Assembly (NCBI RefSeq): GCF_016865445.1
Contig: NZ_AP024412.1
Span: forward strand, 1,674,001 to 1,738,000
From: Mariniplasma anaerobium
GTDB taxonomy: Bacteria > Bacillota_I > Bacilli_A > Acholeplasmatales > Acholeplasmataceae
DNA: 64,000 bases
Direction: 5' to 3'
Below, one piece after another: positions 1 through 64,000 of the stretch. The notes under the pieces were generated by a model that was not told the origin of the DNA, did not search any database, and worked only from the letters and a program-made list of their open reading frames with translations. The position numbers and the translations under genes are program-made. Numbering within the stretch: position 1 is the stretch's first letter; each line of letters begins with the position of its first letter.

Positions 1-82
1 GTCTTGAGACTCCAACAATCTTTGCAAGATCTTCTTGAGATAATCCTAATAAAGCTCTCATAGATTTCATCTTAAGATTCAT
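1..82 (-). CDS. XRE-family HTH regulator, N-terminal fragment (runs off the window)
   Basis: The reverse strand from 82 encodes a start Met followed by about 27 residues with the typical beginning of a Cro/C1-type helix-turn-helix (the stretch LGLSQEDLAKIVGVSR). The ATG at 82-80 is preceded by an AAGGTGG ribosome binding site. The rest lies outside the window. A 13-bp palindrome just upstream (120-132) could be its own operator, as such regulators are often autorepressed. DNA binding is inferred from the motif only. Confidence 0.7.
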   Translation of the reverse strand, partial: MNLKMKSMRALLGLSQEDLAKIVGVSR

Positions 83-119
83 ATATCCACCACCTTTTCT
101 TAACATTATATATTATACA

Positions 120-132
120 TTACATAATGTAA
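120..132. promoter_or_regulatory. 13-bp palindrome TTACATAATGTAA, possible operator
   Basis: TTACAT and ATGTAA form a perfect inverted repeat around a central A. It lies 38 bp upstream of the XRE regulator start, in an AT-rich segment. A second TTACAT half-site follows at about 140. A role as autoregulatory operator is inferred from position. Confidence 0.35.
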
Positions 133-190
133 AGTATATATTACATTTTTGTATAAAAAAATATTTCTGCTTCATTAATGTTTTGCTATA

Positions 191-218
191 TTCATTTTTT
201 AAATAAAGGTGATATAAT
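191..218 (+). promoter_or_regulatory. Probable promoter of the two-TM protein gene
   Basis: TATAAT at 213-218 is preceded by TGA (extended -10, TGn). A weak -35-like TTCATT lies at 191-196 with a 16-bp spacer. The gene starts 36 bp downstream. Confidence 0.5.
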
Positions 219-253
219 ATAGGAACATATGAAAAAGTAAGAGGTGACACCAT

Positions 254-1102
254 ATGAAAAAAGAACGTAACATTATATTATTAGTTATAGGCATTTCTGG
301 AACTGTAGTCTTTCTCATCACATTAACGATGTTATTTTTTGGTGATGAACTAGAACTACTCTTTAATGTCATTGGTATTAGAGTAGCGGCAGTATTTGTA
401 GCTTTTGCGGCATTTTTATCTAGCATGCTATTTAGTTTACTTATCCTACTTCACAACAAGACAACAGTCAAAATAAACGATGACACCAATAAACGTGCTG
501 AACTCTTTAGAGAACTTCAATTTGCATCTTCTAATTATTCTATTATTGATTTTATGGATAGAATGCTAATCTATGAAGAATCTAGTCGTTATGTTGATCG
601 TGTGATCAATAAAAAGAACTTAATCTTTCATATGATTGAGTCAGGTGTTCATACACATGATATATTTACTAAACGAGATGACTATTTATTCTTCTCTATT
701 AAAATTCCTTTTAAAATCATTGAAGGTAAAATTGTATCTTCGATAACCTTTGATAAACTAAGATTTGAGCGAGACGGTGTAAACTTTGAATTTATGCCAC
801 CAGAAAATGAAACTGAAAGTCGTGCATATATCTTATACAATGAACAAACAAAAAGAAATAATGTCATTATCAATCTAGTCATGAAAAAAGATAGCTCATT
901 TTACAAAAAAGATAAGATTAACATCTTCTCTAAAATTAAAATCTATATGAATGTAACAAGCTTATTAGGTGTTAAGGTTGAGGGTAATAGTGAATTATAT
1001 TTTACAAACCCAGAACAAATAGAGGGCGATGGATCGAATACATATCACATCAACTCATCTAACTTTATTTTGACTGATATGCCAAAGATTATCAATAGAT
1101 AA
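254..1102 (+). CDS. Two-TM membrane protein of unknown function
   Basis: The 282-residue protein starts with two hydrophobic segments (about 7-28 and 39-66) and continues as a soluble domain of mixed charge without a motif I recognise. An AGAGGTGA ribosome binding site precedes the ATG. It is a single gene with its own promoter and terminator and diverges from the XRE regulator. The soluble part probably faces the cytoplasm, because the start is positively charged and both helices are near the N terminus; this is inference. No function is assigned. Confidence 0.75.
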   Translation: MKKERNIILLVIGISGTVVFLITLTMLFFGDELELLFNVIGIRVAAVFVAFAAFLSSMLFSLLILLHNKTTVKINDDTNKRAELFRELQFASSNYSIIDFMDRMLIYEESSRYVDRVINKKNLIFHMIESGVHTHDIFTKRDDYLFFSIKIPFKIIEGKIVSSITFDKLRFERDGVNFEFMPPENETESRAYILYNEQTKRNNVIINLVMKKDSSFYKKDKINIFSKIKIYMNVTSLLGVKVEGNSELYFTNPEQIEGDGSNTYHINSSNFILTDMPKIINR

Positions 1103-1105
1103 AAC

Positions 1106-1138
1106 AAAACCGACATTGAATGTCGGTTTTACTTTTTT
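1106..1138 (+). terminator. Rho-independent terminator
   Basis: AAAACCGACAT and ATGTCGGTTTT form an 11-bp stem with a 3-nt loop, followed by a short T-run. It sits 4 bp after the stop of the two-TM protein. The stem is nearly symmetric, so it may also end the convergent gene at 1141-1473. Confidence 0.85.
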
Positions 1139-1140
1139 AT

Positions 1141-1473
1141 CTATTTAATAAATACAAATATGATCCCATCATTACCAAAATCTGAATCGTTTTTTAAAAT
1201 GGACTCATATTTACTTTTAGTTTCATAAAACGGCGAGGTATCACTTAATAACTGATTTTTCACTTCTCCTGGACAATACCCTTTAATCAATCCTTGTTTT
1301 TTCATGTTTCTTAAAGATTTTAAAGCAGCATGCTTAGAGCTTGATGTTCCTCCAGTTGATCCATAACCAGTTAATATTTTAAAAGCTGATTTTTCACTTT
1401 TAACAATATCCCTTAATTCTTTACCTATCTCTGATATAAATATCTCACCATGAAATTGTCTATATGTTTTCAT
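1141..1473 (-). CDS. Small Smr-domain-like protein
   Basis: The 110-residue protein has a central segment (about 33-66: ILTGYGSTGG, then a Lys/Arg-rich helix ending in GLIKGYCPGE) resembling the Smr fold, in which a His/Thr-Gly-x-Gly loop precedes a helix. Smr domains bind or nick branched nucleic acids. The canonical HGxG histidine is replaced by TGYG here, so activity is doubtful. An AAGGTAGGG site lies upstream of the ATG. The neighbours give no functional hint. The family call is tentative. Confidence 0.45.
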   Translation of the reverse strand: MKTYRQFHGEIFISEIGKELRDIVKSEKSAFKILTGYGSTGGTSSSKHAALKSLRNMKKQGLIKGYCPGEVKNQLLSDTSPFYETKSKYESILKNDSDFGNDGIIFVFIK

Positions 1474-1499
1474 ATCATTTCCCTACCTTATTTAAATAT

Positions 1500-4397
1500 C
1501 TATAACCAAACTAAAGTTAAATAATAATTTCCAATATGAAGCAGAATTGCTGCATCATCCCAACCCTCAGATCCAACAGGAGCCCAAGAAGCTGCATATA
1601 TTTCTATATATAAACTATTTTCTATGTCATAATCATCTAATAGATCATCAACTGTATCATATCCACTTCCTCTATTTAATGAAGATACATAATCATTTAA
1701 GATAACTTGTTGATCAGTAAGTGGTCCCGAAACTTCCAACAACTCATAATCACCATATTCATTAATTACATATTCTTGGATTGCATCTTCTGCATTTGTA
1801 TATAATTCATAGCTTTGATATAACTTGTATACATCATTTTTGACTGAGATGATAAATAAAATATTTTTACCACTTTCAGTGACAGCGATATGAGCAATCA
1901 GTTCATCCAATCGTATGTCTTGTGCAACACTACTTAGTGTATCACCTAATACATTCTGTGCAAAAGTAGTTCCAACACTTAAAGAGTCTAAAACTTCAAA
2001 ATCCAAATCAAGTGATGCATTAATTAAATCATCTGCATTATCCCATGAATCTTGTATCACTCCATCTTTAATATATACTTTACCAGCTAAAGCTTCTATC
2101 AATGCATTAAATCCCCATGTCTCTTGAACGAGTTGACCATCTATATCATGATAACTAACTGGAATAACTGCTGAAGTTGTATCAAAACCCCAATTTAGTG
2201 TAAATCCAGTACGATTATCATCATAAAAAATTTCAAAGTAATTGATAGAGTCTATGATGTTTGGGCTAATGCCCCCAAGACCTAAATCAGTATTAGCAAT
2301 CATCATATAAAAATAATAACTAGATGGAAAAGCAATGTCTATAACATTAAAAACAACTTTAACATAATTTGTGTCATCAACTAATAATGCTTCATATTGA
2401 TTAACTAAGTTTGTTACCATAGTTTGTATATTTGTATTCCCACCTGATTGATATGTAAAAACCAATTCAATTTCAGTATAATGATCAACAGTCCCTGCTT
2501 CATAATATCCATCCAAAATAGCTTGGTCAACTGCTTGTTTAAAATATGCTAATGCTTCATCTGGAAAATATCCATATGAGCTACCACCAAAATCTTCAAC
2601 GATTGCGGCACCTGCGGCACCACTTCTAACAGAATACCCTGATTGAGCATCTAAAAAGTAAGTTGAAGGAACTAATGTAAATGCTGGTAAGTAAATACCT
2701 ACATCATTAACAGCTGCTTCATATCTATCAAATCCATACATTAATGCTTGTCGCATAGATTGATACATTAAAATAGGTTCTGGAACATAGTTATTAGATA
2801 TCCAAACATTTGGATGATCTAAAATATATTGATCTCTTGCTTCTTCTGTACCAAATCCATTAATCATTATAGACCATACAGTATCATCAGGTGCTATCTT
2901 TGTTCTTGCATCATCTACGTAATCGTATAAGTCTGAATTAGGTATAGCTGTATAATCTAATCTACCCGCAATAAATTCATCAAAGATTTCATCTAAATTA
3001 TCAAAATATGTAAATTGATATCCAGTATAGTGATACATACTAGCATCTGGATGTAATTCATTTTTCTTAAATGTAATACTTTCTTCTATTGTCCATTGAT
3101 CAAGATAATAAACACCACTTGACGCAACATCTACTGAAGTCTCTCCATAAGTGCCACCACTATCTGGATCTCCAAGCTCTTCAAATAATTGTTGATTGAT
3201 TGGTGCCATGATATTATTGGCAAATTGATAGTACACATCAAACGCTTCTTTATCTTGTTCATATTCTAATTCAATTGTATAATCATCTATTAACTTTATA
3301 CCAACAAATTCCCATGGAACTAATCCATCAAGATAAGCTTCGATATTTTTTATACCAGAAGATATAAAATCTGATCCCCCTGATATTGCTCTAAACCATT
3401 CATGATCTAGTGCATACTTAAAAGTCCACATATAATCATTAGCATCTAATTTCTCATAATCAGATCCTAGATTTGATGTATCAGTATTTGGATTAAACTT
3501 CCACTCAAGATCGTCTCTTAAAACGATTGCCCACTGTTTAGCATATGTAGTTCCATCAATAACACTACCACTAATTGGTTGTGGTAAAGACTGAGCTAAT
3601 TCTGGAAGAATTTCATAGCCTTTTTTAGATGAATCAAAAAAGAAATTATATAATGCCCCATTAAATAAATCATTAAATTCAGATGTATCTGAATCATCGG
3701 ATTCCCAAGGATTTAAAGTTACAGGATCAAAACTATAAGCAGATCTCCATGTATATTCACTTGTATTACCATAAGTAGATCCATCCATTAATACATTTGA
3801 ATCATCTAAATTTAATTGTGAAAATTCATCGCCATATCCCAAGACACCATTATATTCATCACTAAACAATTGAACTCTTTCGCTATACATCATCATATGT
3901 GAATATGTATAAAGCGGAACCCCACCATAAACATTATCAAGCAAGTAACGTTCAGCAGCAGCAAACAAAATATCCTTATTTACCCCATCTAAATTAGATA
4001 AATCAACACCATTTTGATACTGAGCAAGTGGATAGTCTTCTATAATTTCATAACTTACTATAATATATCTAGTCACACTAGTTGTATTGCCAACACTATC
4101 TTTAACTTCATAAACAACAGTATAATTTCCTACTTCTTCATTATTGACATCATTTGTTTTTATGATAATACTTGATGTTAAATCCCCATCTTCTTCATCA
4201 ATTGCGGTGACTCCATGAAGTGGATCAAATGCATCAAATACGAGAATCGTTAAGTCATCAGCACCCATGATTGATGGAACTTGATCAAATATTAAAGGAT
4301 CATTTTTACAAGCGACAACTGTTAAACTTGTAAATAACACTATGAAAATAATCAATATTTTTTTATGTAATTTTATTTTTTTCACACCACTATTCAT
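1500..4397 (-). CDS. Extracytoplasmic OppA-like (SBP family 5) lipoprotein with DUF5011/Ig-like domain
   Basis: This is a large lipoprotein of about 965 residues. I place the start at the ATG at 4397, because GGGAG lies 7 nt upstream; an upstream GTG at 4403 overlaps that site. A signal peptide ends in the lipobox LTVVAC, with the lipidated Cys at about residue 30. Residues about 40-120 form a DUF5011-type Ig-like domain (DEEDGDLTSSI, then GNYTVVYEVKDSVGN). The remainder has the layout of peptide/oligosaccharide-binding proteins of SBP family 5 (a DPVTLNPWES segment near 220 and an aromatic-rich body). No permease or ATPase lies nearby, so it may serve a transporter encoded elsewhere or bind ligand for another purpose. 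Confidence 0.75.
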   Translation of the reverse strand: MNSGVKKIKLHKKILIIFIVLFTSLTVVACKNDPLIFDQVPSIMGADDLTILVFDAFDPLHGVTAIDEEDGDLTSSIIIKTNDVNNEEVGNYTVVYEVKDSVGNTTSVTRYIIVSYEIIEDYPLAQYQNGVDLSNLDGVNKDILFAAAERYLLDNVYGGVPLYTYSHMMMYSERVQLFSDEYNGVLGYGDEFSQLNLDDSNVLMDGSTYGNTSEYTWRSAYSFDPVTLNPWESDDSDTSEFNDLFNGALYNFFFDSSKKGYEILPELAQSLPQPISGSVIDGTTYAKQWAIVLRDDLEWKFNPNTDTSNLGSDYEKLDANDYMWTFKYALDHEWFRAISGGSDFISSGIKNIEAYLDGLVPWEFVGIKLIDDYTIELEYEQDKEAFDVYYQFANNIMAPINQQLFEELGDPDSGGTYGETSVDVASSGVYYLDQWTIEESITFKKNELHPDASMYHYTGYQFTYFDNLDEIFDEFIAGRLDYTAIPNSDLYDYVDDARTKIAPDDTVWSIMINGFGTEEARDQYILDHPNVWISNNYVPEPILMYQSMRQALMYGFDRYEAAVNDVGIYLPAFTLVPSTYFLDAQSGYSVRSGAAGAAIVEDFGGSSYGYFPDEALAYFKQAVDQAILDGYYEAGTVDHYTEIELVFTYQSGGNTNIQTMVTNLVNQYEALLVDDTNYVKVVFNVIDIAFPSSYYFYMMIANTDLGLGGISPNIIDSINYFEIFYDDNRTGFTLNWGFDTTSAVIPVSYHDIDGQLVQETWGFNALIEALAGKVYIKDGVIQDSWDNADDLINASLDLDFEVLDSLSVGTTFAQNVLGDTLSSVAQDIRLDELIAHIAVTESGKNILFIISVKNDVYKLYQSYELYTNAEDAIQEYVINEYGDYELLEVSGPLTDQQVILNDYVSSLNRGSGYDTVDDLLDDYDIENSLYIEIYAASWAPVGSEGWDDAAILLHIGNYYLTLVWL

Positions 4398-4479
4398 AGC
4401 CACTCTCCCGTATGTTATTTTATTTATTATACCACAATAAAGCCACTTTTTTTCAATATTATAATAATTATAATAGATT

Positions 4480-4516
4480 TATTAAAGAAAAAGCAATCCC
4501 CAAAAGGATTGCTTTT
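4480..4516 (-). terminator. Terminator of the mgl-type operon
   Basis: AAAAGCAATCC (4489-4499) pairs with GGATTGCTTTT (4506-4516). On the minus strand the stem is followed by a TTTTTCTTT tract. It lies about 60 bp after the permease stop. A second small hairpin (GGGAAA/TTTCCC, 4520-4535) precedes it. Confidence 0.85.
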
Positions 4517-4579
4517 AGTGGGAAATTTCTTTCCCTGAGAAAAATGAATATCATCATTGTCAATATAAATTTTAATTGA

Positions 4580-5692
4580 TTAAGTCTTCTTAATATATTT
4601 TCTAGTATCAAGTGCAACAGCTGCTACAATAATGACACCTTTAATAATATATTGATAATAAGCATCGATACCTAGATAAACCATTCCGTATGTAATAATC
4701 GTAAACATTAATACACCAGCAATAGCACCACTAATCTTACCAATACCACCACTAAATGAAATACCACCAACAACACAGGCTGCAATCGCATCAAGTTCAT
4801 AGTTAAGACCAAATGCGGTATTTGCACTACCTACACGTGCGGCTTCTAAATAACCACCAATACCATATAAGACACCAGCTAATAAATAAACCATTACTGT
4901 AGTTTTCATAACACTAACACCTGATATTTTAGCAGCTTCTGGATTTCCACCAACAGCATACATATTCTTACCAAATGTAGTCTTATTCCAAACAAACCAC
5001 ATCACAACAGCAACTAGTATTGAGTAAATAATCAATTTTGGAATTTCCATCCCGAAAATCTCTAAATTACTAACAAAGGAACTGTATGTAGGATCAAGTG
5101 ATCCAATGGGTTGAGGTCCTGCAGCAGACGTATTAAAGTATAATAACATAATACCGTATATTGCAACACTTCCACCTAATGTAGCTAAGAATGGATGTAC
5201 TTTAAATTTCGCAACTACATAACCATTAATACCACTGAAAAATGAACTGACTACAATAGCAACTAATAAAACTAGGATATAGAAGAACCATTGGAAACCA
5301 GCAACTTCACCTAATGCATTTGTACGCCAAACCCAATCAGGTAATGTTTCATAAAATCTAGCACCGTAACTAAACGATTGTAAGAAAGATGCTGTAATAA
5401 TTGCAGAAAACCCAACATTCTTACCTAACGAAAGGTCGGTACCTTGTAAAATGATAATGCCCCCAACACCTAATGCTAAGATTAATCTTACACTTGATTG
5501 TGTTAGGATATTTTTAAATACACCAATACTTAGAAATGTATAGTCACTAATAATAATAAATATTATCATTGACCCAATAATGATATAAATCGCATTATTG
5601 ATTAATACTTCTTTAATATTCTTTAGTTCTCCTTTAGAATCATAAAACAAATTCTTGAACAAGTTTTTAAAGAAATTATTTACTTTATCCAT
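4580..5692 (-). CDS. mglC: Sugar ABC transporter permease (MglC/RbsC type)
   Basis: The 370-residue integral membrane protein of the BPD_transp_2 family has about 35 cytoplasmic residues before the first membrane segment and 9-10 hydrophobic helices. The loop around EAAKISGVSVMKT matches the ATPase-contact region of RbsC/MglC permeases. It is the last gene of the three-gene transporter operon, 10 bp after the ATPase gene, with an AGGAGG site. It should form a homodimeric channel in the cytoplasmic membrane for the sugar delivered by the lipoprotein at 7318-8328. The galactose-type assignment rests on that binding protein; ribose or another sugar is possible. Confidence 0.9.
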   Translation of the reverse strand: MDKVNNFFKNLFKNLFYDSKGELKNIKEVLINNAIYIIIGSMIIFIIISDYTFLSIGVFKNILTQSSVRLILALGVGGIIILQGTDLSLGKNVGFSAIITASFLQSFSYGARFYETLPDWVWRTNALGEVAGFQWFFYILVLLVAIVVSSFFSGINGYVVAKFKVHPFLATLGGSVAIYGIMLLYFNTSAAGPQPIGSLDPTYSSFVSNLEIFGMEIPKLIIYSILVAVVMWFVWNKTTFGKNMYAVGGNPEAAKISGVSVMKTTVMVYLLAGVLYGIGGYLEAARVGSANTAFGLNYELDAIAACVVGGISFSGGIGKISGAIAGVLMFTIITYGMVYLGIDAYYQYIIKGVIIVAAVALDTRKYIKKT

Positions 5693-5702
5693 TTTTATCC
5701 TC

Positions 5703-7199
5703 CTATAAATACTTTGTAGTCATTTTAAACAACTCTGCTTGTGAAGCTGTCTTTGTATCTAAGATTCCGGCTAATCTACCATTACTCATAACACCAATAC
5801 GATCGGTGATTCCAAGTAATTCTGGCATCTCACTTGATACCATGATAATTGATTTGCCTTTACTTACTAATTCAAGCATTAACTGATAGATTTCATATTT
5901 CGCACCTACATCAATACCTCTTGTTGGTTCATCCATCAACAATATATCAGGATCGGTTAATAACCATCTACCAATAATTACTTTTTGTTGATTTCCACCA
6001 CTTAAAGCTCTAATTCTTTGTTTATTTGATGCAGCTTTAATACTCATTGCTTTAAATTGCTTATCAGTATCAGCTAACATTTTTTTATTATCTAGTAAAC
6101 CAATCTTATTTACATAATTATGAACATTCGCGATGGTTATATTAAAGATAATATCACCTAGAGGATAAATACCTGTTTCACGACGTTCTTCTGTAATTAA
6201 AGCAAATCTATTTTTAATTGCTTCAACTGTATTTGCGTTTTTAATTGGTACCCCATTTAAAATGAGTTCACCACTTTCTCTTGTACGGGCTCCAAAGATA
6301 CTTTCTAAAAGTTCTGTACGACGAGATCCTACTAATCCACTGATACCTAATATTTCACCACGTCTTAATTCAAATGAAACGTCATGTACTTTAGGTTCAT
6401 ACAGTGTTGTTAAATTTTTAACCTCTAAAACAATATCTCCAACTTTATGTGCCTTATGTGGGAAACGATGTTCTAAATCTCGACCAACCATCATATTAAT
6501 GATTTTGTCCATTGTTAAATCTTTTGTTGCTTTAGTTCCGATATAATTACCATCTCTTAAAATAGTAACGTAATCTGATATTTCAAAAATTTCTTCCATT
6601 TTATGAGAAATGTAAATAAGTCCAATACCTTTTTTCTTTAAGGTTCTCATAATTTCAAATAACTTATTGACTTCATTTTCTGTTAATGATGATGTTGGTT
6701 CATCCAAAACGATGATCTTAGCATCATAAGAAACAGCTTTAACGATTTCAACCATTTGTCTTTGAGAAACACTCAATTCTTCAAGAGTTTTCTTTGGATC
6801 AATTTTTACTCCAATACTCTCAAATAATTCGACCGTATCATTATACATTTTTTGTTCATCAACAAATAAACCTTTTCTAGGATATCTACCTAGCCATACA
6901 TTATCTGTTACCGTTCTAGCTAAAACTTGATTTAGCTCTTGATGAACCATCGAAACTCCATTTTCTAGAGCATGTTTTGGATCAGTAAAGTTAAACTCTT
7001 CTCCATTCAAAAAAAACTTACCTTGGTCTTGTGTATATATACCAAATAAGCATTTCATTAATGTTGATTTTCCTGCTCCATTTTCACCCATTAATGCATG
7101 TATAGTTCCTGGTTTAACACTTATCTCAACATGTTTTAAAACTTTTACACCACTAAAGGCTTTACAAACATCTTTAATTTCTAATAAATATTCGCTCAT
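5703..7199 (-). CDS. mglA: Sugar ABC transporter ATPase, tandem ABC domains (MglA/RbsA type)
   Basis: The 498-residue protein has two fused ABC domains. The first has Walker [10 protein letters not shown] at 38-46, a signature-like LSVSQRQ at 142-148 and Walker B ending DEPTSSL at about 172. The second has a degenerate P-loop (SGLVGSRRT, 288-296), signature LSGGNQQKV at 399-407 and Walker B with DEPTRGID at 423-430. A degenerate second P-loop is normal for MglA/RbsA. It powers import through the permease encoded next. A hairpin lies between it and the binding-protein gene upstream, so it is probably made in smaller amounts. Confidence 0.93.
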
Positions 7200-7264
7200 T
7201 TTTATACCTCATTTGTTAAATCGGTTTTTTTTGCCGTTACTTCTTAATTATTGACATAAATAAA

Positions 7265-7296
7265 ATTATGGAAGTACACTGATGTACTTCCATAAT
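7265..7296 (-). terminator. Intra-operon hairpin between binding-protein and ATPase genes
   Basis: ATTATGGAAGTAC (7265-7277) pairs with GTACTTCCATAAT (7284-7296). On the minus strand it is followed by a TTTTATTT tract. Such a stem between binding-protein and ATPase genes usually causes partial termination or protects the upstream mRNA, giving more binding protein than transporter. Confidence 0.7.
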
Positions 7297-7317
7297 CAGT
7301 TATTTATTTGTTAAAGA

Positions 7318-8328
7318 TTATTGAAAATCTGCAACGTTTGTAGCATCAACTGCAACGTAAGATACACGTACAGCTTTAGTTCCAGTAGCGCTGTCTAATA
7401 CCCAGTCAGTACCTTCTAATACATCATTACCTAAAGCAGCATTAATAGCTAAGTCTAAAGTAGCTTGAGCTTGTTTAACACCATCATTAAGAACTGTACC
7501 ATTCATATCGCCTGATACGATTTTAGCTAATGCTTCTTCTAATGCATCAACACCAAAAATTGGAATTGAAACTTCAGCGTTTGTCATAGCTTGGATTGCT
7601 CCAAAAGCCATACCATCATTATTAGAGATAACTAATTCGATTTGACTTCCAAATGATCCTGATAACCAAGTAGCCATTGTTTCAGCAGCTTCTGTAGTTG
7701 ACCAAGTTGTTGAAGGTTGAAGAGCTAATTGATTTACAGTGATTCCAGCATCAGTAAATGCTTTAACTGATTCTAAAGTACGAGCTTCAGCATCTGGATG
7801 GCCTGGTTCACCTTTTAATAATACATAATCTAAAACGCCATCAGAATTTAAATCCCAAGAAGCGTTTGCTTGCCATGCAGCAACCATCATTTCGCCTTGG
7901 ATAATTCCAGCTTCTGCACTATCAGTACCAACGTACCATACTTTATCATAAGTATCCATAGCGCCAGCAACAGTAGATTCTTTGTTGAAAAGAATTAGAG
8001 GGATATCTGCATCTTTAGCTTTTGCAATAATAGTCGCTGCAGCTGCAGGGTCTACTAAGTTAATTGCTAATACGTCAACACCTTTAGTGATGAATGTATC
8101 TACTTGATTGTTTAATGTAGCTTGAGATCCTTCTGAATCCACTACGTCTAATTCTACGCCTTTTTCAGTTGCGTATCTTTCTAATTCTGGACGAACAACG
8201 CCATTCATGAAGTTATCATTGAATGTATAGATGTTTGCACCAATTGTAACTGTGTCATCATCTGTTTGACATGCTGCCAAAGTAAATGCGAATAATAAAA
8301 CTGCTACTAATGTTAAAACTTTTTTCAT
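7318..8328 (-). CDS. mglB: Galactose/glucose-type substrate-binding lipoprotein (MglB-like)
   Basis: The 336-residue protein has a lipoprotein signal with lipobox LAAC (Cys20) and a periplasmic-binding-protein type 1 fold. Residues 159-167 (DLNSDGVLD) match the EF-hand-like calcium loop that marks MglB among related sugar-binding proteins, followed by LLKGEPGHPDAEAR as in MglB. ISNNDGMAFGAI near 235 is the usual ligand-site segment. It is the first gene of the transporter operon, with an AGGAGG site and two cre-like operators upstream. Galactose or glucose is the likely ligand by family; the sequence does not prove it. Confidence 0.88.
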   Translation of the reverse strand: MKKVLTLVAVLLFAFTLAACQTDDDTVTIGANIYTFNDNFMNGVVRPELERYATEKGVELDVVDSEGSQATLNNQVDTFITKGVDVLAINLVDPAAAATIIAKAKDADIPLILFNKESTVAGAMDTYDKVWYVGTDSAEAGIIQGEMMVAAWQANASWDLNSDGVLDYVLLKGEPGHPDAEARTLESVKAFTDAGITVNQLALQPSTTWSTTEAAETMATWLSGSFGSQIELVISNNDGMAFGAIQAMTNAEVSIPIFGVDALEEALAKIVSGDMNGTVLNDGVKQAQATLDLAINAALGNDVLEGTDWVLDSATGTKAVRVSYVAVDATNVADFQ

Positions 8329-8349
8329 TTTTGTTTCCTCCTATTTTTT

Positions 8350-8363
8350 TTTAAGCGCTTTCA
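8350..8363 (-). promoter_or_regulatory. cre-like CcpA operator 1 upstream of mglB
   Basis: The minus strand reads TGAAAGCGCTTAAA, close to the catabolite-responsive element consensus TGNAANCGNWNNCA with one deviation near the 3' end. It lies 22 bp upstream of the mglB start, so it could repress the operon when preferred sugars are present. Confidence 0.6.
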
Positions 8364-8376
8364 TCTTATCAATATT

Positions 8377-8390
8377 TGTAAGCACTTACA
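8377..8390 (-). promoter_or_regulatory. cre-like operator 2 upstream of mglB
   Basis: TGTAAGCACTTACA is a near-perfect palindrome resembling a cre with CA in place of the central CG. It lies 13 bp beyond the first cre-like site. It could bind CcpA or another LacI-family regulator. Confidence 0.45.
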
Positions 8391-8473
8391 ATGTAAAATG
8401 TTACTCAAACTTTGTGAATTTTTACTTTTTACATTTAAAACATATAAATCTAACAAAAAATGAAGTCTTTATG

Positions 8474-9493
8474 CTAATCTTCTTCCTCATAACGCTTGTA
8501 ATCTACCCAAATATATTTTCCATCTTCTATTTCAAATGATAATGTTGTTAAATCAGTATTATTTAATATAGCTTGCGTAAGTTCAATTAAAATTAAACTC
8601 ATTGTCTGTGAATCATTAATGACAGTACCATATAGATATCCACTTTCTAAATAAGGAGTCGCATCTGCAATACCATCAATTCCAATAACTGGGATCCATG
8701 TGTCAATATCGTGATCTATCCGATCATTTTCATCTATATCTATAAATAACTCATTTTCAACCATTGCGTCAATTGCTCCAAGAGCCATTGCATCATTATT
8801 AGAAATCACTAATTCTATTTCTACTTCTAAATCAAGCAATAGTTTATTCATGCCATCATAAGCTTTATCTCTTTGCCAATCACAAATTTCTATAGATAAT
8901 ATTTCAAGTTCATATCCATATCTTTCAAGTTCATCAACAATAACTTCAGTTCTAATTTCGGCATCTTGATGTCCTTGTTCACCTTTGAAAATCACTAATT
9001 GAATAACACCGTCACCATTTTTATCTTGATCGCTTAAGTTATATGGATTTCCAAAAAGTTCTATAACCATCTCTGATTGAATGATTGCACTGTTTTCAGC
9101 AGGCGCACCTAAATAATACAATTGATCCCAACTGTTCATATCTTTTTTTATCGGCTCACGGTTGATAAAAATTAATGGGATATCACGTTTTTGAGCTTCA
9201 TCTATAATCGTATATGCTCCTAATCTATCCACTGGGTTAATAATTAAGAGTTGTGGTTGATCGTCTAATAAACTTTCAATGATTTCATTTTGAATCAATT
9301 GAGAGTTTTGAGAATCATATGCTTTGATATCTACATTGCCAATTGCGTCTTCTAAAATGTAGTTTTTAAATTCTAAAATATAAGGGTCAGTCTCATCATA
9401 TAAGATAAGTGGTATCGTATTATTTACAGATTGGCATCCAGACATAACAAATAGTGAAACACTTACTAATACAAAAATTATAATTTTCTTCAT
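8474..9493 (-). CDS. MglB-like sugar-binding lipoprotein linked to a two-component system
   Basis: The 339-residue lipoprotein has lipobox MSGC (Cys20) and is a paralogue of the mglB product. It has the same calcium-loop type (DKNGDGVIQ near 165), FKGEQGHQDAEIR, and ISNNDAMALGAID. It begins 2 bp after the stop of the sensor kinase gene and is the last gene of the regulator-kinase-binding protein unit. By analogy with other Bacillota, such a lipoprotein may present bound sugar to the extracellular sensor domain of the kinase rather than serve uptake. That role is inferred from gene order. Confidence 0.82.
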   Translation of the reverse strand: MKKIIIFVLVSVSLFVMSGCQSVNNTIPLILYDETDPYILEFKNYILEDAIGNVDIKAYDSQNSQLIQNEIIESLLDDQPQLLIINPVDRLGAYTIIDEAQKRDIPLIFINREPIKKDMNSWDQLYYLGAPAENSAIIQSEMVIELFGNPYNLSDQDKNGDGVIQLVIFKGEQGHQDAEIRTEVIVDELERYGYELEILSIEICDWQRDKAYDGMNKLLLDLEVEIELVISNNDAMALGAIDAMVENELFIDIDENDRIDHDIDTWIPVIGIDGIADATPYLESGYLYGTVINDSQTMSLILIELTQAILNNTDLTTLSFEIEDGKYIWVDYKRYEEED

Positions 9494-9495
9494 TA

Positions 9496-11220
9496 TTATA
9501 TTGCCCTTTCTTTTGGAATGCTTAATCTAAAAATAGTTTTTTCATCAAGTTCGCTCTCTATAATAAAATCAAAAGTTTCACCATAGTAAATTTTCAAGCG
9601 TTGATATACGTTTCTTAATCCGATGCTCTTACTTAATTGTCCGAATTTAATACTTTGATATAACTCATCTATTGTTTCATCTGGAATTCCATATCCATCA
9701 TCTTCGACTTCTAAAATAAGTCTATCATCTTTAGTAAATGCACGTATCGTAATCATCCCTGAATTGTATTCAGTATTAATGCCATGATATATCGCATTTT
9801 CTATTAATGGTTGAAGACTAAGTTTGACGACTTTATATGCTAAAACTTCATCTTCGACTTCAAATTTAAAATCAAATTTATCATTATATCTTATTTTTTG
9901 AATGAGTAAATAATTTCTTGCATGTTCTAATTCTTCTTTTAGTAATATAATGTTTTCTCCTCGAGAAATGGAAATGCGGAAGAACTTAGATAATGCAACA
10001 ACCATTTCAACAACTTTATCATTTAATTTATTTTCAGATAAATAAACAATTGAGTCTAATGTGTTATATAAAAAATGAGGATTGATTTGATTTTGTAAAG
10101 TTTGAAATTCAGTTTTTCGTTTTTCTTTTTGTTCTGTAAGTACTTTTTCCATCAAGGATCGTATCTCTTCAATCATCGCATTAAAACTATGCGCAAGGAC
10201 GATAACTTCTTTTTGTCCTGATATCTCAATAGATTGATAAAAGTCACCAGACTCAATTAATTGCATATGATCTTTCAATCTGTTAATTGGCTTACTAATG
10301 CCGTTTGCAATCAAAGAGGTTACTACAAGTGTTACAGCCAATGTAGAGATAGTAATCACAACTAAAATGATTAAATTTTGTCTTTCAGTTTGATCAATAA
10401 GTTCAGTATTAATAAATGTCGCAAGCACCCATCTTGTATCTTGAAGTGTATTTGCGTTTACATACATGCTAAGTCCATTAATAGTAACACTTTGTCCGCG
10501 GAAAATATCTCTTGCAATTGATAAACTTTCACATTGATTGGTTTGACAGTCTTCTAAATCAGAATAGATTAAAGTATCATCATCATTTAAGATAACAATA
10601 TGCCCACCTTCACCTAAATTTGTCGTTTCAGTTAGTTGAATGATGCTTGATGTATTAATATCAACAACTAAAATTGCACTAGATTTTACACCAGCTACAT
10701 AATAATCAACGATCTTAGTTACAGTAATCACTTCAGCATTAGAATTTTTTAAAATATCTTGTGGATGTGGAGAACTAAAATGATAAATCAAATCCACACT
10801 AATAACATCTAAATACCAATCTTTTTGTGTGATATCATCATCTGTAATATCTTTAAAGGAACTATTGACGATTTCGCGTCCCGCAAAATCAACTAAAACA
10901 ATAGTTTCAATATCTGTTTGAACATCTGCTGCTTGTGAATAAATATCTTCTAACAAATAGTTTTCATTTTTAAGACCATGTTCAATTGTTTTTTGTTGAA
11001 TATAATCTGCTGTATCAATTACTGAAGCTATATAATTTTCGAAGTTTAAAATAATTTGTTTGTTAATTTCTTCTGATGATGTTTCACCAAGTTCTTGTGT
11101 CGTTCTTTGATAATTTACAAATGTCAAATATGAAGATGCCATTAAAGTGATCATTACAATTAAGACTGTTGGAATTAATATACTACTTCGTATGGAAGCA
11201 TTCTTAAATATATTACGCAT
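9496..11220 (-). CDS. Sensor histidine kinase, LytS/YesM type
   Basis: The 574-residue membrane kinase has TM1 at about 13-34, an extracellular dCache-like region (about 35-280), TM2 at about 282-305, HAMP at about 306-358, a His_kinase domain with NQINPHFLYNTLD (phospho-His at 382) and a C-terminal HATPase with ENAIYHGI and DDGYGIP. It overlaps the response regulator gene by 8 nt, showing translational coupling. It should phosphorylate that regulator on sensing sugar, possibly via the lipoprotein encoded just after it. The ribosome binding site is weak, as expected for a coupled start. Confidence 0.93.
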   Translation of the reverse strand: MRNIFKNASIRSSILIPTVLIVMITLMASSYLTFVNYQRTTQELGETSSEEINKQIILNFENYIASVIDTADYIQQKTIEHGLKNENYLLEDIYSQAADVQTDIETIVLVDFAGREIVNSSFKDITDDDITQKDWYLDVISVDLIYHFSSPHPQDILKNSNAEVITVTKIVDYYVAGVKSSAILVVDINTSSIIQLTETTNLGEGGHIVILNDDDTLIYSDLEDCQTNQCESLSIARDIFRGQSVTINGLSMYVNANTLQDTRWVLATFINTELIDQTERQNLIILVVITISTLAVTLVVTSLIANGISKPINRLKDHMQLIESGDFYQSIEISGQKEVIVLAHSFNAMIEEIRSLMEKVLTEQKEKRKTEFQTLQNQINPHFLYNTLDSIVYLSENKLNDKVVEMVVALSKFFRISISRGENIILLKEELEHARNYLLIQKIRYNDKFDFKFEVEDEVLAYKVVKLSLQPLIENAIYHGINTEYNSGMITIRAFTKDDRLILEVEDDGYGIPDETIDELYQSIKFGQLSKSIGLRNVYQRLKIYYGETFDFIIESELDEKTIFRLSIPKERAI

Positions 11221-12799
11221 TAGTTCTAAACTCTTTCGGGCTTATACCCTCATATTTTTTAAAACTATGACTGAAATAATAGACTTCATTATAACCAACC
11301 ATTTTTGCAATATTGACGATTTTCTCATTTGAAAATCTTAATAACTCTTTTGCTTTTTCCATACGATATTTAATTAATTCCTTATTAAATGTCACACCTT
11401 TTTGTTTTTTCAATAACATACTTAAATAAGATACACTTATATTTAATTCATTTGTTATCGTTTCTAAAGAAATATTTGAATCTGTATAATTTTTTTCAAT
11501 ATAATTATAAACTTCTTCTACAATCTTTTCTGTTTTATCTACTTGTGATTTAATATTCTTTTTTCTCATATTTAAAATCGCATTATAAATATATGCTTGT
11601 AGTTCTTTAACATCATTTATTTTGAGCATTTCTTCAATGATATTTCCTTTGATAACATCAGAGACATCAACGTTAATTGAAGCAGCAAAGTTAATTAAAC
11701 TATTTGCTAGCTTAATAATAATCAATTGGGGATCTAAAATATATTGTTTCTTCTTTTGTGATGAAAGATCTAAAATTTTGGATATATTCTCTTGAATCTC
11801 TTCCTTTTCACCGTATTTTAAAACATATTCAAATTCAGTTAATGCTGATTCATCAATTAAAATATGTTTGTATTCTTTTTCTTCAATATCATTATAATAT
11901 ACGATTTGTCCCATATTAAAGTATTTAGAATGTCTTAATGCTTTTTCGCTTTCACGATATGCATTTGGATATAAATAAAACTCATGAATAATTTTAGATA
12001 TACCGATATCTAAAGTTGTCTGGCGATATTCTTCTGCATATTTAATGATTTCATATAACTCTGAATCAATATCTGATTCATTCTTAATGCTTGAATCTTC
12101 TAAGAGAAAAACGACACCTTCTGGAATCAAAAAGTGATGATTATATGTAAAGTTTTTAAATACTTTTTCAACTAAGCTACCTATGAAGACTTTTGTTTCT
12201 TCTGATGTATTAATATCAGCATTAATATCAAAACCAATCATTCCAACTAAATAATTGCCTCGATCTAAATTGATACCATATTGTTCTAAATGAGAAATAT
12301 CATTTTTATTTAATGCGCCTTTATATCGATAACTACTTAAATATGAATTAATAAGCATAGGAATAGATTCATTATACTTTTGATGGATTAATTGTGATTT
12401 TGATAAAAAATCGAATTCTTGATCTAAAGAAATTTTTAAGTTCTCTAAAAAAACGTCAATATCTTCACTAGTTACTGGCTTCATTAAATAACTAACGACT
12501 TTTAATTCAATCGCTTTATATGCATAATCAAATTCATCGTATCCAGAAATAAATGCTACTTTTGTGGTTGGATAATCACGTCTTATAATACGCGCTAACT
12601 CAATACCATTAATAAACGGCATTTTGATATCAGTCAAAACAACATGTGGTTTATATTTTTCAATAAGTTCTAAAGCATCATATCCATTGCCTGCTTTACC
12701 AACTACTTCAAAACCACTTTGAGGATTTATTTTCGATAAAATTCTCCCACGAACATCATCTTCATCATCAACTAATATCATTCGATAATTATCACTCAT
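11213..12799 (-). CDS. Response regulator with AraC-type DNA-binding domain (YesN type)
   Basis: The 528-residue protein begins with a receiver domain: acidic pocket D11/D12, phospho-acceptor D57 in VLTDIKMP, conserved Lys at about 107 in LMKP. A long middle region follows, then a C-terminal AraC/XylS double helix-turn-helix (about 425-528, ending in MVGYNEVYYFSHSFKKYEG and SPKEF). It is the first gene of the unit with the kinase and the sugar-binding lipoprotein, with an AGGTG site. The likely target is the adjacent mgl-type operon; this is inferred from proximity. Confidence 0.93.
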   Translation of the reverse strand: MSDNYRMILVDDEDDVRGRILSKINPQSGFEVVGKAGNGYDALELIEKYKPHVVLTDIKMPFINGIELARIIRRDYPTTKVAFISGYDEFDYAYKAIELKVVSYLMKPVTSEDIDVFLENLKISLDQEFDFLSKSQLIHQKYNESIPMLINSYLSSYRYKGALNKNDISHLEQYGINLDRGNYLVGMIGFDINADINTSEETKVFIGSLVEKVFKNFTYNHHFLIPEGVVFLLEDSSIKNESDIDSELYEIIKYAEEYRQTTLDIGISKIIHEFYLYPNAYRESEKALRHSKYFNMGQIVYYNDIEEKEYKHILIDESALTEFEYVLKYGEKEEIQENISKILDLSSQKKKQYILDPQLIIIKLANSLINFAASINVDVSDVIKGNIIEEMLKINDVKELQAYIYNAILNMRKKNIKSQVDKTEKIVEEVYNYIEKNYTDSNISLETITNELNISVSYLSMLLKKQKGVTFNKELIKYRMEKAKELLRFSNEKIVNIAKMVGYNEVYYFSHSFKKYEGISPKEFRTNA

Positions 12800-12976
12800 A
12801 AATTCACCTACTTAACTTATTTAAAAACTTCTATTTTATAATATTAACTTTATTGCTAGTTCTTAATTCTACCTTTGTAATAATTATAACATGTTTGAAC
12901 ACATCTATTATGATAAATTAACACAAACATAGAGTTCTATAAATCTTATAGATAACTATACTTATTCACTTAGTAT

Positions 12977-13012
12977 AAAAAGAAAATAACAAAAGTTAAA
13001 AAACTCTTGTTA
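12977..13012 (-). terminator. Terminator downstream of the decayed sensor/GGDEF pair
   Basis: TAACAAAAGT (12987-12996) pairs with ACTCTTGTTA (13003-13012) with one mismatch. On the minus strand the stem runs into TTTTCTTTTT. It follows the remnants at 13047-14610. The rest of 12800-13046 shows no gene. Confidence 0.6.
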
Positions 13013-13046
13013 CTCTCTATTATTGATTTATACCTTTAAATAATAG

Positions 13047-13592
13047 TTATGTAAAAAGGATGGTGGCTAAAGATAGGCTGTCCATAATAGCTAATTTTTT
13101 TAATAAGTCATTATAACGTTTTAACTCAGAATTTTGTTTTTCTATTAGGCGTCTTGAATTTTAAAGTTCATTGTTTAGTTTAGTAATTTCGTTATAAACT
13201 CCAGAATCATTAAGTTGCATTTGCTTACGTAACACTCTGAGTTCATTTAAATTAGCATTATTGAAACTAATAAGGTCTTCAAGGATTTCTTCGACATGAT
13301 GTTGATCTTGTATGCCAAAAACATACATATGGGTCTTTGATTTATATCCATTTAAAAAGAACGGCATCTTTTTATTCTTATCTGTCATTTCGATGCGATG
13401 ATTAAATGAAACTGACTTTTCTTTTATATCGTTTAAAAACACCTCACATGATTTTTCATATGCTGGATCTACATATTTAAATAGTAATTCATTTTCTTTA
13501 AAAATTTTTATAGATTTAGTTTGATATATTTTTTGAATTTGATATGTATCATCAAGTATTGCAAAAAAACCTTCTATAATATTAGGATTCAT
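13047..13592 (-). pseudogene. Diguanylate cyclase remnant (PAS-like plus coiled coil, GGDEF lost)
   Basis: From the ATG at 13592 an open stretch of 143 residues encodes a PAS-like sensor domain and a helix ending in a TAA at 13161. Reading on in the same frame gives more coiled coil and then LLKKLAIMDSL, the usual entrance to a GGDEF domain (LAxxDxLTGLxNRR), before a second stop at 13047. The catalytic domain is absent. The start overlaps the end of the B12-sensor pseudogene, so they formed one operon. The GGDEF identification rests on the short entrance motif plus the coiled coil. Confidence 0.65.
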
Positions 13593-14610
13593 GAGCTGTT
13601 CCTACGAGAGTATTGCCTAAATCTACAGCCAATTGTGCATTTAAAGCAAATCCATCAGCATTGATCTTTTTCCACAAATCAGGTGAACCGTTGAAAACTC
13701 GACCTCCAACAATCACTTTAACATGTTGAAGTTGTTGATCGTTTCGAATCTCTCAAATGATTTGTTGGACATCATCTAACTGCATTGCCGTTGTTAAAGA
13801 TATAGCTAGTAAATCAACAGAATTAAGTTTTAGCTCTTTAATGATTTCAGAAACAGGAAGATTAGATCCAATGAAAAATGTATCCCATCCATCCATTTCA
13901 AAAAAATCTGCAACCATTCTCATCCCAATCTCATGGAGTTCGTTTCCAACACATACAGCAACCATCGCATGTGTCCCTTCCATTCTTTCTTCAAAAATGC
14001 TTGAATACATTTTACCAATAATTTGTTGAATAAGCGCTGTGATATAATGTTCTTTTGCAACTGTAATTTTTCTATGCTGCCATAAAACACCAACTTTATA
14101 TAACGTTGGTTGTAAAAGTTTAAGATAAACCTCTTTAGGTCCAAATTCTTACATATAATCCATTACATATTTTTCAGCTAAATTACTTTTCATATTTACA
14201 AGATAATTTAAAAAAATATCATCTTCTATTTCTTCTATAAATAAATCATTATAAGAATCTTCATATACAACACAACCTTTACGAAAAACGTCTAACATAT
14301 CAAGATTTGATTGATCTAAAAACTCTAGAAGTTCTTGTTCAATCAAATAAAACACTTCTTTCATTTTGATCATATTAAAACCCAAATGTTTTCCTAAATC
14401 ACCAAACCATTGCATAAAATTAGTAAAAATCGCTTCATCTTGAAATTCATAAGAAGTTCCAAGATATTCAAACATATATGAAACATCTTCCTTATACTTG
14501 AATTCCATTGCTATAATTGTCGGATTTTTTTCTAAATCTTTTGCATAAATCAAATCACTTAAAATATGACGTTGATTTATAAGTCTCTTACCAACTAAAA
14601 GGTTTTCCAT
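13582..14610 (-). pseudogene. Cobalamin-binding sensor protein with two in-frame stops
   Basis: The reading frame from the ATG at 14610 (AAGGAG site) is interrupted by TAA at 14149-14151 and TGA at 13753-13755 but is otherwise open to 13582 without a frameshift. After the first stop come a four-helix cap with W-x9-EH (WQHRKITVAKEH) and a Rossmann domain with ELHEIG (E/D-x-H-x-x-G), the SISL segment, and VIVGG. These are the hallmarks of B12-binding modules such as CarH. The N-terminal 150 residues are an unassigned helical domain. Both stops fall inside conserved regions, so the gene is most likely inactive, and recently so. Confidence 0.8.
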
Positions 14611-14632
14611 AATTTTTCTCCTTTATAATTCT

Positions 14633-14908
14633 TTAAAATATTTTAATGTACACATTGAGAAAATAAATAGCAACACCAAACAATATTGTAAATACTGGAA
14701 CTAAGATGATAAACTTCTTTTTCTGTGTTTTGTGATGAAATGTTTTCATCCCTAGAAATGAACCTATTCCTCCGCCAATTATAGAAAAAGTTAATAAAAC
14801 ACTTTCTTTAATTCTCCACTTTTGTCTAATCGCTTTTCTTTTATCAATCCCAAAGAAAATGAATGCTAATAAATTGATTAAAACTAAATAGCCAATAAAT
14901 AATTCCAT
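14633..14908 (-). CDS. DUF1294 small membrane protein
   Basis: The 91-residue protein has three hydrophobic segments. The central motif (FFGIDKRKA, then the helix with GGGIGSFLGMKTFHHKT) matches DUF1294, a widespread family of unknown function. It has an AAGGAG site and lies 15 bp downstream of the HD-GYP gene, so the two may be co-transcribed. Confidence 0.85.
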   Translation of the reverse strand: MELFIGYLVLINLLAFIFFGIDKRKAIRQKWRIKESVLLTFSIIGGGIGSFLGMKTFHHKTQKKKFIILVPVFTILFGVAIYFLNVYIKIF

Positions 14909-14923
14909 TGAGATCTCCTTATT

Positions 14924-16165
14924 TTAATTAGACTTTAATTTAATGAATATTTTAGAAATAATAGGATCAAAATGTTTGCCTATACCTTGTGCTATAATCT
15001 CTAAGCTTTTTTCTTTTGAAAATGCTGGCTTATATGGTCTTTCACTAATGAGTGCATCATATACATCCACAACTGCAACAATACGTGCAGCAAGCGGTAT
15101 TTCATTTCCTTTTAATCCTTCTGGATATCCCCTTCCATCCCATCTTTCATGATGAGATTTCGAAATTTGTAAACCTAAAGTAATAAACATATTATCCTTA
15201 TAATCTTTTTCTATTTCTTTTAACATCTCATAGCCTTTAGTTGTATGTGTCTTTATCACTTCAAATTCTTCTTTCGTTAACTGACCCGGTTTATTTAATA
15301 TCATATCAGAAATTGCAATTTTCCCGATATCATGTAAAGAACTAGACAACATAATCGTATCTAAAAATTCTTTTTTTACTAAGTTATTGTTTTCATAAAT
15401 TGAGTTAGGAAGTTTTTTAGCTAATAAATAAGAGAGTTTACTTACTCTGTTGATATGATTTCCCGTTAATAAATCTCTTGACTCAGCAAGCTTTGCTAGC
15501 GTGATGATTGTCGCAGTGTGATAATTTTTTGTATCTTCATATTGTTTATATATTTGTTTTTCTAAGACTATTTTTTCACCCATAATTAATGATTCTTGAT
15601 AAAAATGATTTAATCTATATTGCTCAAAATATCGCGATCCAACAACTCCAATAAAACAAAAAGAAGAATAAAATATTAAGTTTTCTATAATTACTCCAAT
15701 GTTAATATCGCTAAATAAAATAGTAAGCATTAAAAAGGAAAAAAGAAGGAGTCCAGCAGTAATTGAAGAATATATTGTTCTTAATCTTAATAAAAAGAAA
15801 TTCAAAGCAAAAACAAGAAACAATCCACCATAATAATAATTTGGTTCCTTAATTGTAATAATCATAAGAATTATCCCAAGTCCAGCAAGATAAGTTAAAG
15901 CCATTAAAACATACTGATATATGTATCTAAAACTTTTATGAAATGAGTAAAAAAAGCCCATTAAGACTAAAGGGACTACTAAAATAAATCTAATTTTTAA
16001 AAAATATGGAACGTATTGAGGGTAAAAATTAAAATCAATGATTGTAAATAGAGCGTATAAAAGTGTACCAAGTAGTAAAACAGGTCTTATATATTTAAGA
16101 TCTTTTTTAAACGCATAGTCTTTATACTTTTCTTTTTCTATATCTCTCATATGTATATTAGTCAT
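14924..16165 (-). CDS. Membrane HD-GYP domain protein, probable cyclic-di-GMP phosphodiesterase
   Basis: The 413-residue protein has six hydrophobic segments within residues 28-178, a short coiled linker, and an HD-GYP domain. H278-D279 with GK form the HD motif; HHERWDGRGYP at 338-348 carries the GYP signature. This family hydrolyses c-di-GMP with a bi- or trinuclear metal site. All visible metal ligands are present. The membrane part resembles an unclassified 6-TM sensor. No active GGDEF protein is seen in the window; the neighbouring one is decayed. Confidence 0.9.
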   Translation of the reverse strand: MTNIHMRDIEKEKYKDYAFKKDLKYIRPVLLLGTLLYALFTIIDFNFYPQYVPYFLKIRFILVVPLVLMGFFYSFHKSFRYIYQYVLMALTYLAGLGIILMIITIKEPNYYYGGLFLVFALNFFLLRLRTIYSSITAGLLLFSFLMLTILFSDINIGVIIENLIFYSSFCFIGVVGSRYFEQYRLNHFYQESLIMGEKIVLEKQIYKQYEDTKNYHTATIITLAKLAESRDLLTGNHINRVSKLSYLLAKKLPNSIYENNNLVKKEFLDTIMLSSSLHDIGKIAISDMILNKPGQLTKEEFEVIKTHTTKGYEMLKEIEKDYKDNMFITLGLQISKSHHERWDGRGYPEGLKGNEIPLAARIVAVVDVYDALISERPYKPAFSKEKSLEIIAQGIGKHFDPIISKIFIKLKSN

Positions 16166-16336
16166 ATGATCTCCCTTTAATAATAATAGAATAGAATTAA
16201 TTCTATCGTCGTAAATAAAAGCCTCTACATTAATAATACATGATTAAATTATTTATTTAATTACATTTTTCTTACTTAAACTTAAAATTCACTTAATTTG
16301 GTGTAAAAACGCTGATATATACCATTATTATAGTAT

Positions 16337-16372
16337 AAAAAAGAGATAATCGTTCATGATTATCTCTTTTTT
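16337..16372 (-). terminator. Terminator of the cytochrome-b5-like lipoprotein gene
   Basis: AAAAAAGAGATAATC (16337-16351) pairs perfectly with GATTATCTCTTTTTT (16358-16372), a 15-bp stem whose end forms the T-run in either direction. It lies about 50 bp past the lipoprotein stop. The rest of 16166-16423 shows nothing I can name. Confidence 0.85.
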
Positions 16373-16423
16373 GTATTTAGTTATATGTAACTTTTATAAA
16401 TGCTGTAATTTATTTTATGTTCA

Positions 16424-16996
16424 CTATTCCATTAATTCTCCAATGATTTCTAATTCATCCAAAAGACTTAATGCATGTGGTGAGACTGCAAATACAGTTG
16501 TTACATCAGTACCTGCAACTGCTCCATTATGTGTACTACTTCCCCATTCATCTGTCACATCATAAATGATTCCATCTACTGCAATATATGCTTTATTACC
16601 ATTTTTACCATCATAAGCTAAAAGTTCATCAAGTGTATAATAAACTGTTAAATCTTCAGAAAGAACGATATTGCCTACAATTTCTAAATCAGCTAAGACA
16701 GATTCGCCATGAGGTGCACCCATGATTGCATCAGTCGCATCACTACCGGCTAGAACTCCATTATGTTCTCCGTTTACCCACTCATCAGTAACATCATAGA
16801 TAACACCTTGTACGACAACGTATGCTAAGTTTCCATTTAATCCATTAAATTCAGCTACTTGCTCAATAGTTAGATATAATAACTCATCTTGATTATTGTT
16901 TGATCCTCCATCATCTAAATAATTTTCATCATTAGAGCATGCTAACAGTGCGATAGATAAAATGATCAATAAGAGGATAAAGCTTGTTTTTTTCAT
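16424..16996 (-). CDS. Lipoprotein with two cytochrome-b5-like domains
   Basis: The 190-residue protein has a signal peptide with lipobox LLAC and a short acidic linker, then two copies of a domain of about 70 residues. Each contains a Leu-rich start (LTIEQVAEF / YTLDELLAY), a YVVVQG or YIAVDG strand, IYDVTDEW, then HNG and a helix ending at a second His (PHGES / SPHALS). This is the cytochrome b5-like heme/steroid-binding fold; HNG stands where HPGG stands in cytochrome b5. It would sit on the outer face of the membrane. Heme binding and an electron-transfer role are possible but unproven. Confidence 0.8.
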   Translation of the reverse strand: MKKTSFILLLIILSIALLACSNDENYLDDGGSNNNQDELLYLTIEQVAEFNGLNGNLAYVVVQGVIYDVTDEWVNGEHNGVLAGSDATDAIMGAPHGESVLADLEIVGNIVLSEDLTVYYTLDELLAYDGKNGNKAYIAVDGIIYDVTDEWGSSTHNGAVAGTDVTTVFAVSPHALSLLDELEIIGELME

Positions 16997-17112
16997 ATAA
17001 TCAACTCCTTTTATATATTGTATCTAAAAGATGATTTGTGTTCAAATTTTATGCACTAAATAAAAATTTGCAATATTCATTTCACATAAACAAATCAAAA
17101 ATAGTTTTTAAA

Positions 17113-17143
17113 TTGCGCTTTATGATAAAATAATATGTATAAT
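17113..17143 (+). promoter_or_regulatory. Probable promoter of the M6-type protease gene
   Basis: TATAAT at 17138-17143 lies downstream of TTGCGC at about 17113, with a long spacer. Transcription should begin near 17150. This argues against an ATG at 17148 as translation start. Confidence 0.4.
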
Positions 17144-17168
17144 ACTTATGAGAAAGAAGGTTGTGAAC

Positions 17169-20100
17169 ATGAGGAATCATAAATTTATAAAATTAATGTT
17201 TGTATTTATACTTATTTTGTTATTAAGTAGTTGTGAATATTTTCCTACAGTTCCTCCTACTGATTCAACTGATCCAACTGATCAAACTGATCCAACTGAT
17301 CCGATTGATATTACCGATACAACTTCTCCTATGATTACATTAACAGGAGATTCTACTATAACACTTAATGTAAATCAGAGTTATGAAGAACTTGGGGCAA
17401 CTTGTATCGATGATACGGATTCTACTTGCCAAATCGTCATTGATGATTCTAATATAGATACTTCTATTTTAGGCACCTATATGGTTTATTATGATGCGAC
17501 TGATGCAAATGGAAATATTGCTAATAGAGTATCTAGAACTGTTATCATCCAAGATGTAATTGCACCTATCATAACTTTACATGGTGAAGATACAATATTT
17601 TTAGATATAAGTGATACCTACATTGATTTAGGTGTAACATGCAGTGATAATTATGATTTAGTTTGTGATGTCACAATCGATGATAGTGCTGTCGATATGA
17701 CAACTATAGGTACATATATTGTTTACTATCATGCAGTTGATTCTAGTTCTAATGAAATGAATATAGAAAGAACTGTAATTGTTGAAGATCATAGTGATCG
17801 CATATTAATCATCCCAACCAATGATATCATCTATCATATGCTTAATGAAGCATGGACTTATCCAGCTTTTTATGTTCCTAGTATAGGTGATTATACTGCC
17901 CTAAGATATGATGAAGTAGACCCAACAACAGAAGGCATTTACGAAATGGTCTATGATATATCTGATGAGTTAGATAACACGTATAGTTTAGTTTACTATG
18001 TGTATGTAGTCTCCCAAATGCCTTTAGAAAAAGATGTTGTTGTTCTAGAAAATTTCTACTTTACCTATCCATCAATTTTCTTACAATTAGTTGTTTATGA
18101 TACTAATAATGATTTAATACTAGATGATCAAGAAATTTCTAATATAATCTCACTAGATTTAAGTCATCTTAACATTCAAGATATTGATTTTATTCAACAG
18201 TTTACTTCACTTGTCTCTCTAGATTTAAGTTATAACGATATCTATGATTTAGATTTTATGGATTCATTAGATCAACTCGAAGATCTCAACGTTGACACAA
18301 ATCATATAGATTATACCGATATAAGTGTACTAACAAATAATAACGTATTAAAATCTTTGAATTTATCAAACAATATTGTTCAAGATCTTTCATTTCTAGA
18401 TGGTTTGACACATCTAGAAAATCTAAATTTAAATAATAACATCATCTATGATTTATCTACTATTGGATCTCTACCATCTTTATTACTACTTGATGTCAGT
18501 GATAATCCAACTGATGATTTTGATGTTATTCTTAATTTTACAAACTTAGAATCCTTAAATATTGATCAAACAGAGATTATTGATATCACTGGTATTCAAG
18601 ATCTAGATGCTTTAGAATATTTAACTTTAAATCCAAATATCGAAGATTATTTTGATATAGATTATTTGTTTAATCTATCTGAATTAAACATTCCTAATTT
18701 TGATACTGATTTAGAATACTCGTATTTCTTTGATTATCTAGAATCATTTGGTATCACTGTAAATGTAAATTCTTTAACTGCTTTTGATACCATAAATCCA
18801 AATATCTTTCTTTATGATACATCTATAAACATTAATAGTGGAGAAACATTTGATTTTGATACTCTTGATTATTACATTTATGATGCAGATGATTTATATA
18901 TCTATGAAGGTTTAGTTCCTGACACATCTACATCTACACTATCTATAGGAAATCATATCATTATGTTAAGTTATACTGATTTAGATGGAAACACTTCTTC
19001 TGTTGAATTCAGCATTAATGTTATAGATACTTATGATTTAGGTAATATCGTTGTGTTTATTAGATTTGCGGATGAAACCACTTATGTGGCACCAAACACT
19101 TATACTTATTATTACGATTTATTTAACGGACAAACAAACTCATTAAAAGATTACTACTTAGAAGTATCTAATGAAACATATGAAATCGATACAGTATTTC
19201 CTTCAACTGACATTGTTTTTTATACCGACACATATGATAGAGGCTATTATCAACCGTATGATCGTTCAAAAAATAGAATCGGATATAGCACTGATAGCCA
19301 GAAACATGATAGGGAATATGCATTATTATCTAACTCAATTTATTGGTTAGAGGCTTCTGGATTAATAGATGAATCAGTTGTACTTGATTATAATAACGAT
19401 GGTAAAGTTGATGTTGTTACTTTCTTAGTTTCTGGACAAGTGGATGATTGGGCTGATTTAATTTGGCCTCACCAATACGCTTTTTATGACAGTTATGATG
19501 GTTATGGAGATTTCAGTAATGATGCTCCTTCAATCAATGGATCATACGTATTTGGATATACCTTCCAACTTATTGGAGATAGTTTAGAGGAAAGTGAGTA
19601 CTTTAATCTAGGTGTATTTTGTCATGAAATGTTCCATGTGATTAACGCAACGGATCTTTATCATTACTACTCAGATGATGATTTCAGTTCTGTTGGTAAT
19701 TGGGGTATCATGGATGCCACATCAGCCACTCCTTCTCATATGTTACTTTATATGAAAGAATACTATGGCGGTTGGGAACAAGATGACTTTAATGTATCAA
19801 CAGATGGCACATACACACTTAATGTTTCTACTTCTTTAACAGATAACTTAATCATCATTGATTTAGGATATTCAAATGAATATTTATACATAGAATATCG
19901 AACACAAACAGGTGAGTATGAAGTTAATCTACCTAATGAAGGTGTCATCATATACCGAGTTGATAAAGATTATGAAGGCGATGGTAATGTTGAAGGATAT
20001 TATAGCATAGATGATATTGGTTTAGACGAAGTGTTTGTCTTTAGACCACTCACATATGATTTATCGCTATATACTAATAATGACATCTACTATATCGTTG

Positions 20101-20270
20101 ATGATGGAGATGTGGATCAAGGTATGCTTCAACTAGGATCTAATGATGAAGCAGGGCCAGGTACAAATATTCCACTATTCTATAGTGATGGAACAAAAAT
20201 TAATATTAGTATTAATCTTATATCAGAAGATTCTGATTTTGTAGAACTCTCAATAGATTTCTTAGATTGA
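17169..20270 (+). CDS. Large lipoprotein: DUF5011 repeats, LRRs and M6-type metalloprotease domain
   Basis: I choose the ATG at 17169 (AAGG 8 nt upstream) over the in-frame ATG at 17148, which coincides with the likely transcription start. A signal peptide ends in lipobox LSSC, followed by an Asp/Thr/Pro repeat linker. Two Ig-like DUF5011 domains follow (about 50-205), then leucine-rich repeats of the LxxLxxLxLxxNxIxDL type (about 300-480). The C-terminal half has the zinc motif HEMFH at 819-823 followed by GNWGIMDA, as in M6 (immune-inhibitor-A-like) peptidases. It is probably a surface-anchored protease acting on external protein. Repeats may bind host or prey surface ligands; that is inference. 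Confidence 0.85.
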   Translation: MRNHKFIKLMFVFILILLLSSCEYFPTVPPTDSTDPTDQTDPTDPIDITDTTSPMITLTGDSTITLNVNQSYEELGATCIDDTDSTCQIVIDDSNIDTSILGTYMVYYDATDANGNIANRVSRTVIIQDVIAPIITLHGEDTIFLDISDTYIDLGVTCSDNYDLVCDVTIDDSAVDMTTIGTYIVYYHAVDSSSNEMNIERTVIVEDHSDRILIIPTNDIIYHMLNEAWTYPAFYVPSIGDYTALRYDEVDPTTEGIYEMVYDISDELDNTYSLVYYVYVVSQMPLEKDVVVLENFYFTYPSIFLQLVVYDTNNDLILDDQEISNIISLDLSHLNIQDIDFIQQFTSLVSLDLSYNDIYDLDFMDSLDQLEDLNVDTNHIDYTDISVLTNNNVLKSLNLSNNIVQDLSFLDGLTHLENLNLNNNIIYDLSTIGSLPSLLLLDVSDNPTDDFDVILNFTNLESLNIDQTEIIDITGIQDLDALEYLTLNPNIEDYFDIDYLFNLSELNIPNFDTDLEYSYFFDYLESFGITVNVNSLTAFDTINPNIFLYDTSININSGETFDFDTLDYYIYDADDLYIYEGLVPDTSTSTLSIGNHIIMLSYTDLDGNTSSVEFSINVIDTYDLGNIVVFIRFADETTYVAPNTYTYYYDLFNGQTNSLKDYYLEVSNETYEIDTVFPSTDIVFYTDTYDRGYYQPYDRSKNRIGYSTDSQKHDREYALLSNSIYWLEASGLIDESVVLDYNNDGKVDVVTFLVSGQVDDWADLIWPHQYAFYDSYDGYGDFSNDAPSINGSYVFGYTFQLIGDSLEESEYFNLGVFCHEMFHVINATDLYHYYSDDDFSSVGNWGIMDATSATPSHMLLYMKEYYGGWEQDDFNVSTDGTYTLNVSTSLTDNLIIIDLGYSNEYLYIEYRTQTGEYEVNLPNEGVIIYRVDKDYEGDGNVEGYYSIDDIGLDEVFVFRPLTYDLSLYTNNDIYYIVDDGDVDQGMLQLGSNDEAGPGTNIPLFYSDGTKINISINLISEDSDFVELSIDFLD

Positions 20271-20295
20271 TATTATAAATTTAAAACTAAAAAAT

Positions 20296-20327
20296 AACCA
20301 AGTCGATTAAGACTTGGTTTTTTTTAT
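20296..20327 (+). terminator. Bidirectional terminator
   Basis: AACCAAGTC (20296-20304) pairs with GACTTGGTT (20311-20319), followed by T-runs on both strands. It separates the protease gene from the convergent end of the lysine fermentation operon and can serve both. Confidence 0.9.
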
Positions 20328-20329
20328 TA

Positions 20330-21079
20330 TTATTTTTTTATATGTTTATCTTTTAAAGCAAGAACTGCAAAACTAGCAACATCGTATGCATATTTTTTTG
20401 AACCAAAACCAGCATCATATCCTAATTCCTTAGCTAGCCCATGATTAATTCTAGCTCCCCCAATAATAACAATAAATTGATCTCTTACATTTTCAGCTTC
20501 AAGCAATTCAATGAAACTTGTTAAGTTTTGAATATGAACATCTTTTTGTGTAACAGTCTGACTGATTAAAATAACATCTGCTTTATGTTCTATTGCTTTT
20601 TCTAAAAGTGTTTCATTATCCACGGATCCACCTAAATTAATAGCCTTAATGCCTTTATATCTTTCAAGACCATAATTTCCATTATATCCCTTCATGTTCA
20701 TAATCGCATCAATACCTACAGTATGTGCATCAGTTCCTGTTGACGCACCTATAAAGACAAGTGGCTCACTAAAATTATCTTTAATAAATATTTCAACTTC
20801 TTCTTTACTCATAACATTTGATTTGACTTCTACAACATGAAGATCATTTAAATCTATTTGATGTTCTGCTGTACCATAGACAATATAAAAACTAAAGTTT
20901 TTTCTAAGTGGTGCACTATGCACCACTGCAGCATTATGAATACCCATCTTATTTGCAAATGCTTTAGCAGCTTCTTCACCTAGTGCGTTACAAGGTATAG
21001 GAAGTGAAAAACTTAATTGGATTTTTCCATCATTTAATGTATCACCGTAGGGACGAATCATTTCTTTATGATTTGACAT
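20330..21079 (-). CDS. kamE: Beta-lysine 5,6-aminomutase, beta (B12-binding) subunit
   Basis: The 249-residue protein contains DAHTVG at 117-122, the D-x-H-x-x-G motif whose His ligates cobalt of adenosylcobalamin, and a Rossmann-like C-terminal half ending with IIGGARIN. Length is close to characterised KamE proteins (about 260). With KamD it moves the terminal amino group of beta-lysine from C6 to C5 using AdoCbl and PLP. It is the last gene of the operon and overlaps kamD by 14 nt. Confidence 0.95.
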   Translation of the reverse strand: MSNHKEMIRPYGDTLNDGKIQLSFSLPIPCNALGEEAAKAFANKMGIHNAAVVHSAPLRKNFSFYIVYGTAEHQIDLNDLHVVEVKSNVMSKEEVEIFIKDNFSEPLVFIGASTGTDAHTVGIDAIMNMKGYNGNYGLERYKGIKAINLGGSVDNETLLEKAIEHKADVILISQTVTQKDVHIQNLTSFIELLEAENVRDQFIVIIGGARINHGLAKELGYDAGFGSKKYAYDVASFAVLALKDKHIKK

Positions 21080-22640
21080 GATTAGCCTCCTTCAAAGATT
21101 TAATAAAATAATCTAGAATAGGGTTTTGATAGTTTTTATGCTTTTCAAATACACCATCTAATCCTTTACCGCCTAATTTATGGCGAGATATGCCTGCAAA
21201 AACACCTTTTTCTAATGTTTGAAACATACCATCATCTTCTATTTGTTGTAATAATGTTTGTGTGCTATTTAAAACATCATTGGCTCTTTTAACTATAATA
21301 CCATCTGGATTATAAGTGATTTCATTTCCAAAATCTTTAAATGCTTTTTCAATATATGATGCATTGTCTAAAGCAATTGCTCTATCTGATATGAATGGTG
21401 TATGAATGGCTTCTGTCATCATACCTAATAAATGTATAGATTGCTTAGAAGTAACTGCAGCAATATTAAATAATGCATTTTGTACGGATCCCATAAAGAT
21501 ATCGCCAGTCATATGCTTTGTTGGTGGCATATATTTTAATGGGGCATTGGGAAATATTTCTCTTGCCATTTCAGCTTGAGCTAATTCATATAAGAAACTA
21601 TTTTCTATATCTGGACTAATCTCATATGCATGACCAAGACCCATAAGTGATTCATCCATTAAAGCTTTTTTAGCAAATTGCTCATTAATAAACTGTGAAG
21701 CTAGTACGGTATGTGCATGATCATAAGCATCTGATGTTGTTAAGTAATTATCTTCACCCGTATTAATTGTTATGTTTGCATAAGCACTTAAAACTCTAGA
21801 AAAATATTGATCAACAAATGTTCTTTGCATATTAATATCTCTAAAGATGATGCCGTAAAGTGAATCATTAAGCATCATATCAAGACGTTCGATTGCACCT
21901 AAAGCTGCAATTTCTGGCATACATAAACCAGATGCATAATTAACAAGTTTGATATATCTTTTTTCTTCTAATGACACTTCATCTAATGCTTTTCTCATCA
22001 ATTTAAAATTTTCTTGAGTTGCATAAGTTCCACCAAAACCTTCAGTAGTTGCTCCATGAGGAACATAGTCTAATAAAGATTGTCCGGTACTTCTGATTAC
22101 TGCAATAATTTGTGCACCCTTTTTAGCAGCAGATACTGCTTGCTTAATATCTTCATAAATATTACCTGTAGCAACAATTACATATTTTTCAGGTGTATCA
22201 GTTTTTGGTGTCAGTTTAATTTGTGATTCTCTAAAAGATTTCATCTCATCAATTTTTTTTATTTCTGGTTTATAATATTGTGTTAAATTGCTTAAATAAG
22301 CGCTTTTAGACTTATTTGTATATTTTGATAAATTCAATTTCTTATGAGATACTCTTTTAGCTATCTCCAAAGGAGACAATCCATATTCATGTTTTGCATA
22401 TGATATATAATGACAAATCCCTAATGATATATCAGCTTCTTCTTTAATATGATCAACCACTATATTGACTAAAGGAATACCTAACTCATTAACATCATCA
22501 ACTCCAAGTAAACGCAAAACAGCTCTTTCAACTGAGACAGTTGAATTGATGTCTATAAAGTTTTGAACTTGAGTTGCTATATGACTAGCATGCAATCTAC
22601 ATGTTTCTATTGTTTTTAAATCTAGATTTAATTTAGACAT
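21066..22640 (-). CDS. kamD: Beta-lysine 5,6-aminomutase, alpha subunit
   Basis: The 524-residue protein matches the large TIM-barrel subunit of D-lysine/beta-lysine 5,6-aminomutase in length and in conserved segments (TGNIYEDIKQAVSAAKKGA, TEGFGGTYATQENFK and GSVQNAL). It provides the radical chamber for substrate and PLP. A strong GGAGGAAG site precedes the ATG. It lies between the P-loop gene and kamE, with overlaps on both sides, indicating tight co-expression in the lysine fermentation operon. Confidence 0.95.
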   Translation of the reverse strand: MSKLNLDLKTIETCRLHASHIATQVQNFIDINSTVSVERAVLRLLGVDDVNELGIPLVNIVVDHIKEEADISLGICHYISYAKHEYGLSPLEIAKRVSHKKLNLSKYTNKSKSAYLSNLTQYYKPEIKKIDEMKSFRESQIKLTPKTDTPEKYVIVATGNIYEDIKQAVSAAKKGAQIIAVIRSTGQSLLDYVPHGATTEGFGGTYATQENFKLMRKALDEVSLEEKRYIKLVNYASGLCMPEIAALGAIERLDMMLNDSLYGIIFRDINMQRTFVDQYFSRVLSAYANITINTGEDNYLTTSDAYDHAHTVLASQFINEQFAKKALMDESLMGLGHAYEISPDIENSFLYELAQAEMAREIFPNAPLKYMPPTKHMTGDIFMGSVQNALFNIAAVTSKQSIHLLGMMTEAIHTPFISDRAIALDNASYIEKAFKDFGNEITYNPDGIIVKRANDVLNSTQTLLQQIEDDGMFQTLEKGVFAGISRHKLGGKGLDGVFEKHKNYQNPILDYFIKSLKEANHVKS

Positions 22641-23622
22641 ATTCTTCCTCCATCTTCATGACATTATAGACTGGTAATTCAATTGCTTTTCTCATTTCAT
22701 TCATAAACTCTTTTTCATCATAGTGATTTCCACTTGGACTAAATGGATTGATTGTTACACATAAAAGTGGGCATGTATGAATTGTAGATATATCAATCTT
22801 TAATTTAGTCATGTTTAAAAATTCGTGTTGTGAAATTAAAAGTTTTGTTGGGTCATCACAAATCAATGAAAACCCCATCATCATTTTTTGTGTAAAAAGA
22901 TCAATATATTTAGATGTGATCGCACCTTTGATATATACCCAATCAATTTCAGTGTTAGTTGTTTTTAAAATCTTTTTTAAAGTTTCTATTTTTTTATTGT
23001 TAAAATTGTATAATCCAAACTTGCTTTGAACAATTAATGAAGCACTAGGTATTTTTTTAAACTGGTAAGATTTTTTTAGATTAAAAAAATCAACAATCAT
23101 CTTAGTTTTTTTAATCGTTTGAGCCATGTCTGGACCTTCAGCAGCTCCAGCAGCTAATATAATCCCATCAATCACTTCAATATTCGCAAATGTTCTACGG
23201 TTAAACGCACCATCAATAAATATCTTATCAACATATTTTTTCATCAATCGAATAACTTGATTGAGTTCTTTATTAGTCGTTGGTCCAGCAATTACCATAT
23301 ACCCATCAGTTATAATCTCAACAATTAAAATATTCCCAAGTGCTGATGGCATTTTCGTATGCTCTAAAATTTTATAAGATGCTTTTATAGTTTCTAAGCA
23401 ACTAGATGCAGTTGCAACAACCATACCCTTGCTTACAGATATCTTAGGCTTTGGTAAAAAATTGACTTGGTCTAAGTCTTCTCCATCAAGGCCTATGGAT
23501 GTTAATCCTATTTTAATATCTTGATAAAGTTTAAGGATAGCATTTAGAGTTGTAGTCTTACCGCTATTTTTAGATAATCCTATAATCCCTAAAATATCCA
23601 CTTTATCAATAATTCTTTTCAC
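22633..23622 (-). CDS. P-loop protein of the lysine fermentation cluster (KamB-like)
   Basis: The 329-residue protein starts at a GTG overlapping the end of kamA. It carries a Walker A motif GLSKNSGKTTT at about 15-25 and otherwise no catalytic motif I recognise. A P-loop protein of unknown function, sometimes called KamB, occurs next to the aminomutase genes in other lysine-fermenting bacteria, and this is its likely equivalent. A role as assembly or reactivation chaperone for the B12 enzyme is plausible, because other AdoCbl mutases have NTP-dependent reactivases, but this is inference. The MutS-related partner (KamC) known from some clusters is not here. Confidence 0.65.
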   Translation of the reverse strand: MKRIIDKVDILGIIGLSKNSGKTTTLNAILKLYQDIKIGLTSIGLDGEDLDQVNFLPKPKISVSKGMVVATASSCLETIKASYKILEHTKMPSALGNILIVEIITDGYMVIAGPTTNKELNQVIRLMKKYVDKIFIDGAFNRRTFANIEVIDGIILAAGAAEGPDMAQTIKKTKMIVDFFNLKKSYQFKKIPSASLIVQSKFGLYNFNNKKIETLKKILKTTNTEIDWVYIKGAITSKYIDLFTQKMMMGFSLICDDPTKLLISQHEFLNMTKLKIDISTIHTCPLLCVTINPFSPSGNHYDEKEFMNEMRKAIELPVYNVMKMEEEYV

Positions 23623-24880
23623 GAGCTATCCGTTCTTTTCTCTTTAGATGTTCTGGTTCTAGAGAAATTCTATTACCTTCTAACAATCCACTAATACCAT
23701 CTAACTTATCATTTTGACAATCTTTACAATTACATTCTGATTTATAATTTTCAGGTTCACTATAAGTTGTAATAACGCCTTCAAAATTTCTAAGTATAAT
23801 TTTACCTGGCGCATGCGAAATAACATAGTTAGGCATCACAGGTATCTTTCCACCACCACCAGGTGCATCAATCACAAAAGTAGGAACTGCCATTCCACTA
23901 ATATGGCCTCTAAGTCCTTCAATGATTTCAATTCCTTTAGATACTGATGTTCTAAAATGTTCAATACCAACTGATAAATCACATTGATATAAATAATAAG
24001 GTCTAACTCTAATTGCAATCAAATTTTTAACAAGCTTTCTCATTGTATGAACACAATCATTAATGCCTCTTAATAAAACAGATTGATTGCCTACTGGAAT
24101 ACCTGCATCAGCTAATAAATCAATTGCTTTTTTACTTTCAGGTGTAATTTCATCAGGATGATTAAAATGAGTGTTAACCCAAATTGGATGATATTTTTTA
24201 AGCATATTCACAAGTTTTTCAGTCACTCTTTGTGGCATAACAACTGGTGTTCTTGTGCCAAAACGAATCACTTGAACATGATCAATTTCTCTTAGTTTCT
24301 TTAAAATATATTCAATTCTTTCATCACTTACCATAAAAGCATCCCCACCACTTAATAATACATCGTTTACTTCTTCGTGACTACGTATATATTCGATGGC
24401 TTGATCAATTTGACTCACCTTAAGTTCAGCATCTTTAGTTCCCGCAAATCTTCTTCTTGTACAATGTCTACAATATGTTGAACACATATCAGTAATTAAG
24501 AAAAGGACACGATCAGGATATCTATGTGTTAATCCTTTAACTGGAGAATCATGATCTTCTGCTAATGGATCCCATAAATCATTTTTACCTGTAATTAATT
24601 CAGATCCAAAAGGAATAGCTTGCTGTCTGATTGGACAATGAATATTATCAGGATCAATTAAGGTTAAATAATATGGTGTAATTGCCATTCTTAAATGTCC
24701 TAAAATATTTAGAATAGTTTTTTCTTCATTTTCAGTTAATTTGATGTATTTCTTCAAATCTTTTGCGCTTTGAATTCGATTTGATGTTTGCCATTTCCAA
24801 CTATTCCAATCCTCATCTGATACATGATTAAAATATTGTTTTCTTCTCTCTAGATGACTTTCATTTAAAATAGATTTCAT
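23606..24880 (-). CDS. kamA: Lysine 2,3-aminomutase (radical SAM, PLP)
   Basis: The 424-residue enzyme has the radical SAM cysteines C133, C137 and C140 (CSTYCRHC), the PLP-lysine segment PGGGGKIP near 340, and a C-terminal Cys cluster (CNCKDC) matching the zinc site of clostridial KamA. It converts L-lysine to beta-lysine, the first step of fermentation. It has a GGAGG site. The complete length and all cofactor residues suggest an active enzyme. Confidence 0.96.
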   Translation of the reverse strand: MKSILNESHLERRKQYFNHVSDEDWNSWKWQTSNRIQSAKDLKKYIKLTENEEKTILNILGHLRMAITPYYLTLIDPDNIHCPIRQQAIPFGSELITGKNDLWDPLAEDHDSPVKGLTHRYPDRVLFLITDMCSTYCRHCTRRRFAGTKDAELKVSQIDQAIEYIRSHEEVNDVLLSGGDAFMVSDERIEYILKKLREIDHVQVIRFGTRTPVVMPQRVTEKLVNMLKKYHPIWVNTHFNHPDEITPESKKAIDLLADAGIPVGNQSVLLRGINDCVHTMRKLVKNLIAIRVRPYYLYQCDLSVGIEHFRTSVSKGIEIIEGLRGHISGMAVPTFVIDAPGGGGKIPVMPNYVISHAPGKIILRNFEGVITTYSEPENYKSECNCKDCQNDKLDGISGLLEGNRISLEPEHLKRKERIAREKNY

Positions 24881-24889
24881 ATAAACCTC

Positions 24890-25924
24890 CTAGGCATAGC
24901 GTGTCATAAATAAATCAAATAGTTGTTTGTTTTGTTTCAATATATCTAACGTAATATTTGCATGATTCTTAGTGTATCCATTACCAATAATCATTGTAAT
25001 ATCTTTACCTATACCCTCTGCACCTAATGCAGCTTTAGTAAAGGAAGTTGCCATGCTAAAGAAATATACTGTTCCTAATTCTTTTGTACATAAAATAGAT
25101 GTCATTTCTGTGTTCTCTGTGTTTACTACATTAATTGTTAAATCTGCAAGTTGTCCATTGGTAACTTCAGATAACTTTTCATAAACTTCAACACTACTTG
25201 TTGCACTTTCAACAATGATTGAATCAAAAAAGTGAAGTGATTCTAATTGTTCAACTTGACTTTGTTTTCTAACAAGTCCAATAACTTTACCATTTGGACC
25301 AACTTGATTTTTAGCCTCTAGTGCGCATAGTAAACCACTTTTTCCGTTTGCTCCAATAATAAATACAGTATCACCTTTTTTAGCTAATTTTCTAACTTGA
25401 GCAGGTGCTCCAGCTACATCAAGTGCAGCTAAAACAAATTTTTCATCTAGATCATTTGGAATGATTGCATAAATGCCTGAATCAAATAATATAGCTTGGC
25501 CTTTAATTTTTACTTGTTCATTAGTAATATTAATTGAGATAATTTCTTCAATTTGAAGAGGTGTTAAAGATAGAGATACTAAAGTAGCAAGTTTTACTCC
25601 TGGTTTTAAATCTTTTCCAGAAAAGTCTTTCCCTACTTCTTTAACCATACCGATTAACATCCCACCACTTTTAGTTACTGGATTTTGCATTTTGCCTTGT
25701 TTCTTAACGATTCCTAAAATCATTTCCTTCATCAATTCTGTATCTTGATTACATGCCTCTTTAATTTGATGAAATGATGCTGAATCAATATTAAGTGTAT
25801 TAACTTCAATTAAACATTCATTGTCATAACAAATAGGTGTTGAATCAATCTTAAAAGCTGCTTGAGGTAAAATCCCCTTTGGTTCAATAACACGGTGTGT
25901 TCCATATTTACATAATTTTTTCAT
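24890..25924 (-). CDS. kdd: L-erythro-3,5-diaminohexanoate dehydrogenase
   Basis: The 344-residue protein has a zinc-less MDR-like architecture with a nucleotide-binding segment VFIIGANGKSGLL near 186-199. Its length and neighbourhood fit Kdd, which oxidises 3,5-diaminohexanoate to 3-keto-5-aminohexanoate with NAD+. It lies between kce and kamA, as in clostridial and fusobacterial clusters, and overlaps kce by 17 nt. Confidence 0.92.
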   Translation of the reverse strand: MKKLCKYGTHRVIEPKGILPQAAFKIDSTPICYDNECLIEVNTLNIDSASFHQIKEACNQDTELMKEMILGIVKKQGKMQNPVTKSGGMLIGMVKEVGKDFSGKDLKPGVKLATLVSLSLTPLQIEEIISINITNEQVKIKGQAILFDSGIYAIIPNDLDEKFVLAALDVAGAPAQVRKLAKKGDTVFIIGANGKSGLLCALEAKNQVGPNGKVIGLVRKQSQVEQLESLHFFDSIIVESATSSVEVYEKLSEVTNGQLADLTINVVNTENTEMTSILCTKELGTVYFFSMATSFTKAALGAEGIGKDITMIIGNGYTKNHANITLDILKQNKQLFDLFMTRYA

Positions 25925-26750
25925 CTTTCTTCTCCTTGATATTTAAAATTTCTCTTGTCTCTTTTGGAGTCGCTATCTTTCTGTTATATGTTTTAGCTAT
26001 GTCAACAACTTTTTTAACAAGTTCTTGATTGCCTTTAGCTAATACACCTTTTGATAAATAGATATTATCTTCTAATCCTACACGGACATGACCACCATGA
26101 GCAATTGATAATTCGGCCAACGGAAACTCATATCTTCCAATACCTGCAACACTAAATGTTGCATCTGCTGGTATACTTTCTCTTAGAAAATGAAAATCTC
26201 TTGCTTCTCCACTCATACCTCCATTAACACCTAATACAAAACTAAAATGCATTGGATTATAAATAAAGCCTTTTTTATTTAATCTCAAAACTGAATCAAT
26301 ATGCCCTTTTTCAAAACATTCTAATTCAGGAACAATTTGTCTTTCATGCATGACTTTTGCAAAATACTTAATATCATTTTCTGTATTAATAAATATGTCA
26401 TCCCCTCCAAAATTAAGAGTTCCGCAGTCCAATGTAGCCATTTCAATATTTAATTGAGTCGGTTGGAGTCTTTCATCCTTTTTCATGCCTACTGCCCCAC
26501 CTGTTGATGGCTGAATAATAACATCTGGGCACTTCTTTAATATTGCATCAATAGCTTCTTTATATCTCATTTTATCTTGAGTAGGTGTTCCATCATCATT
26601 TCTTACATGTAAATGAATGATAGCAGCACCAGCTAAATATGCTTGATAAGCTTGTTCAGCAGTTTCTTGGATTGTATAAGGAACATATGGATTATCTTCT
26701 TTTGTAACCTCCGCACCAGATATTGCGCATGTAATAATAAGTTTATCCAT
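25908..26750 (-). CDS. kce: 3-keto-5-aminohexanoate cleavage enzyme
   Basis: The 280-residue protein belongs to the BKACE (DUF849) family. It has [11 protein letters not shown] near 43-53 with the two zinc-ligand histidines, and [12 protein letters not shown] near the C terminus. Kce converts 3-keto-5-aminohexanoate and acetyl-CoA into 3-aminobutyryl-CoA and acetoacetate. Its placement between kal and kdd supports this specificity within a family of varied substrates. Confidence 0.93.
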
Positions 26751-27135
26751 GTTTCACTCTCATCTTATCTTTAGGTACAATACATGTTCCTATAGCTTTT
26801 GTTGTTAAAACTTTTTCTTTTAAAACATCAGCTGCACTTGGATTGATATCAGGTCTTGCTGATATAATCTTATGACATGTAAACTCCATTTTTCTTGAAG
26901 TTGTTCCTACTTTAATAATTTCACCTGTAATTTCTATGAAATCTCCTGCATATAAAGGTGCAAGAAAATCAATAGATTCATATGCTCTAAATAATCCTTC
27001 ATCTCCATCATGGATAATAAGCAACTCAGTTGCTACATCTCCAAATAATGCAACAATTTTTGCACCATCAACAAGATTCCCTCCATAATGTGCATCGTGT
27101 TGACCTAATCTTAGTTTATGTATTACTTTTTCCAT
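26743..27135 (-). CDS. kal: 3-aminobutyryl-CoA ammonia-lyase
   Basis: The 130-residue hotdog-fold protein matches Kal in size and in the conserved start ([18 protein letters not shown]). It removes ammonia from 3-aminobutyryl-CoA to give crotonyl-CoA. A GGAGG site precedes it, and it overlaps kce by 8 nt. Confidence 0.92.
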
Positions 27136-27137
27136 CT

Positions 27138-27788
27138 TTATACCTCCATGATTTTCACATCATCATAAATGAGTGTGGCTTCTGTTTGTTCTATGATCTC
27201 TTGAATTGAAACATCCGGGTGTCTTTCTATTAAATGTAGACCATCATCACATACTTTAATAACTGCAAGTTCTGTGACAATTAAATCTACAACTTTATAA
27301 GCTGTTAAAGGTAGACTACATATTTTTTTAATCTTAGCTCTGCCTTTGTTCGTATGTGTTGTTGCGATAATCACTCTTTTAGCTCCTGTAACCAAATCCA
27401 TGGATCCACCCATACCAGGAACTAATTTTTTAGGAATAATCCATGATGCCATTGAACCTTCTTCATCAACTTCTAAAGTTCCTAAAACTGTAAGATCTAA
27501 ATGTCCGCCTCTAATGATTGCAAATGAAGTTGCTGTATCAAAATATGCTCCATTATCTTTTATGGTTGCATATTGACCACTTGGATTTGTTAAGTTTATA
27601 TCAATTTCATTTTCTTGGGCTAAAGGTCCTAATCCAAGAATCCCATTTTCACTTTGAAGAAATACTTCAACATTTTCATCTATATAATTAGCAACCAATG
27701 AAGGAATACCAATACCTAAATTAACTAAATCTCCATCTTTTAACTCTTTAGCAACTCTTTTAGCGATAATCTCTTTGATATTATCCAA
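27138..27788 (-). CDS. atoA: Butyrate/acetoacetate CoA-transferase, subunit B
   Basis: I choose a TTG start at 27788 because GGAGGTGAG lies 8 nt upstream; a further in-frame TTG at 27815 has no such site. The resulting 216-residue protein has the [10 protein letters not shown] motif with the catalytic Glu near residue 47, which forms the covalent CoA thioester in class I CoA transferases. With the AtoD-like subunit it moves CoA between acetoacetyl-CoA and butyrate or acetate. It overlaps the previous gene by 8 nt. Confidence 0.9.
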
Positions 27789-28434
27789 TATGCTCACCTC
27801 CAACAAGGTAATCAATAAAGTTATGTGGTGTTATAACCACTTCAGGATCTATAGCGTTAACTTTATGATCTACCATTGCAATAACCTTATGTGCTGCTGT
27901 TGCGATGATAGGATTAAAATTTCTTGCTGTTTTTGCATATGTAAGATTACCTAATGCATCAGATTGATAAGCGTTGACCAATGCAATATCCGCTCCAAGC
28001 GCTTCTTCTAATAAGAATTCTTTGTTAGCTACAGTTATCACTTGCTTACCTTCTTGAATAGATGTTTTAACACCAGTAGGTGTTAAAATCCCACCTAACC
28101 CGGCTCCATAAGCTCTAATTTGTTCAATTAATGTTCCTTGAGGCACTAATATGACTTCTAGTGCTCCTGTACTCATTTGCTGACCTGCAAAAGGATTTGT
28201 GCCTATATGGGATGCGATTACTTTTTTCACTTGATTATTCGCAATCAATTTCCCGACACCTTTATCAGGGTATCCTGCATCATTACAAATAATTGTTAAC
28301 CCTTTTACATTTGTTTCAACAACCCAATCAATTAGTAATTCTGGAGTACCACAAGTTAAAAAACCACCTACCATGATTGATTGATTATCTTTAATTAGCG
28401 ACTGAAATTCTTTCTTACCAATCCATTTATTCAT
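27781..28434 (-). CDS. atoD: Butyrate/acetoacetate CoA-transferase, subunit A
   Basis: The 217-residue protein has the CoA-binding glycine-rich start VGGFLTCGTPE near 22-32 and the usual subunit A core. It pairs with the subunit B gene that overlaps it. In lysine fermentation the pair activates acetoacetate produced by Kce, using butyryl-CoA as CoA donor. Confidence 0.9.
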   Translation of the reverse strand: MNKWIGKKEFQSLIKDNQSIMVGGFLTCGTPELLIDWVVETNVKGLTIICNDAGYPDKGVGKLIANNQVKKVIASHIGTNPFAGQQMSTGALEVILVPQGTLIEQIRAYGAGLGGILTPTGVKTSIQEGKQVITVANKEFLLEEALGADIALVNAYQSDALGNLTYAKTARNFNPIIATAAHKVIAMVDHKVNAIDPEVVITPHNFIDYLVGGEHIG

Positions 28435-28846
28435 GAACTTTTTCCTTTCTTGGCATCAGCATTGCTTCTCCCGTAAGCATACACTCATTATTTTCATCAA
28501 ATATTTCAGTTCTAAATATAACTCTATTTTTTTCCATAATGATTTCTTTAACTGTAACTAGTACTAAAAGCTTTGTATCTGGATATACGGGTTTTAAAAA
28601 CTTTAAAGACTGTGAACAATAAATAGTACCTTCTCCGGGGTACTCCATACCAAAAATTTTAGAAAATAAAGAACCAATAAACATTCCATGAACAATAGGT
28701 TTTTTAAATATAGTTGTTTTTGCATAATCCTCATTAAAATGAGCATCGTTCATGTCTTTTGTTAACTCCCCAAATGCAGCAACTTCTTCCTTCGTGATCA
28801 TCCTCTTATAGGACCTTTGATCTCCAACATGCATACTTTTAATCAT
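28427..28846 (-). CDS. MaoC-like (R)-specific enoyl-CoA hydratase
   Basis: The 139-residue hotdog protein carries the hydratase-2 signature D-x-N-x-x-H (DMNDAHFNEDYA) followed by KKPIVHGM, containing the catalytic Asp and His. It is the first gene of the operon, behind the riboswitch. It could hydrate crotonyl-CoA to 3-hydroxybutyryl-CoA, linking the two branches of lysine fermentation; clostridial clusters do not usually carry it, so the role is inferred. Confidence 0.85.
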   Translation of the reverse strand: MIKSMHVGDQRSYKRMITKEEVAAFGELTKDMNDAHFNEDYAKTTIFKKPIVHGMFIGSLFSKIFGMEYPGEGTIYCSQSLKFLKPVYPDTKLLVLVTVKEIIMEKNRVIFRTEIFDENNECMLTGEAMLMPRKEKVHE

Positions 28847-28865
28847 TTATATTCCACCTTTCCAC

Positions 28866-28901
28866 TCAAAAATAAAGAGAGCTGTTATAATAACAGCTCT
28901 C
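28866..28901 (-). terminator. Riboswitch-controlled terminator in the lysine operon leader
   Basis: On the minus strand GAGAGCTGTTA (28901-28891) pairs with TAACAGCTCTC (28887-28877), an 11-bp stem with a TTA loop, followed by TTTATTTTT. Its 5' arm contains the CTGT that should form the 3' strand of aptamer helix P1. Confidence 0.9.
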
Positions 28902-29064
28902 CATTACACTTAATGGCAATAATTGAAGCGTACCTTCAATTATCAAGATTAATGATTGGACAACATTAATCTTTCGGCAATTTATGCCTTCTACTTATCA
29001 CTTGAATGTCCAGATTCTCACTACGATAAGTATACCCAATAAATTGCACCTCTGTATAGACTCT
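28891..29064 (-). promoter_or_regulatory. Lysine riboswitch (L-box), probably an ON switch
   Basis: The minus-strand leader has the L-box core: AGAGGTGC (29053-29046), the P2 pairing GCAATTTAT with ATAAATTGC, the inner stem TACTTATC with GATAAGTA, AGAAGGC, and GCCGAA (28979-28974). Two hairpin loops carry TGGAC and GTCCA, matching the known loop-loop contact. P3 (AAGATTAATG/CATTAATCTT), P4 (AATTGAAG/CTTCAATT) and P5 (CCATTA/TAATGG) follow, then GGAGAGC as in the 3' core. P1 can form from ACAG (29055-29052) and CTGT (28897-28894). That CTGT lies in the terminator's 5' arm, so lysine binding should block termination. Confidence 0.85.
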
Positions 29065-29070
29065 AAGTCT

Positions 29071-29100
29071 ATTATATACAATTTATGAAAGCGCTGTCAA
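29071..29100 (-). promoter_or_regulatory. Promoter of the lysine fermentation operon
   Basis: On the minus strand a perfect -35 TTGACA (29100-29095) and a perfect -10 TATAAT (29076-29071) are separated by 18 bp. Transcription should start near 29064, just before the riboswitch. Confidence 0.88.
29086..29099 (-). promoter_or_regulatory. cre (CcpA operator) overlapping the lysine operon promoter
   Basis: The plus strand TGAAAGCGCTGTCA fits the cre consensus at every specified position. It overlaps the -35 hexamer and the start of the spacer, so bound CcpA should block RNA polymerase. This implies repression of lysine fermentation by preferred sugars. Confidence 0.75.
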
Positions 29101-29151
29101 TAGATTTTTGTAAGATATTAAAAAATTTATAAAAAACAATTGTAAGTTGAT

Positions 29152-29180
29152 TTGAATATTATATAAAAAACGTATATAAT
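29152..29180 (+). promoter_or_regulatory. Promoter of guaD
   Basis: TTGAAT (29152-29157) and TATAAT (29175-29180) are separated by 17 bp. It diverges from the lysine operon promoter about 50 bp away. I see no purine riboswitch in the leader. Confidence 0.75.
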
Positions 29181-29227
29181 GGTATAAAGATGCATTACAA
29201 AATTCTAGATCATAGAGAGGTTTATTA

Positions 29228-29713
29228 ATGAAAAAAGACACTCGTATCAAGAATGTTATGGAAAAAGCTATACTTAAAGCTAAAACAACAATGAATGATA
29301 ATATTGGGGGACCATTTGGTGCTGCAATTATCGATCAGGATGGCAAAATTGTTTCAGTTACTTCAAACTCAGTATTAAAAGACCACGATCCAACAGCACA
29401 TGCAGAAATGAATGCGATAAGAGCTGCCGGAGAAAAATTAGGCACTCATGATTTAACAGGATGCACTTTAGTAACTACAGCATATCCATGTCCTATGTGT
29501 TTAGCCGCAACCATTTGGGCTAATATTAAACATGTTGTTTATGGATGTCGTCCAACTGATGCAGATAAGATTGGATTTAGAGATGAATTCATCTATCGCT
29601 TCATGAGAGAGGATAATCCTGATAAACAAATTTTAACTCTAGATGAAAAACATCGAGATGAATGTTTATTGTTATTTAAAGAATATAAAGAAAAAAATAA
29701 AGAACTGTATTAA
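29228..29713 (+). CDS. guaD: Guanine deaminase (cytidine-deaminase fold)
   Basis: The 161-residue protein has the zinc motifs HAEMNAI (H58, E60) and PCPMC (C88, C91) and a C-terminal region (GFRDEFIYRFM) resembling Bacillus GuaD, where the C-terminal segment closes the active site of a domain-swapped dimer. It converts guanine to xanthine and ammonia. This would feed the xanthine-degrading operon at 37837-56999. A GAGAGG site precedes the ATG. A related nucleoside deaminase specificity cannot be excluded. Confidence 0.85.
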   Translation: MKKDTRIKNVMEKAILKAKTTMNDNIGGPFGAAIIDQDGKIVSVTSNSVLKDHDPTAHAEMNAIRAAGEKLGTHDLTGCTLVTTAYPCPMCLAATIWANIKHVVYGCRPTDADKIGFRDEFIYRFMREDNPDKQILTLDEKHRDECLLLFKEYKEKNKELY

Positions 29714-29769
29714 AATAACAGGTACAAAAATAGCATAAATATGTTTTGAGTTTTAGCATAAATTTTATT

Positions 29770-29809
29770 TAAAGCACTTTCATACTATACGTAGTATAAA
29801 AGTGCTTTT
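29770..29809 (+). terminator. Terminator-like hairpin after guaD
   Basis: AAAGCACTTTCATACTATAC pairs almost fully with the following GTAGTATAAAAGTGCTTT, leaving a long stem that ends in a short T-run. It lies about 55 bp after the guaD stop. Confidence 0.65.
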
Positions 29810-29846
29810 ATTATGTAAAAAAGGACAACATTTTAAGATGCGTCCT

Positions 29847-30049
29847 TTAAATTTGAATTTGTAGCTTATGGATATAAAACAAAAGTCTTAAGCATAATGA
29901 ATTACATGCTTTTTTCTTGTCTTGACTGCTTTTATCACTATTGGCCTCAAAGCTAACAGTTATACTTACTGTTGGTGTAACCCCATCACAAGCTGTAAGA
30001 ATGATAAGAAAAGAATACTTATCGATAAAAGAAGTTTTGATTTCATCAT
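29847..30049 (-). pseudogene. Small lipoprotein gene with a frameshift in the signal peptide
   Basis: A GGAGG site precedes ATGATG at 30049, which begins a typical lipoprotein signal (MMKSKLLLSISILFL). The lipobox IILTAC is in a different frame, which then stays open to 29847. A frameshift within the signal sequence explains both halves. The mature part has no recognisable domain. Confidence 0.45.
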
Positions 30050-30167
30050 ATTTAAAATCCTCCACCTATCGTTTTTTTAATTATTGCATATCAATTTAGT
30101 GAAAATTATTTCATATTAAAAATTAGTTTCAAATCATACTTTTACTGTAATCATATACCGCTCAAAG

Positions 30168-30193
30168 ACCCCGTCTCATTTAAAAATGGGGTT
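30168..30193 (-). terminator. Hairpin behind tRNA 3' fragment A
   Basis: On the minus strand ACCCC and GGGGT enclose an inner ATTT/AAAT pairing, followed by CTTT. It lies just downstream of the tRNA-like fragment at 30206-30224, as a tRNA terminator would. Confidence 0.5.
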
Positions 30194-30205
30194 ACATTAT
30201 CATTT

Positions 30206-30224
30206 TGGTGGCCCGTAGAGGTTC
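30206..30224 (-). other. Truncated tRNA 3' end (fragment A), candidate integration scar
   Basis: The minus strand reads GAACCTCTACGGGCCACCA, preceded by a C. This matches the end of a tRNA: T-loop CGAA, 5-nt T-stem strand, 7-nt acceptor strand, discriminator A and CCA. No tRNA body exists on the 5' side. Fragments like this remain where an element integrated into a tRNA 3' end. No integrase gene is seen in the window. Confidence 0.55.
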
Positions 30225-30278
30225 GCATTTTTTACAGAGTAAATCAGATTAGACTAATATTGAAGTCCTTCTATTACA

Positions 30279-30590
30279 CTATAAAGCTTGAAGATAATCT
30301 ATTTTCGAGTATATAACTCTAACGATTTCAACTAGCTTATCTTTTGCATTGTAAAAATATAGAACAATATAGTTATCAACAATACATTTTCTTTGGTTAA
30401 TTTCATAGATGAGTTTGCTCTCTACTAGCAGAAAAGATAACGGGAGAAGCAAAAGTTCATTAAATTTACTTTTGAATTTATATATTAGATCAGTTGCAGT
30501 TTCTTGATTCACTAACTAAAATGAAATATAGTAAAAGATATTTTCTAAATCATCTTTTGCTTTAGGAAATAGTATATACCTATTTTCCAT
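30279..30590 (-). pseudogene. RelE/ParE-type toxin gene with an in-frame amber stop
   Basis: The frame from the ATG at 30590 begins MENRYILFPKAKDDLENIF, typical of RelE/ParE toxins, and is broken by TAG at 30516-30518. It then continues in frame to the C-terminal VDNYIVLYFYN and VIYSKIDYLQAL segments of the family. It overlaps the end of the antitoxin remnant. The toxin is probably not made in full length. Confidence 0.65.
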
Positions 30591-30836
30591 ACTTCGTTTT
30601 CATCTCGTTTAAAAAAAGTGCTCCATCAATCTTTTAATCAAGATTATCAATATCTTTTAGAGATTCATTAATGAATTCAAACATCTGTTTTTTGGCAACC
30701 TCTTTTTCATAAACAGCGATACTCATAATGACCATAGAACCATAACATTTTTAGTTACAAAAACAGGCTCATTAGTCTCTTCTACTTATTTAGAAATTGA
30801 GGCAGTATTTTTAAGTTCTCTGATTGGTATAATTTT
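30580..30836 (-). pseudogene. Phd/YefM-type antitoxin remnant
   Basis: Upstream of the toxin remnant, the minus strand encodes IIPIRELKNTASISK, a stop, then VEETNEPVFVTKN, a frameshift, and MVIMSIAVYEKEVAKKQ, with one further in-frame stop. These pieces, in order, match Phd/YefM antitoxins. The gene is clearly decayed. Nothing recognisable lies in 30837-31086. Confidence 0.6.
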
Positions 30837-31086
30837 ACTTTTTCTATATCAAAAGATATTGCTTGATTAAAGTCTACATTTCAACTCTGGTACGGCGTTA
30901 TATTTAGTTGAAATTTAGGGTTTTAATCCTTAATAACTCATTTTTGTTAATACCAATTTTAACTCAAACATTCAAAAAATTTATTTGTTTTTCAATATAA
31001 ATAATAAAAATGCATAAACAGAGATAGATGATTTTAATGTAACAATTACAGTCACATGATTATATAACAAAGTTTAAAGATATTTA

Positions 31087-31791
31087 CTAAGAAAGAAGAT
31101 TTACAAGATAAGAGATTAGCAAAACTAATACAAAGGATGGAATAGTATTCAATACTCTTATATTTTTGAATTTCATCAATTCAAATCCAAGAACAATTGT
31201 AATAATGCCACCAATTGCATTAAAATTAGCTGTCGTTGAATCTATCATAATTGGCTCTATGAACATACCTAGATAGAAAAGTATTAGATATGTTCCTAGT
31301 TGGAAAATTGACAATGCAGGAATGATTATCCCTATCGAAGCTGCAAAAACCATAGCAGTAAAAAAATCTAAAACAGATTTTGAAATCAATATGGATGAGT
31401 CTCCAATCATACCTTCTAACATTGCTCCAAAGATACCTGTTCCGCTAAAACAAAATATAGCTATAGCGATTGTTATTTCTGTCATGAAAAATTTATCATT
31501 ATTTAAATCATTTGTCTTAATGTATTTAGAAACTGATTTTTCTATCACATTATTTATTTTTTGTTCAATATGGAATAATTCACCACAAATTGTTCCAACA
31601 ATAAATGAAATGATAACAATTGTGAGTGAATCAAGTTTTGAAAGAGAAAGGATACCAATACAAATTGCTGCAAAAGCAAATATTGTTGGCAAAGAATTTT
31701 TCAGATCTTTTGAGATATATCGTTTCAGGAATGTTCCTATTAGTCCCCCTATAAGAACGCTTGAAACATTTATTATTATTCCTATCGGCAT
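31087..31791 (-). CDS. DUF554 membrane protein
   Basis: The 234-residue protein has six to seven hydrophobic segments and the DUF554 (YdfK-like) pattern: the start MPIGIIINVSSVLIGGLIG and the later ALGEL-like GELFHIEQKI and CFSGTGIFGAMLEG. Its function is unknown. It starts 4 bp after the esterase gene stop and has a GAGGT site, so it belongs to the same transcript as the ABC transporter genes upstream. Confidence 0.85.
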   Translation of the reverse strand: MPIGIIINVSSVLIGGLIGTFLKRYISKDLKNSLPTIFAFAAICIGILSLSKLDSLTIVIISFIVGTICGELFHIEQKINNVIEKSVSKYIKTNDLNNDKFFMTEITIAIAIFCFSGTGIFGAMLEGMIGDSSILISKSVLDFFTAMVFAASIGIIIPALSIFQLGTYLILFYLGMFIEPIMIDSTTANFNAIGGIITIVLGFELMKFKNIRVLNTIPSFVLVLLISYLVNLLS

Positions 31792-31795
31792 AATG

Positions 31796-32716
31796 CTACC
31801 TCAAACTTTCCTCAAGAAAACAAAACACCTTCTCCATGTTTTCTTTTGTTTCAAATAACTTGTCTCCATGATCTGCAGTTTCAAGAATCTCGAAAATAAC
31901 TTTATCATCACCAGCTATTCTTCTTATTTTATCAACAAATATGACACTTTGTTGATAGGGAACTAAATGATCCATTCTTCCGTGCTGTATCAACATAGGT
32001 GGTATATTTGAATGTACATAAGTCATTGGATTTGATTTTTGTACATAATTATAATCTAGTTCAGTTATTTTTCCTCCAAGATATCTTGATTCAGGTGATA
32101 GTTCTTCACTATGATCTTGTGGAAAAAGATGATTTTCTTTTAATTGTTTATCCATTAAAAGAAAGTCTGTTGGAGCAAACCATGCAACACCTGCTTGAAC
32201 TTCTGAAGAATACATTTGATTCCCAGTAGATATATCATCGAATAGATTAATACCAGCACTAGTACATAACATTTCAACAAAATTGCCCCCTGCTGAACCA
32301 CCACATGCTGCAATTTTATCGGAATCTATTTGATATTTTTTCGCATTTGCTCTCAAAAAACGAATTGCTGATTTGCAGTCTTGCAATCCAGCTGGAAATA
32401 TAGATTCACCACTCAATCTATAATTTACACTAACAACAACGAACCCTTTTTTAACCCCTTCTAAAAATGGTTGAACTTGTCTATCACTTTTATCACACAT
32501 CGCAAATGCTCCTCCATGAATAAAGAAGATACACGGATACATTCCTGGCTCATTTGGCATATAAATATCCATTTTTTGTGAATTAGAATTAAAAGCATAT
32601 GCTACATCTAATTGTTTGTTCTTTATAAACTCATGTTTTGCCAGTGGCAACTTCTCATGATTTAATGGTGGTGATTCAATCGGTTTATATACTGTTTTTT
32701 TCTTCATTATAATCAT
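31796..32716 (-). CDS. Alpha/beta hydrolase, HSL-type esterase
   Basis: The 306-residue protein has the oxyanion motif HGGAF, the nucleophile elbow GGSAGG and a C-terminal HGRMDHLVP (Asp) with ADHGDK (His), completing a catalytic triad. The absence of a signal peptide indicates a cytoplasmic enzyme. Its place behind sugar transporter genes suggests removal of acyl groups from an imported sugar, for instance an acetylated sugar; this is inference. The start could also be the ATG at 32707. Confidence 0.85.
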   Translation of the reverse strand: MIIMKKKTVYKPIESPPLNHEKLPLAKHEFIKNKQLDVAYAFNSNSQKMDIYMPNEPGMYPCIFFIHGGAFAMCDKSDRQVQPFLEGVKKGFVVVSVNYRLSGESIFPAGLQDCKSAIRFLRANAKKYQIDSDKIAACGGSAGGNFVEMLCTSAGINLFDDISTGNQMYSSEVQAGVAWFAPTDFLLMDKQLKENHLFPQDHSEELSPESRYLGGKITELDYNYVQKSNPMTYVHSNIPPMLIQHGRMDHLVPYQQSVIFVDKIRRIAGDDKVIFEILETADHGDKLFETKENMEKVFCFLEESLR

Positions 32717-32719
32717 CTT

Positions 32720-33718
32720 CTATTCTTGAGTAAGTGTTTTCTCTATTTTGGGTTTAGATCTTTTACTTTTTTGATATTCATCAAAAATTACAGCAAATAA
32801 AAGAATTGCGCCTTTTACAACATATTGTACATATGCTCCAAGACCAGACAATTGCATTCCATTTGAAAGAACTTGGAGTATAAATATACCTACAATTAGT
32901 CCCCAAATTTTGCCTTCTCCACCTTTAAAACTGATCCCTCCAATAATAGCTGCAGTTAAAGCTGTAAACTCTGTTCCTGGACCAAATGTTGAGGTCATCA
33001 CATTTGCTTTTGCCATCATTATCATTGTAGCTACTGCAAAAAAGAACCCACATAAAGCATATATACTAATTCTAATCATTTTTGTCTTTATTCCTGAAAG
33101 TTTAGAAGCTTCTTCATTTCCTCCAGTTGCAAAAATGTATCTTCCAAAATATGTTTTTTTAAATACAATAGAAGCAATTGCAACAATAATAATTGTTAGC
33201 CAAATATCAAATGGAATCCCTAATAAGCTATCACTAATCAAAAAATCTAATGCGTGATCCAATCGATAAGTCTTGGCTTCAGAAATCATAAATGAAGCTC
33301 CTTGAAAGACCATCGCAGTAGCTAAAGTAGCGATTAAAGGGAAAATATTTACAGATGTTACAATTAATCCATTTAAAAAACCCAGTATTGCGCCAATCAT
33401 AAGTCCAATCAAAATTGCAAGCCAGACAGGTATGCTTGAACTTACAATGAGAACCGCTGTAATTACGCCAACAAGCGACATTTGATAACCAACTGAAAGA
33501 TCTATACCTCCACCAATCATAACAAAACTCATTCCAATTGCAGCTATAATAAAATAAGTATTTTGTGTGATTATATTAGTCAGATTTCTCCATGAGGCAA
33601 ATAATGGATTAGCAAAGGAAAAAACAATAATCATTAGCATCAATACATATAGAATTGTATAGTTTTTATATTTTATAGTTTTTAATTTATATAATATAGT
33701 TTTACCTTTTTTTTTCAT
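32720..33718 (-). CDS. Sugar-type ABC transporter permease (RbsC type), second system
   Basis: The 332-residue integral membrane protein is of the BPD_transp_2 family, with GGIDLSVGYQMSLVG near the N-terminal third and EEASKLSGIKTKM before the coupling region, as in RbsC. It has an AGGAG site. It lies between the ATPase and esterase genes. The substrate is unknown; the binding protein at 35255-36328 is only distantly like sugar-binding proteins. Confidence 0.9.
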   Translation of the reverse strand: MKKKGKTILYKLKTIKYKNYTILYVLMLMIIVFSFANPLFASWRNLTNIITQNTYFIIAAIGMSFVMIGGGIDLSVGYQMSLVGVITAVLIVSSSIPVWLAILIGLMIGAILGFLNGLIVTSVNIFPLIATLATAMVFQGASFMISEAKTYRLDHALDFLISDSLLGIPFDIWLTIIIVAIASIVFKKTYFGRYIFATGGNEEASKLSGIKTKMIRISIYALCGFFFAVATMIMMAKANVMTSTFGPGTEFTALTAAIIGGISFKGGEGKIWGLIVGIFILQVLSNGMQLSGLGAYVQYVVKGAILLFAVIFDEYQKSKRSKPKIEKTLTQE

Positions 33719-33729
33719 GTTATTCTCTC

Positions 33730-35208
33730 CTAATTATTCCCTGATGCCATATCAATTATTTTAGTTTGACTAAAATCTTTGCGATAAAGTTCTCCCATCA
33801 GTTTCCCTTCTGATAGAACCATAATCCTATCACTCATTCCAATTAATTCAACAAGATCTGAGGAAATCATAAGTATAGAATTTCCTTCATCTGCAAGTTG
33901 ATTCATTAATTCATAAATTTCCATTTTTGCTCCTACATCAATTCCTCGAGTTGGTTCGTCAAATATTATAATCCTTGATTGTGCTCCAAGCGTTTTTCCT
34001 ACCACAACCTTCTGTTGATTTCCTCCAGAAAGATTCCTTACAACTTGATTTAAAGAAGGCGTTTTAATATTTAATAAGTCTGAATAATATTTAGACTGTT
34101 TTATTTCTCTTTTTTTATCAACAAAAAAGCCATTTGAAAGATTCCTAATAGAGGCGATAGATAAATTAAATTGAATTGTTTTTTCTAAAAAACATCCCGT
34201 TCTTTTTCTATCTTCTGGGATTAGTCCCATTCCATAATAAATCGCCCTGTGTGGGGAATTTATTAATACTTTCTCCCCATTAATAAAGATCTCACCCTTA
34301 TCCTTTTTTGCACCACCATATATAGCCATAGCCATTTCGGTTCTCCCAGATCCCATTAAGCCTGCAACACCTAAAATTTCTCCTTTACGTAAAGAAAAAC
34401 TGATATCTTTGACTCCGTTACCAGACATATTCTTAACTTCAAGTGCTATATCATCATATTTGATTTTTCTTATAGGATAATCTTCTCTGACTTTTCTTCC
34501 CACCATCATTTCAATCATTTTTTTTCTTGTTACTTCTATGATTGGAAGAGTCGAAATTAAAATCCCATCTCTCAAAACTGTTACACGATCAGAAATTTTA
34601 AATATTTCTTCTAATCTATGAGAAATGTATATAATTGTAGTCCCATTTTTCTTTACTTCTTTAATTATTTCATACATTTTATTAGTCTCAGCGATTGAAA
34701 GTGGAGCGCTCGGTTCATCGAGCACTAACACTTTAGCGCTTTTTGAAACAGCTTTTACGATTTCTGTCAATTGCATTTGTGCGGGGCTTAGTTCAGAAAC
34801 TTTTTGTCTAACATCAATATCAATATTATATTTTCTGAACAAAACCTCCGCTTGTGCAACTATATTTTTAAAACTGAAAAAATTCCCAACTTTATCACCT
34901 AAAAAGATATTTTCTGCTACTGACAAAGACTCAATTAAACTAAACTCTTGATAGACAACTTCTATCCCTTTCATCTTTGCTTCGTATAGAGATAAATGAC
35001 TATACTCTATTCCTTGATAAACGATGCTACCTGATTCAGGATGAACTGCACCTGAAATAACTTTAATCAAAGTTGATTTACCAGCTCCATTTTCGCCAAC
35101 AATTGCATGTACCTCACCTTCAAAAAAGTTGAGACTGACTTTGTTTAATGCTATGACGCCTGGATATGATTTTACAATATTATTCATTTCAAGAATAGGA
35201 ATATTCAT
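33730..35208 (-). CDS. ABC transporter ATPase, tandem domains (RbsA type), second system
   Basis: The 492-residue protein has two ABC domains. The first has Walker [10 protein letters not shown] near 38-46, signature-like LSPAQMQ and Walker B with DEPSAPL. The second has a P-loop variant AGLMGSGRT, signature LSGGNQQKV and DEPTRGID. It energises the permease encoded next. An AGAGGA site precedes it. Confidence 0.92.
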   Translation of the reverse strand: MNIPILEMNNIVKSYPGVIALNKVSLNFFEGEVHAIVGENGAGKSTLIKVISGAVHPESGSIVYQGIEYSHLSLYEAKMKGIEVVYQEFSLIESLSVAENIFLGDKVGNFFSFKNIVAQAEVLFRKYNIDIDVRQKVSELSPAQMQLTEIVKAVSKSAKVLVLDEPSAPLSIAETNKMYEIIKEVKKNGTTIIYISHRLEEIFKISDRVTVLRDGILISTLPIIEVTRKKMIEMMVGRKVREDYPIRKIKYDDIALEVKNMSGNGVKDISFSLRKGEILGVAGLMGSGRTEMAMAIYGGAKKDKGEIFINGEKVLINSPHRAIYYGMGLIPEDRKRTGCFLEKTIQFNLSIASIRNLSNGFFVDKKREIKQSKYYSDLLNIKTPSLNQVVRNLSGGNQQKVVVGKTLGAQSRIIIFDEPTRGIDVGAKMEIYELMNQLADEGNSILMISSDLVELIGMSDRIMVLSEGKLMGELYRKDFSQTKIIDMASGNN

Positions 35209-35254
35209 ATTAAATCCTCTTTTCTAGATAACTAAATATTAATTATTAATGAAC

Positions 35255-36328
35255 TTAATTTGAAATAATACCATTAGAAGCTCTTTGCACAGTATTAAGT
35301 GTAAGCCCATCTAAAGAAGTTACAGTTGCTAAAGCATCCCATGTGACTACAGTATAATCTTCTCCACTAAGCATATCTTCTATAATATCTCCCATTGCAC
35401 CAACAAGATCCCCACCACCAAAAGCAACGCAACCACGAAGAACACCTTCACCATTTGCGGAAGCTAACAAAGTATCTCCTTCAGGTCCAAACATACCTAC
35501 ACCAAAAGTTGCATATCCGCTAGAATCAGCACCATTCAATGAATCCATAATTGCTTGTGAAGCCCCAGATGCCGCATCAGAATCATAACATAATACAATT
35601 TTTAAATTAGGATTAGTAGTCAATAAATTTTCTGTAGCGACCTGTCCATTTTGGAACATAGATGCTTCTACTTCTCCAACTTTATTTAACTCTGGAATGT
35701 AAACTGGATTTTCAATACGATTTGCTTCAGTCACAACACTTCCAGCAAGATTAATATAATCTCCATCGACATTCTTCAAATATGGTTCAAAAGCCATCTT
35801 CAATCCATTTGATCTTGCAATCGAATCTTCATTCAATGTACTAACAAGTACAGCTGCTTCTAAAGATCCAGCTGTTGCATCTGGATAATTTTCAGAAACC
35901 CATTCTTTTACCATTAATGCTTCGTATTCTCCAGCTAAAAACTGATCCATCTTTGCAACAGCATCTCTTGCGCTTTCTCCAGGTTCTGTACCTGCAACGA
36001 AAACAAGTATGCCTGCGTCCCTAGCATCTTCTAGTTTACTTACAAGACTCGATGTTTCAACTGGCATCACGAAAATAATCTTCACTTGCATCGTGACAAA
36101 ATTATCTATTTGAGATGCTTGAGTGTTTGGATCATTGTTAGCATTTCCAACTTGAACATCATATTCTTCACCAAAACGAGCAGTAAATGATTCTTGGAAA
36201 GCAACCATTAAAGGATTATCCATACTCGTAAGGGATAATGCGACAATCTCTTTTTGTTCTTTCCCACAACTAAATAAAGCTAATGACAACATGAATAATG
36301 TAACAAAAATTATACCTTTTCTTCTCAT
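35255..36328 (-). CDS. Periplasmic-binding-protein-like lipoprotein, second ABC system
   Basis: I place the start at the ATG at 36328, because GGAGG lies 7 nt upstream; an upstream in-frame ATG at 36358 lacks a site. The 357-residue protein has lipobox LFSC and a type 1 periplasmic-binding fold (start EIVALSLTSMDNPL, later CYDSDAASGASQAIMDS). It is RbsB-like but lacks the MglB calcium loop, so the ligand is probably different from that of the first system. It is the first gene of the operon. Confidence 0.88.
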   Translation of the reverse strand: MRRKGIIFVTLFMLSLALFSCGKEQKEIVALSLTSMDNPLMVAFQESFTARFGEEYDVQVGNANNDPNTQASQIDNFVTMQVKIIFVMPVETSSLVSKLEDARDAGILVFVAGTEPGESARDAVAKMDQFLAGEYEALMVKEWVSENYPDATAGSLEAAVLVSTLNEDSIARSNGLKMAFEPYLKNVDGDYINLAGSVVTEANRIENPVYIPELNKVGEVEASMFQNGQVATENLLTTNPNLKIVLCYDSDAASGASQAIMDSLNGADSSGYATFGVGMFGPEGDTLLASANGEGVLRGCVAFGGGDLVGAMGDIIEDMLSGEDYTVVTWDALATVTSLDGLTLNTVQRASNGIISN

Positions 36329-36363
36329 ATTAATTCCTCCGTTATTTTTATGATACACCTAAA

Positions 36364-36377
36364 TGGTAGCACTTTCA
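36364..36377 (-). promoter_or_regulatory. cre-like site upstream of the second ABC operon
   Basis: The minus strand reads TGAAAGTGCTACCA, a cre-like sequence with TG in place of the central CG. It lies between the divergent LysR and transporter genes, 36 bp upstream of the binding-protein start. Confidence 0.4.
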
Positions 36378-36380
36378 TTA

Positions 36381-36409
36381 TTGACATGCAATTCGAAATA
36401 AGTTAAAAT
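36381..36409 (+). promoter_or_regulatory. Promoter of the LysR-type regulator gene
   Basis: TTGACA (36381-36386) and TAAAAT (36404-36409) are separated by 17 bp, 33 bp upstream of the ATG. Confidence 0.7.
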
Positions 36410-36441
36410 ATATTCTATAAGGGAATAAATAGGTGGCGTAA

Positions 36442-37326
36442 ATGAAAATTCAAATATTAAATGAGTTTATAGTTCTAGCAGATAAAAAGAATTATTCAGC
36501 AGCAGCTGATTTTCTTTATATCTCTCAATCGTCTTTATCAAAACATATATTGAATTTGGAAGATGAACTCGGCTTTACGATTTTTGATCGCAATACTAGA
36601 AATATAGAATTAACCCCTTATGGTCATAAATTACTTGAATATTCTAAAGCTATTTGTGACTTATATAATGGTTCCATATTAAAAATAAAGGATACTATAG
36701 ATAATCAAAACGAAATTATCCGTCTTTCTTCAATTCCAGTCATGCCACATTATGCTATAACCAATGAAATCACAAATTTTAAGCTGAATCATCCCTTTGC
36801 TAAGTTTGTTATTACTGAACACGACTCAGCAGAATTATTAAACTTATTATTGACGAATCAAGTTGATTTAGCATTTATGAGAATTGAAGATGTTAAATCT
36901 GCGCATATTGAATATGTACCTTTTGTACAAGATGAAATGGTTGTCGTTCTACCTGATGAGCATCGTTATGCAAAAAACACCACCATACACATATCATTAC
37001 TAAAGGATGAAGAGTTCTTATTTCTTCATGAAAATACATCATTGTATACCATTTGCGTGAATGTCTGCAAAGCAGCGGGTTTTGCACCTAATATAGTATA
37101 TACAGGTCATCGTATTGAAAATATTTTAGATCTTATTGAAAAGGGTATGGGAATTTCACTATTAATGTCTAAACATGTCGAGTATTATCATGATACCAAT
37201 GTAACTATTGTTAATCTTCATCCAAAAACAACTAGTGTAATTGGATTGTGTAAAGTAAAGAATCACGAGTTATCTATAAATTCACAAAAGTTTTGGAATA
37301 TTGTTAAAGCTAAGCATATAAAATAA
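36442..37326 (+). CDS. LysR-type transcriptional regulator
   Basis: The 294-residue protein has the N-terminal winged HTH of the LysR family (YSAAADFLYISQSSLSKHI, then LEDELGFTIFDR) and a C-terminal effector domain. It is divergent from the second ABC transporter operon, so it likely controls that operon and itself in response to the transported compound. An AGGTGG site precedes the ATG. Confidence 0.93.
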   Translation: MKIQILNEFIVLADKKNYSAAADFLYISQSSLSKHILNLEDELGFTIFDRNTRNIELTPYGHKLLEYSKAICDLYNGSILKIKDTIDNQNEIIRLSSIPVMPHYAITNEITNFKLNHPFAKFVITEHDSAELLNLLLTNQVDLAFMRIEDVKSAHIEYVPFVQDEMVVVLPDEHRYAKNTTIHISLLKDEEFLFLHENTSLYTICVNVCKAAGFAPNIVYTGHRIENILDLIEKGMGISLLMSKHVEYYHDTNVTIVNLHPKTTSVIGLCKVKNHELSINSQKFWNIVKAKHIK

Positions 37327-37410
37327 ATTAGTAAGTAAAGTGTGCTTTTATTGCGGATTAAAAAAATAATTTCATTTACTTTTATAATCATAATAGCATT
37401 ACTTACATAT

Positions 37411-37449
37411 AAAGACAATCCTCTTAATCGAGGTGTCTTTATTTTTTTA
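37411..37449 (+). terminator. Terminator after the LysR gene
   Basis: AAAGACAATCCTC pairs with GAGGTGTCTTT, with a bulge, and is followed by ATTTTTTT. It lies about 85 bp past the stop. Confidence 0.8.
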
Positions 37450-37746
37450 TCTTCTCTTATAATCTATAGTATCTTATTGAGAAAAATATAAATCGGAAAA
37501 ATTAGAACATCTATTGATTATCAAATGCCTTATCAAGAATATTGTTTAGCTTGTTATAAATATATGTTGTGTTTTCAATCATATTTTAAAGACTTGTTAT
37601 CACCTTTCTTTGCCTGGTGATGATTTTGCTTATGTTGTTATAAGTTTTACAATCTTAAGACCTTTTGTTTAATTTCTTAAAAATTTTATACCTATGAGCC
37701 AAAAATCTAGAAAACTTAGATTTAAAGAATTATTGAACACATATAA

Positions 37747-37776
37747 AAAGCCCATTTATTAGTTTAAATGAGCTGT
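37747..37776 (-). terminator. Terminator behind tRNA fragment B and the purine operon
   Basis: On the minus strand AGCTCATTTA pairs with TAAATGGGCT, with one G-T pair, and is followed by TTTTTAT. It lies just downstream of the tRNA-like fragment and about 60 bp after the YgeW-like gene, so it probably ends the long operon today. Confidence 0.75.
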
Positions 37777-37789
37777 TTTATGATTTTAT

Positions 37790-37808
37790 TGGTGACCCGT
37801 AGGGGTTC
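37790..37808 (-). other. Truncated tRNA 3' end (fragment B), candidate integration scar
   Basis: The minus strand reads GAACCCCTACGGGTCACCA: part of a T-loop, a 5-nt T-stem strand, a 7-nt acceptor strand, discriminator A and CCA. The tRNA body is missing; the YgeW-like gene begins 29 bp away instead. It differs from fragment A at two positions, which would mean a different parent tRNA. Confidence 0.55.
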
Positions 37809-37836
37809 ATTTTATTAAAATAAATTAGCTTATATT

Positions 37837-38820
37837 CTATTTATTTCCCATTGTCATTGCCATAACTGCTTTAGCAGTATGCAATCTATTTTCAGCTTCT
37901 TGATAAACAATTGAATGTTTTCCATCAATCACTGAATCTTCTACTTCATTGCCTCTATCTGCAGGTAGTGCATGCATATAATATACATTTGGACTAGCTA
38001 ACTTCATCATGTCTTCAGTACATTTCCAACCTTTATAAGATTCTAAAAGATCATCAATAACTGCTGTTGATTGATTATTAACCCAGCTTCCCCAGTTTTT
38101 AGGAATCACAACATCAGCATTCGTAAATGCTTCTTTCATATCATGAGTAATCTTAAATGATCCACCATTTTCTTCTGCATTTTTTCTTGCTTGTTCTACT
38201 GCCCAATCAGGTAGATCATAACCTTTAGGATAAGCTAATGTCACATCAATACCATATCTTGGAAATAATAAAATTTGAGTTAATGGTACACTAATTGGTT
38301 TCTTATGACTTTTTGCATAAGCCCAAATAATAGAGACTTTAAGTTTTTTAGTCGTCTTTGTGACCTCTTGAATTGTCATTAAATCAGCTAGACCTTGCAT
38401 AGGGTGATAAATATCGCATTGAAGATTCATAATCGGCACAGTAGAATTGACTGCCATTTCACGGATATATTTGTTTCCTATACCCCAGTTACAATATCTA
38501 CACGCAATACCATGACCATAAGATGAAAGAATTGTTGCAGTATCTTTAGCAGATTCGCCATGTGAAATTTGCATCGTAGAAACATCTAAAAATGTTCCAT
38601 GACCTCCAAGATGTGCAATTCCCGCTTCCATAGAATTTCTTGTTCTTGTAGAAGCTTCAAAAAACATTAAGAACGCTGTCTTATTGGTTAGATAATCTGT
38701 AGGTTCATTATTTAAAAACTTTCTTTTAAGTTCTTTTGATACTTCAAGAAGTTTATCAATCTCTTCTTTTTTCCATTCTTCTAACGTAATGAAATGTTTA
38801 CCTTTAAATAATGGTTTCAT
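37837..38820 (-). CDS. ygeW: YgeW-like carbamoyltransferase-family protein
   Basis: The 327-residue protein has the aspartate/ornithine transcarbamylase fold, with the carbamoyl-phosphate loop STRTR at 57-61, HPMQ at 139-142 and HALPADRGNE near the C terminus. The length and cluster fit YgeW. This family belongs to purine/ureide degradation clusters and may cleave a carbamoylated intermediate to carbamoyl phosphate, which yields ATP through carbamate kinase. The natural substrate is uncertain. It is the last gene of the operon. Confidence 0.88.
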   Translation of the reverse strand: MKPLFKGKHFITLEEWKKEEIDKLLEVSKELKRKFLNNEPTDYLTNKTAFLMFFEASTRTRNSMEAGIAHLGGHGTFLDVSTMQISHGESAKDTATILSSYGHGIACRYCNWGIGNKYIREMAVNSTVPIMNLQCDIYHPMQGLADLMTIQEVTKTTKKLKVSIIWAYAKSHKKPISVPLTQILLFPRYGIDVTLAYPKGYDLPDWAVEQARKNAEENGGSFKITHDMKEAFTNADVVIPKNWGSWVNNQSTAVIDDLLESYKGWKCTEDMMKLASPNVYYMHALPADRGNEVEDSVIDGKHSIVYQEAENRLHTAKAVMAMTMGNK

Positions 38821-38821
38821 T

Positions 38822-40042
38822 TTATTTCTCCTTTTTAATGTGTTTTAAATACATAAGAGGAATTGCTGCATACATTGCGCAAGCCTCAATTAAATCCTTT
38901 TTCCAAGTCTTTTCGTTTGGCGCATGAGCTTCTTCTTCATGTCCTGGTCCAAAGCCAATACAAGGAATTTCATGTCTTCCCATAATTGATACACCATTTG
39001 TTGAAAATGTCCATTTATCAACAATTGGATTTTTTTTAAATAAGTTCTTATATGCATCAACCAAAGATTCACAGACAACATGATCTTCTTCTAGGACCCA
39101 TGTTGGAAAATATGATTGTGTTGGATATACTAAACCAGTATATGCAGCTCTTTCATATGTATACATTTCTACTACAGCTCCAGCAGCTTTAACTGAAGGT
39201 AGGTCTCTAATTTCTTCTAATGCAGATAAATAAGTTTCACCATGTGTTAATCTTCTATCAATAGAGATTGAACATCCATCAGCAACAGCACATCTTGAAG
39301 GTGAACTAAAATATACTTGAGATACTGTCATTGTTCCTTTACCTAGGAAAGGATCATCTTTAAGTCTATCATTTAATTCTTTTACTTCTAATAAGATTGG
39401 AGCCATCTTGAAGATTGCGTTATCTCCTCTTTCAGGAGCACTACCATGACAACTCACACCATGTGTACTGACTTTAATTTCCATACGTCCACGATGACCA
39501 CGATATATTCTACAGGACGTTGGTTCAGTAATGACTACAAATTCAGGTGTAACTTTATCTTCTTCAATAATATATTGCCAGCATAAGCCATCACAATCTT
39601 CTTCTTGAACGGTTGCAGTTATTAAAAGTGTATAATCGTCTTCAAGTTTCAATTCTTTAATAATTTTACCAGCGTAAACCATGGATGCCATACCACCTTC
39701 TTGATCAGAAGTTCCTCTACCACCAATAGTTTCTTCATCTTCATATCCTTCATAAGGATCAAAAGTCCAGTTTTTAATTTCACCAATACCAACAGTATCA
39801 ATATGACCGTCCATAGCAATTAAATGTTTACCATGTCCAACCTTACCAAACAAGTTTCCCATAGGGTCTAGTGTTACTGAGTCAAATCCAACTTTAATCA
39901 TTTCTTCTTTAATGCGTTCAATGACTTTTTTTTCATCACATGATTCACTAGGGATTCTAACCATATCTCTTAAAAACTTAGTCATATCCTTTTCATAGGC
40001 TTGAGCTTTTTTTAAAATGTCATCAAAAGGAATTTTTATCAT
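38822..40042 (-). CDS. ygeY: YgeY-like M20-family hydrolase
   Basis: The 406-residue zinc hydrolase has MDGHIDTVG (metal-binding His and Asp), [10 protein letters not shown], the catalytic TVQEED and a dimerisation insert. The family acts on amide or carbamoyl bonds, and YgeY occurs in purine degradation clusters next to YgeW. It starts in an ATGA overlap with the PLP gene upstream. Confidence 0.88.
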
Positions 40043-41403
40043 AGTTCTTTACCTCTTTTTTCCAAAATCTTTTTATCATATTTTTTAATTAATTCATATT
40101 CATCATTCCAAAATTTCATATCTCTCATTTGATTTAAATAATCAATCGAATAATCAAATCTTAGCCAATCATGTTCTTTTTGTTTAAATAATCTTTCTTT
40201 TTTAGCCATAGATCTTAAATCATCAACATGTTCTGTATCAACTTTTAAGAAAATATCTTTAAACCATCTTCTTAAGACAAAGTCTTCAGTTTCTAAAACG
40301 CGGTGATTTAAATTATCAATAACACTGTTGTATCTATCATAACCATCGGTTGCAACTGTAACGATATTATCATTAGCACCTAATTTTAAATACTTAGCCA
40401 TCTTGATTGCACCAAGAATATTACATATAGTAGATACACCAAATATATCTCTTAAACTTTCAGCAACTTTAGGATCAACACCATTTTCAACTAAAATATG
40501 TGGCGCATCATGGATGATCTTTAATCCTCTTACAGAATCTTCATCACTTATTAATGCCACAAAATCAGTTGTTAAAACATTATGAATTAATGTACACATC
40601 TTATCTCCGATACCTTCGATACGATGTTGTCCAACTCCGCCATTCATAAGTGTAGAACATTCATATGGTTCTAGTGCAACAACTCTTGCTTCTGGAAATG
40701 CTTGTTTAATTTGATCGCCTGCTGCCAATGTTCCTGCACTACCTGGTGCAGAAGCAAAGCATGCAATTCTTCCATTACCAATACCTTTTACAGCTTCAAT
40801 TGCACTATTACCTGTAACATGTCTATGAAAACGATAATTAGGTAGTAATTCAAATTGTGCTAATGATCTATAATTAGGATTTTTCTTTAATTCATAAGTA
40901 CGTTGCAACGTTAAGATAACATCAGATTCAGTACCTGGTGTTAAATCTAGTTTTGCACCATATCTTTTGATTCTATCATATCTTTCTTTACTCATATTAT
41001 CTGGCATAATAACGATTGAATCGTATTTCATTAAATTACAAATATATGCAACACCAATTCCAAAGTTACCAGTTGATGGTCCTAAAATTGTATGTTTTTC
41101 TGGAATAATTTCTTTATCTACACATCCTTCAATAAGTGTAGAATATGCAGGTCCCACTTTGTGGGATCCAGAAGGAAAATATTTTCCTAATAAAACAACA
41201 ATATTTGCGTCAACACCAGTTAATTCTTTAGGTAGTACAATTTTATTAACTTCATTGTTTTCATTTTTCCATGTAATATTAAATAAATTTATAGGATTTA
41301 ATTCATCCTCTTTTGAATGTAGAGCTTTCTTTCTAATTTCAGGATCTATATGACTCGGATTAAGCATTTCATCATATGTAGGTCCAAACGGTACTTTAGG
41401 CAT
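40039..41403 (-). CDS. Fold-type-II PLP enzyme, probable ammonia-lyase of the purine operon
   Basis: The 454-residue protein has the cysteine-synthase-like fold: PLP lysine K82 in GSHKVG and the phosphate-loop-like STGNFG at 110-115. It takes the operon place of YgeX (2,3-diaminopropionate ammonia-lyase) but does not look like it in the lysine region. It may use the same or a related amino acid released from the purine ring. An extra C-terminal stretch (about 370-454) is Lys/Glu-rich. The family is clear, the substrate unknown. Confidence 0.75.
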
Positions 41404-42649
41404 GTCTTTTTTCTCCTTTTTCTTCTATTATTTGTTTTAAGTCTTCTAGTCTAGGTTTAACTAACGTTGGTGCCTTTACTGCTTTTTGTGCGTTTAAAGG
41501 ATCCTTTAGACCATTACCAGTCATAATGATTGTTACTGTTTCATTTTCTTTGATGATTTTGGTTTTGATTGCTTCTTTTACACCTGCTAAAGCTGCCACT
41601 CCAGCTGGTTCTCCGAAGATACCTTCGCTACTTCCTAACTGTTTCATACTTTGTAAAATTTGTTCATCTGTTATAGCTATCCAAGCACCAGATGATTTTT
41701 TAACTGCTTGTATTGCTTTAACAGGATTTCTTGGAATACCAACAGAAATACTATCAGCTATTGTGTTTTCCATTGCTTCTTTTAAAGGTTTGCTATTTAT
41801 ATATGCATCAACAAAAGGTGAACATCCCGTGCTTTGAACACCTAATAATTTAGGTATTTTTTTTATTAATTTTAATTGCAGTAAATCATAAAATCCTTTA
41901 TAAACTCCTGCAATTGTGCATCCATCACCTACTGAAACTGCAACCCAATCTGTTAATCTAAATTTAAGCTGTTCTGCAATTTCTAAAGCCACTGTTTTTT
42001 TACCTTCTACTAAGTGAGGATTTATCGCTGCATTCCTGTTATACCACCCATACTCATTAATCGCAAGTTTTGATAGATTAAACGTGTCTTTATAGTCTCC
42101 ATCAACACTAATAACCTTAGAACCATAAATTAATAACTGATTAAGCTTTCCTACAGGAGCTCTTTTAGGAACAAATATAACAGTCTTTAATCCCATACGT
42201 GCAGCATGACAAGCTAAGCTTGATGCTGCATTTCCTGTTGAACTACAGGAAATTGTATCATATCCACTCTCAATTGCTTTTAGGACTGCTATTCCACTTG
42301 CTCGATCTTTGAGACTTGCACTTGGATTTAATCCTTCATCTTTAATGTATATTTTTTTAATATGCAACTCTTTTTCTAAATTATTTGATCGATATAACGG
42401 TGTTCCACCTATTTTAAGCATTTGATCGATATGTGTTTTCTCTACTGGAAGCATTGGCATATAACGCCACATTGTAAATTCTTCTTGTTGTTTAAAATAG
42501 TTTATATCAACAAATTTACGCATTGCTTCATAATCATATTCGATATCTAAAATACCTTTTTCTCCACAAGAAGGACATGTCATGATATCTTTGTCATAAT
42601 CAAGTGTTTGATTGCATAATGTACACCTATATTGTTTTATAAAACTCAA
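41396..42649 (-). CDS. Threonine-synthase-like PLP enzyme with N-terminal zinc ribbon
   Basis: A TTG start at 42649 overlaps the TGA of the adenine deaminase gene (TTGA) and has AAGGTG upstream. The 417-residue protein begins with four cysteines (9, 12, 25, 28) forming a zinc ribbon, followed by GGTPLY, the PLP lysine K114 in SLKDRAS and STGNAASS. This is the threonine synthase type. No homoserine pathway gene is nearby, so inside a purine operon it may be a beta-elimination or amino-acid lyase instead. Confidence 0.8.
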   Translation of the reverse strand: MSFIKQYRCTLCNQTLDYDKDIMTCPSCGEKGILDIEYDYEAMRKFVDINYFKQQEEFTMWRYMPMLPVEKTHIDQMLKIGGTPLYRSNNLEKELHIKKIYIKDEGLNPSASLKDRASGIAVLKAIESGYDTISCSSTGNAASSLACHAARMGLKTVIFVPKRAPVGKLNQLLIYGSKVISVDGDYKDTFNLSKLAINEYGWYNRNAAINPHLVEGKKTVALEIAEQLKFRLTDWVAVSVGDGCTIAGVYKGFYDLLQLKLIKKIPKLLGVQSTGCSPFVDAYINSKPLKEAMENTIADSISVGIPRNPVKAIQAVKKSSGAWIAITDEQILQSMKQLGSSEGIFGEPAGVAALAGVKEAIKTKIIKENETVTIIMTGNGLKDPLNAQKAVKAPTLVKPRLEDLKQIIEEKGEKRHA

Positions 42650-44370
42650 TTTTTCACCTTCTTATTTATTTCAATTGGAACAATCTTAAATAAATCGACA
42701 TCAAACAATCCTCTATCAGTTAATTTAAGTTTCGGAATAACTGGTAGCGCAAGAAAAGCTAGTGATATAAATGGATCATCAACATCAGGATTTAATCCCA
42801 TTTTTTGGATTTTTCTTTTCATTCTAAGTAAAGTTTCTTGCACTATAACTTCAGAATGAGCTGTCATGATACCACCAACTTCTAATTCAAGAGATTCTGT
42901 TACTTTACCATCTTGAACTAAAACAATCCCACCTTGTATTTCTTGAATCATTTTTGCTGCTATGGACATATCTTTATCAGATGATCCTACGATAATTAAA
43001 TTATGAGAATCATGAGCAATTGTCATCGCTAGTGCTCCATTTTTAAGTCCAAAGCCTTCCACTAGACCAATACCGATATTTCCTGTATGACGATGCCGTT
43101 CAACAACTGCAAGTTTTAATATATCTATGTTTTCATCATAAACAAACTTTTTGTTTTCTACTTTAACTTTTCTAATAAGTTCATGAGTTGTTATATTATT
43201 ATGAATTAATCCTATAACACGAACTTCTGAACTGTCTAAATACAAATCAAAAGATAATTGATCATCTAAATGAACTGTATTGATAACTGCTTTAGGTATT
43301 TTAGTTGTTGCTTCAAATAAAGGTTTATCATCTTTAGCTACAATCTTACCTTTGTAGTAAACAGTTTCGGGTTCTATATGATATAAATCACTAAATACGA
43401 TTAAATCAGCTTGCTTATTAGGTGCAATACCACCTAAATGATTTAGACCATAGCAATTAGCCGCATTTAGCGTTGCCATTTTAATCGCATCTATTGGTGC
43501 TATACCTGACTCTATCGCAAGATTTACATTAAAATTGATATGTCCTTCTTCTTTAATATCAAACGGATGTTTATCATCTGTACAAAATAATACTCGATTG
43601 ATATTATCTTTATTTAAACCTTTTAAAAGTGCTCTTGTATTTCTTGTTTGTGAGCCTTCTCTTAAATGAACATACATACCTCTTTTAATTCTTTCAATCA
43701 TAGATTCAGATATTGAACATTCATGATCAGTTTGCACACCTGCTGCAATATATGCATTTAAATCATTACCCATAATGTCTGGTGCATGTCCATCAATCTT
43801 TTTTTCTCTCATAAGTTCAATTTTATGATGAATGTCAGCTTCACCATAAATAACTGAAGGATAGTCCATAACTTCACCTAATCCAATTACTCTTGGATGG
43901 TTCATAAATGATGCAATATCATCTACACTTATCGTAGCGCCATTATTTTCATCTTTTGTTGCAGGAACACATGATGGAATCATCATGTAAACATTAAGCG
44001 GTATATGTTCACTACTTTCCAACATAAACTCTATACCCTTAGTGCCACAAACGTTTGCAATTTCATGTGGATCAGCAATAACAGTTGTTGTTCCTTTAGG
44101 TACAACAATTTTAGAAAATCCAGGAGGTGTAAGCATTGAAGACTCAATATGTACATGACCATCGATAAAACCAGGAGCAACAAATTTGTGATTTATATCA
44201 TGTTCTATTTCTCCATGATAAGAACCAACCCCAACGATTGTTCCATTCTCAATAGCTATATCACCGACTTCTATCTCACCACTATACACATTAATGATCT
44301 TTGCTTGTTTTAGCACAAGTTCAGCTTTAATTTCTCCTCGAGCTACTTTCATAATTCTTTGATAATCCAT
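42646..44370 (-). CDS. ade: Adenine deaminase
   Basis: The 574-residue amidohydrolase has APGFIDGHVHIESSML near 64-79 with the metal histidines, and the C-terminal domain typical of Ade (GGIMTAHSEV). It converts adenine to hypoxanthine and ammonia, feeding the adjacent molybdenum hydroxylases. Full length for the family (about 570-600). The GGTGG site lies upstream of the ATG. Confidence 0.95.
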   Translation of the reverse strand: MDYQRIMKVARGEIKAELVLKQAKIINVYSGEIEVGDIAIENGTIVGVGSYHGEIEHDINHKFVAPGFIDGHVHIESSMLTPPGFSKIVVPKGTTTVIADPHEIANVCGTKGIEFMLESSEHIPLNVYMMIPSCVPATKDENNGATISVDDIASFMNHPRVIGLGEVMDYPSVIYGEADIHHKIELMREKKIDGHAPDIMGNDLNAYIAAGVQTDHECSISESMIERIKRGMYVHLREGSQTRNTRALLKGLNKDNINRVLFCTDDKHPFDIKEEGHINFNVNLAIESGIAPIDAIKMATLNAANCYGLNHLGGIAPNKQADLIVFSDLYHIEPETVYYKGKIVAKDDKPLFEATTKIPKAVINTVHLDDQLSFDLYLDSSEVRVIGLIHNNITTHELIRKVKVENKKFVYDENIDILKLAVVERHRHTGNIGIGLVEGFGLKNGALAMTIAHDSHNLIIVGSSDKDMSIAAKMIQEIQGGIVLVQDGKVTESLELEVGGIMTAHSEVIVQETLLRMKRKIQKMGLNPDVDDPFISLAFLALPVIPKLKLTDRGLFDVDLFKIVPIEINKKVKN

Positions 44371-44385
44371 AAAGCACCACCCAGT

Positions 44386-45225
44386 CTATATTTTTCTAAT
44401 AAAATCCTCAATCAAATTAAGTGCAACTTGACTTCGATATATTTTATTAGATCTTTGATCATCAATTGGTTTAATCAATTTTTGATAATCATTTAAAATT
44501 TGTTGCATATTATCTTTTAATTCTTGAACACTTATATTTTTATAACGATTTTCTATTTCTAAATTTCTTACAACAGTCATAAAGATTGCTCCTAAAGCAA
44601 TTCTAATATCAATAACAGTTCCTGAATTAATCTTTACTGCTCCAGCAAAAGAAACTTTAGAGATAGCATCTGCTCTTCTTCCTCCAACTTTTACCCAAGA
44701 TGTTTGGCTAAAGTTATGAATAGGTAAAATGATTTCTGTAATCAATTCATTTTTGGCAATTGATGTCTTTCTTGGACCTAAAATAACTTTACTAATCGGA
44801 ATCTGTCTTTCTTGATTAAGACTTGATAAAACAACTATAGCATCCATTAAATATAGCGCAACTAAGCTATCTCCAGCAGGTGATGCATTTGCAATATTGC
44901 CTGCAAGTGTCGCAACATTTCTAATACCTGGTGAAGCCATCTCTATGATGACGTCTTTAAGTAACTGAGGGACATCAGGATGATGCAACAAAGTTTCTAA
45001 AGATGTCATGGATCCTATTCTAATTTTAGTTTCATCTTTAATTACATATTTTAATTCATCTAAATTAAACGCATAAAGTATATTTGTATTAAATAGTGGT
45101 GGCAGATCTGCAGTATTTCTTTTTTGAATCATCAAGTCAGTACCACCTGCAATAACTTGATAATCTTCTTGGTTTAAATATGTTATTGCTTCTTTTAGAT
45201 TCTTAGGGATTATTTGTTTCACCAT
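44386..45225 (-). CDS. Xanthine dehydrogenase-type FAD subunit (set 1)
   Basis: The 279-residue protein has the FAD-binding segments AGGTDLMIQ near 21-29 and AGNIANASPAGD near 107-118. It belongs to the medium subunit family of three-subunit molybdenum hydroxylases. It starts inside the end of the 2Fe-2S gene (ATGGTGA overlap), which also shows that TGA is a stop here. It would pass electrons to NAD+ or ferredoxin. Confidence 0.9.
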   Translation of the reverse strand: MVKQIIPKNLKEAITYLNQEDYQVIAGGTDLMIQKRNTADLPPLFNTNILYAFNLDELKYVIKDETKIRIGSMTSLETLLHHPDVPQLLKDVIIEMASPGIRNVATLAGNIANASPAGDSLVALYLMDAIVVLSSLNQERQIPISKVILGPRKTSIAKNELITEIILPIHNFSQTSWVKVGGRRADAISKVSFAGAVKINSGTVIDIRIALGAIFMTVVRNLEIENRYKNISVQELKDNMQQILNDYQKLIKPIDDQRSNKIYRSQVALNLIEDFIRKI

Positions 45226-45692
45226 AGTCCATCCCCCTTTTTAGAAGCTGTTTTCACTGCTTTGACAATCATGTTATAACCTGTACAGCGACATAAATTT
45301 CCCGAAAGACCTATACGAATTTCATCTTCACTAGGTTTTGGATTTTGATTTAATAAACTTTCAGCAGCAATCATCATACCCGGTGTACATATACCACATT
45401 GAGAGCCACCTTCTTCTAATATAGCATCAGCTAATGCTTGATATCTTTTTGTTTTCGTAAAACCTTCAATGGTTACAATTTCTTTTCCTTCAACATTTGC
45501 TAAAGGTAGACAACAACTATGAACAATGTGACCATCAAGTAAAACAGCGCATGCTCCACATTCTCCTTCGCCACATCCTTCTTTAGGACCTGTTAATCCA
45601 AAATGATTTCTTAAAACATCTAAAAAACGCATGCTAGGATCTAAATTCAAATCAACATCTTTACCATTTAGTTTAAATTTTATATTAGTCAT
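45219..45692 (-). CDS. Xanthine dehydrogenase-type 2Fe-2S subunit (set 1)
   Basis: The 157-residue protein has the plant-type cluster CGEGECGAC with a further Cys, and the second cluster CGICTPGM with CRCTG. This is the small subunit of a three-subunit molybdenum hydroxylase, carrying electrons from the Mo site to FAD. It overlaps both neighbours. Confidence 0.94.
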   Translation of the reverse strand: MTNIKFKLNGKDVDLNLDPSMRFLDVLRNHFGLTGPKEGCGEGECGACAVLLDGHIVHSCCLPLANVEGKEIVTIEGFTKTKRYQALADAILEEGGSQCGICTPGMMIAAESLLNQNPKPSEDEIRIGLSGNLCRCTGYNMIVKAVKTASKKGDGLW

Positions 45693-47778
45693 GATTAATC
45701 AACTCCATCATATATTCTGGTGTTGCCGGGATTTTCTTAACTTTCCTTTTAATTGCTTGTTCTATAGCTAGCGCAACAGCAGGTGCTCCACCAACTAGCG
45801 TTAGTTCTCCAACACCTTTTGCTCCATATGGACCTAATATATAAGGATTTTCCATAATATGAGTTTCTGTTTTTGGCATATCTACTGAAGTAGGTATGAT
45901 ATAATCTGTCATTGTTTTTTGTCTTATTTTCCCATTCTCGTGTTTCATTACTTCTAAATATCCATAAGCTACGCCTTGTGCAATACCACCATCAGCTTGA
46001 CCTAAAACCATACGCTCATCAATTGCTTTGCCTACATCATAGACACTCCAAATACCTTTAAGGTTTGCTTGAAATGTAACTGGCGACACTTCAACTTCAA
46101 CAATGTTTACACCCCATGAGTATGCAGGATATGCATCACCATGCAATGTATCTTCATCCCATTTAATATATTCGGGTTGTTGATATCTTTCATTGACAAC
46201 CATTTCTTGATCATCAATCCAAGTCTCTTTAAGTTTTAATGCTGCTCTAGCAAGAAGACCACCAACAATCATAATAGTTCTAGATGCGACAGTTGGTCCT
46301 GAATCAGGAACAAAATCAGTATCTGGATTATTAAAAGTAACTTGATTTGATGGAACATCTAAAGTTTGTACAACTATTTTTTTAAGAGCAGTTTTAGCGC
46401 CTTGTCCCATTTCAACTGCGGCAACCAAAATATAAACTTGATTATCTTTATCTTTTCTTAGTCTAACTTTTGCATTGATATGTGTGCTTTCACCACTACC
46501 AGTGAATCCACATCCATGTAAAAACCAACTCATCCCAATACCTTTAAAAGATTTAGGATCTTGATAAGTTTCATATTTTTGTTTATAATCAGAAATTTCC
46601 ATAGCCTTATCTATCATTTTTTTCATAATAATTGGATCTCTAAAAACCCCACCAGTTGAAGTTAAATCATTTTGTTTTGCTAAATGATTTAATCTAAAAG
46701 GAAGAGGATCAATATCTAGTTCTTTTGCAATATGATTCATAAACATCTCAAAAGCAAAAATCATTTGTGGTGCACCAAATCCTCTAAATGCTCCATTTGG
46801 AACAGTATTAGTCTCATAAACATCACCAGACACATCTAAATGATCCACTGTATAAGCATCTGTTGATGCAATCATAGCTCTAGCTAAAACTACACCACTT
46901 AATCCCGTATATGCTCCACTATCTAAAGATACATGAGCTTTAATACCTTGTATATGATGATTTTCATCAATAGCTGCAGTCAATTTAATTTTGGAAGGAT
47001 GACGTTTAGTTGTTACTGCCATATCTTCTTCACGTTCATAGATCATCTTAATAGGTTTACCTATTTTTTTAACAGCAACTGCAAGTTGGCATGCCATAAC
47101 TGATGGGAATTCTTCTTTACCACCAAATGCTCCACCAACTGTAGGTTGAATTACACGAACCTCATCATCTTTACAATCAAGGGCTGATATAACAGCATTT
47201 TTAACATAATAAGGACATTGGATAGATCCTATTAATGTTATTTTCTTGTTTTCCTCAGGATATGCAATAAATCCTTGAGGCTCTATATAAGCTTGTTCTT
47301 GATAACCTGTCTCATATGTATGTGATACAATCTTATAAGGTTTCAAAAAAGCTTGTTCTATATTTCCTTTTTTAAACTTTTTGTTTATAACACTTTTTTT
47401 ATATTCAAACAATGGTTCTAATATTGTATATTCGATTTTTATGTTATCAATAATTTGATTGATGACTTGTTTATCTTTACCGATAACAAGCATAATAGGT
47501 TCCCCAATATAATTGACAGTATGTTCTGCAAATATTGGCCAATCTTCAAAAATCATTTTGACAAAGTTTTTCCCAGGAATATCTTTATAGTCAACGATAA
47601 AATAATCCTTAGGTAACTTAGGGATTTCAATACTATCTATTTTAGCTTTTGGATGTATAGATCTTACTGTCTTAGCAAACAGCATTCCATCCATTTTAAT
47701 ATCACTGACATAAATTGCTTTACCAGAAACCTTTTCAACATGATCTTCTTTTTGTATTGATTTACTGATATCCTTCAT
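45685..47778 (-). CDS. Xanthine dehydrogenase-type molybdopterin subunit (set 1)
   Basis: The 697-residue protein has the Mo-site motifs GGAFGGKEE, GAFRGFGAPQ and, near the C terminus, GAKGVGELTL with the catalytic Glu. It is shorter than the second paralogue (773 residues). With the FAD and 2Fe-2S subunits it should hydroxylate hypoxanthine, xanthine or a related purine in the cytoplasm. The exact substrate cannot be read from the sequence. Confidence 0.92.
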   Translation of the reverse strand: MKDISKSIQKEDHVEKVSGKAIYVSDIKMDGMLFAKTVRSIHPKAKIDSIEIPKLPKDYFIVDYKDIPGKNFVKMIFEDWPIFAEHTVNYIGEPIMLVIGKDKQVINQIIDNIKIEYTILEPLFEYKKSVINKKFKKGNIEQAFLKPYKIVSHTYETGYQEQAYIEPQGFIAYPEENKKITLIGSIQCPYYVKNAVISALDCKDDEVRVIQPTVGGAFGGKEEFPSVMACQLAVAVKKIGKPIKMIYEREEDMAVTTKRHPSKIKLTAAIDENHHIQGIKAHVSLDSGAYTGLSGVVLARAMIASTDAYTVDHLDVSGDVYETNTVPNGAFRGFGAPQMIFAFEMFMNHIAKELDIDPLPFRLNHLAKQNDLTSTGGVFRDPIIMKKMIDKAMEISDYKQKYETYQDPKSFKGIGMSWFLHGCGFTGSGESTHINAKVRLRKDKDNQVYILVAAVEMGQGAKTALKKIVVQTLDVPSNQVTFNNPDTDFVPDSGPTVASRTIMIVGGLLARAALKLKETWIDDQEMVVNERYQQPEYIKWDEDTLHGDAYPAYSWGVNIVEVEVSPVTFQANLKGIWSVYDVGKAIDERMVLGQADGGIAQGVAYGYLEVMKHENGKIRQKTMTDYIIPTSVDMPKTETHIMENPYILGPYGAKGVGELTLVGGAPAVALAIEQAIKRKVKKIPATPEYMMELINHD

Positions 47779-47790
47779 TTAATCACTCCC

Positions 47791-48867
47791 CTATTCCATA
47801 GTAAGTGCATTGGTTGGACATTTAGCAACACATAGTCCACATTCAAAACACTTATCAGGATCTATCGTTATTTTATCTTTCATGGTAATCGCAAAATATG
47901 GACAAACATTAACACATAAATTACATTTAATACATTTATCTTCAATTAACTTAGGTATGCTTGCTTCATATTTAACGTTATTTTTTAAAGTTGTGTTAAT
48001 CACTTCTTCTACACTTTTAAATCCATAGGCTTCTAATCGACTTGGTAAATCTTTAATTATTTTAGCGTATAGTTGTTTGCCTTTAAGTAATGCTGCAGAA
48101 AGCATTTGAACAGCTGATGCTCCAGCAAGTAAGAATTCTATAACATCATCTGCTGACCCAATACCACCAACACCTATAACTGTTAAGCTTGGTTCAGCTT
48201 TTTTAATGGTATAGATAGTTGCTAAAGCTAAGTTTTTAATTACAGGTCCACTTGTCCAAACAAATCCACTTTCGTTGCCATATAAAATTGATCTAGATTG
48301 GATATCAATTTTCATGGTTGGCCCTAGGGAATTAATTGCCACAACACCGTTTGCTCCATTTTCTTTAATGACTTTAGCAAACTCAGCCGGGTTAGGAATA
48401 TGAGGACTAATCTTCATATAAAATGGTTTTTTGGTATGTTTTCTAATCATTTTAACTGTATCTGCAATAACGGAAATATCAGTTCCAACATAATGTGTAG
48501 ATATTTCAAAAGCATCCGCAAATTGATCAAACAAAGGAATTAATATTTCCATATCTTCCTTGCTATAACCAACACTTATAATTAAAGGTCTATCTTTTGT
48601 AAGTTTATATTCAGGAAGAAATTCTTCTGCCCATTTTTCTTTTGAATATTCACTCCATAGTTCACTATTCATAACATATTGTTTATCACCATAAATACAT
48701 GGTTTTGGAATATGTGGAGCTTTAGTAGATATGGTTTTTGTCACAACAGCGCCACATCCAGCATCTTTCATAAATAATAGTTTTTCAGTATCTCCAACTA
48801 ATGGCCCTGAAGCAGGCATTAAAGGATTTTCTAATGTCAATCCATCAAACGTTGTTTTTAAATTCAT
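47791..48867 (-). CDS. PreA-like dihydropyrimidine/dihydroorotate dehydrogenase fused to 2x[4Fe-4S]
   Basis: The 358-residue protein has an FMN-binding TIM barrel (start NPLMPASGPLVGD, later GVGGIGSADDVIEF) followed by a ferredoxin domain with two clusters (CIKCNLCVNVCP and CFECGLCVAKCP). This is the PreA layout. PreA normally pairs with PreT, which is absent. In this operon it could reduce a purine-derived ring such as urate or a dihydro intermediate using ferredoxin-level electrons; that role is inference. Confidence 0.85.
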   Translation of the reverse strand: MNLKTTFDGLTLENPLMPASGPLVGDTEKLLFMKDAGCGAVVTKTISTKAPHIPKPCIYGDKQYVMNSELWSEYSKEKWAEEFLPEYKLTKDRPLIISVGYSKEDMEILIPLFDQFADAFEISTHYVGTDISVIADTVKMIRKHTKKPFYMKISPHIPNPAEFAKVIKENGANGVVAINSLGPTMKIDIQSRSILYGNESGFVWTSGPVIKNLALATIYTIKKAEPSLTVIGVGGIGSADDVIEFLLAGASAVQMLSAALLKGKQLYAKIIKDLPSRLEAYGFKSVEEVINTTLKNNVKYEASIPKLIEDKCIKCNLCVNVCPYFAITMKDKITIDPDKCFECGLCVAKCPTNALTME

Positions 48868-50171
48868 AATTTCACCTCTTCATCTATTCTTTTCCAAAGT
48901 TTTTCTGCATATGTCAAAGCTTCTTTATATTGTTTTTTCAATATATTATCCACATCATAATTCATAACAACTTGACATCCTGATACATAAACATCTTTTG
49001 GTTTAAAACTATGGAATAATCCAAAGAATACATGTCCAAATGCGTTATCTTTATTCATTGGTGTTGGTGCTACATATGGGATCATAAGTAAATCTGATAC
49101 ATATCCTTTTTCTATTTTCCCTGATTTGATATCTAATATTTGATTGACATAATCATATGTGTCATTAATCATTTGTTTAAGCTCATTTAATCCAAATAGA
49201 TTAGGTGTTTGATCTAATAAATGAGTTGCATAATACAAAGTTAAATATTCAGTTGTTATTGCTGATGATATACCATCATTACCAACAATCACTGGAATGC
49301 CGTAATCTCTAAATTTCTTAAGTGGTGGAACTCCAACACTATTATTCATATTAGAAGAAAAATTAACTGCAATCACACAATCATGATTTTTAATGATTTC
49401 TAATTCTTCATCATCTACATAGATCGCGTGTGCGATAATACTCTTTGGATTTAAAAGACCATGTCTTTCTAATCTCTTTAATATGCTTTCGCTATATTTT
49501 TTTCTACAATCTTGTTCATCAAGAACACTTTCAGCAACATGAATATGAATAGGCATGTCACCGATTACTTTTTTAACACGCTTTAAAGTTTCTTCTGAAA
49601 GACTCATTGAAGCATGTAGACCAAATAGTCCTTTAGTGAATGCTGAGTGGTTGTTCTTACTAAAATCAATATTTTCTTTAATTGCTTTTTCGACAGGAAA
49701 TCTATCACTTGTCTCAAAGGCAAACACACCTCTTAAATGTGCTTGGTCTACAACTGCTTTTTTTAATGACTCTAATGAGCCTAAAATTTCAATACCACTT
49801 GCGTGATGATCAATTAAAGTTGTTACACCATTTTTCATATGATCGATTGCACTAACAATACCACTATAATATGTTGTTTGATTATCTAGATTACGATCTA
49901 GTTTCCACCATAATTGATCAAGGATATCTTGAAAGTTTTTTGGATGAAAAGGCACGCTCATTCCGCGTGCAAAAGTTGAATATATATGTGTATGTCCAGT
50001 CACTAATCCAGGCATAACTAAATGATCATATCCATCTATAATTTCATAGCCTTTATCCTTAAATTCTATCATCAAACCGACTTCAATAATCTTATCGTCA
50101 AAAATAACATATCCATTATCTATGAATTGATTAAAATCATAAATCTTAGTATTAATAATCGCCTTTATCAT
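48864..50171 (-). CDS. ssnA: SsnA-like amidohydrolase
   Basis: The 435-residue protein has GLVTGHTHIYSTFARGM with two metal histidines, HVAES and a later IVGNDGI. It matches SsnA in length and in operon position. SsnA-type proteins occur in purine degradation clusters and are thought to open a ring. The start overlaps the stop of the hydantoinase-like gene as ATGA. Confidence 0.88.
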   Translation of the reverse strand: MIKAIINTKIYDFNQFIDNGYVIFDDKIIEVGLMIEFKDKGYEIIDGYDHLVMPGLVTGHTHIYSTFARGMSVPFHPKNFQDILDQLWWKLDRNLDNQTTYYSGIVSAIDHMKNGVTTLIDHHASGIEILGSLESLKKAVVDQAHLRGVFAFETSDRFPVEKAIKENIDFSKNNHSAFTKGLFGLHASMSLSEETLKRVKKVIGDMPIHIHVAESVLDEQDCRKKYSESILKRLERHGLLNPKSIIAHAIYVDDEELEIIKNHDCVIAVNFSSNMNNSVGVPPLKKFRDYGIPVIVGNDGISSAITTEYLTLYYATHLLDQTPNLFGLNELKQMINDTYDYVNQILDIKSGKIEKGYVSDLLMIPYVAPTPMNKDNAFGHVFFGLFHSFKPKDVYVSGCQVVMNYDVDNILKKQYKEALTYAEKLWKRIDEEVKL

Positions 50172-51475
50172 AGAAAATCACTTCCTTTAATAAGTTGACC
50201 TTTGTGTTTGATTAGAAGTCCATCTTTTAAAACAAATTCTCCTCTAACTAAAGTTGATACAACTTTACCAGCTGTTAAAAGATTTTCATATACTGAATAA
50301 TCACAAGTTCCATGGTTGCCATGAACTCTTGTGTTCATATCTTTTTTAAAGATTGTAATATCCGCATCAAATCCTTCTTTGATTTGACCTTTTGTATGAA
50401 GTCCTTGAGTAAATGCGACTCTTTTAGTCATTTTTTCAATTGCTTCATCGCCTAAATGATATCTCATGATGCCTAAAGCATGTTCAATGCCACCAATGCC
50501 CAAAGGCATTTGACTTAATGTAGGTTTAATTTTATCTTTTTTCATAAATGCACAATGATCAGTTCCAATTGTATAAACTAAATCTTGATATTTATGTAAT
50601 AATTGTCTTTCTTCTTCAGTTCTTAGTGGAGGTGCAAAAGTATATAAATATCCATCTTTACGTTCTAATACTTCTTTATTAAACGTAAAATATTGAGGGC
50701 AACTTTCAACAAAGAAATGCTGATTCAAAATATCAGGATAATTTTGAATCAATGCTTCAAGTGTCTTTCCACTACTTAAATGAACCATATACATATAGCC
50801 TTTAGTTTCTCTTGTATATTTAGCTAATTTAAGCGCTTCTGTTAATTCACTTTTTGATGGTCTACTTACTGTTAAATCTTTATATGTAAACTTTGGATCT
50901 AAACGAATCAAATCATCGTTTTCAATATGTGCCATAATCAAAAAATGATATTTTTTAGATAATTTGAGTAACTCTATAATTTCTTTATCATAGGTTCTTC
51001 TATCTGAATCAGAGTAGGTCGTAAATAATTTAAGTGTATTCATGCCTAATTCTTTCATCTTTTTCACATAAGCTTCTAAATCACCTTTAGGATTTTTGAT
51101 GCATGCATGAAAATGATAATCAATCACACTTTTTTTGGCTAGAGCTAATCTTTCTTTATATGATCTTTCTAACTCTTTTACACAATCAGTAGGTTCTAAA
51201 AAATCAACATAAGAAGTGACTCCACCATAAAGAGCTGCGATACTTCCAGTATAAAAATCATCGACAGATTTAATAAATCCTAAATCTAATTCAAAATGGA
51301 CATGAGGATCAATAATTCCAGGAAGCACTTCTAATCCCTTTGCATCAATTACCTCAAGTGCAGGCAAAAGCTCTTCGCTAATTAAAGCGATTTTTTCACC
51401 TTTAATATATACATTTGTTTGTTTCCACAATTTATTAATATAAACTTTTGAATTTATGATTGCTTTATCATACAT
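50168..51475 (-). CDS. hydA: Hydantoinase/dihydropyrimidinase-like amidohydrolase
   Basis: The 435-residue protein has IIDPHVHFEL (metal-binding histidines), MAHIEN and TIGTDHCAF, the usual amidohydrolase metal ligands. It resembles D-hydantoinase/allantoinase. In purine degradation it should hydrolyse a cyclic ureide amide bond. The carboxylated lysine expected in this family may lie in the segment NTLKLFTTY near 147. An AGGAG site precedes the ATG. Confidence 0.88.
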   Translation of the reverse strand: MYDKAIINSKVYINKLWKQTNVYIKGEKIALISEELLPALEVIDAKGLEVLPGIIDPHVHFELDLGFIKSVDDFYTGSIAALYGGVTSYVDFLEPTDCVKELERSYKERLALAKKSVIDYHFHACIKNPKGDLEAYVKKMKELGMNTLKLFTTYSDSDRRTYDKEIIELLKLSKKYHFLIMAHIENDDLIRLDPKFTYKDLTVSRPSKSELTEALKLAKYTRETKGYMYMVHLSSGKTLEALIQNYPDILNQHFFVESCPQYFTFNKEVLERKDGYLYTFAPPLRTEEERQLLHKYQDLVYTIGTDHCAFMKKDKIKPTLSQMPLGIGGIEHALGIMRYHLGDEAIEKMTKRVAFTQGLHTKGQIKEGFDADITIFKKDMNTRVHGNHGTCDYSVYENLLTAGKVVSTLVRGEFVLKDGLLIKHKGQLIKGSDFL

Positions 51476-51484
51476 AAAAGACTC

Positions 51485-51964
51485 CTATCTAGATACTTCA
51501 ATAACCTTTACATCCTTAAGATTATAATGTTCTTTAATTTTCTCTAATAAATCTGATCTTGTTGTCACAATTAAATCTAAATTTGCTTCTATTATTTTAT
51601 TTAAAATACGATCATATCCATGTCCATCAAGTTCAAGTGCGCCTATTTCATCTAAATAAATAGGTTCTACTTTCTTTTTGATCATTTTTTCTATTGATTT
51701 TTCTACCCAACTTAAAGTAAATAAATTTATTAAGTAAGGCCCAATTTTTCCTGTACTAATAAAACTTTCAGAATAATAGTTCTTATGAAGCATTAAAACT
51801 TTTTGTTCTTTTGTTGATAATTTTGTAGCTAAAAAACTATGAACATTAGTCCCATCCATTTTTTTAATCGCAATAAACCCATCACCTTTTTTATCTTCAT
51901 GATACATTAGTTTTAAAGCTGTTGTTTTGCCTTCATTGATTTTCCCAGTAACGATTGTTATCAT
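51485..51964 (-). CDS. Small P-loop NTPase of the molybdenum hydroxylase operon
   Basis: I choose the ATG at 51964 (GGGAGG site 6 nt away) rather than the TTG before it. The 159-residue protein has Walker A GKINEGKTT and an acidic LDEIGALEL that serves as Walker B, as in small THEP1-like nucleoside triphosphatases. A protein of this kind may assist cofactor insertion. It overlaps the end of the xdhC gene, which indicates a linked function. Confidence 0.7.
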   Translation of the reverse strand: MITIVTGKINEGKTTALKLMYHEDKKGDGFIAIKKMDGTNVHSFLATKLSTKEQKVLMLHKNYYSESFISTGKIGPYLINLFTLSWVEKSIEKMIKKKVEPIYLDEIGALELDGHGYDRILNKIIEANLDLIVTTRSDLLEKIKEHYNLKDVKVIEVSR

Positions 51965-52778
51965 CAATAGCCTCCCTCATATGTTTTTGACTTTTTTTGC
52001 CAAAATGAATTGATAATATTTCAGCTGCTATTGAAATTGCAATATCCTCTGGTGCTCCGCCGCCTATATCAAGCCCTATTGGCGAATAGAAATTCTTTAA
52101 ATTAACTTTTTTACCAAATTTTTTATATGTCTCTTCTAAATATATTTTAAGTTTGTCAATTGAACAAAGCATACCGATATATTTAGGATTCAGTTTTAAT
52201 TCCAAAATCTTATTAATCACATGATAATCATATGTATGTGATGGTGTACAAACCACTACAAAACTATTATCTTTGATTCCATTTTTTTCAATAAAGTCAG
52301 CAAAATGTTGATGAACAACTACATCTGCTCCTTTAAAATCATCTATAATTTCTTTACGTTCATCAATAACAGTAACATGAAAATTTAAAGGTTTCAAAAC
52401 TGGAACAAGTGCTTGGCCAACGTGACCTCCACCAAATATGTAAACAAAATTCTTAACCCCTAAAAATTCATAAAACAATGTAACAATACCTCCACAAACC
52501 ATAGGAAGTGTTTTGGCTTCAGGTGTGACTTTACCTTTATCAAGTAAATATTTTTCAGTTAAGTGAGCTCTCAATTTAATAAGGCTTTTTGCTTTTTCGA
52601 TTGCATAGTGTTCTAATGCTCCACCACCAACAGTACCAAAAAACTCACCTGTTTCGACAACAAGTAACTTTTTGCCTACCTCAACAGGTCCTTCGCCTTC
52701 TTTTTGAATCGCAGTAATCAAAACCATATCAATACCTTTTGCTTGATTATCTACAATCTTTGAATATAAATCAATCAT
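51933..52778 (-). CDS. xdhC: XdhC/CoxI-family molybdenum cofactor maturation protein
   Basis: The 281-residue protein has the XdhC/CoxI N-terminal domain (GTVGGGALEH near 46-55) and a Rossmann C-terminal domain with YIFGGGHVGQAL and DIGGGAPEDIA. XdhC binds Moco, promotes its sulfuration and delivers it to the hydroxylase. It overlaps the P-loop gene by about 32 nt. It should mature both hydroxylases of the operon. Confidence 0.92.
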   Translation of the reverse strand: MIDLYSKIVDNQAKGIDMVLITAIQKEGEGPVEVGKKLLVVETGEFFGTVGGGALEHYAIEKAKSLIKLRAHLTEKYLLDKGKVTPEAKTLPMVCGGIVTLFYEFLGVKNFVYIFGGGHVGQALVPVLKPLNFHVTVIDERKEIIDDFKGADVVVHQHFADFIEKNGIKDNSFVVVCTPSHTYDYHVINKILELKLNPKYIGMLCSIDKLKIYLEETYKKFGKKVNLKNFYSPIGLDIGGGAPEDIAISIAAEILSIHFGKKSQKHMREAIDDNNRYWENQ

Positions 52779-52808
52779 CTCATCAGCTCTTTTCTGTAGG
52801 TGTATTTT

Positions 52809-53438
52809 TTATAAGAATATTGTTAGTACGACTGCAAAAACAAATGTTGATAATGATAAAATAGCATTTGGTTTAAAAACAAATGATACTTTTTGATTAA
52901 TACCAATACGTATGATGTGAATCAAACCTAATACCAACGCTTCTATTAATCCAAGCATGATAACAAAATCAAACATATTTGATAAACTTGCTAATTGTGA
53001 AAATTGAAATCCAGTTAATGCATTATTAATAGCTATATTTCCCAAGAATAACAATCTCCATGAAAATCCTACGACAGCAATACCGGTAACTACAGATGGA
53101 ATACTATTTTTCTTAAACAATGGTATAAAGACTACAAGAACAAATGATTGTAACATGATTGCAATCATTGGATTATAAGTTTTAATAGCAGGTAATCCTG
53201 GCATAAATAAATTAATAGCTTTTATAGTTGCTGCAATAGCTGCAACATAAATCATTGCTTTTCTTGATTTAGTGTTTTGATAAGTAATCAGCATTAAAGT
53301 TGCTGCGATTGGAAACATAACACTACCAGATACTAATGGAGGTAAAAACTGTAATACATATCCCAGTGTTGCTTCTAAAATCCCCCAAATAGCCCCAAAG
53401 AACAATACGTAAATCCAAATACTTTTAGTTTCTTTCAT
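52809..53438 (-). CDS. Integral membrane protein in the molybdenum hydroxylase operon
   Basis: The 209-residue protein has about six hydrophobic segments and no motif I can name. It sits between the large subunit of the second hydroxylase and xdhC, with an overlap of 4 nt. Its size and topology resemble ECF-type S components, so it may bind or import a purine or cofactor; this is a guess from position. No ECF T or A component is nearby. Confidence 0.6.
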   Translation of the reverse strand: MKETKSIWIYVLFFGAIWGILEATLGYVLQFLPPLVSGSVMFPIAATLMLITYQNTKSRKAMIYVAAIAATIKAINLFMPGLPAIKTYNPMIAIMLQSFVLVVFIPLFKKNSIPSVVTGIAVVGFSWRLLFLGNIAINNALTGFQFSQLASLSNMFDFVIMLGLIEALVLGLIHIIRIGINQKVSFVFKPNAILSLSTFVFAVVLTIFL

Positions 53439-55756
53439 TTTTTATTCTCCTTTTGTTTAAGTTCTAACATGCCTTGATATATTTTTTCAGCAGTTATTGG
53501 TAATTTTGTAATTCTCACACCTGTTGCATTATATACTGCATTAGCTAATGCTGCAGGAGGTGTATCGATTCCTATTTCTCCAACTGATTTTGCTCCAAAT
53601 GGACCTGATTCTTCATAACTGTCAGCAAATTCAGTCGTTAATTTATGAATTGTTTTAGTTGTTGGTATTGTATAGCTTAAAAATCCATTTGATATAAGTT
53701 TACCTTTATCTGTATATTTAACATCCTCATATCCTGCCATACCTAGGCCTTGAACAATTCCACCTTCAACTTGACCTTGGGCAAGTTTAGGATTGATTGT
53801 CATTCCACAATCAACAACACTAACATAATTTAAAACTTCATACTCAAATGTTTCTTTATCGATTTCAATTTCTATAAAACCTGCCATAAATGGTGGCGGT
53901 GATTTAGTTCCTACATAACTTCCTGTAGCAGTTAATTGTTTTTGATCTTCATTATAGGTTAATCTATTACCTAATTCTGATAATGTTATTTTTTCTTCTT
54001 TTGATGAGAACGTAATTCCATCAAATTCAACATCTTTTATATCTATTTTAAGTACATGTGCAGCTTCTTTTAGCAACATATTTTTCATAATTTTAGCTGC
54101 GTTTAAAACTGCATTACCTGAAACATATGTTGTACTTGAAGCATAAGCACCTGTATCAAATGGTGTTAAATCAGAATCTGATGAATAAACGATAACTTTA
54201 TCAACTGTAGTCATTAATTCTTCAGCTGCGATTTGAGCTAAGATTGTATCACTACCTTGACCAATATCAGTTGCTCCTACCATTAAGTTATAAAAACCAT
54301 CATCATTAAATTTAATAGTCGCAGCTCCCATATCGATATATGGAATACCACTTCCTTGCATTGCAAGTGCCATACCAACTGATCTAATCTTTGTATCACT
54401 TATTTCAACTTTAGGATATGTCTTATACCAATCAATTAATTCTAAACCTCTTTTAACACAATAATCTAATTTACATGTTTCCATGTTCATTGCGGTACCT
54501 TCAGTACCTTCACCCATGATTTCAAATATCGGTGATGTTTCACCTTCACGGATCATATTTTTTTGTCTAAAGACTATTGGATCCATATCAAGTTTCGCAC
54601 ATAGCATATCAACAGCAGATTCTAATGCAAAATTACCCTGAATTGCGCCATAACCTCTATATGCTCCTGCAGATACATGATTTGTATATACGACTTGACC
54701 TGCAAACTTCACAGCATCAACTTTATTATAAAGCGGTAATACTTTAGCCCCAGTAACCATAAAGACCGTTAAAGCGTGTTCTCCATATGCTCCTGTGTCT
54801 GATAACACAAAACAATCAATTGCTTTTAAGGTTCCATCCTTCATTGCTCCTAATTTGATATCAATTCTCATAGGATGTCTTGTATATGAAGATTCAAATA
54901 CTTCTTTTCTTGTATAAACAATCTTTGAAGGTTTTCCTGTTCTTAAAGTAACTAATGCAACAAACATTTCACCATGAAGTGCTTGTTTCCCACCAAATCC
55001 ACCACCGACTCTTGGTTTAATGATTCTAATTCTAGAAAGTGGAAAATCAAGTGTTTGTGATAAGATTCTACGCACATGAAAAGGCGTTTGCGTTGCTGTA
55101 TAAATAACTAATCTATTTTGAAAATCTATTCTAGCATTAGCTGTGTGAGGTTCCATCATTGCATGCGCTTGAGCTTGTGTGTAAAATGAATGTTCTATGA
55201 CAACATCACAATCTTTTAAAACATCTTCAGCTTTTCCAACTTCCATCTCGTAAGTTGCTGCAACATTCTTCTTTGGAAGAAATCCAATTGGAAACATTTC
55301 TTTTATTCCATCTTCAGGATGAATAATAGATTTATGTTCAAATGCTTTTTCAAAATCAAGAACAGGTTCTAATATTTCATATTCAACTTTTATTAATTTT
55401 AGAGCTTTTGTTGCAATATCATCATTTATTGCTGCAACACATGCTACTTCATCTCCAACATATCTGACATATTCATCTAATATAAATTTATCATGTGGTG
55501 ATGGTTCAGGGTATCCCTGACCAGCACGTGTAAATGATGTTCTTGGAACATCATGATGTGTGATAACAAGTTCTACACCATTTAACGCTTGCGCTTTTGA
55601 AACATCTATTTTTTTAATTTTCGCAAATGCATGAGGACTTCTAAGAATTTTAATGATTAATGAATTGGGATCAGCTAAATCATCTGTATAAGCTGGTCTA
55701 CCCATCATAATACCTTTACCATCTATTGAAGGTGTTTTATGATTAACTATTTTCAT
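53435..55756 (-). CDS. Molybdenum hydroxylase, molybdopterin subunit (set 2)
   Basis: The 773-residue protein has GGGFGGKQAL, GAYRGYGAIQG, GQGSDTILAQ and GAKSVGEIGI with the catalytic Glu. It is a paralogue of the 697-residue subunit and of full length for xanthine dehydrogenase large subunits. It is the third gene of a FAD, 2Fe-2S, Mo order. The second enzyme may use a different purine, or a nicotinate-type heterocycle; the sequence does not decide. Confidence 0.93.
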   Translation of the reverse strand: MKIVNHKTPSIDGKGIMMGRPAYTDDLADPNSLIIKILRSPHAFAKIKKIDVSKAQALNGVELVITHHDVPRTSFTRAGQGYPEPSPHDKFILDEYVRYVGDEVACVAAINDDIATKALKLIKVEYEILEPVLDFEKAFEHKSIIHPEDGIKEMFPIGFLPKKNVAATYEMEVGKAEDVLKDCDVVIEHSFYTQAQAHAMMEPHTANARIDFQNRLVIYTATQTPFHVRRILSQTLDFPLSRIRIIKPRVGGGFGGKQALHGEMFVALVTLRTGKPSKIVYTRKEVFESSYTRHPMRIDIKLGAMKDGTLKAIDCFVLSDTGAYGEHALTVFMVTGAKVLPLYNKVDAVKFAGQVVYTNHVSAGAYRGYGAIQGNFALESAVDMLCAKLDMDPIVFRQKNMIREGETSPIFEIMGEGTEGTAMNMETCKLDYCVKRGLELIDWYKTYPKVEISDTKIRSVGMALAMQGSGIPYIDMGAATIKFNDDGFYNLMVGATDIGQGSDTILAQIAAEELMTTVDKVIVYSSDSDLTPFDTGAYASSTTYVSGNAVLNAAKIMKNMLLKEAAHVLKIDIKDVEFDGITFSSKEEKITLSELGNRLTYNEDQKQLTATGSYVGTKSPPPFMAGFIEIEIDKETFEYEVLNYVSVVDCGMTINPKLAQGQVEGGIVQGLGMAGYEDVKYTDKGKLISNGFLSYTIPTTKTIHKLTTEFADSYEESGPFGAKSVGEIGIDTPPAALANAVYNATGVRITKLPITAEKIYQGMLELKQKENKK

Positions 55757-56205
55757 TTTTTGACCTCCAGATAACTTTTTATTGCTTTAAATTGAGCATG
55801 ATATCCAGTACATCTACATAAATTACCAACCATGTAATCTTTAATCTGTTCATCAGTTGGATTTTTTAATTCATGTTTAAGTGCATAAACTGTTAGTGCC
55901 ATACCTGTATTACAAAAACCACATTGGTCTGCGCCTTCTTCTCCAAAGAAATCACTGATTTCTTCAACTTCTTTTTGAAGACCATCAACTGTAGTAATTT
56001 TATGCCCATCAGCTCTTGCTGATAAAACTGAACATGATAGAACAGGTTTGCCATCCATTAAGACGGTACAAGCTCCACATGTTGATTTGTCACACCCGTT
56101 TTTAACACTAGTTATATGATTGTTTCTTAGTGTTTCTAGAAGGTATTCATTTTGAGCTATTTCAAACTCACGATCTCTACCATTTAAATTTAATTTGATC
56201 TTCAT
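55753..56205 (-). CDS. Molybdenum hydroxylase, 2Fe-2S subunit (set 2)
   Basis: The 150-residue protein has CDKSTCGAC with a further Cys and CGFCNTGM with CRCTG, the two 2Fe-2S sites of this family. The start follows a strong AAGGAGGTGA site and overlaps the FAD gene as ATGA. Confidence 0.94.
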   Translation of the reverse strand: MKIKLNLNGRDREFEIAQNEYLLETLRNNHITSVKNGCDKSTCGACTVLMDGKPVLSCSVLSARADGHKITTVDGLQKEVEEISDFFGEEGADQCGFCNTGMALTVYALKHELKNPTDEQIKDYMVGNLCRCTGYHAQFKAIKSYLEVKK

Positions 56206-56999
56206 TTGGATGTCACCTCCTTGATGCCTCTTTTAACATATGTTTTAGCTAAAACTTCTCGATACTCTTTGGTTGCTGCTTTATTAGATCCAAGTTTAAC
56301 TGTATCTAAAACAATTTCAACTGTTTGTTCAAGAACTTCTTCTGTAATTTTTTCTTGTTTATTTAAAAACTCTGCAGCTTCATGTGAAAGCATTGCAACA
56401 CTTGGACGTGATCCAAGTGATATTTTATATGTATGATTTTCTTGATATACCGCAATATCTAGAATTGCAAACTCAAGTGTTGTTCCTGATACTTTTTTAA
56501 AGAATCCTTTTCCTGGACTTTTTTTAATGATGATATGTGTTAAAATATCTGTCATCTTACCTTTTGTATTTAAAAAGTCTTCTAAAGATATTTCTTTTTT
56601 TGGAAAAAAGAGCAGTTTAACATCAAGGGTTAAAAGTGAAGTGATAAAATCAGAAAATGCATATCTTCCAGCAATTGTTCCACCTATAGTCGCGATATTT
56701 CTAAATCCAACACCTAATATATTACTTAAGCTTTCACTTATAAAACCTTTGCCTAAAGCTTTTATAGCTAAATTGGATTCAATTTCATAAAGTGTCACTA
56801 AAGCGCCAATTTCAATTGCCTCTTTAGTTTCAATAATTTGATCTAACCCTAACTCACATAAATCAATAAGTGTATCTAAAGTTGATGAAGATTGTTTTAG
56901 CCAAGTTCCTCCTCCTAAAATTGAGTTTTTAGGATTCTGATTTAAAATTTCATAAGCCTCTTTGAGTGATTTTGCTTTGTGATATAGATTAATTTCCAT
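56202..56999 (-). CDS. Molybdenum hydroxylase, FAD subunit (set 2)
   Basis: The 265-residue protein has LGGGTWLKQS near 28-37 and IATIGGTIAG near 99-108, the FAD-binding loops of the medium subunit. It is the first gene downstream of the IS110 insertion, so its transcription now depends on a promoter in the IS or on readthrough. An AGGAAG site precedes the ATG. Confidence 0.9.
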   Translation of the reverse strand: MEINLYHKAKSLKEAYEILNQNPKNSILGGGTWLKQSSSTLDTLIDLCELGLDQIIETKEAIEIGALVTLYEIESNLAIKALGKGFISESLSNILGVGFRNIATIGGTIAGRYAFSDFITSLLTLDVKLLFFPKKEISLEDFLNTKGKMTDILTHIIIKKSPGKGFFKKVSGTTLEFAILDIAVYQENHTYKISLGSRPSVAMLSHEAAEFLNKQEKITEEVLEQTVEIVLDTVKLGSNKAATKEYREVLAKTYVKRGIKEVTSK

Positions 57000-57124
57000 C
57001 TTTATCTTCCTAATATATATATGTAGTCCTAAATATATATTAGACTCTCCTTCTTTATAGTTTTTTGACGCGGACTACTTTATAATTGAATTAGATCATA
57101 TCACAGACTAGTTTACTTCTTCCT

Positions 57125-57217
57125 TACAGCGCTTTTGCGACTGGTTTAGAAAGGATATAGCTGTGACTTTAATTAAATATGGTAATGAGTTGGATACAGC
57201 GCTTTATGCGACTGGTT
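57125..57217 (+). repeat. Two hairpin-forming direct repeats in the IS110 left end
   Basis: The sequence TACAGCGCTTTTGCGACTGG, extending to TT, occurs at 57125-57146 and again with one extra A at 57195-57217, starts 70 bp apart. Each copy can fold as CAGCGC with GCG-A-CTG. The position fits the non-coding left end that encodes the bridge RNA in characterised IS110 elements. Confidence 0.7.
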
Positions 57218-57289
57218 ATTTCTTATTAGGTTACATCGATTAAAGTTTACAGTCTTTGCACGTGATGATCAAAGAAAGGATTGATTTTT

Positions 57290-58465
57290 ATGATTTACAT
57301 AGGCATTGATGTCGCCTCAAACAAACATGACATCGTTATAACCAATAACCTCGGTGTCCTTTTTAAGAAACCTTTTAAAATTATAAATGATTTAGAAGGA
57401 TATAAAAAACTCCTCAGTGAGATTAAGTTAGCTAAAGAGTTCTTTTGTGATCAAATAGTTCGTATAGGGCTTGAATCAACTGGGCATTATAGCAGAAACA
57501 TCCTGCATTACCTCATCCGTGGCGGATATGATGTAATGTTCATTAATCCATTATTAACCAATATGGACCGTAAAGCATCTTCAGTTCGTAAAACGAAAAC
57601 TGATTCTATTGATGCGAAGGCTATTTGTATGTTTCTTATTAGAAATCAAAATGATTTCAAACCCTATACACTTTCATCATATCACATTGATGAACTCAAA
57701 ACACTAGTCAGATTAAGAAAATCCTTGAAAAAACAAATCAATAAGGATGTCAATCAACTACACGCATATATTGACCAAGCTTTTCCTGAATATAATAAAA
57801 TTTTTAATAAACTTGTCAGTAAAACTTCATTAGCTGTTCTTGCACGTTATGCTTCTTTATCAGAATTAAAAAGGGTTAGACTAAATACGTTAATCGAATT
57901 AATTAAAACGGCGTCTAAGGGTCACCTTGGACTCATACAAGCTAAAGATCTTAAATCCTTGCCTCTGACCTCAATTGGTATGGATAGTCAAGCTTTATCC
58001 TTTTCAATCAAAGGTTCTATTGTGCGTATTAATTTACTAAACGATCAAGTCAGTTTAATTGAAGAAGAAATAAAACTTAATGTAGATATGACGAAGACGA
58101 CCTTACTTTCTATTCCAGGAATCAGTTATACGACAGGTGGTATTATTTTAGCTGAAATCGGTGATATCAGCTTATTTAAATCCGCTGATGCATTACTTGC
58201 TTTTGCTGGTCTTGACCCTTCTGTTTATCAATCTGGTAAATTTGAAGGTAACTATAGGATTTCAAAACGTGGTTCTTCAATCTTTAGATGGGCTATGTTT
58301 CAATCTGCTCAAGCAATTGTTAAATTTGATCCTACCTTTAAAGCATACTACCTAAAAAAGAAAGCTCAAGGTAAGAAGCATCGTAATATCATTGGTCATG
58401 TCACTAAAAAACTGATGCGTGTTATATACTCTATTTTAAAAAATAATTCTACCTATATTAAATAG
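57290..58465 (+). CDS. IS110-family DEDD transposase
   Basis: I place the start at the ATG at 57290 (AAAGGA upstream); a TTG at 57281 is possible. The protein of about 391 residues has the RuvC-like N-terminal domain (YIGIDVASNKHD with D7, and LESTGHY with the Glu) and the C-terminal Tnp20 domain (LSIPGISYTTG, LLAFAGLDP, KRGSSIFRWAMFQSA with the catalytic Ser). Both domains are complete, so the element may be active. Confidence 0.93.
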   Translation: MIYIGIDVASNKHDIVITNNLGVLFKKPFKIINDLEGYKKLLSEIKLAKEFFCDQIVRIGLESTGHYSRNILHYLIRGGYDVMFINPLLTNMDRKASSVRKTKTDSIDAKAICMFLIRNQNDFKPYTLSSYHIDELKTLVRLRKSLKKQINKDVNQLHAYIDQAFPEYNKIFNKLVSKTSLAVLARYASLSELKRVRLNTLIELIKTASKGHLGLIQAKDLKSLPLTSIGMDSQALSFSIKGSIVRINLLNDQVSLIEEEIKLNVDMTKTTLLSIPGISYTTGGIILAEIGDISLFKSADALLAFAGLDPSVYQSGKFEGNYRISKRGSSIFRWAMFQSAQAIVKFDPTFKAYYLKKKAQGKKHRNIIGHVTKKLMRVIYSILKNNSTYIK

Positions 58466-58551
58466 GTTCATTAGCCATATTTAGTTTCCAAAGAACTTGG
58501 TGTTTCATAGACATCCTTTTTTAGTTTGCCTTTATATCAAAACCATTATTT

Positions 58552-59145
58552 TTATTTTATACTTGACTTATTTAGAATAGTTGGCTTTCTTAATGGTTTT
58601 TCAAGTTTTAAATAGTCTTCAATAGTATCAATATCTTTTAAGACATTTGGATCATTTGTTTCTATAATTTCTAAATCGTGTTGATTTCTAAAATCTCTTA
58701 GATTTGATGAATCAGGTTCATCAATAAGTTCTTTGATTAAATGCTTTTGAATAAAGAGTGGATGTCCTTTTCTTCCTTGATAACTAGGCACTCTCATTTC
58801 TTTAGTTCCTTGTAGCAATTTTTCATAAGTAAGGGCATCTACAAATGGACAATCTCCCGGTAAAATAAAAAAATCATTTGAGACAAAAGAAGCTCCAGTT
58901 TTAATAGAACTAAACATGCCTTGACTATAGTTTTTATTTTCGATGCAAGTAACATCTTTTAAGTCTTTTAATGCATCTGTAATTTCTTTATGGTAATGAC
59001 CTGTAATGACAAAAATATGGCTGACAAAAGGCATCATACCATTGATTGAATGAAAAATTAAGGATTCATTTTTAAACATTAAAAGCATTTTATTCGTTTT
59101 TGCACGACTAGAATATCCAGCTGCTAAGATGATTCCATCTGCCAT
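58552..59145 (-). CDS. mocA: MocA-like molybdenum cofactor nucleotidyltransferase
   Basis: The 197-residue protein has the nucleotidyltransferase start LAAGYSSR, then LPGDCPFVD for metal binding and GRKGHPLF, as in MobA/MocA. It would transfer CMP to Mo-molybdopterin to form the cytosine dinucleotide cofactor used by xanthine-dehydrogenase-type enzymes. It lies on the same strand as the hydroxylase operon, separated from it by the IS110 element. The last residues lie close to the IS and may be altered. A GAGGAG site precedes the ATG. Confidence 0.88.
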   Translation of the reverse strand: MADGIILAAGYSSRAKTNKMLLMFKNESLIFHSINGMMPFVSHIFVITGHYHKEITDALKDLKDVTCIENKNYSQGMFSSIKTGASFVSNDFFILPGDCPFVDALTYEKLLQGTKEMRVPSYQGRKGHPLFIQKHLIKELIDEPDSSNLRDFRNQHDLEIIETNDPNVLKDIDTIEDYLKLEKPLRKPTILNKSSIK

Positions 59146-59157
59146 ATGGAACTCCTC

Positions 59158-59197
59158 AAGCTATATATTAAAATGGGTTTTGATTCTAACCCAGCTT
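59158..59197 (-). other. Nested hairpin in the mocA leader
   Basis: On the minus strand AAGCT and AGCTT enclose an inner GGGTT/AACCC hairpin immediately before the mocA ribosome binding site. I do not recognise a riboswitch class; it could affect translation or be chance. Confidence 0.25.
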
Positions 59198-59278
59198 GTG
59201 TCTATTTTGATACACCTTTAAAAATTACTATTTTGTGCATTATCTTTACTCATATAATAGCATTAAATACAAAAATAA

Positions 59279-59302
59279 ACAACACTTTATTTAAAGTGTT
59301 GT
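59279..59302 (-). terminator. Terminator of the 126-residue protein gene
   Basis: ACAACACTTTA and TAAAGTGTTGT form a perfect 11-bp stem, followed on the minus strand by TTATTTTTGT. It lies about 90 bp after the stop at 59394 and upstream of mocA. Confidence 0.8.
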
Positions 59303-59393
59303 CTAGATGTTGTTGGTAAATAATTCTGTTAGTTTAATTCGTTTTTGCTTTTAGTAAGGTTCTTAACCTTAATTTCTTGTATGATTTAAATAA

Positions 59394-59774
59394 TTAAATC
59401 TCTTTAAGTGTCGCAATTTTACATTCGACTTGATGTTCTTTGTCATTAACCTTGATTGGAATTAAAACAATATCATCTTGGATGGATTCAACTTTCAATA
59501 TATGTTTTCCTGTTTTCAAGATTTGACCAATGTCTAGACCATCTTTTTCTCTAAAAGTAAGTGTCGCAAAATTAGTATCTAACATGCCATAAATAGGCAA
59601 ATCCAAGTTAATAAAATTACTTGTCACTTTTTTAATTTTAACAGATGCTTGTTTAAATGCTTGATAGACTTCTATCAGTTCTTTTGTATTTGCTGTATAT
59701 TGCTTAACATCATCTACTGTTTTATCAGCTTGTTTCTTTACATCTCTAAAAAACTTTTTGCTTTGATTTTTCAT
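59394..59774 (-). CDS. Hypothetical protein, 126 residues
   Basis: The N-terminal 50 residues are a charged helix rich in Lys and Gln, possibly a coiled coil. The C-terminal part (about 55-126) is a small beta-rich domain with no known motif. It has an AGGAGG site and its own terminator. No signal peptide or membrane segment is present. Function unknown. Confidence 0.7.
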   Translation of the reverse strand: MKNQSKKFFRDVKKQADKTVDDVKQYTANTKELIEVYQAFKQASVKIKKVTSNFINLDLPIYGMLDTNFATLTFREKDGLDIGQILKTGKHILKVESIQDDIVLIPIKVNDKEHQVECKIATLKEI

Positions 59775-60110
59775 TTATATATAAGCCTCCTGTCTATTTG
59801 CTTATATTATACACTAAATGGATTGATTAAACTGGATTGTGAGAAAATTAGGCTTTGAAACATGTATTTAAATCTATTCATATTAAACTTAATTTTTTCT
59901 ATATCTCTTCATTCTTTTTAAATCGAATCGCAAAATCAATATAAACATATGATGCCCCCTTAATTATTTCCTATATTATAACTCATAATATAGATAATTT
60001 CTATAGAAATGTTTTTTTTACTGTAATATATATTTCAATATTAAATGAAATAATATTTGTGTGGATTATTTGAAAAATATTTTTTGAAGCTACTTATATA
60101 TGAATAATTT
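59775..60110. other. Intergenic stretch, no gene seen
   Basis: AT-rich sequence with only short stop-rich frames. I see no RNA gene, repeat or hairpin of note. Confidence 0.6.
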
Positions 60111-60635
60111 CTAATTTGATTGATTCACTTGGTATACATTAAGAAGATGATCTCTTCTTCTTGTTATATATCTTCTTGAAAGCGTGAGGAAAGGAAGAGC
60201 CGTTGAAAGTAGAAGTGTAACAAAAAATATCTGGCTCGTTCTCGAAATGAAATTATACTCTTCTAGCAATAAAATAAACGGTAAATTTATAATCATAAAA
60301 CCTATAAAATAAACCAAAAATACTTTAATCATGTCCTTTTTAAAATATATAGTAATGATAAAGGATTTTAGAAATTTATCAATGATAGAAAAAAACTCGG
60401 TTTTTGTCAAATCAAAATTGGTCAGAAGTTCTTCCTGTGTTAATGTATTATTGTCAAAAATAAAGGTTGATCTAATTACTTTATTATATTTTTTCAAAAA
60501 TTTATTTTTATCAATGATGGTTTCAATCATCTTTTCGAGATATTCACCTGTTATCTTCTTATGTTTAAAAACTAATTTTTCCCCTTTAGTATGCATATAT
60601 AAGTTAAGATAAAACTTTTCATACTTGTTTTCCAT
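60111..60635 (-). CDS. Hypothetical membrane protein
   Basis: I place the start at the ATG at 60635, because GGGGAA lies 7 nt upstream; an in-frame ATG at 60683 has no site. The protein of 174 residues has a charged N-terminal half and two hydrophobic segments (about 105-125 and 133-152), followed by an Arg-rich tail. No family is recognised. It precedes no clear operon. Confidence 0.6.
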   Translation of the reverse strand: MENKYEKFYLNLYMHTKGEKLVFKHKKITGEYLEKMIETIIDKNKFLKKYNKVIRSTFIFDNNTLTQEELLTNFDLTKTEFFSIIDKFLKSFIITIYFKKDMIKVFLVYFIGFMIINLPFILLLEEYNFISRTSQIFFVTLLLSTALPFLTLSRRYITRRRDHLLNVYQVNQSN

Positions 60636-60710
60636 ATAAATATTCCCCACTATTTTAATATTAGACATCTTTTTATATATCACATTAAATTGAAGCTTAC
60701 TGAATAGTTT

Positions 60711-61205
60711 CTACAAATTAGAAATTTCAATGAGTTCAACAGATTCAACGTGTCCTACCATCATTTCCAGGAGATCAACACTTGCTCCATTAGAAATAAA
60801 ATATGATAAATCATGATCTTCTATCACAATATTTTGAACGCTTTCTTCTGAAAATTCTCTTAATTCAATAATATGTGTTACATCTTCTATATAAATAGTT
60901 ATTCCAATATTAAAACCGCGAGTAGACATTTTAGGATATTCAGGTGTAGATACTTCTGAATTTCTAGTTGTAGTAATTGATTCTATATAATATGAATATT
61001 CGAACTGACTATCTAACTCCATAATACAAAAATAAAATTTCGATGGTACTTCATTTTTAAATTCAATATGAGAAAGTCCAACAATAAAATCATCAATACT
61101 GTCGTATTCATGTTTCACAGGTACAACATTAAAGAAGTTTGAATCACACGATAAAAGTATAGAAACTAGTACAAGAGTTAGTAAAAACAAAAATGTTTTC
61201 TTCAT
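60711..61205 (-). CDS. Hypothetical lipoprotein
   Basis: The 164-residue protein has a signal peptide with lipobox LLSC (Cys20). The mature part has no recognised domain. It starts 26 bp after the membrane-protein gene at 61232-61528, so they are probably one operon. GAGG precedes the ATG. Confidence 0.7.
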   Translation of the reverse strand: MKKTFLFLLTLVLVSILLSCDSNFFNVVPVKHEYDSIDDFIVGLSHIEFKNEVPSKFYFCIMELDSQFEYSYYIESITTTRNSEVSTPEYPKMSTRGFNIGITIYIEDVTHIIELREFSEESVQNIVIEDHDLSYFISNGASVDLLEMMVGHVESVELIEISNL

Positions 61206-61231
61206 AACAGCCTCAATTCATATACGAAAAA

Positions 61232-61528
61232 TTATTTCCAAATAAAATATGATATAAAAAAATAAGTTATGGATGATAACGATAAAACCATAATCATTAA
61301 ATATAAATATTTATAATAAATATTTTTAATTTTATTAAATTGAATTCTAACTTCAAATATTAGCAATAAAACTAATACTACAAGAAACAAGATTTTATTA
61401 AAGAGATTGACACCATTATGTGAAACTCCATCACTATCTACTGGAAGATTTATAACTGAACTTTCAAGAAAATAAATTAAGATTCCAAATAAAATAAATA
61501 ATACCGGTGTAGCTATTTTTCTAACCAT
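61232..61528 (-). CDS. Hypothetical small membrane protein, three TM segments
   Basis: The 98-residue protein has three hydrophobic segments (about 7-24, 42-61 and 73-95) and a GGGAGG site. No family is recognised. It is the first gene of a pair with the lipoprotein downstream. Confidence 0.65.
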   Translation of the reverse strand: MVRKIATPVLFILFGILIYFLESSVINLPVDSDGVSHNGVNLFNKILFLVVLVLLLIFEVRIQFNKIKNIYYKYLYLMIMVLSLSSITYFFISYFIWK

Positions 61529-61920
61529 AATTTATCCTCCCTCTATTCATCGATTATTTATAGCACTATTATAACACATTTTTCAATTAGTTTAAATAGC
61601 TGAATCAAACAAAACCAGTGTGAAAATATAATGTAGACATCCTACAAATTCAGTTTCTTAAAATTTAAAATTTTCTATTCCAATCATTAGCTTTATTCAA
61701 AAAAATATTTTGAAACTGCATGAAAAAAGCGATAGCTTACATCGCTTTTTATTTCTACTAAAGGATATGCAGTTAATTAACTAGATCTTTTAATGGTACC
61801 AAAAAACCCAGTCGAATCACGACTCTATTAAAAAAATAGTATTTGATTCTAGTAATAAGTAATTATTAATGCCTAATATTTATTTTCCTGATATAAGAAA
61901 CTTTCAAAACAACATTTTTT
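61529..61920. other. Intergenic stretch with one terminator, no gene seen
   Basis: Only short stop-rich frames are present. A hairpin at 61723-61756 is listed separately. A further weak stem, AGTCG/CGACT, lies near 61813. Confidence 0.5.
61723..61756. terminator. Terminator-like hairpin
   Basis: AAAAAGCGAT (61724-61733) pairs with ATCGCTTTTT (61741-61750), with T-runs on both strands. It may end the remnant gene at 61921-62199 on the minus strand. Confidence 0.65.
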
Positions 61921-62199
61921 TCAACTTGTCATTAGAAGAACTATTACTGCGATTATTAGTCCCCCACTTATCAAAAAAACCTGCACTTAAAACTCCAATA
62001 AACCCAAACATACTCTTTATAGGTCATTGAAAGTTCTCTAATCTCATCATATGTCATATCAACTGGTCTCTTACTTTTTAAATTTAGAAGTGTATCTTCA
62101 TGATCTTTTAGACTTTATTCTTCGATCCAATTCCAGTTGTGACTCCTAAAATAATTATAGTGATCCTATAATTGTCGTTGCTATATATACTCCATCCAT
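61921..62199 (-). pseudogene. Decayed small two-TM protein gene
   Basis: From an ATG at 62199 the minus strand shows, in shifting frames, a hydrophobic segment, the soluble stretch LLNLKSKRPVDMTYDEIREL, and a second hydrophobic segment GVLSAGFLISGGLIIAVIVL that ends in a stop at 61921. A run of seven T within the last segment marks one frameshift. The gene was probably a small two-TM protein of unknown role. Confidence 0.45.
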
Positions 62200-62286
62200 A
62201 TATGATTTCCTTCATTTTTTTTAGTAATTTAAATTTTTTTATTTGCTTTTTATATGTAACTCGTAAGCCAGCGCTTTCTTTAACAA

Positions 62287-62646
62287 TTATTTTTGTTTTG
62301 ATGCAAAAATTTCGATTTTGACTTCTTTAATTTCTTTGTCTATGATTACACCATAATAAATTTCTATATCAGTTACAAATGACTTCTTCAATAGAGAAAG
62401 AATTCTTTCCAACTGAAACAATCCTAACTCATATTTAGAAGTGATATTTACAATTAATCTTCGAGTTTTTTCAGTGACGTCATTTCCAAATGAGATGTTA
62501 AAATCTTTCAAATTTTCATCAGTCATTATGGCCTTATATTCTATAATCTTATCTAAATCTCCAAAATCAGAATTATCTAAACTCAAAAGATGTTCTGCTC
62601 TCAAAATGCTCTTTACTGCCTTTTTAATAATATCCTTTTTATCCAT
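62287..62646 (-). CDS. Stand-alone FtsZ C-terminal-domain-like protein
   Basis: The 119-residue protein has a GGAGG site and an ATG at 62646. Its residues about 60-119 (RRLIVNITSKYELGLF, then IEIYYGVIIDKEIKEVKIEIFAS) parallel the FtsZ C-terminal domain in which a VLxNIT strand, a helix, an IIFGxxIDExLK strand-turn and a VTVIAT strand follow each other. The GTP-binding N-terminal domain is absent and replaced by about 35 helical residues. It could bind or cap FtsZ, or be an unrelated protein with similar strands; an HMM search is needed to decide. Confidence 0.5.
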   Translation of the reverse strand: MDKKDIIKKAVKSILRAEHLLSLDNSDFGDLDKIIEYKAIMTDENLKDFNISFGNDVTEKTRRLIVNITSKYELGLFQLERILSLLKKSFVTDIEIYYGVIIDKEIKEVKIEIFASKQK

Positions 62647-62872
62647 ATGTCCTCCAATTGTTATTTCGTGTTATTAACATATAAGTTTCTCTTACGACTT
62701 TCGCTATCATACTGGTTTGTATCCAAAAATAAAACACACTGATCACATCTATAGTAATAATAGGTCATTAATAAAAACTAAAGTATAGGTCAAACTAATT
62801 TTGTTTTTTTTAACATGCATTCTATTTGATAGATATCATTTACTTTACAACATACATTGAAAAAACAAGCCA

Positions 62873-63118
62873 CTAGGTTGTTACGAGTCCTTTTGATTTT
62901 GCTTTGATGCGTTTATATACTTTTGCTCCTAGTAGCGTTAGTGGAACAGAAGCTACGATGGTTGCTGTAACAATAAGTACTTCTCGTTTAACTCTAAGTT
63001 GTTTTAATTTATCAATTGCAAAGAAATATCCTTGCCAAGAACCTTCTTTAAATCCTAAATCATATCCGTCCATAAAACCTTGATCAAATCCTAAATCATA
63101 TCCGTCCCAAAATTCCAT
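62873..63118 (-). CDS. Small membrane protein with GYDLGF repeats
   Basis: The 81-residue protein has two near-identical copies of a D-GYDLGF-x-x-GF/S unit at residues about 5-26, then a helix, one TM segment (about 47-67) and a basic tail. The repeats resemble the GxxxGxxxG-type motifs of some small membrane-associated proteins. It follows the 131-residue gene by 17 bp and has a GGGAGG site. Function unknown. Confidence 0.65.
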   Translation of the reverse strand: MEFWDGYDLGFDQGFMDGYDLGFKEGSWQGYFFAIDKLKQLRVKREVLIVTATIVASVPLTLLGAKVYKRIKAKSKGLVTT

Positions 63119-63135
63119 TTTAACTTTCCTCCCTT

Positions 63136-63531
63136 TTAATTTGCTTTAACATAACTTTGTTTGACATATGTTTCATGAAGAAGCAATTCTATGCCTTTTT
63201 CAAGCGCTTCTTTTATTTTTTGAGTTGAAGCGTTTCTGTTTCCTAAGTGTCTTATGTGATCTTTTCTAAAATGTGGGGATTTCGAAGAACAGTTGATAGT
63301 TTTAGAAACTTCATCTATAACATCATAAATCGGTAGGTTAGTATCATAGACAGGAATAATTGGGATTGCTGTAATAGGGATTCTTGCTTGTTTTTTGTAA
63401 TTTGCTCCAAATGAAATACCTACTCCCGTTAATGCTAAAATTCCCACTCCATATGATAATTCAACCTTATGATCTTTTATCCATTTAAATACTTTTCCTC
63501 TTTTTTGTTTTGAATTTTTTTTTATGTCCAC
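63136..63531 (-). CDS. Hypothetical protein with one TM segment
   Basis: The 131-residue protein starts at a GTG (63531) with GAGG 8 nt upstream. It has a basic start, one TM segment (about 25-45) and a soluble C-terminal part containing a helix with KIKEALEKGIELLLHE. No family is recognised. It lies 14 bp after the regulator-like gene, suggesting one operon of three genes. Confidence 0.6.
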   Translation of the reverse strand: MDIKKNSKQKRGKVFKWIKDHKVELSYGVGILALTGVGISFGANYKKQARIPITAIPIIPVYDTNLPIYDVIDEVSKTINCSSKSPHFRKDHIRHLGNRNASTQKIKEALEKGIELLLHETYVKQSYVKAN

Positions 63532-63545
63532 ATCTTTCGCCTCGC

Positions 63546-64000
63546 TTAAACTTTTTCTTCTTTATTAGCAATGTCATTCATTTTTTGTATAAATTCTTTA
63601 TATCCAGTGATTATATCATCTAAAAATTCTATCGTAGGGACAATATCACCTTTATTCAGATCTTTTGAAGCAAATGCAAAACCTTTAAGAAGTTTCACTT
63701 GATTATCTGAATCTCCAACATCATCTAATTTAGAAAATTGAATCATAATATCTTTCCAATATAAGTACTCATCATCATCTAACATTTCTTCGTTTTCGTT
63801 TAGAAGAACCAAAATTATGAATAATACTATATTAATCTCATTTTTCTCTGCTTTGTCACTAACAGTTTCAGATATAATTTGAGTGATTGCTCGAAAATGC
63901 ACTTGTGTAAGTGTAGTCCTACCTGTTTCTAAACTGCTAATTTGTTGCCTTTTCAATCCTAAATAACTACCAAATTTCTCTGCAGAATACCCAAGTATCT
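63546..64000 (-). CDS. XRE-family HTH protein, partial (runs off the window)
   Basis: The open frame continues to the window end at 64000. The first residues visible (LGYSAEKFGSYLGLKRQQIS, then SLETGRTTL) are the second half of a Cro/C1-type helix-turn-helix. The remaining 110 residues form a helical domain without a known motif. It is followed by two small membrane-protein genes, which it may control. A TTG within the motif (63956) is not a credible start. Confidence 0.75.
   Translation of the reverse strand, partial: ILGYSAEKFGSYLGLKRQQISSLETGRTTLTQVHFRAITQIISETVSDKAEKNEINIVLFIILVLLNENEEMLDDDEYLYWKDIMIQFSKLDDVGDSDNQVKLLKGFAFASKDLNKGDIVPTIEFLDDIITGYKEFIQKMNDIANKEEKV

What the first reader, a model, noticed from the sequence alone, without database searches (positions are those of the whole stretch)
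28866..29100. Lysine riboswitch wired as an ON switch for lysine fermentation
The leader of the lysine fermentation operon has the complete L-box core (AGAGGTGC, GCCGAA, five helices, complementary loops TGGAC/GTCCA). The CTGT of helix P1 lies inside the 5' arm of an 11-bp terminator, with no separate antiterminator visible. Lysine binding should therefore disrupt the terminator and turn the operon on, the opposite of the usual lysC-type OFF switch and sensible for a catabolic operon. The L-box family is established; the ON direction is inferred from the pairing. I recall comparative work placing L-boxes before lysine degradation genes, so the location may not be new, but the direct P1-terminator overlap deserves a test.
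Basis: partly seen in the sequence, partly recalled or inferred. Interest (0 to 1): 0.85.

Follow-up and report, generated by a model that had tools for sequence, protein, structure and literature searches.

The report
Lysine-ON riboswitch for lysine fermentation
A lysine-sensing RNA in front of a bacterium's lysine-eating operon is built so that lysine should switch the operon on; this use of the sensor had been predicted before, but here it is backed by relatives in many genomes that keep the same design.

Summary
Window 28886-29062 (minus strand) is a full-length lysine riboswitch aptamer (RF00168, 82.6 bits, E 4e-20). It lies between a consensus promoter and a ten-gene lysine-fermentation operon in an Acholeplasmataceae genome. 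The 3' strand of P1 (CUGU, 28893-28896) sits inside the 5' arm of a 12-bp intrinsic terminator, and no other antiterminator was found. P1 and the terminator therefore exclude each other, which predicts that lysine turns the operon ON.

Comparison supports this. In the same class, 44 of 46 kam operons had an L-box found upstream, and all 44 show the overlap. None of 79 L-boxes before transport or biosynthesis genes does; their terminators start at least 17 nt downstream. The shared segment covaries with both partners. The genome's second L-box, before a transporter gene, has an OFF layout. With P1 removed, the catabolic aptamers group apart from the others, also across Clostridia and Fusobacteria, though Fusobacterial platforms differ and are unresolved.

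L-boxes before kal/kce genes and their positive regulation are already in the literature. The design is that of the pbuE adenine ON switch. This is a well-supported new member of a known kind. The ON direction is inferred; no experiment was found.

The parts
29095..29100 (-). -35 box TTGACA
   Evidence: read from sequence; 18-nt spacer to TATAAT; promoter not tested
29071..29076 (-). -10 box TATAAT; transcript start predicted near 29064
   Evidence: read from sequence; start site inferred from the usual spacing
28886..29062 (-). lysine riboswitch aptamer (L-box)
   Evidence: RF00168, 82.6 bits, E 4.3e-20, model 1-182
29052..29055 (-). P1 5' strand ACAG
   Evidence: cmscan alignment, minimum-energy fold of truncated RNA
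28893..28896 (-). P1 3' strand CUGU, shared with the terminator 5' arm
   Evidence: three-strand covariation
29008..29012 (-). loop L2 UGGAC, can kiss L3
   Evidence: sequence
28957..28961 (-). loop L3 GUCCA, can kiss L2
   Evidence: sequence
28891..28902 (-). terminator 5' arm GGAGAGCUGUUA
   Evidence: hairpin of -16.7 kcal/mol
28876..28887 (-). terminator 3' arm UAACAGCUCUCU
28868..28875 (-). terminator U tract UUAUUUUU
28854..28861 (-). ribosome binding site AAAGGUGG, 7 nt before AUG
   Evidence: sequence
28427..28846 (-). first gene: MaoC-like hydratase
   Evidence: Pfam PF01575
27781..28434 (-). CoA transferase subunit A
   Evidence: PF01144, TIGR02429
27138..27815 (-). CoA transferase subunit B
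   Evidence: PF01144, TIGR02428
26743..27135 (-). kal, 3-aminobutyryl-CoA ammonia lyase
   Evidence: NF052388 above cut-off
25908..26750 (-). kce, 3-keto-5-aminohexanoate cleavage enzyme
   Evidence: NF052387 above cut-off
24890..25924 (-). kdd, 3,5-diaminohexanoate dehydrogenase
   Evidence: NF052381 above cut-off
23606..24880 (-). kamA, lysine 2,3-aminomutase
   Evidence: TIGR03820 above cut-off
22633..23622 (-). kamB, lysine 5,6-aminomutase reactivase subunit
   Evidence: NF052386 above cut-off
21066..22640 (-). lysine 5,6-aminomutase alpha subunit
   Evidence: NF052384 and PF09043
20330..21079 (-). lysine 5,6-aminomutase B12-binding subunit
   Evidence: PF16554, PF02310

Best explanation
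It is a transcriptional lysine-ON riboswitch. Transcription starts a few nucleotides before P1 (inferred). RNA polymerase makes the aptamer first; a short P1 (ACAG with CUGU) closes it before the terminator 3' arm emerges (computed). Without lysine, the terminator 3' arm displaces ACAG from CUGU, the 12-bp hairpin forms next to the U tract and transcription stops (hairpin computed; termination inferred). With lysine, the bound five-helix junction holds P1 and the adjoining GGAGAG strand, strand exchange is blocked while polymerase passes the U tract, and the lysine-fermentation operon is transcribed (inferred). The choice must be kinetic, because the finished terminator is about 13 kcal/mol more stable than the P1-closed aptamer.
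For: Aptamer. Mutually exclusive pairing. In the model without ligand, P1 pairing probability is about 0.6-0.7 until the RNA reaches 28884, then falls to 0 by 28881 as the terminator forms; energies -43.9 versus -56.9 kcal/mol. No alternative partner for the terminator arms. Comparative: all 44 kam-operon L-boxes found in the class overlap (39, two of them settled by eye; five more), against 0 of 79 others; Fisher p = 4e-32 for 39 versus 79, uncorrected for relatedness, over seven families. The other L-boxes precede solute-binding proteins, LysA, LysC, NhaC-type and other transporters. Three-strand covariation: shared nucleotide 3 occurs as C-G-C or U-A-U and nucleotide 4 as A-U-A or G-C-G, with P1 paired in 45 of 45 and the terminator in 43 and 44 of 45. 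The same genome's second L-box, before a solute-binding protein gene, has its terminator downstream, and AGAGGCGCU can pair with AGUGUCCUCU as an antiterminator. The operon consumes lysine.
Against: Nothing was measured. P1 is only 4 bp (about 2.9 kcal/mol), so readthrough could be low even with lysine. The class relatives are not independent. In Fusobacteriaceae the kal-operon L-boxes do not show a compact terminator over P1, and Clostridium rhizosphaerae L272 has a longer, different platform, so the design is not universal for catabolic L-boxes.
Confidence: 0.87

Rival explanations
1. OFF switch of the usual lysC kind: lysine binding frees a terminator by closing P1, with an antiterminator that I failed to see.
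For: All lysine riboswitches described as tested in the papers read repress (for example PMC11477304; PMC10974012), and RF00168 members elsewhere in this class have that layout.
Against: The terminator itself contains the P1 3' strand, so P1 and terminator cannot coexist. No leader segment pairs with either terminator arm beyond chance. An OFF logic would shut lysine degradation when lysine is abundant.
Confidence: 0.05
2. Unresponsive or nearly constitutive attenuator: the 4-bp P1 is too weak, so the terminator always wins and lysine has little effect; induction would come from another regulator.
For: Terminator favoured by 13 kcal/mol and P1 worth only 2.9 kcal/mol. In pbuE variants, changes of P1 composition can give constitutive termination or loss of switching (PMC7707468).
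Against: P1 pairs are kept in 45 of 45 leaders through coupled changes, and the conserved aptamer core is kept, which would not be expected of a dead sensor. The pbuE switch works with a terminator that displaces P1.
Confidence: 0.07
3. The aptamer senses something other than lysine, such as a pathway intermediate (beta-lysine).
For: The catabolic aptamers form a group apart from the others, with differences in J1/2 and in L4.
Against: Core positions (AGG, GC, GCCGAA, UG, GG.G) are largely the same in both groups, and lysine is the natural inducer for the pathway.
Confidence: 0.03

Closest known systems
L-boxes upstream of kal/kce lysine-catabolic genes (Clostridium sticklandii, Fusobacterium nucleatum, Thermoanaerobacter), described in PMC5584792
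   Same: Same aptamer family, same pathway genes, stated there to be positively regulated (citing a 2009 review that I could not read).
   Different: That paper's main text does not mention terminators at all (zero occurrences), so the P1-terminator mechanism is not described there. Here the mechanism is read from sequence, extended to Acholeplasmatales and relatives, and contrasted with OFF-type L-boxes.
pbuE adenine riboswitch of Bacillus subtilis (PMC7707468)
   Same: Transcriptional ON switch in which the terminator displaces the P1 helix of the aptamer (strand exchange).
   Different: Different aptamer and ligand. Here the loop-side part of the terminator beyond P1 (the toehold) is only 2 bp.
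Glycine riboswitch before the glycine cleavage genes (ON; PMC11477304)
   Same: Amino-acid sensor that activates breakdown of its own ligand.
   Different: Different aptamer family.
lysC-type lysine riboswitch (OFF)
   Same: Same RF00168 aptamer, transcription terminator as output.
   Different: There the terminator is separate from P1 and an antiterminator uses the P1 3' strand; opposite logic. The window genome's second L-box (L002) has this layout.

Membership tests
Lysine riboswitch (RF00168) | Match to the covariance model above the curated score | tested here: met
   82.6 bits against 30, full length
Lysine riboswitch (RF00168) | Conserved junction core (AGAGG, GCCGAA, GGAG.GCU) and five helices around it | tested here: met
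Lysine riboswitch (RF00168) | L2-L3 kissing interaction | tested here: met
   UGGAC and GUCCA complementary in the expected loops; pairing itself not tested
Lysine riboswitch (RF00168) | Binds L-lysine | not testable with these tools
   no binding assay
Transcriptional strand-exchange ON switch (pbuE-like) | P1 3' strand lies inside the 5' arm of an intrinsic terminator | tested here: met
   kept in 44 of 44 kam-operon L-boxes found in the class
Transcriptional strand-exchange ON switch (pbuE-like) | No separate antiterminator | tested here: met
   no pairing beyond chance with either arm
Transcriptional strand-exchange ON switch (pbuE-like) | Ligand raises readthrough | not testable with these tools
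   needs transcription assay
OFF-type (lysC-type) L-box platform | Terminator separate from P1 with antiterminator built on the P1 3' strand | tested here: not met
   terminator starts 6 nt before the P1 3' strand
Lysine fermentation (kam) operon | kamA, kdd, kce, kal and both lysine 5,6-aminomutase subunits in one operon | tested here: met
   NCBIfam equivalogs above cut-off for KamA, Kdd, Kce, Kal, KamB and the alpha subunit; B12-binding subunit by Pfam

The most novel reading that the evidence does not exclude
Catabolic L-boxes are a distinct natural lysine-ON branch of the lysine riboswitch, with their own aptamer lineage, travelling with lysine-fermentation operons across Bacilli, Clostridia and Fusobacteria (with varied platforms). 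The P1-terminator overlap can then be used to find unrecognised lysine-consuming genes, such as the class III aminotransferase behind L269.
Probability: 0.6. Interest if true: 0.55.

Novelty: new member of a known kind. Interest (0 to 1): 0.42.

Why it matters
In the papers read, the lysine riboswitches described as tested repress, and lysine-activated versions were obtained by engineering (PMC10974012). I found no experimental test of a natural lysine-ON switch. This leader is a compact, ready candidate. The same genome holds an ON and an OFF L-box with related aptamers, a natural pair for asking what sets the sign of a riboswitch. The overlap rule also predicts direction from sequence and may flag new lysine-catabolic genes.

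Tried and rejected
A separate antiterminator: searched the whole leader for partners of both terminator arms, none beyond chance. A structure using sequence upstream of the promoter's -10 box (the AUAGACU hairpin and the AAAUUG pairing): set aside because the TATAAT box makes it unlikely to be transcribed. First energy runs used a P1 shifted by one base and two scripts stopped early; their P1 values are superseded by what one search printed before stopping and. A generic antiterminator score for the separate-type L-boxes was only weakly informative (median z -1.0), so their OFF logic rests on layout and literature, not on that score. L112 first scored as overlapping; inspection shows an ordinary separate terminator, AAAACGC/GCGUUUU. 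L074 and L102 needed inspection because their loops or stems fell outside the automatic limits; L102's hairpin over P1 is weak (-4.6 kcal/mol). Seven kam operons first looked free of an L-box; five have one that Rfam's fast filters missed. The founding comparative paper (Rodionov 2003) and the 2009 review cited for positive regulation were not held, so what they say about the mechanism is not checked.

Full report
What is there. On the minus strand a TTGACA-18-TATAAT promoter (29095-29100, 29071-29076) is followed by a lysine riboswitch aptamer (28886-29062; RF00168, 82.6 bits, E 4.3e-20, full length), an intrinsic terminator (28876-28902) with a U tract (28868-28875), a ribosome binding site and the first gene of an operon. 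The operon runs from 28846 to 20330 and holds a MaoC-like hydratase, two CoA-transferase subunits, Kal, Kce, Kdd, KamA, KamB and the two lysine 5,6-aminomutase subunits. KamA, Kdd, Kce, Kal, KamB and the alpha subunit pass NCBIfam equivalog cut-offs; the rest are by Pfam. The closest named genomes are Acholeplasmataceae.

Anatomy of the switch. P1 is ACAG (29052-29055) with CUGU (28893-28896). CUGU lies inside the terminator 5' arm GGAGAGCUGUUA (28891-28902), whose partner is UAACAGCUCUCU (28876-28887). P1 and terminator therefore cannot coexist. From the predicted start near 29064, the RNA cut before the terminator 3' arm has the complete five-helix aptamer with this P1 as its minimum-energy structure, -43.9 kcal/mol; opening P1 costs 2.9 kcal/mol; the full RNA with terminator is at -56.9. 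Along growing RNAs P1 is paired with probability about 0.6-0.7 until the 3' end reaches 28884 and is lost by 28881, when the terminator takes over. These are model energies without lysine, magnesium or tertiary contacts. Neither terminator arm finds a better partner in the leader than chance would give. The choice has to be made during transcription, as in the pbuE adenine switch, where P1 composition and the toehold set the outcome (PMC7707468).

Comparison within the class. RF00168 was searched in 296 genomes of the class and Kdd was used to find kam operons. Of 46 kam operons examined (window included), 39 had an L-box upstream in Rfam scans and five more were recovered with a profile of the catabolic L-boxes, four of which Rfam also finds with permissive filters. 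The remaining two are L094, on a truncated contig, and L097. All 44 L-boxes have a terminator-like hairpin whose 5' arm includes P1 3'-strand nucleotides (L074 and L102 settled by inspection). Of 79 other L-boxes of the same class none does; where a terminator was found it begins at least 17 nt past the start of the P1 3' strand (L112 corrected by inspection, and a few have no terminator called). Their first genes match solute-binding proteins (39), LysA-type decarboxylases (13), Na+/H+ antiporters (13), ACT-domain kinases (about 7) and other transporters; none has kam genes downstream. Fisher p is 4e-32 for 39 against 79. Relatedness makes that figure too small, but the 39 fall in seven families.

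Covariation. In 45 overlap-type leaders, the four inner P1 pairs form in every sequence while the shared nucleotides change together with both partners: C-G-C against U-A-U at the third and A-U-A against G-C-G at the fourth (P1 5' strand, shared strand, terminator 3' arm). This is what one strand serving two exclusive helices predicts.

Contrast in the same genome. The genome has one other RF00168 match, L002, before a family 3 solute-binding protein gene. Its terminator AAGUGUCC/GGGUGCUU lies downstream of P1, and AGAGGCGCU (junction and P1 3' strand) can pair with AGUGUCCUCU as an antiterminator (read by eye). That is the usual OFF layout.

Beyond the class. In Clostridia, kal-kce leaders of a Vallitalea (L265) and a rumen Clostridia genome (L261) also overlap; Clostridium rhizosphaerae (L272) has a longer, different platform. 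Fusobacteriaceae and neighbours commonly have an L-box right before kal, but the compact overlapping terminator is not seen; a small hairpin over P1 followed by a later U tract occurs in several, and I could not settle their logic. With P1 and flanks removed, a tree of 146 aptamers separates overlap-type from the rest with a single change (38.7 in shuffles). With Fusobacteria added, 65 overlap-type or catabolic aptamers fall in two groups among 195 (2 changes against 54.7). The alignments are short and not structure-based, so I claim grouping, not exact history.

What was known. Mukherjee and colleagues (PMC5584792) list L-boxes before kal/kce genes in Clostridium sticklandii, Fusobacterium nucleatum and Thermoanaerobacter and say these genes are positively regulated, citing a review. 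Their main text does not mention terminators. I could not read Rodionov 2003 or the review. Full-text searches gave no experimental test of a natural lysine-ON switch; lysine-activated versions were engineered (PMC10974012). So the kind is known, and the mechanism by direct P1 overlap with its comparative support is the addition.

Verdict. Confidence in ON is 0.87; what remains is a transcription assay.

Noticed in passing
L269 (riboswitch) = L273, gene L273:528-1787, Clostridiaceae bacterium S18.Bin088: L-box with the P1-terminator overlap directly before a single class III aminotransferase (PF00202, no specific family cut-off reached), with no kam genes there. The ON layout predicts a lysine-consuming enzyme.
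   Followed up: partly
window 28427-28846: The first gene of the lysine-fermentation operon is a MaoC-like hydratase, common as first gene in relatives of this class but not part of the pathway as I know it; its role is unknown.
   Followed up: no
L002 1501-1665: Second L-box of the genome, OFF layout, before a solute-binding protein: a natural opposite-sign pair with the window L-box.
   Followed up: yes
L337-L353 (kal leaders of Fusobacteriaceae and neighbours): Catabolic L-boxes without a compact terminator over P1; several have a small hairpin GAGAGCUA/UAGUUCUU and a U tract 35-60 nt later. Logic unresolved.
   Followed up: partly
L349 1-135 and 243-421; G384:C2:239140-239545; G062:C4:168019-168414: Pairs of L-boxes in tandem; the pair in L349 lies before a kal gene.
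   Followed up: no
L265 (Vallitalea) and L272 (Clostridium rhizosphaerae) leaders: Two hairpins in series after P1, with the loop of the first complementary to an arm of the second in Vallitalea; possible three-state platform.
   Followed up: no
L065, L066, L067, L070, L077: Clear catabolic L-boxes missed by Rfam's fast filters at gathering threshold (found by a profile of their own kind, four of them also by permissive cmscan).
   Followed up: yes
window 29228-29713: A cytidine/guanine-deaminase-like gene is transcribed divergently from the riboswitch promoter region.
   Followed up: no
window 37837-42649: By reading the translations, an apparent cluster of carbamoyltransferase-like, M20 peptidase-like, diaminopropionate ammonia-lyase-like and threonine-synthase-like genes; not searched against families.
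   Followed up: no
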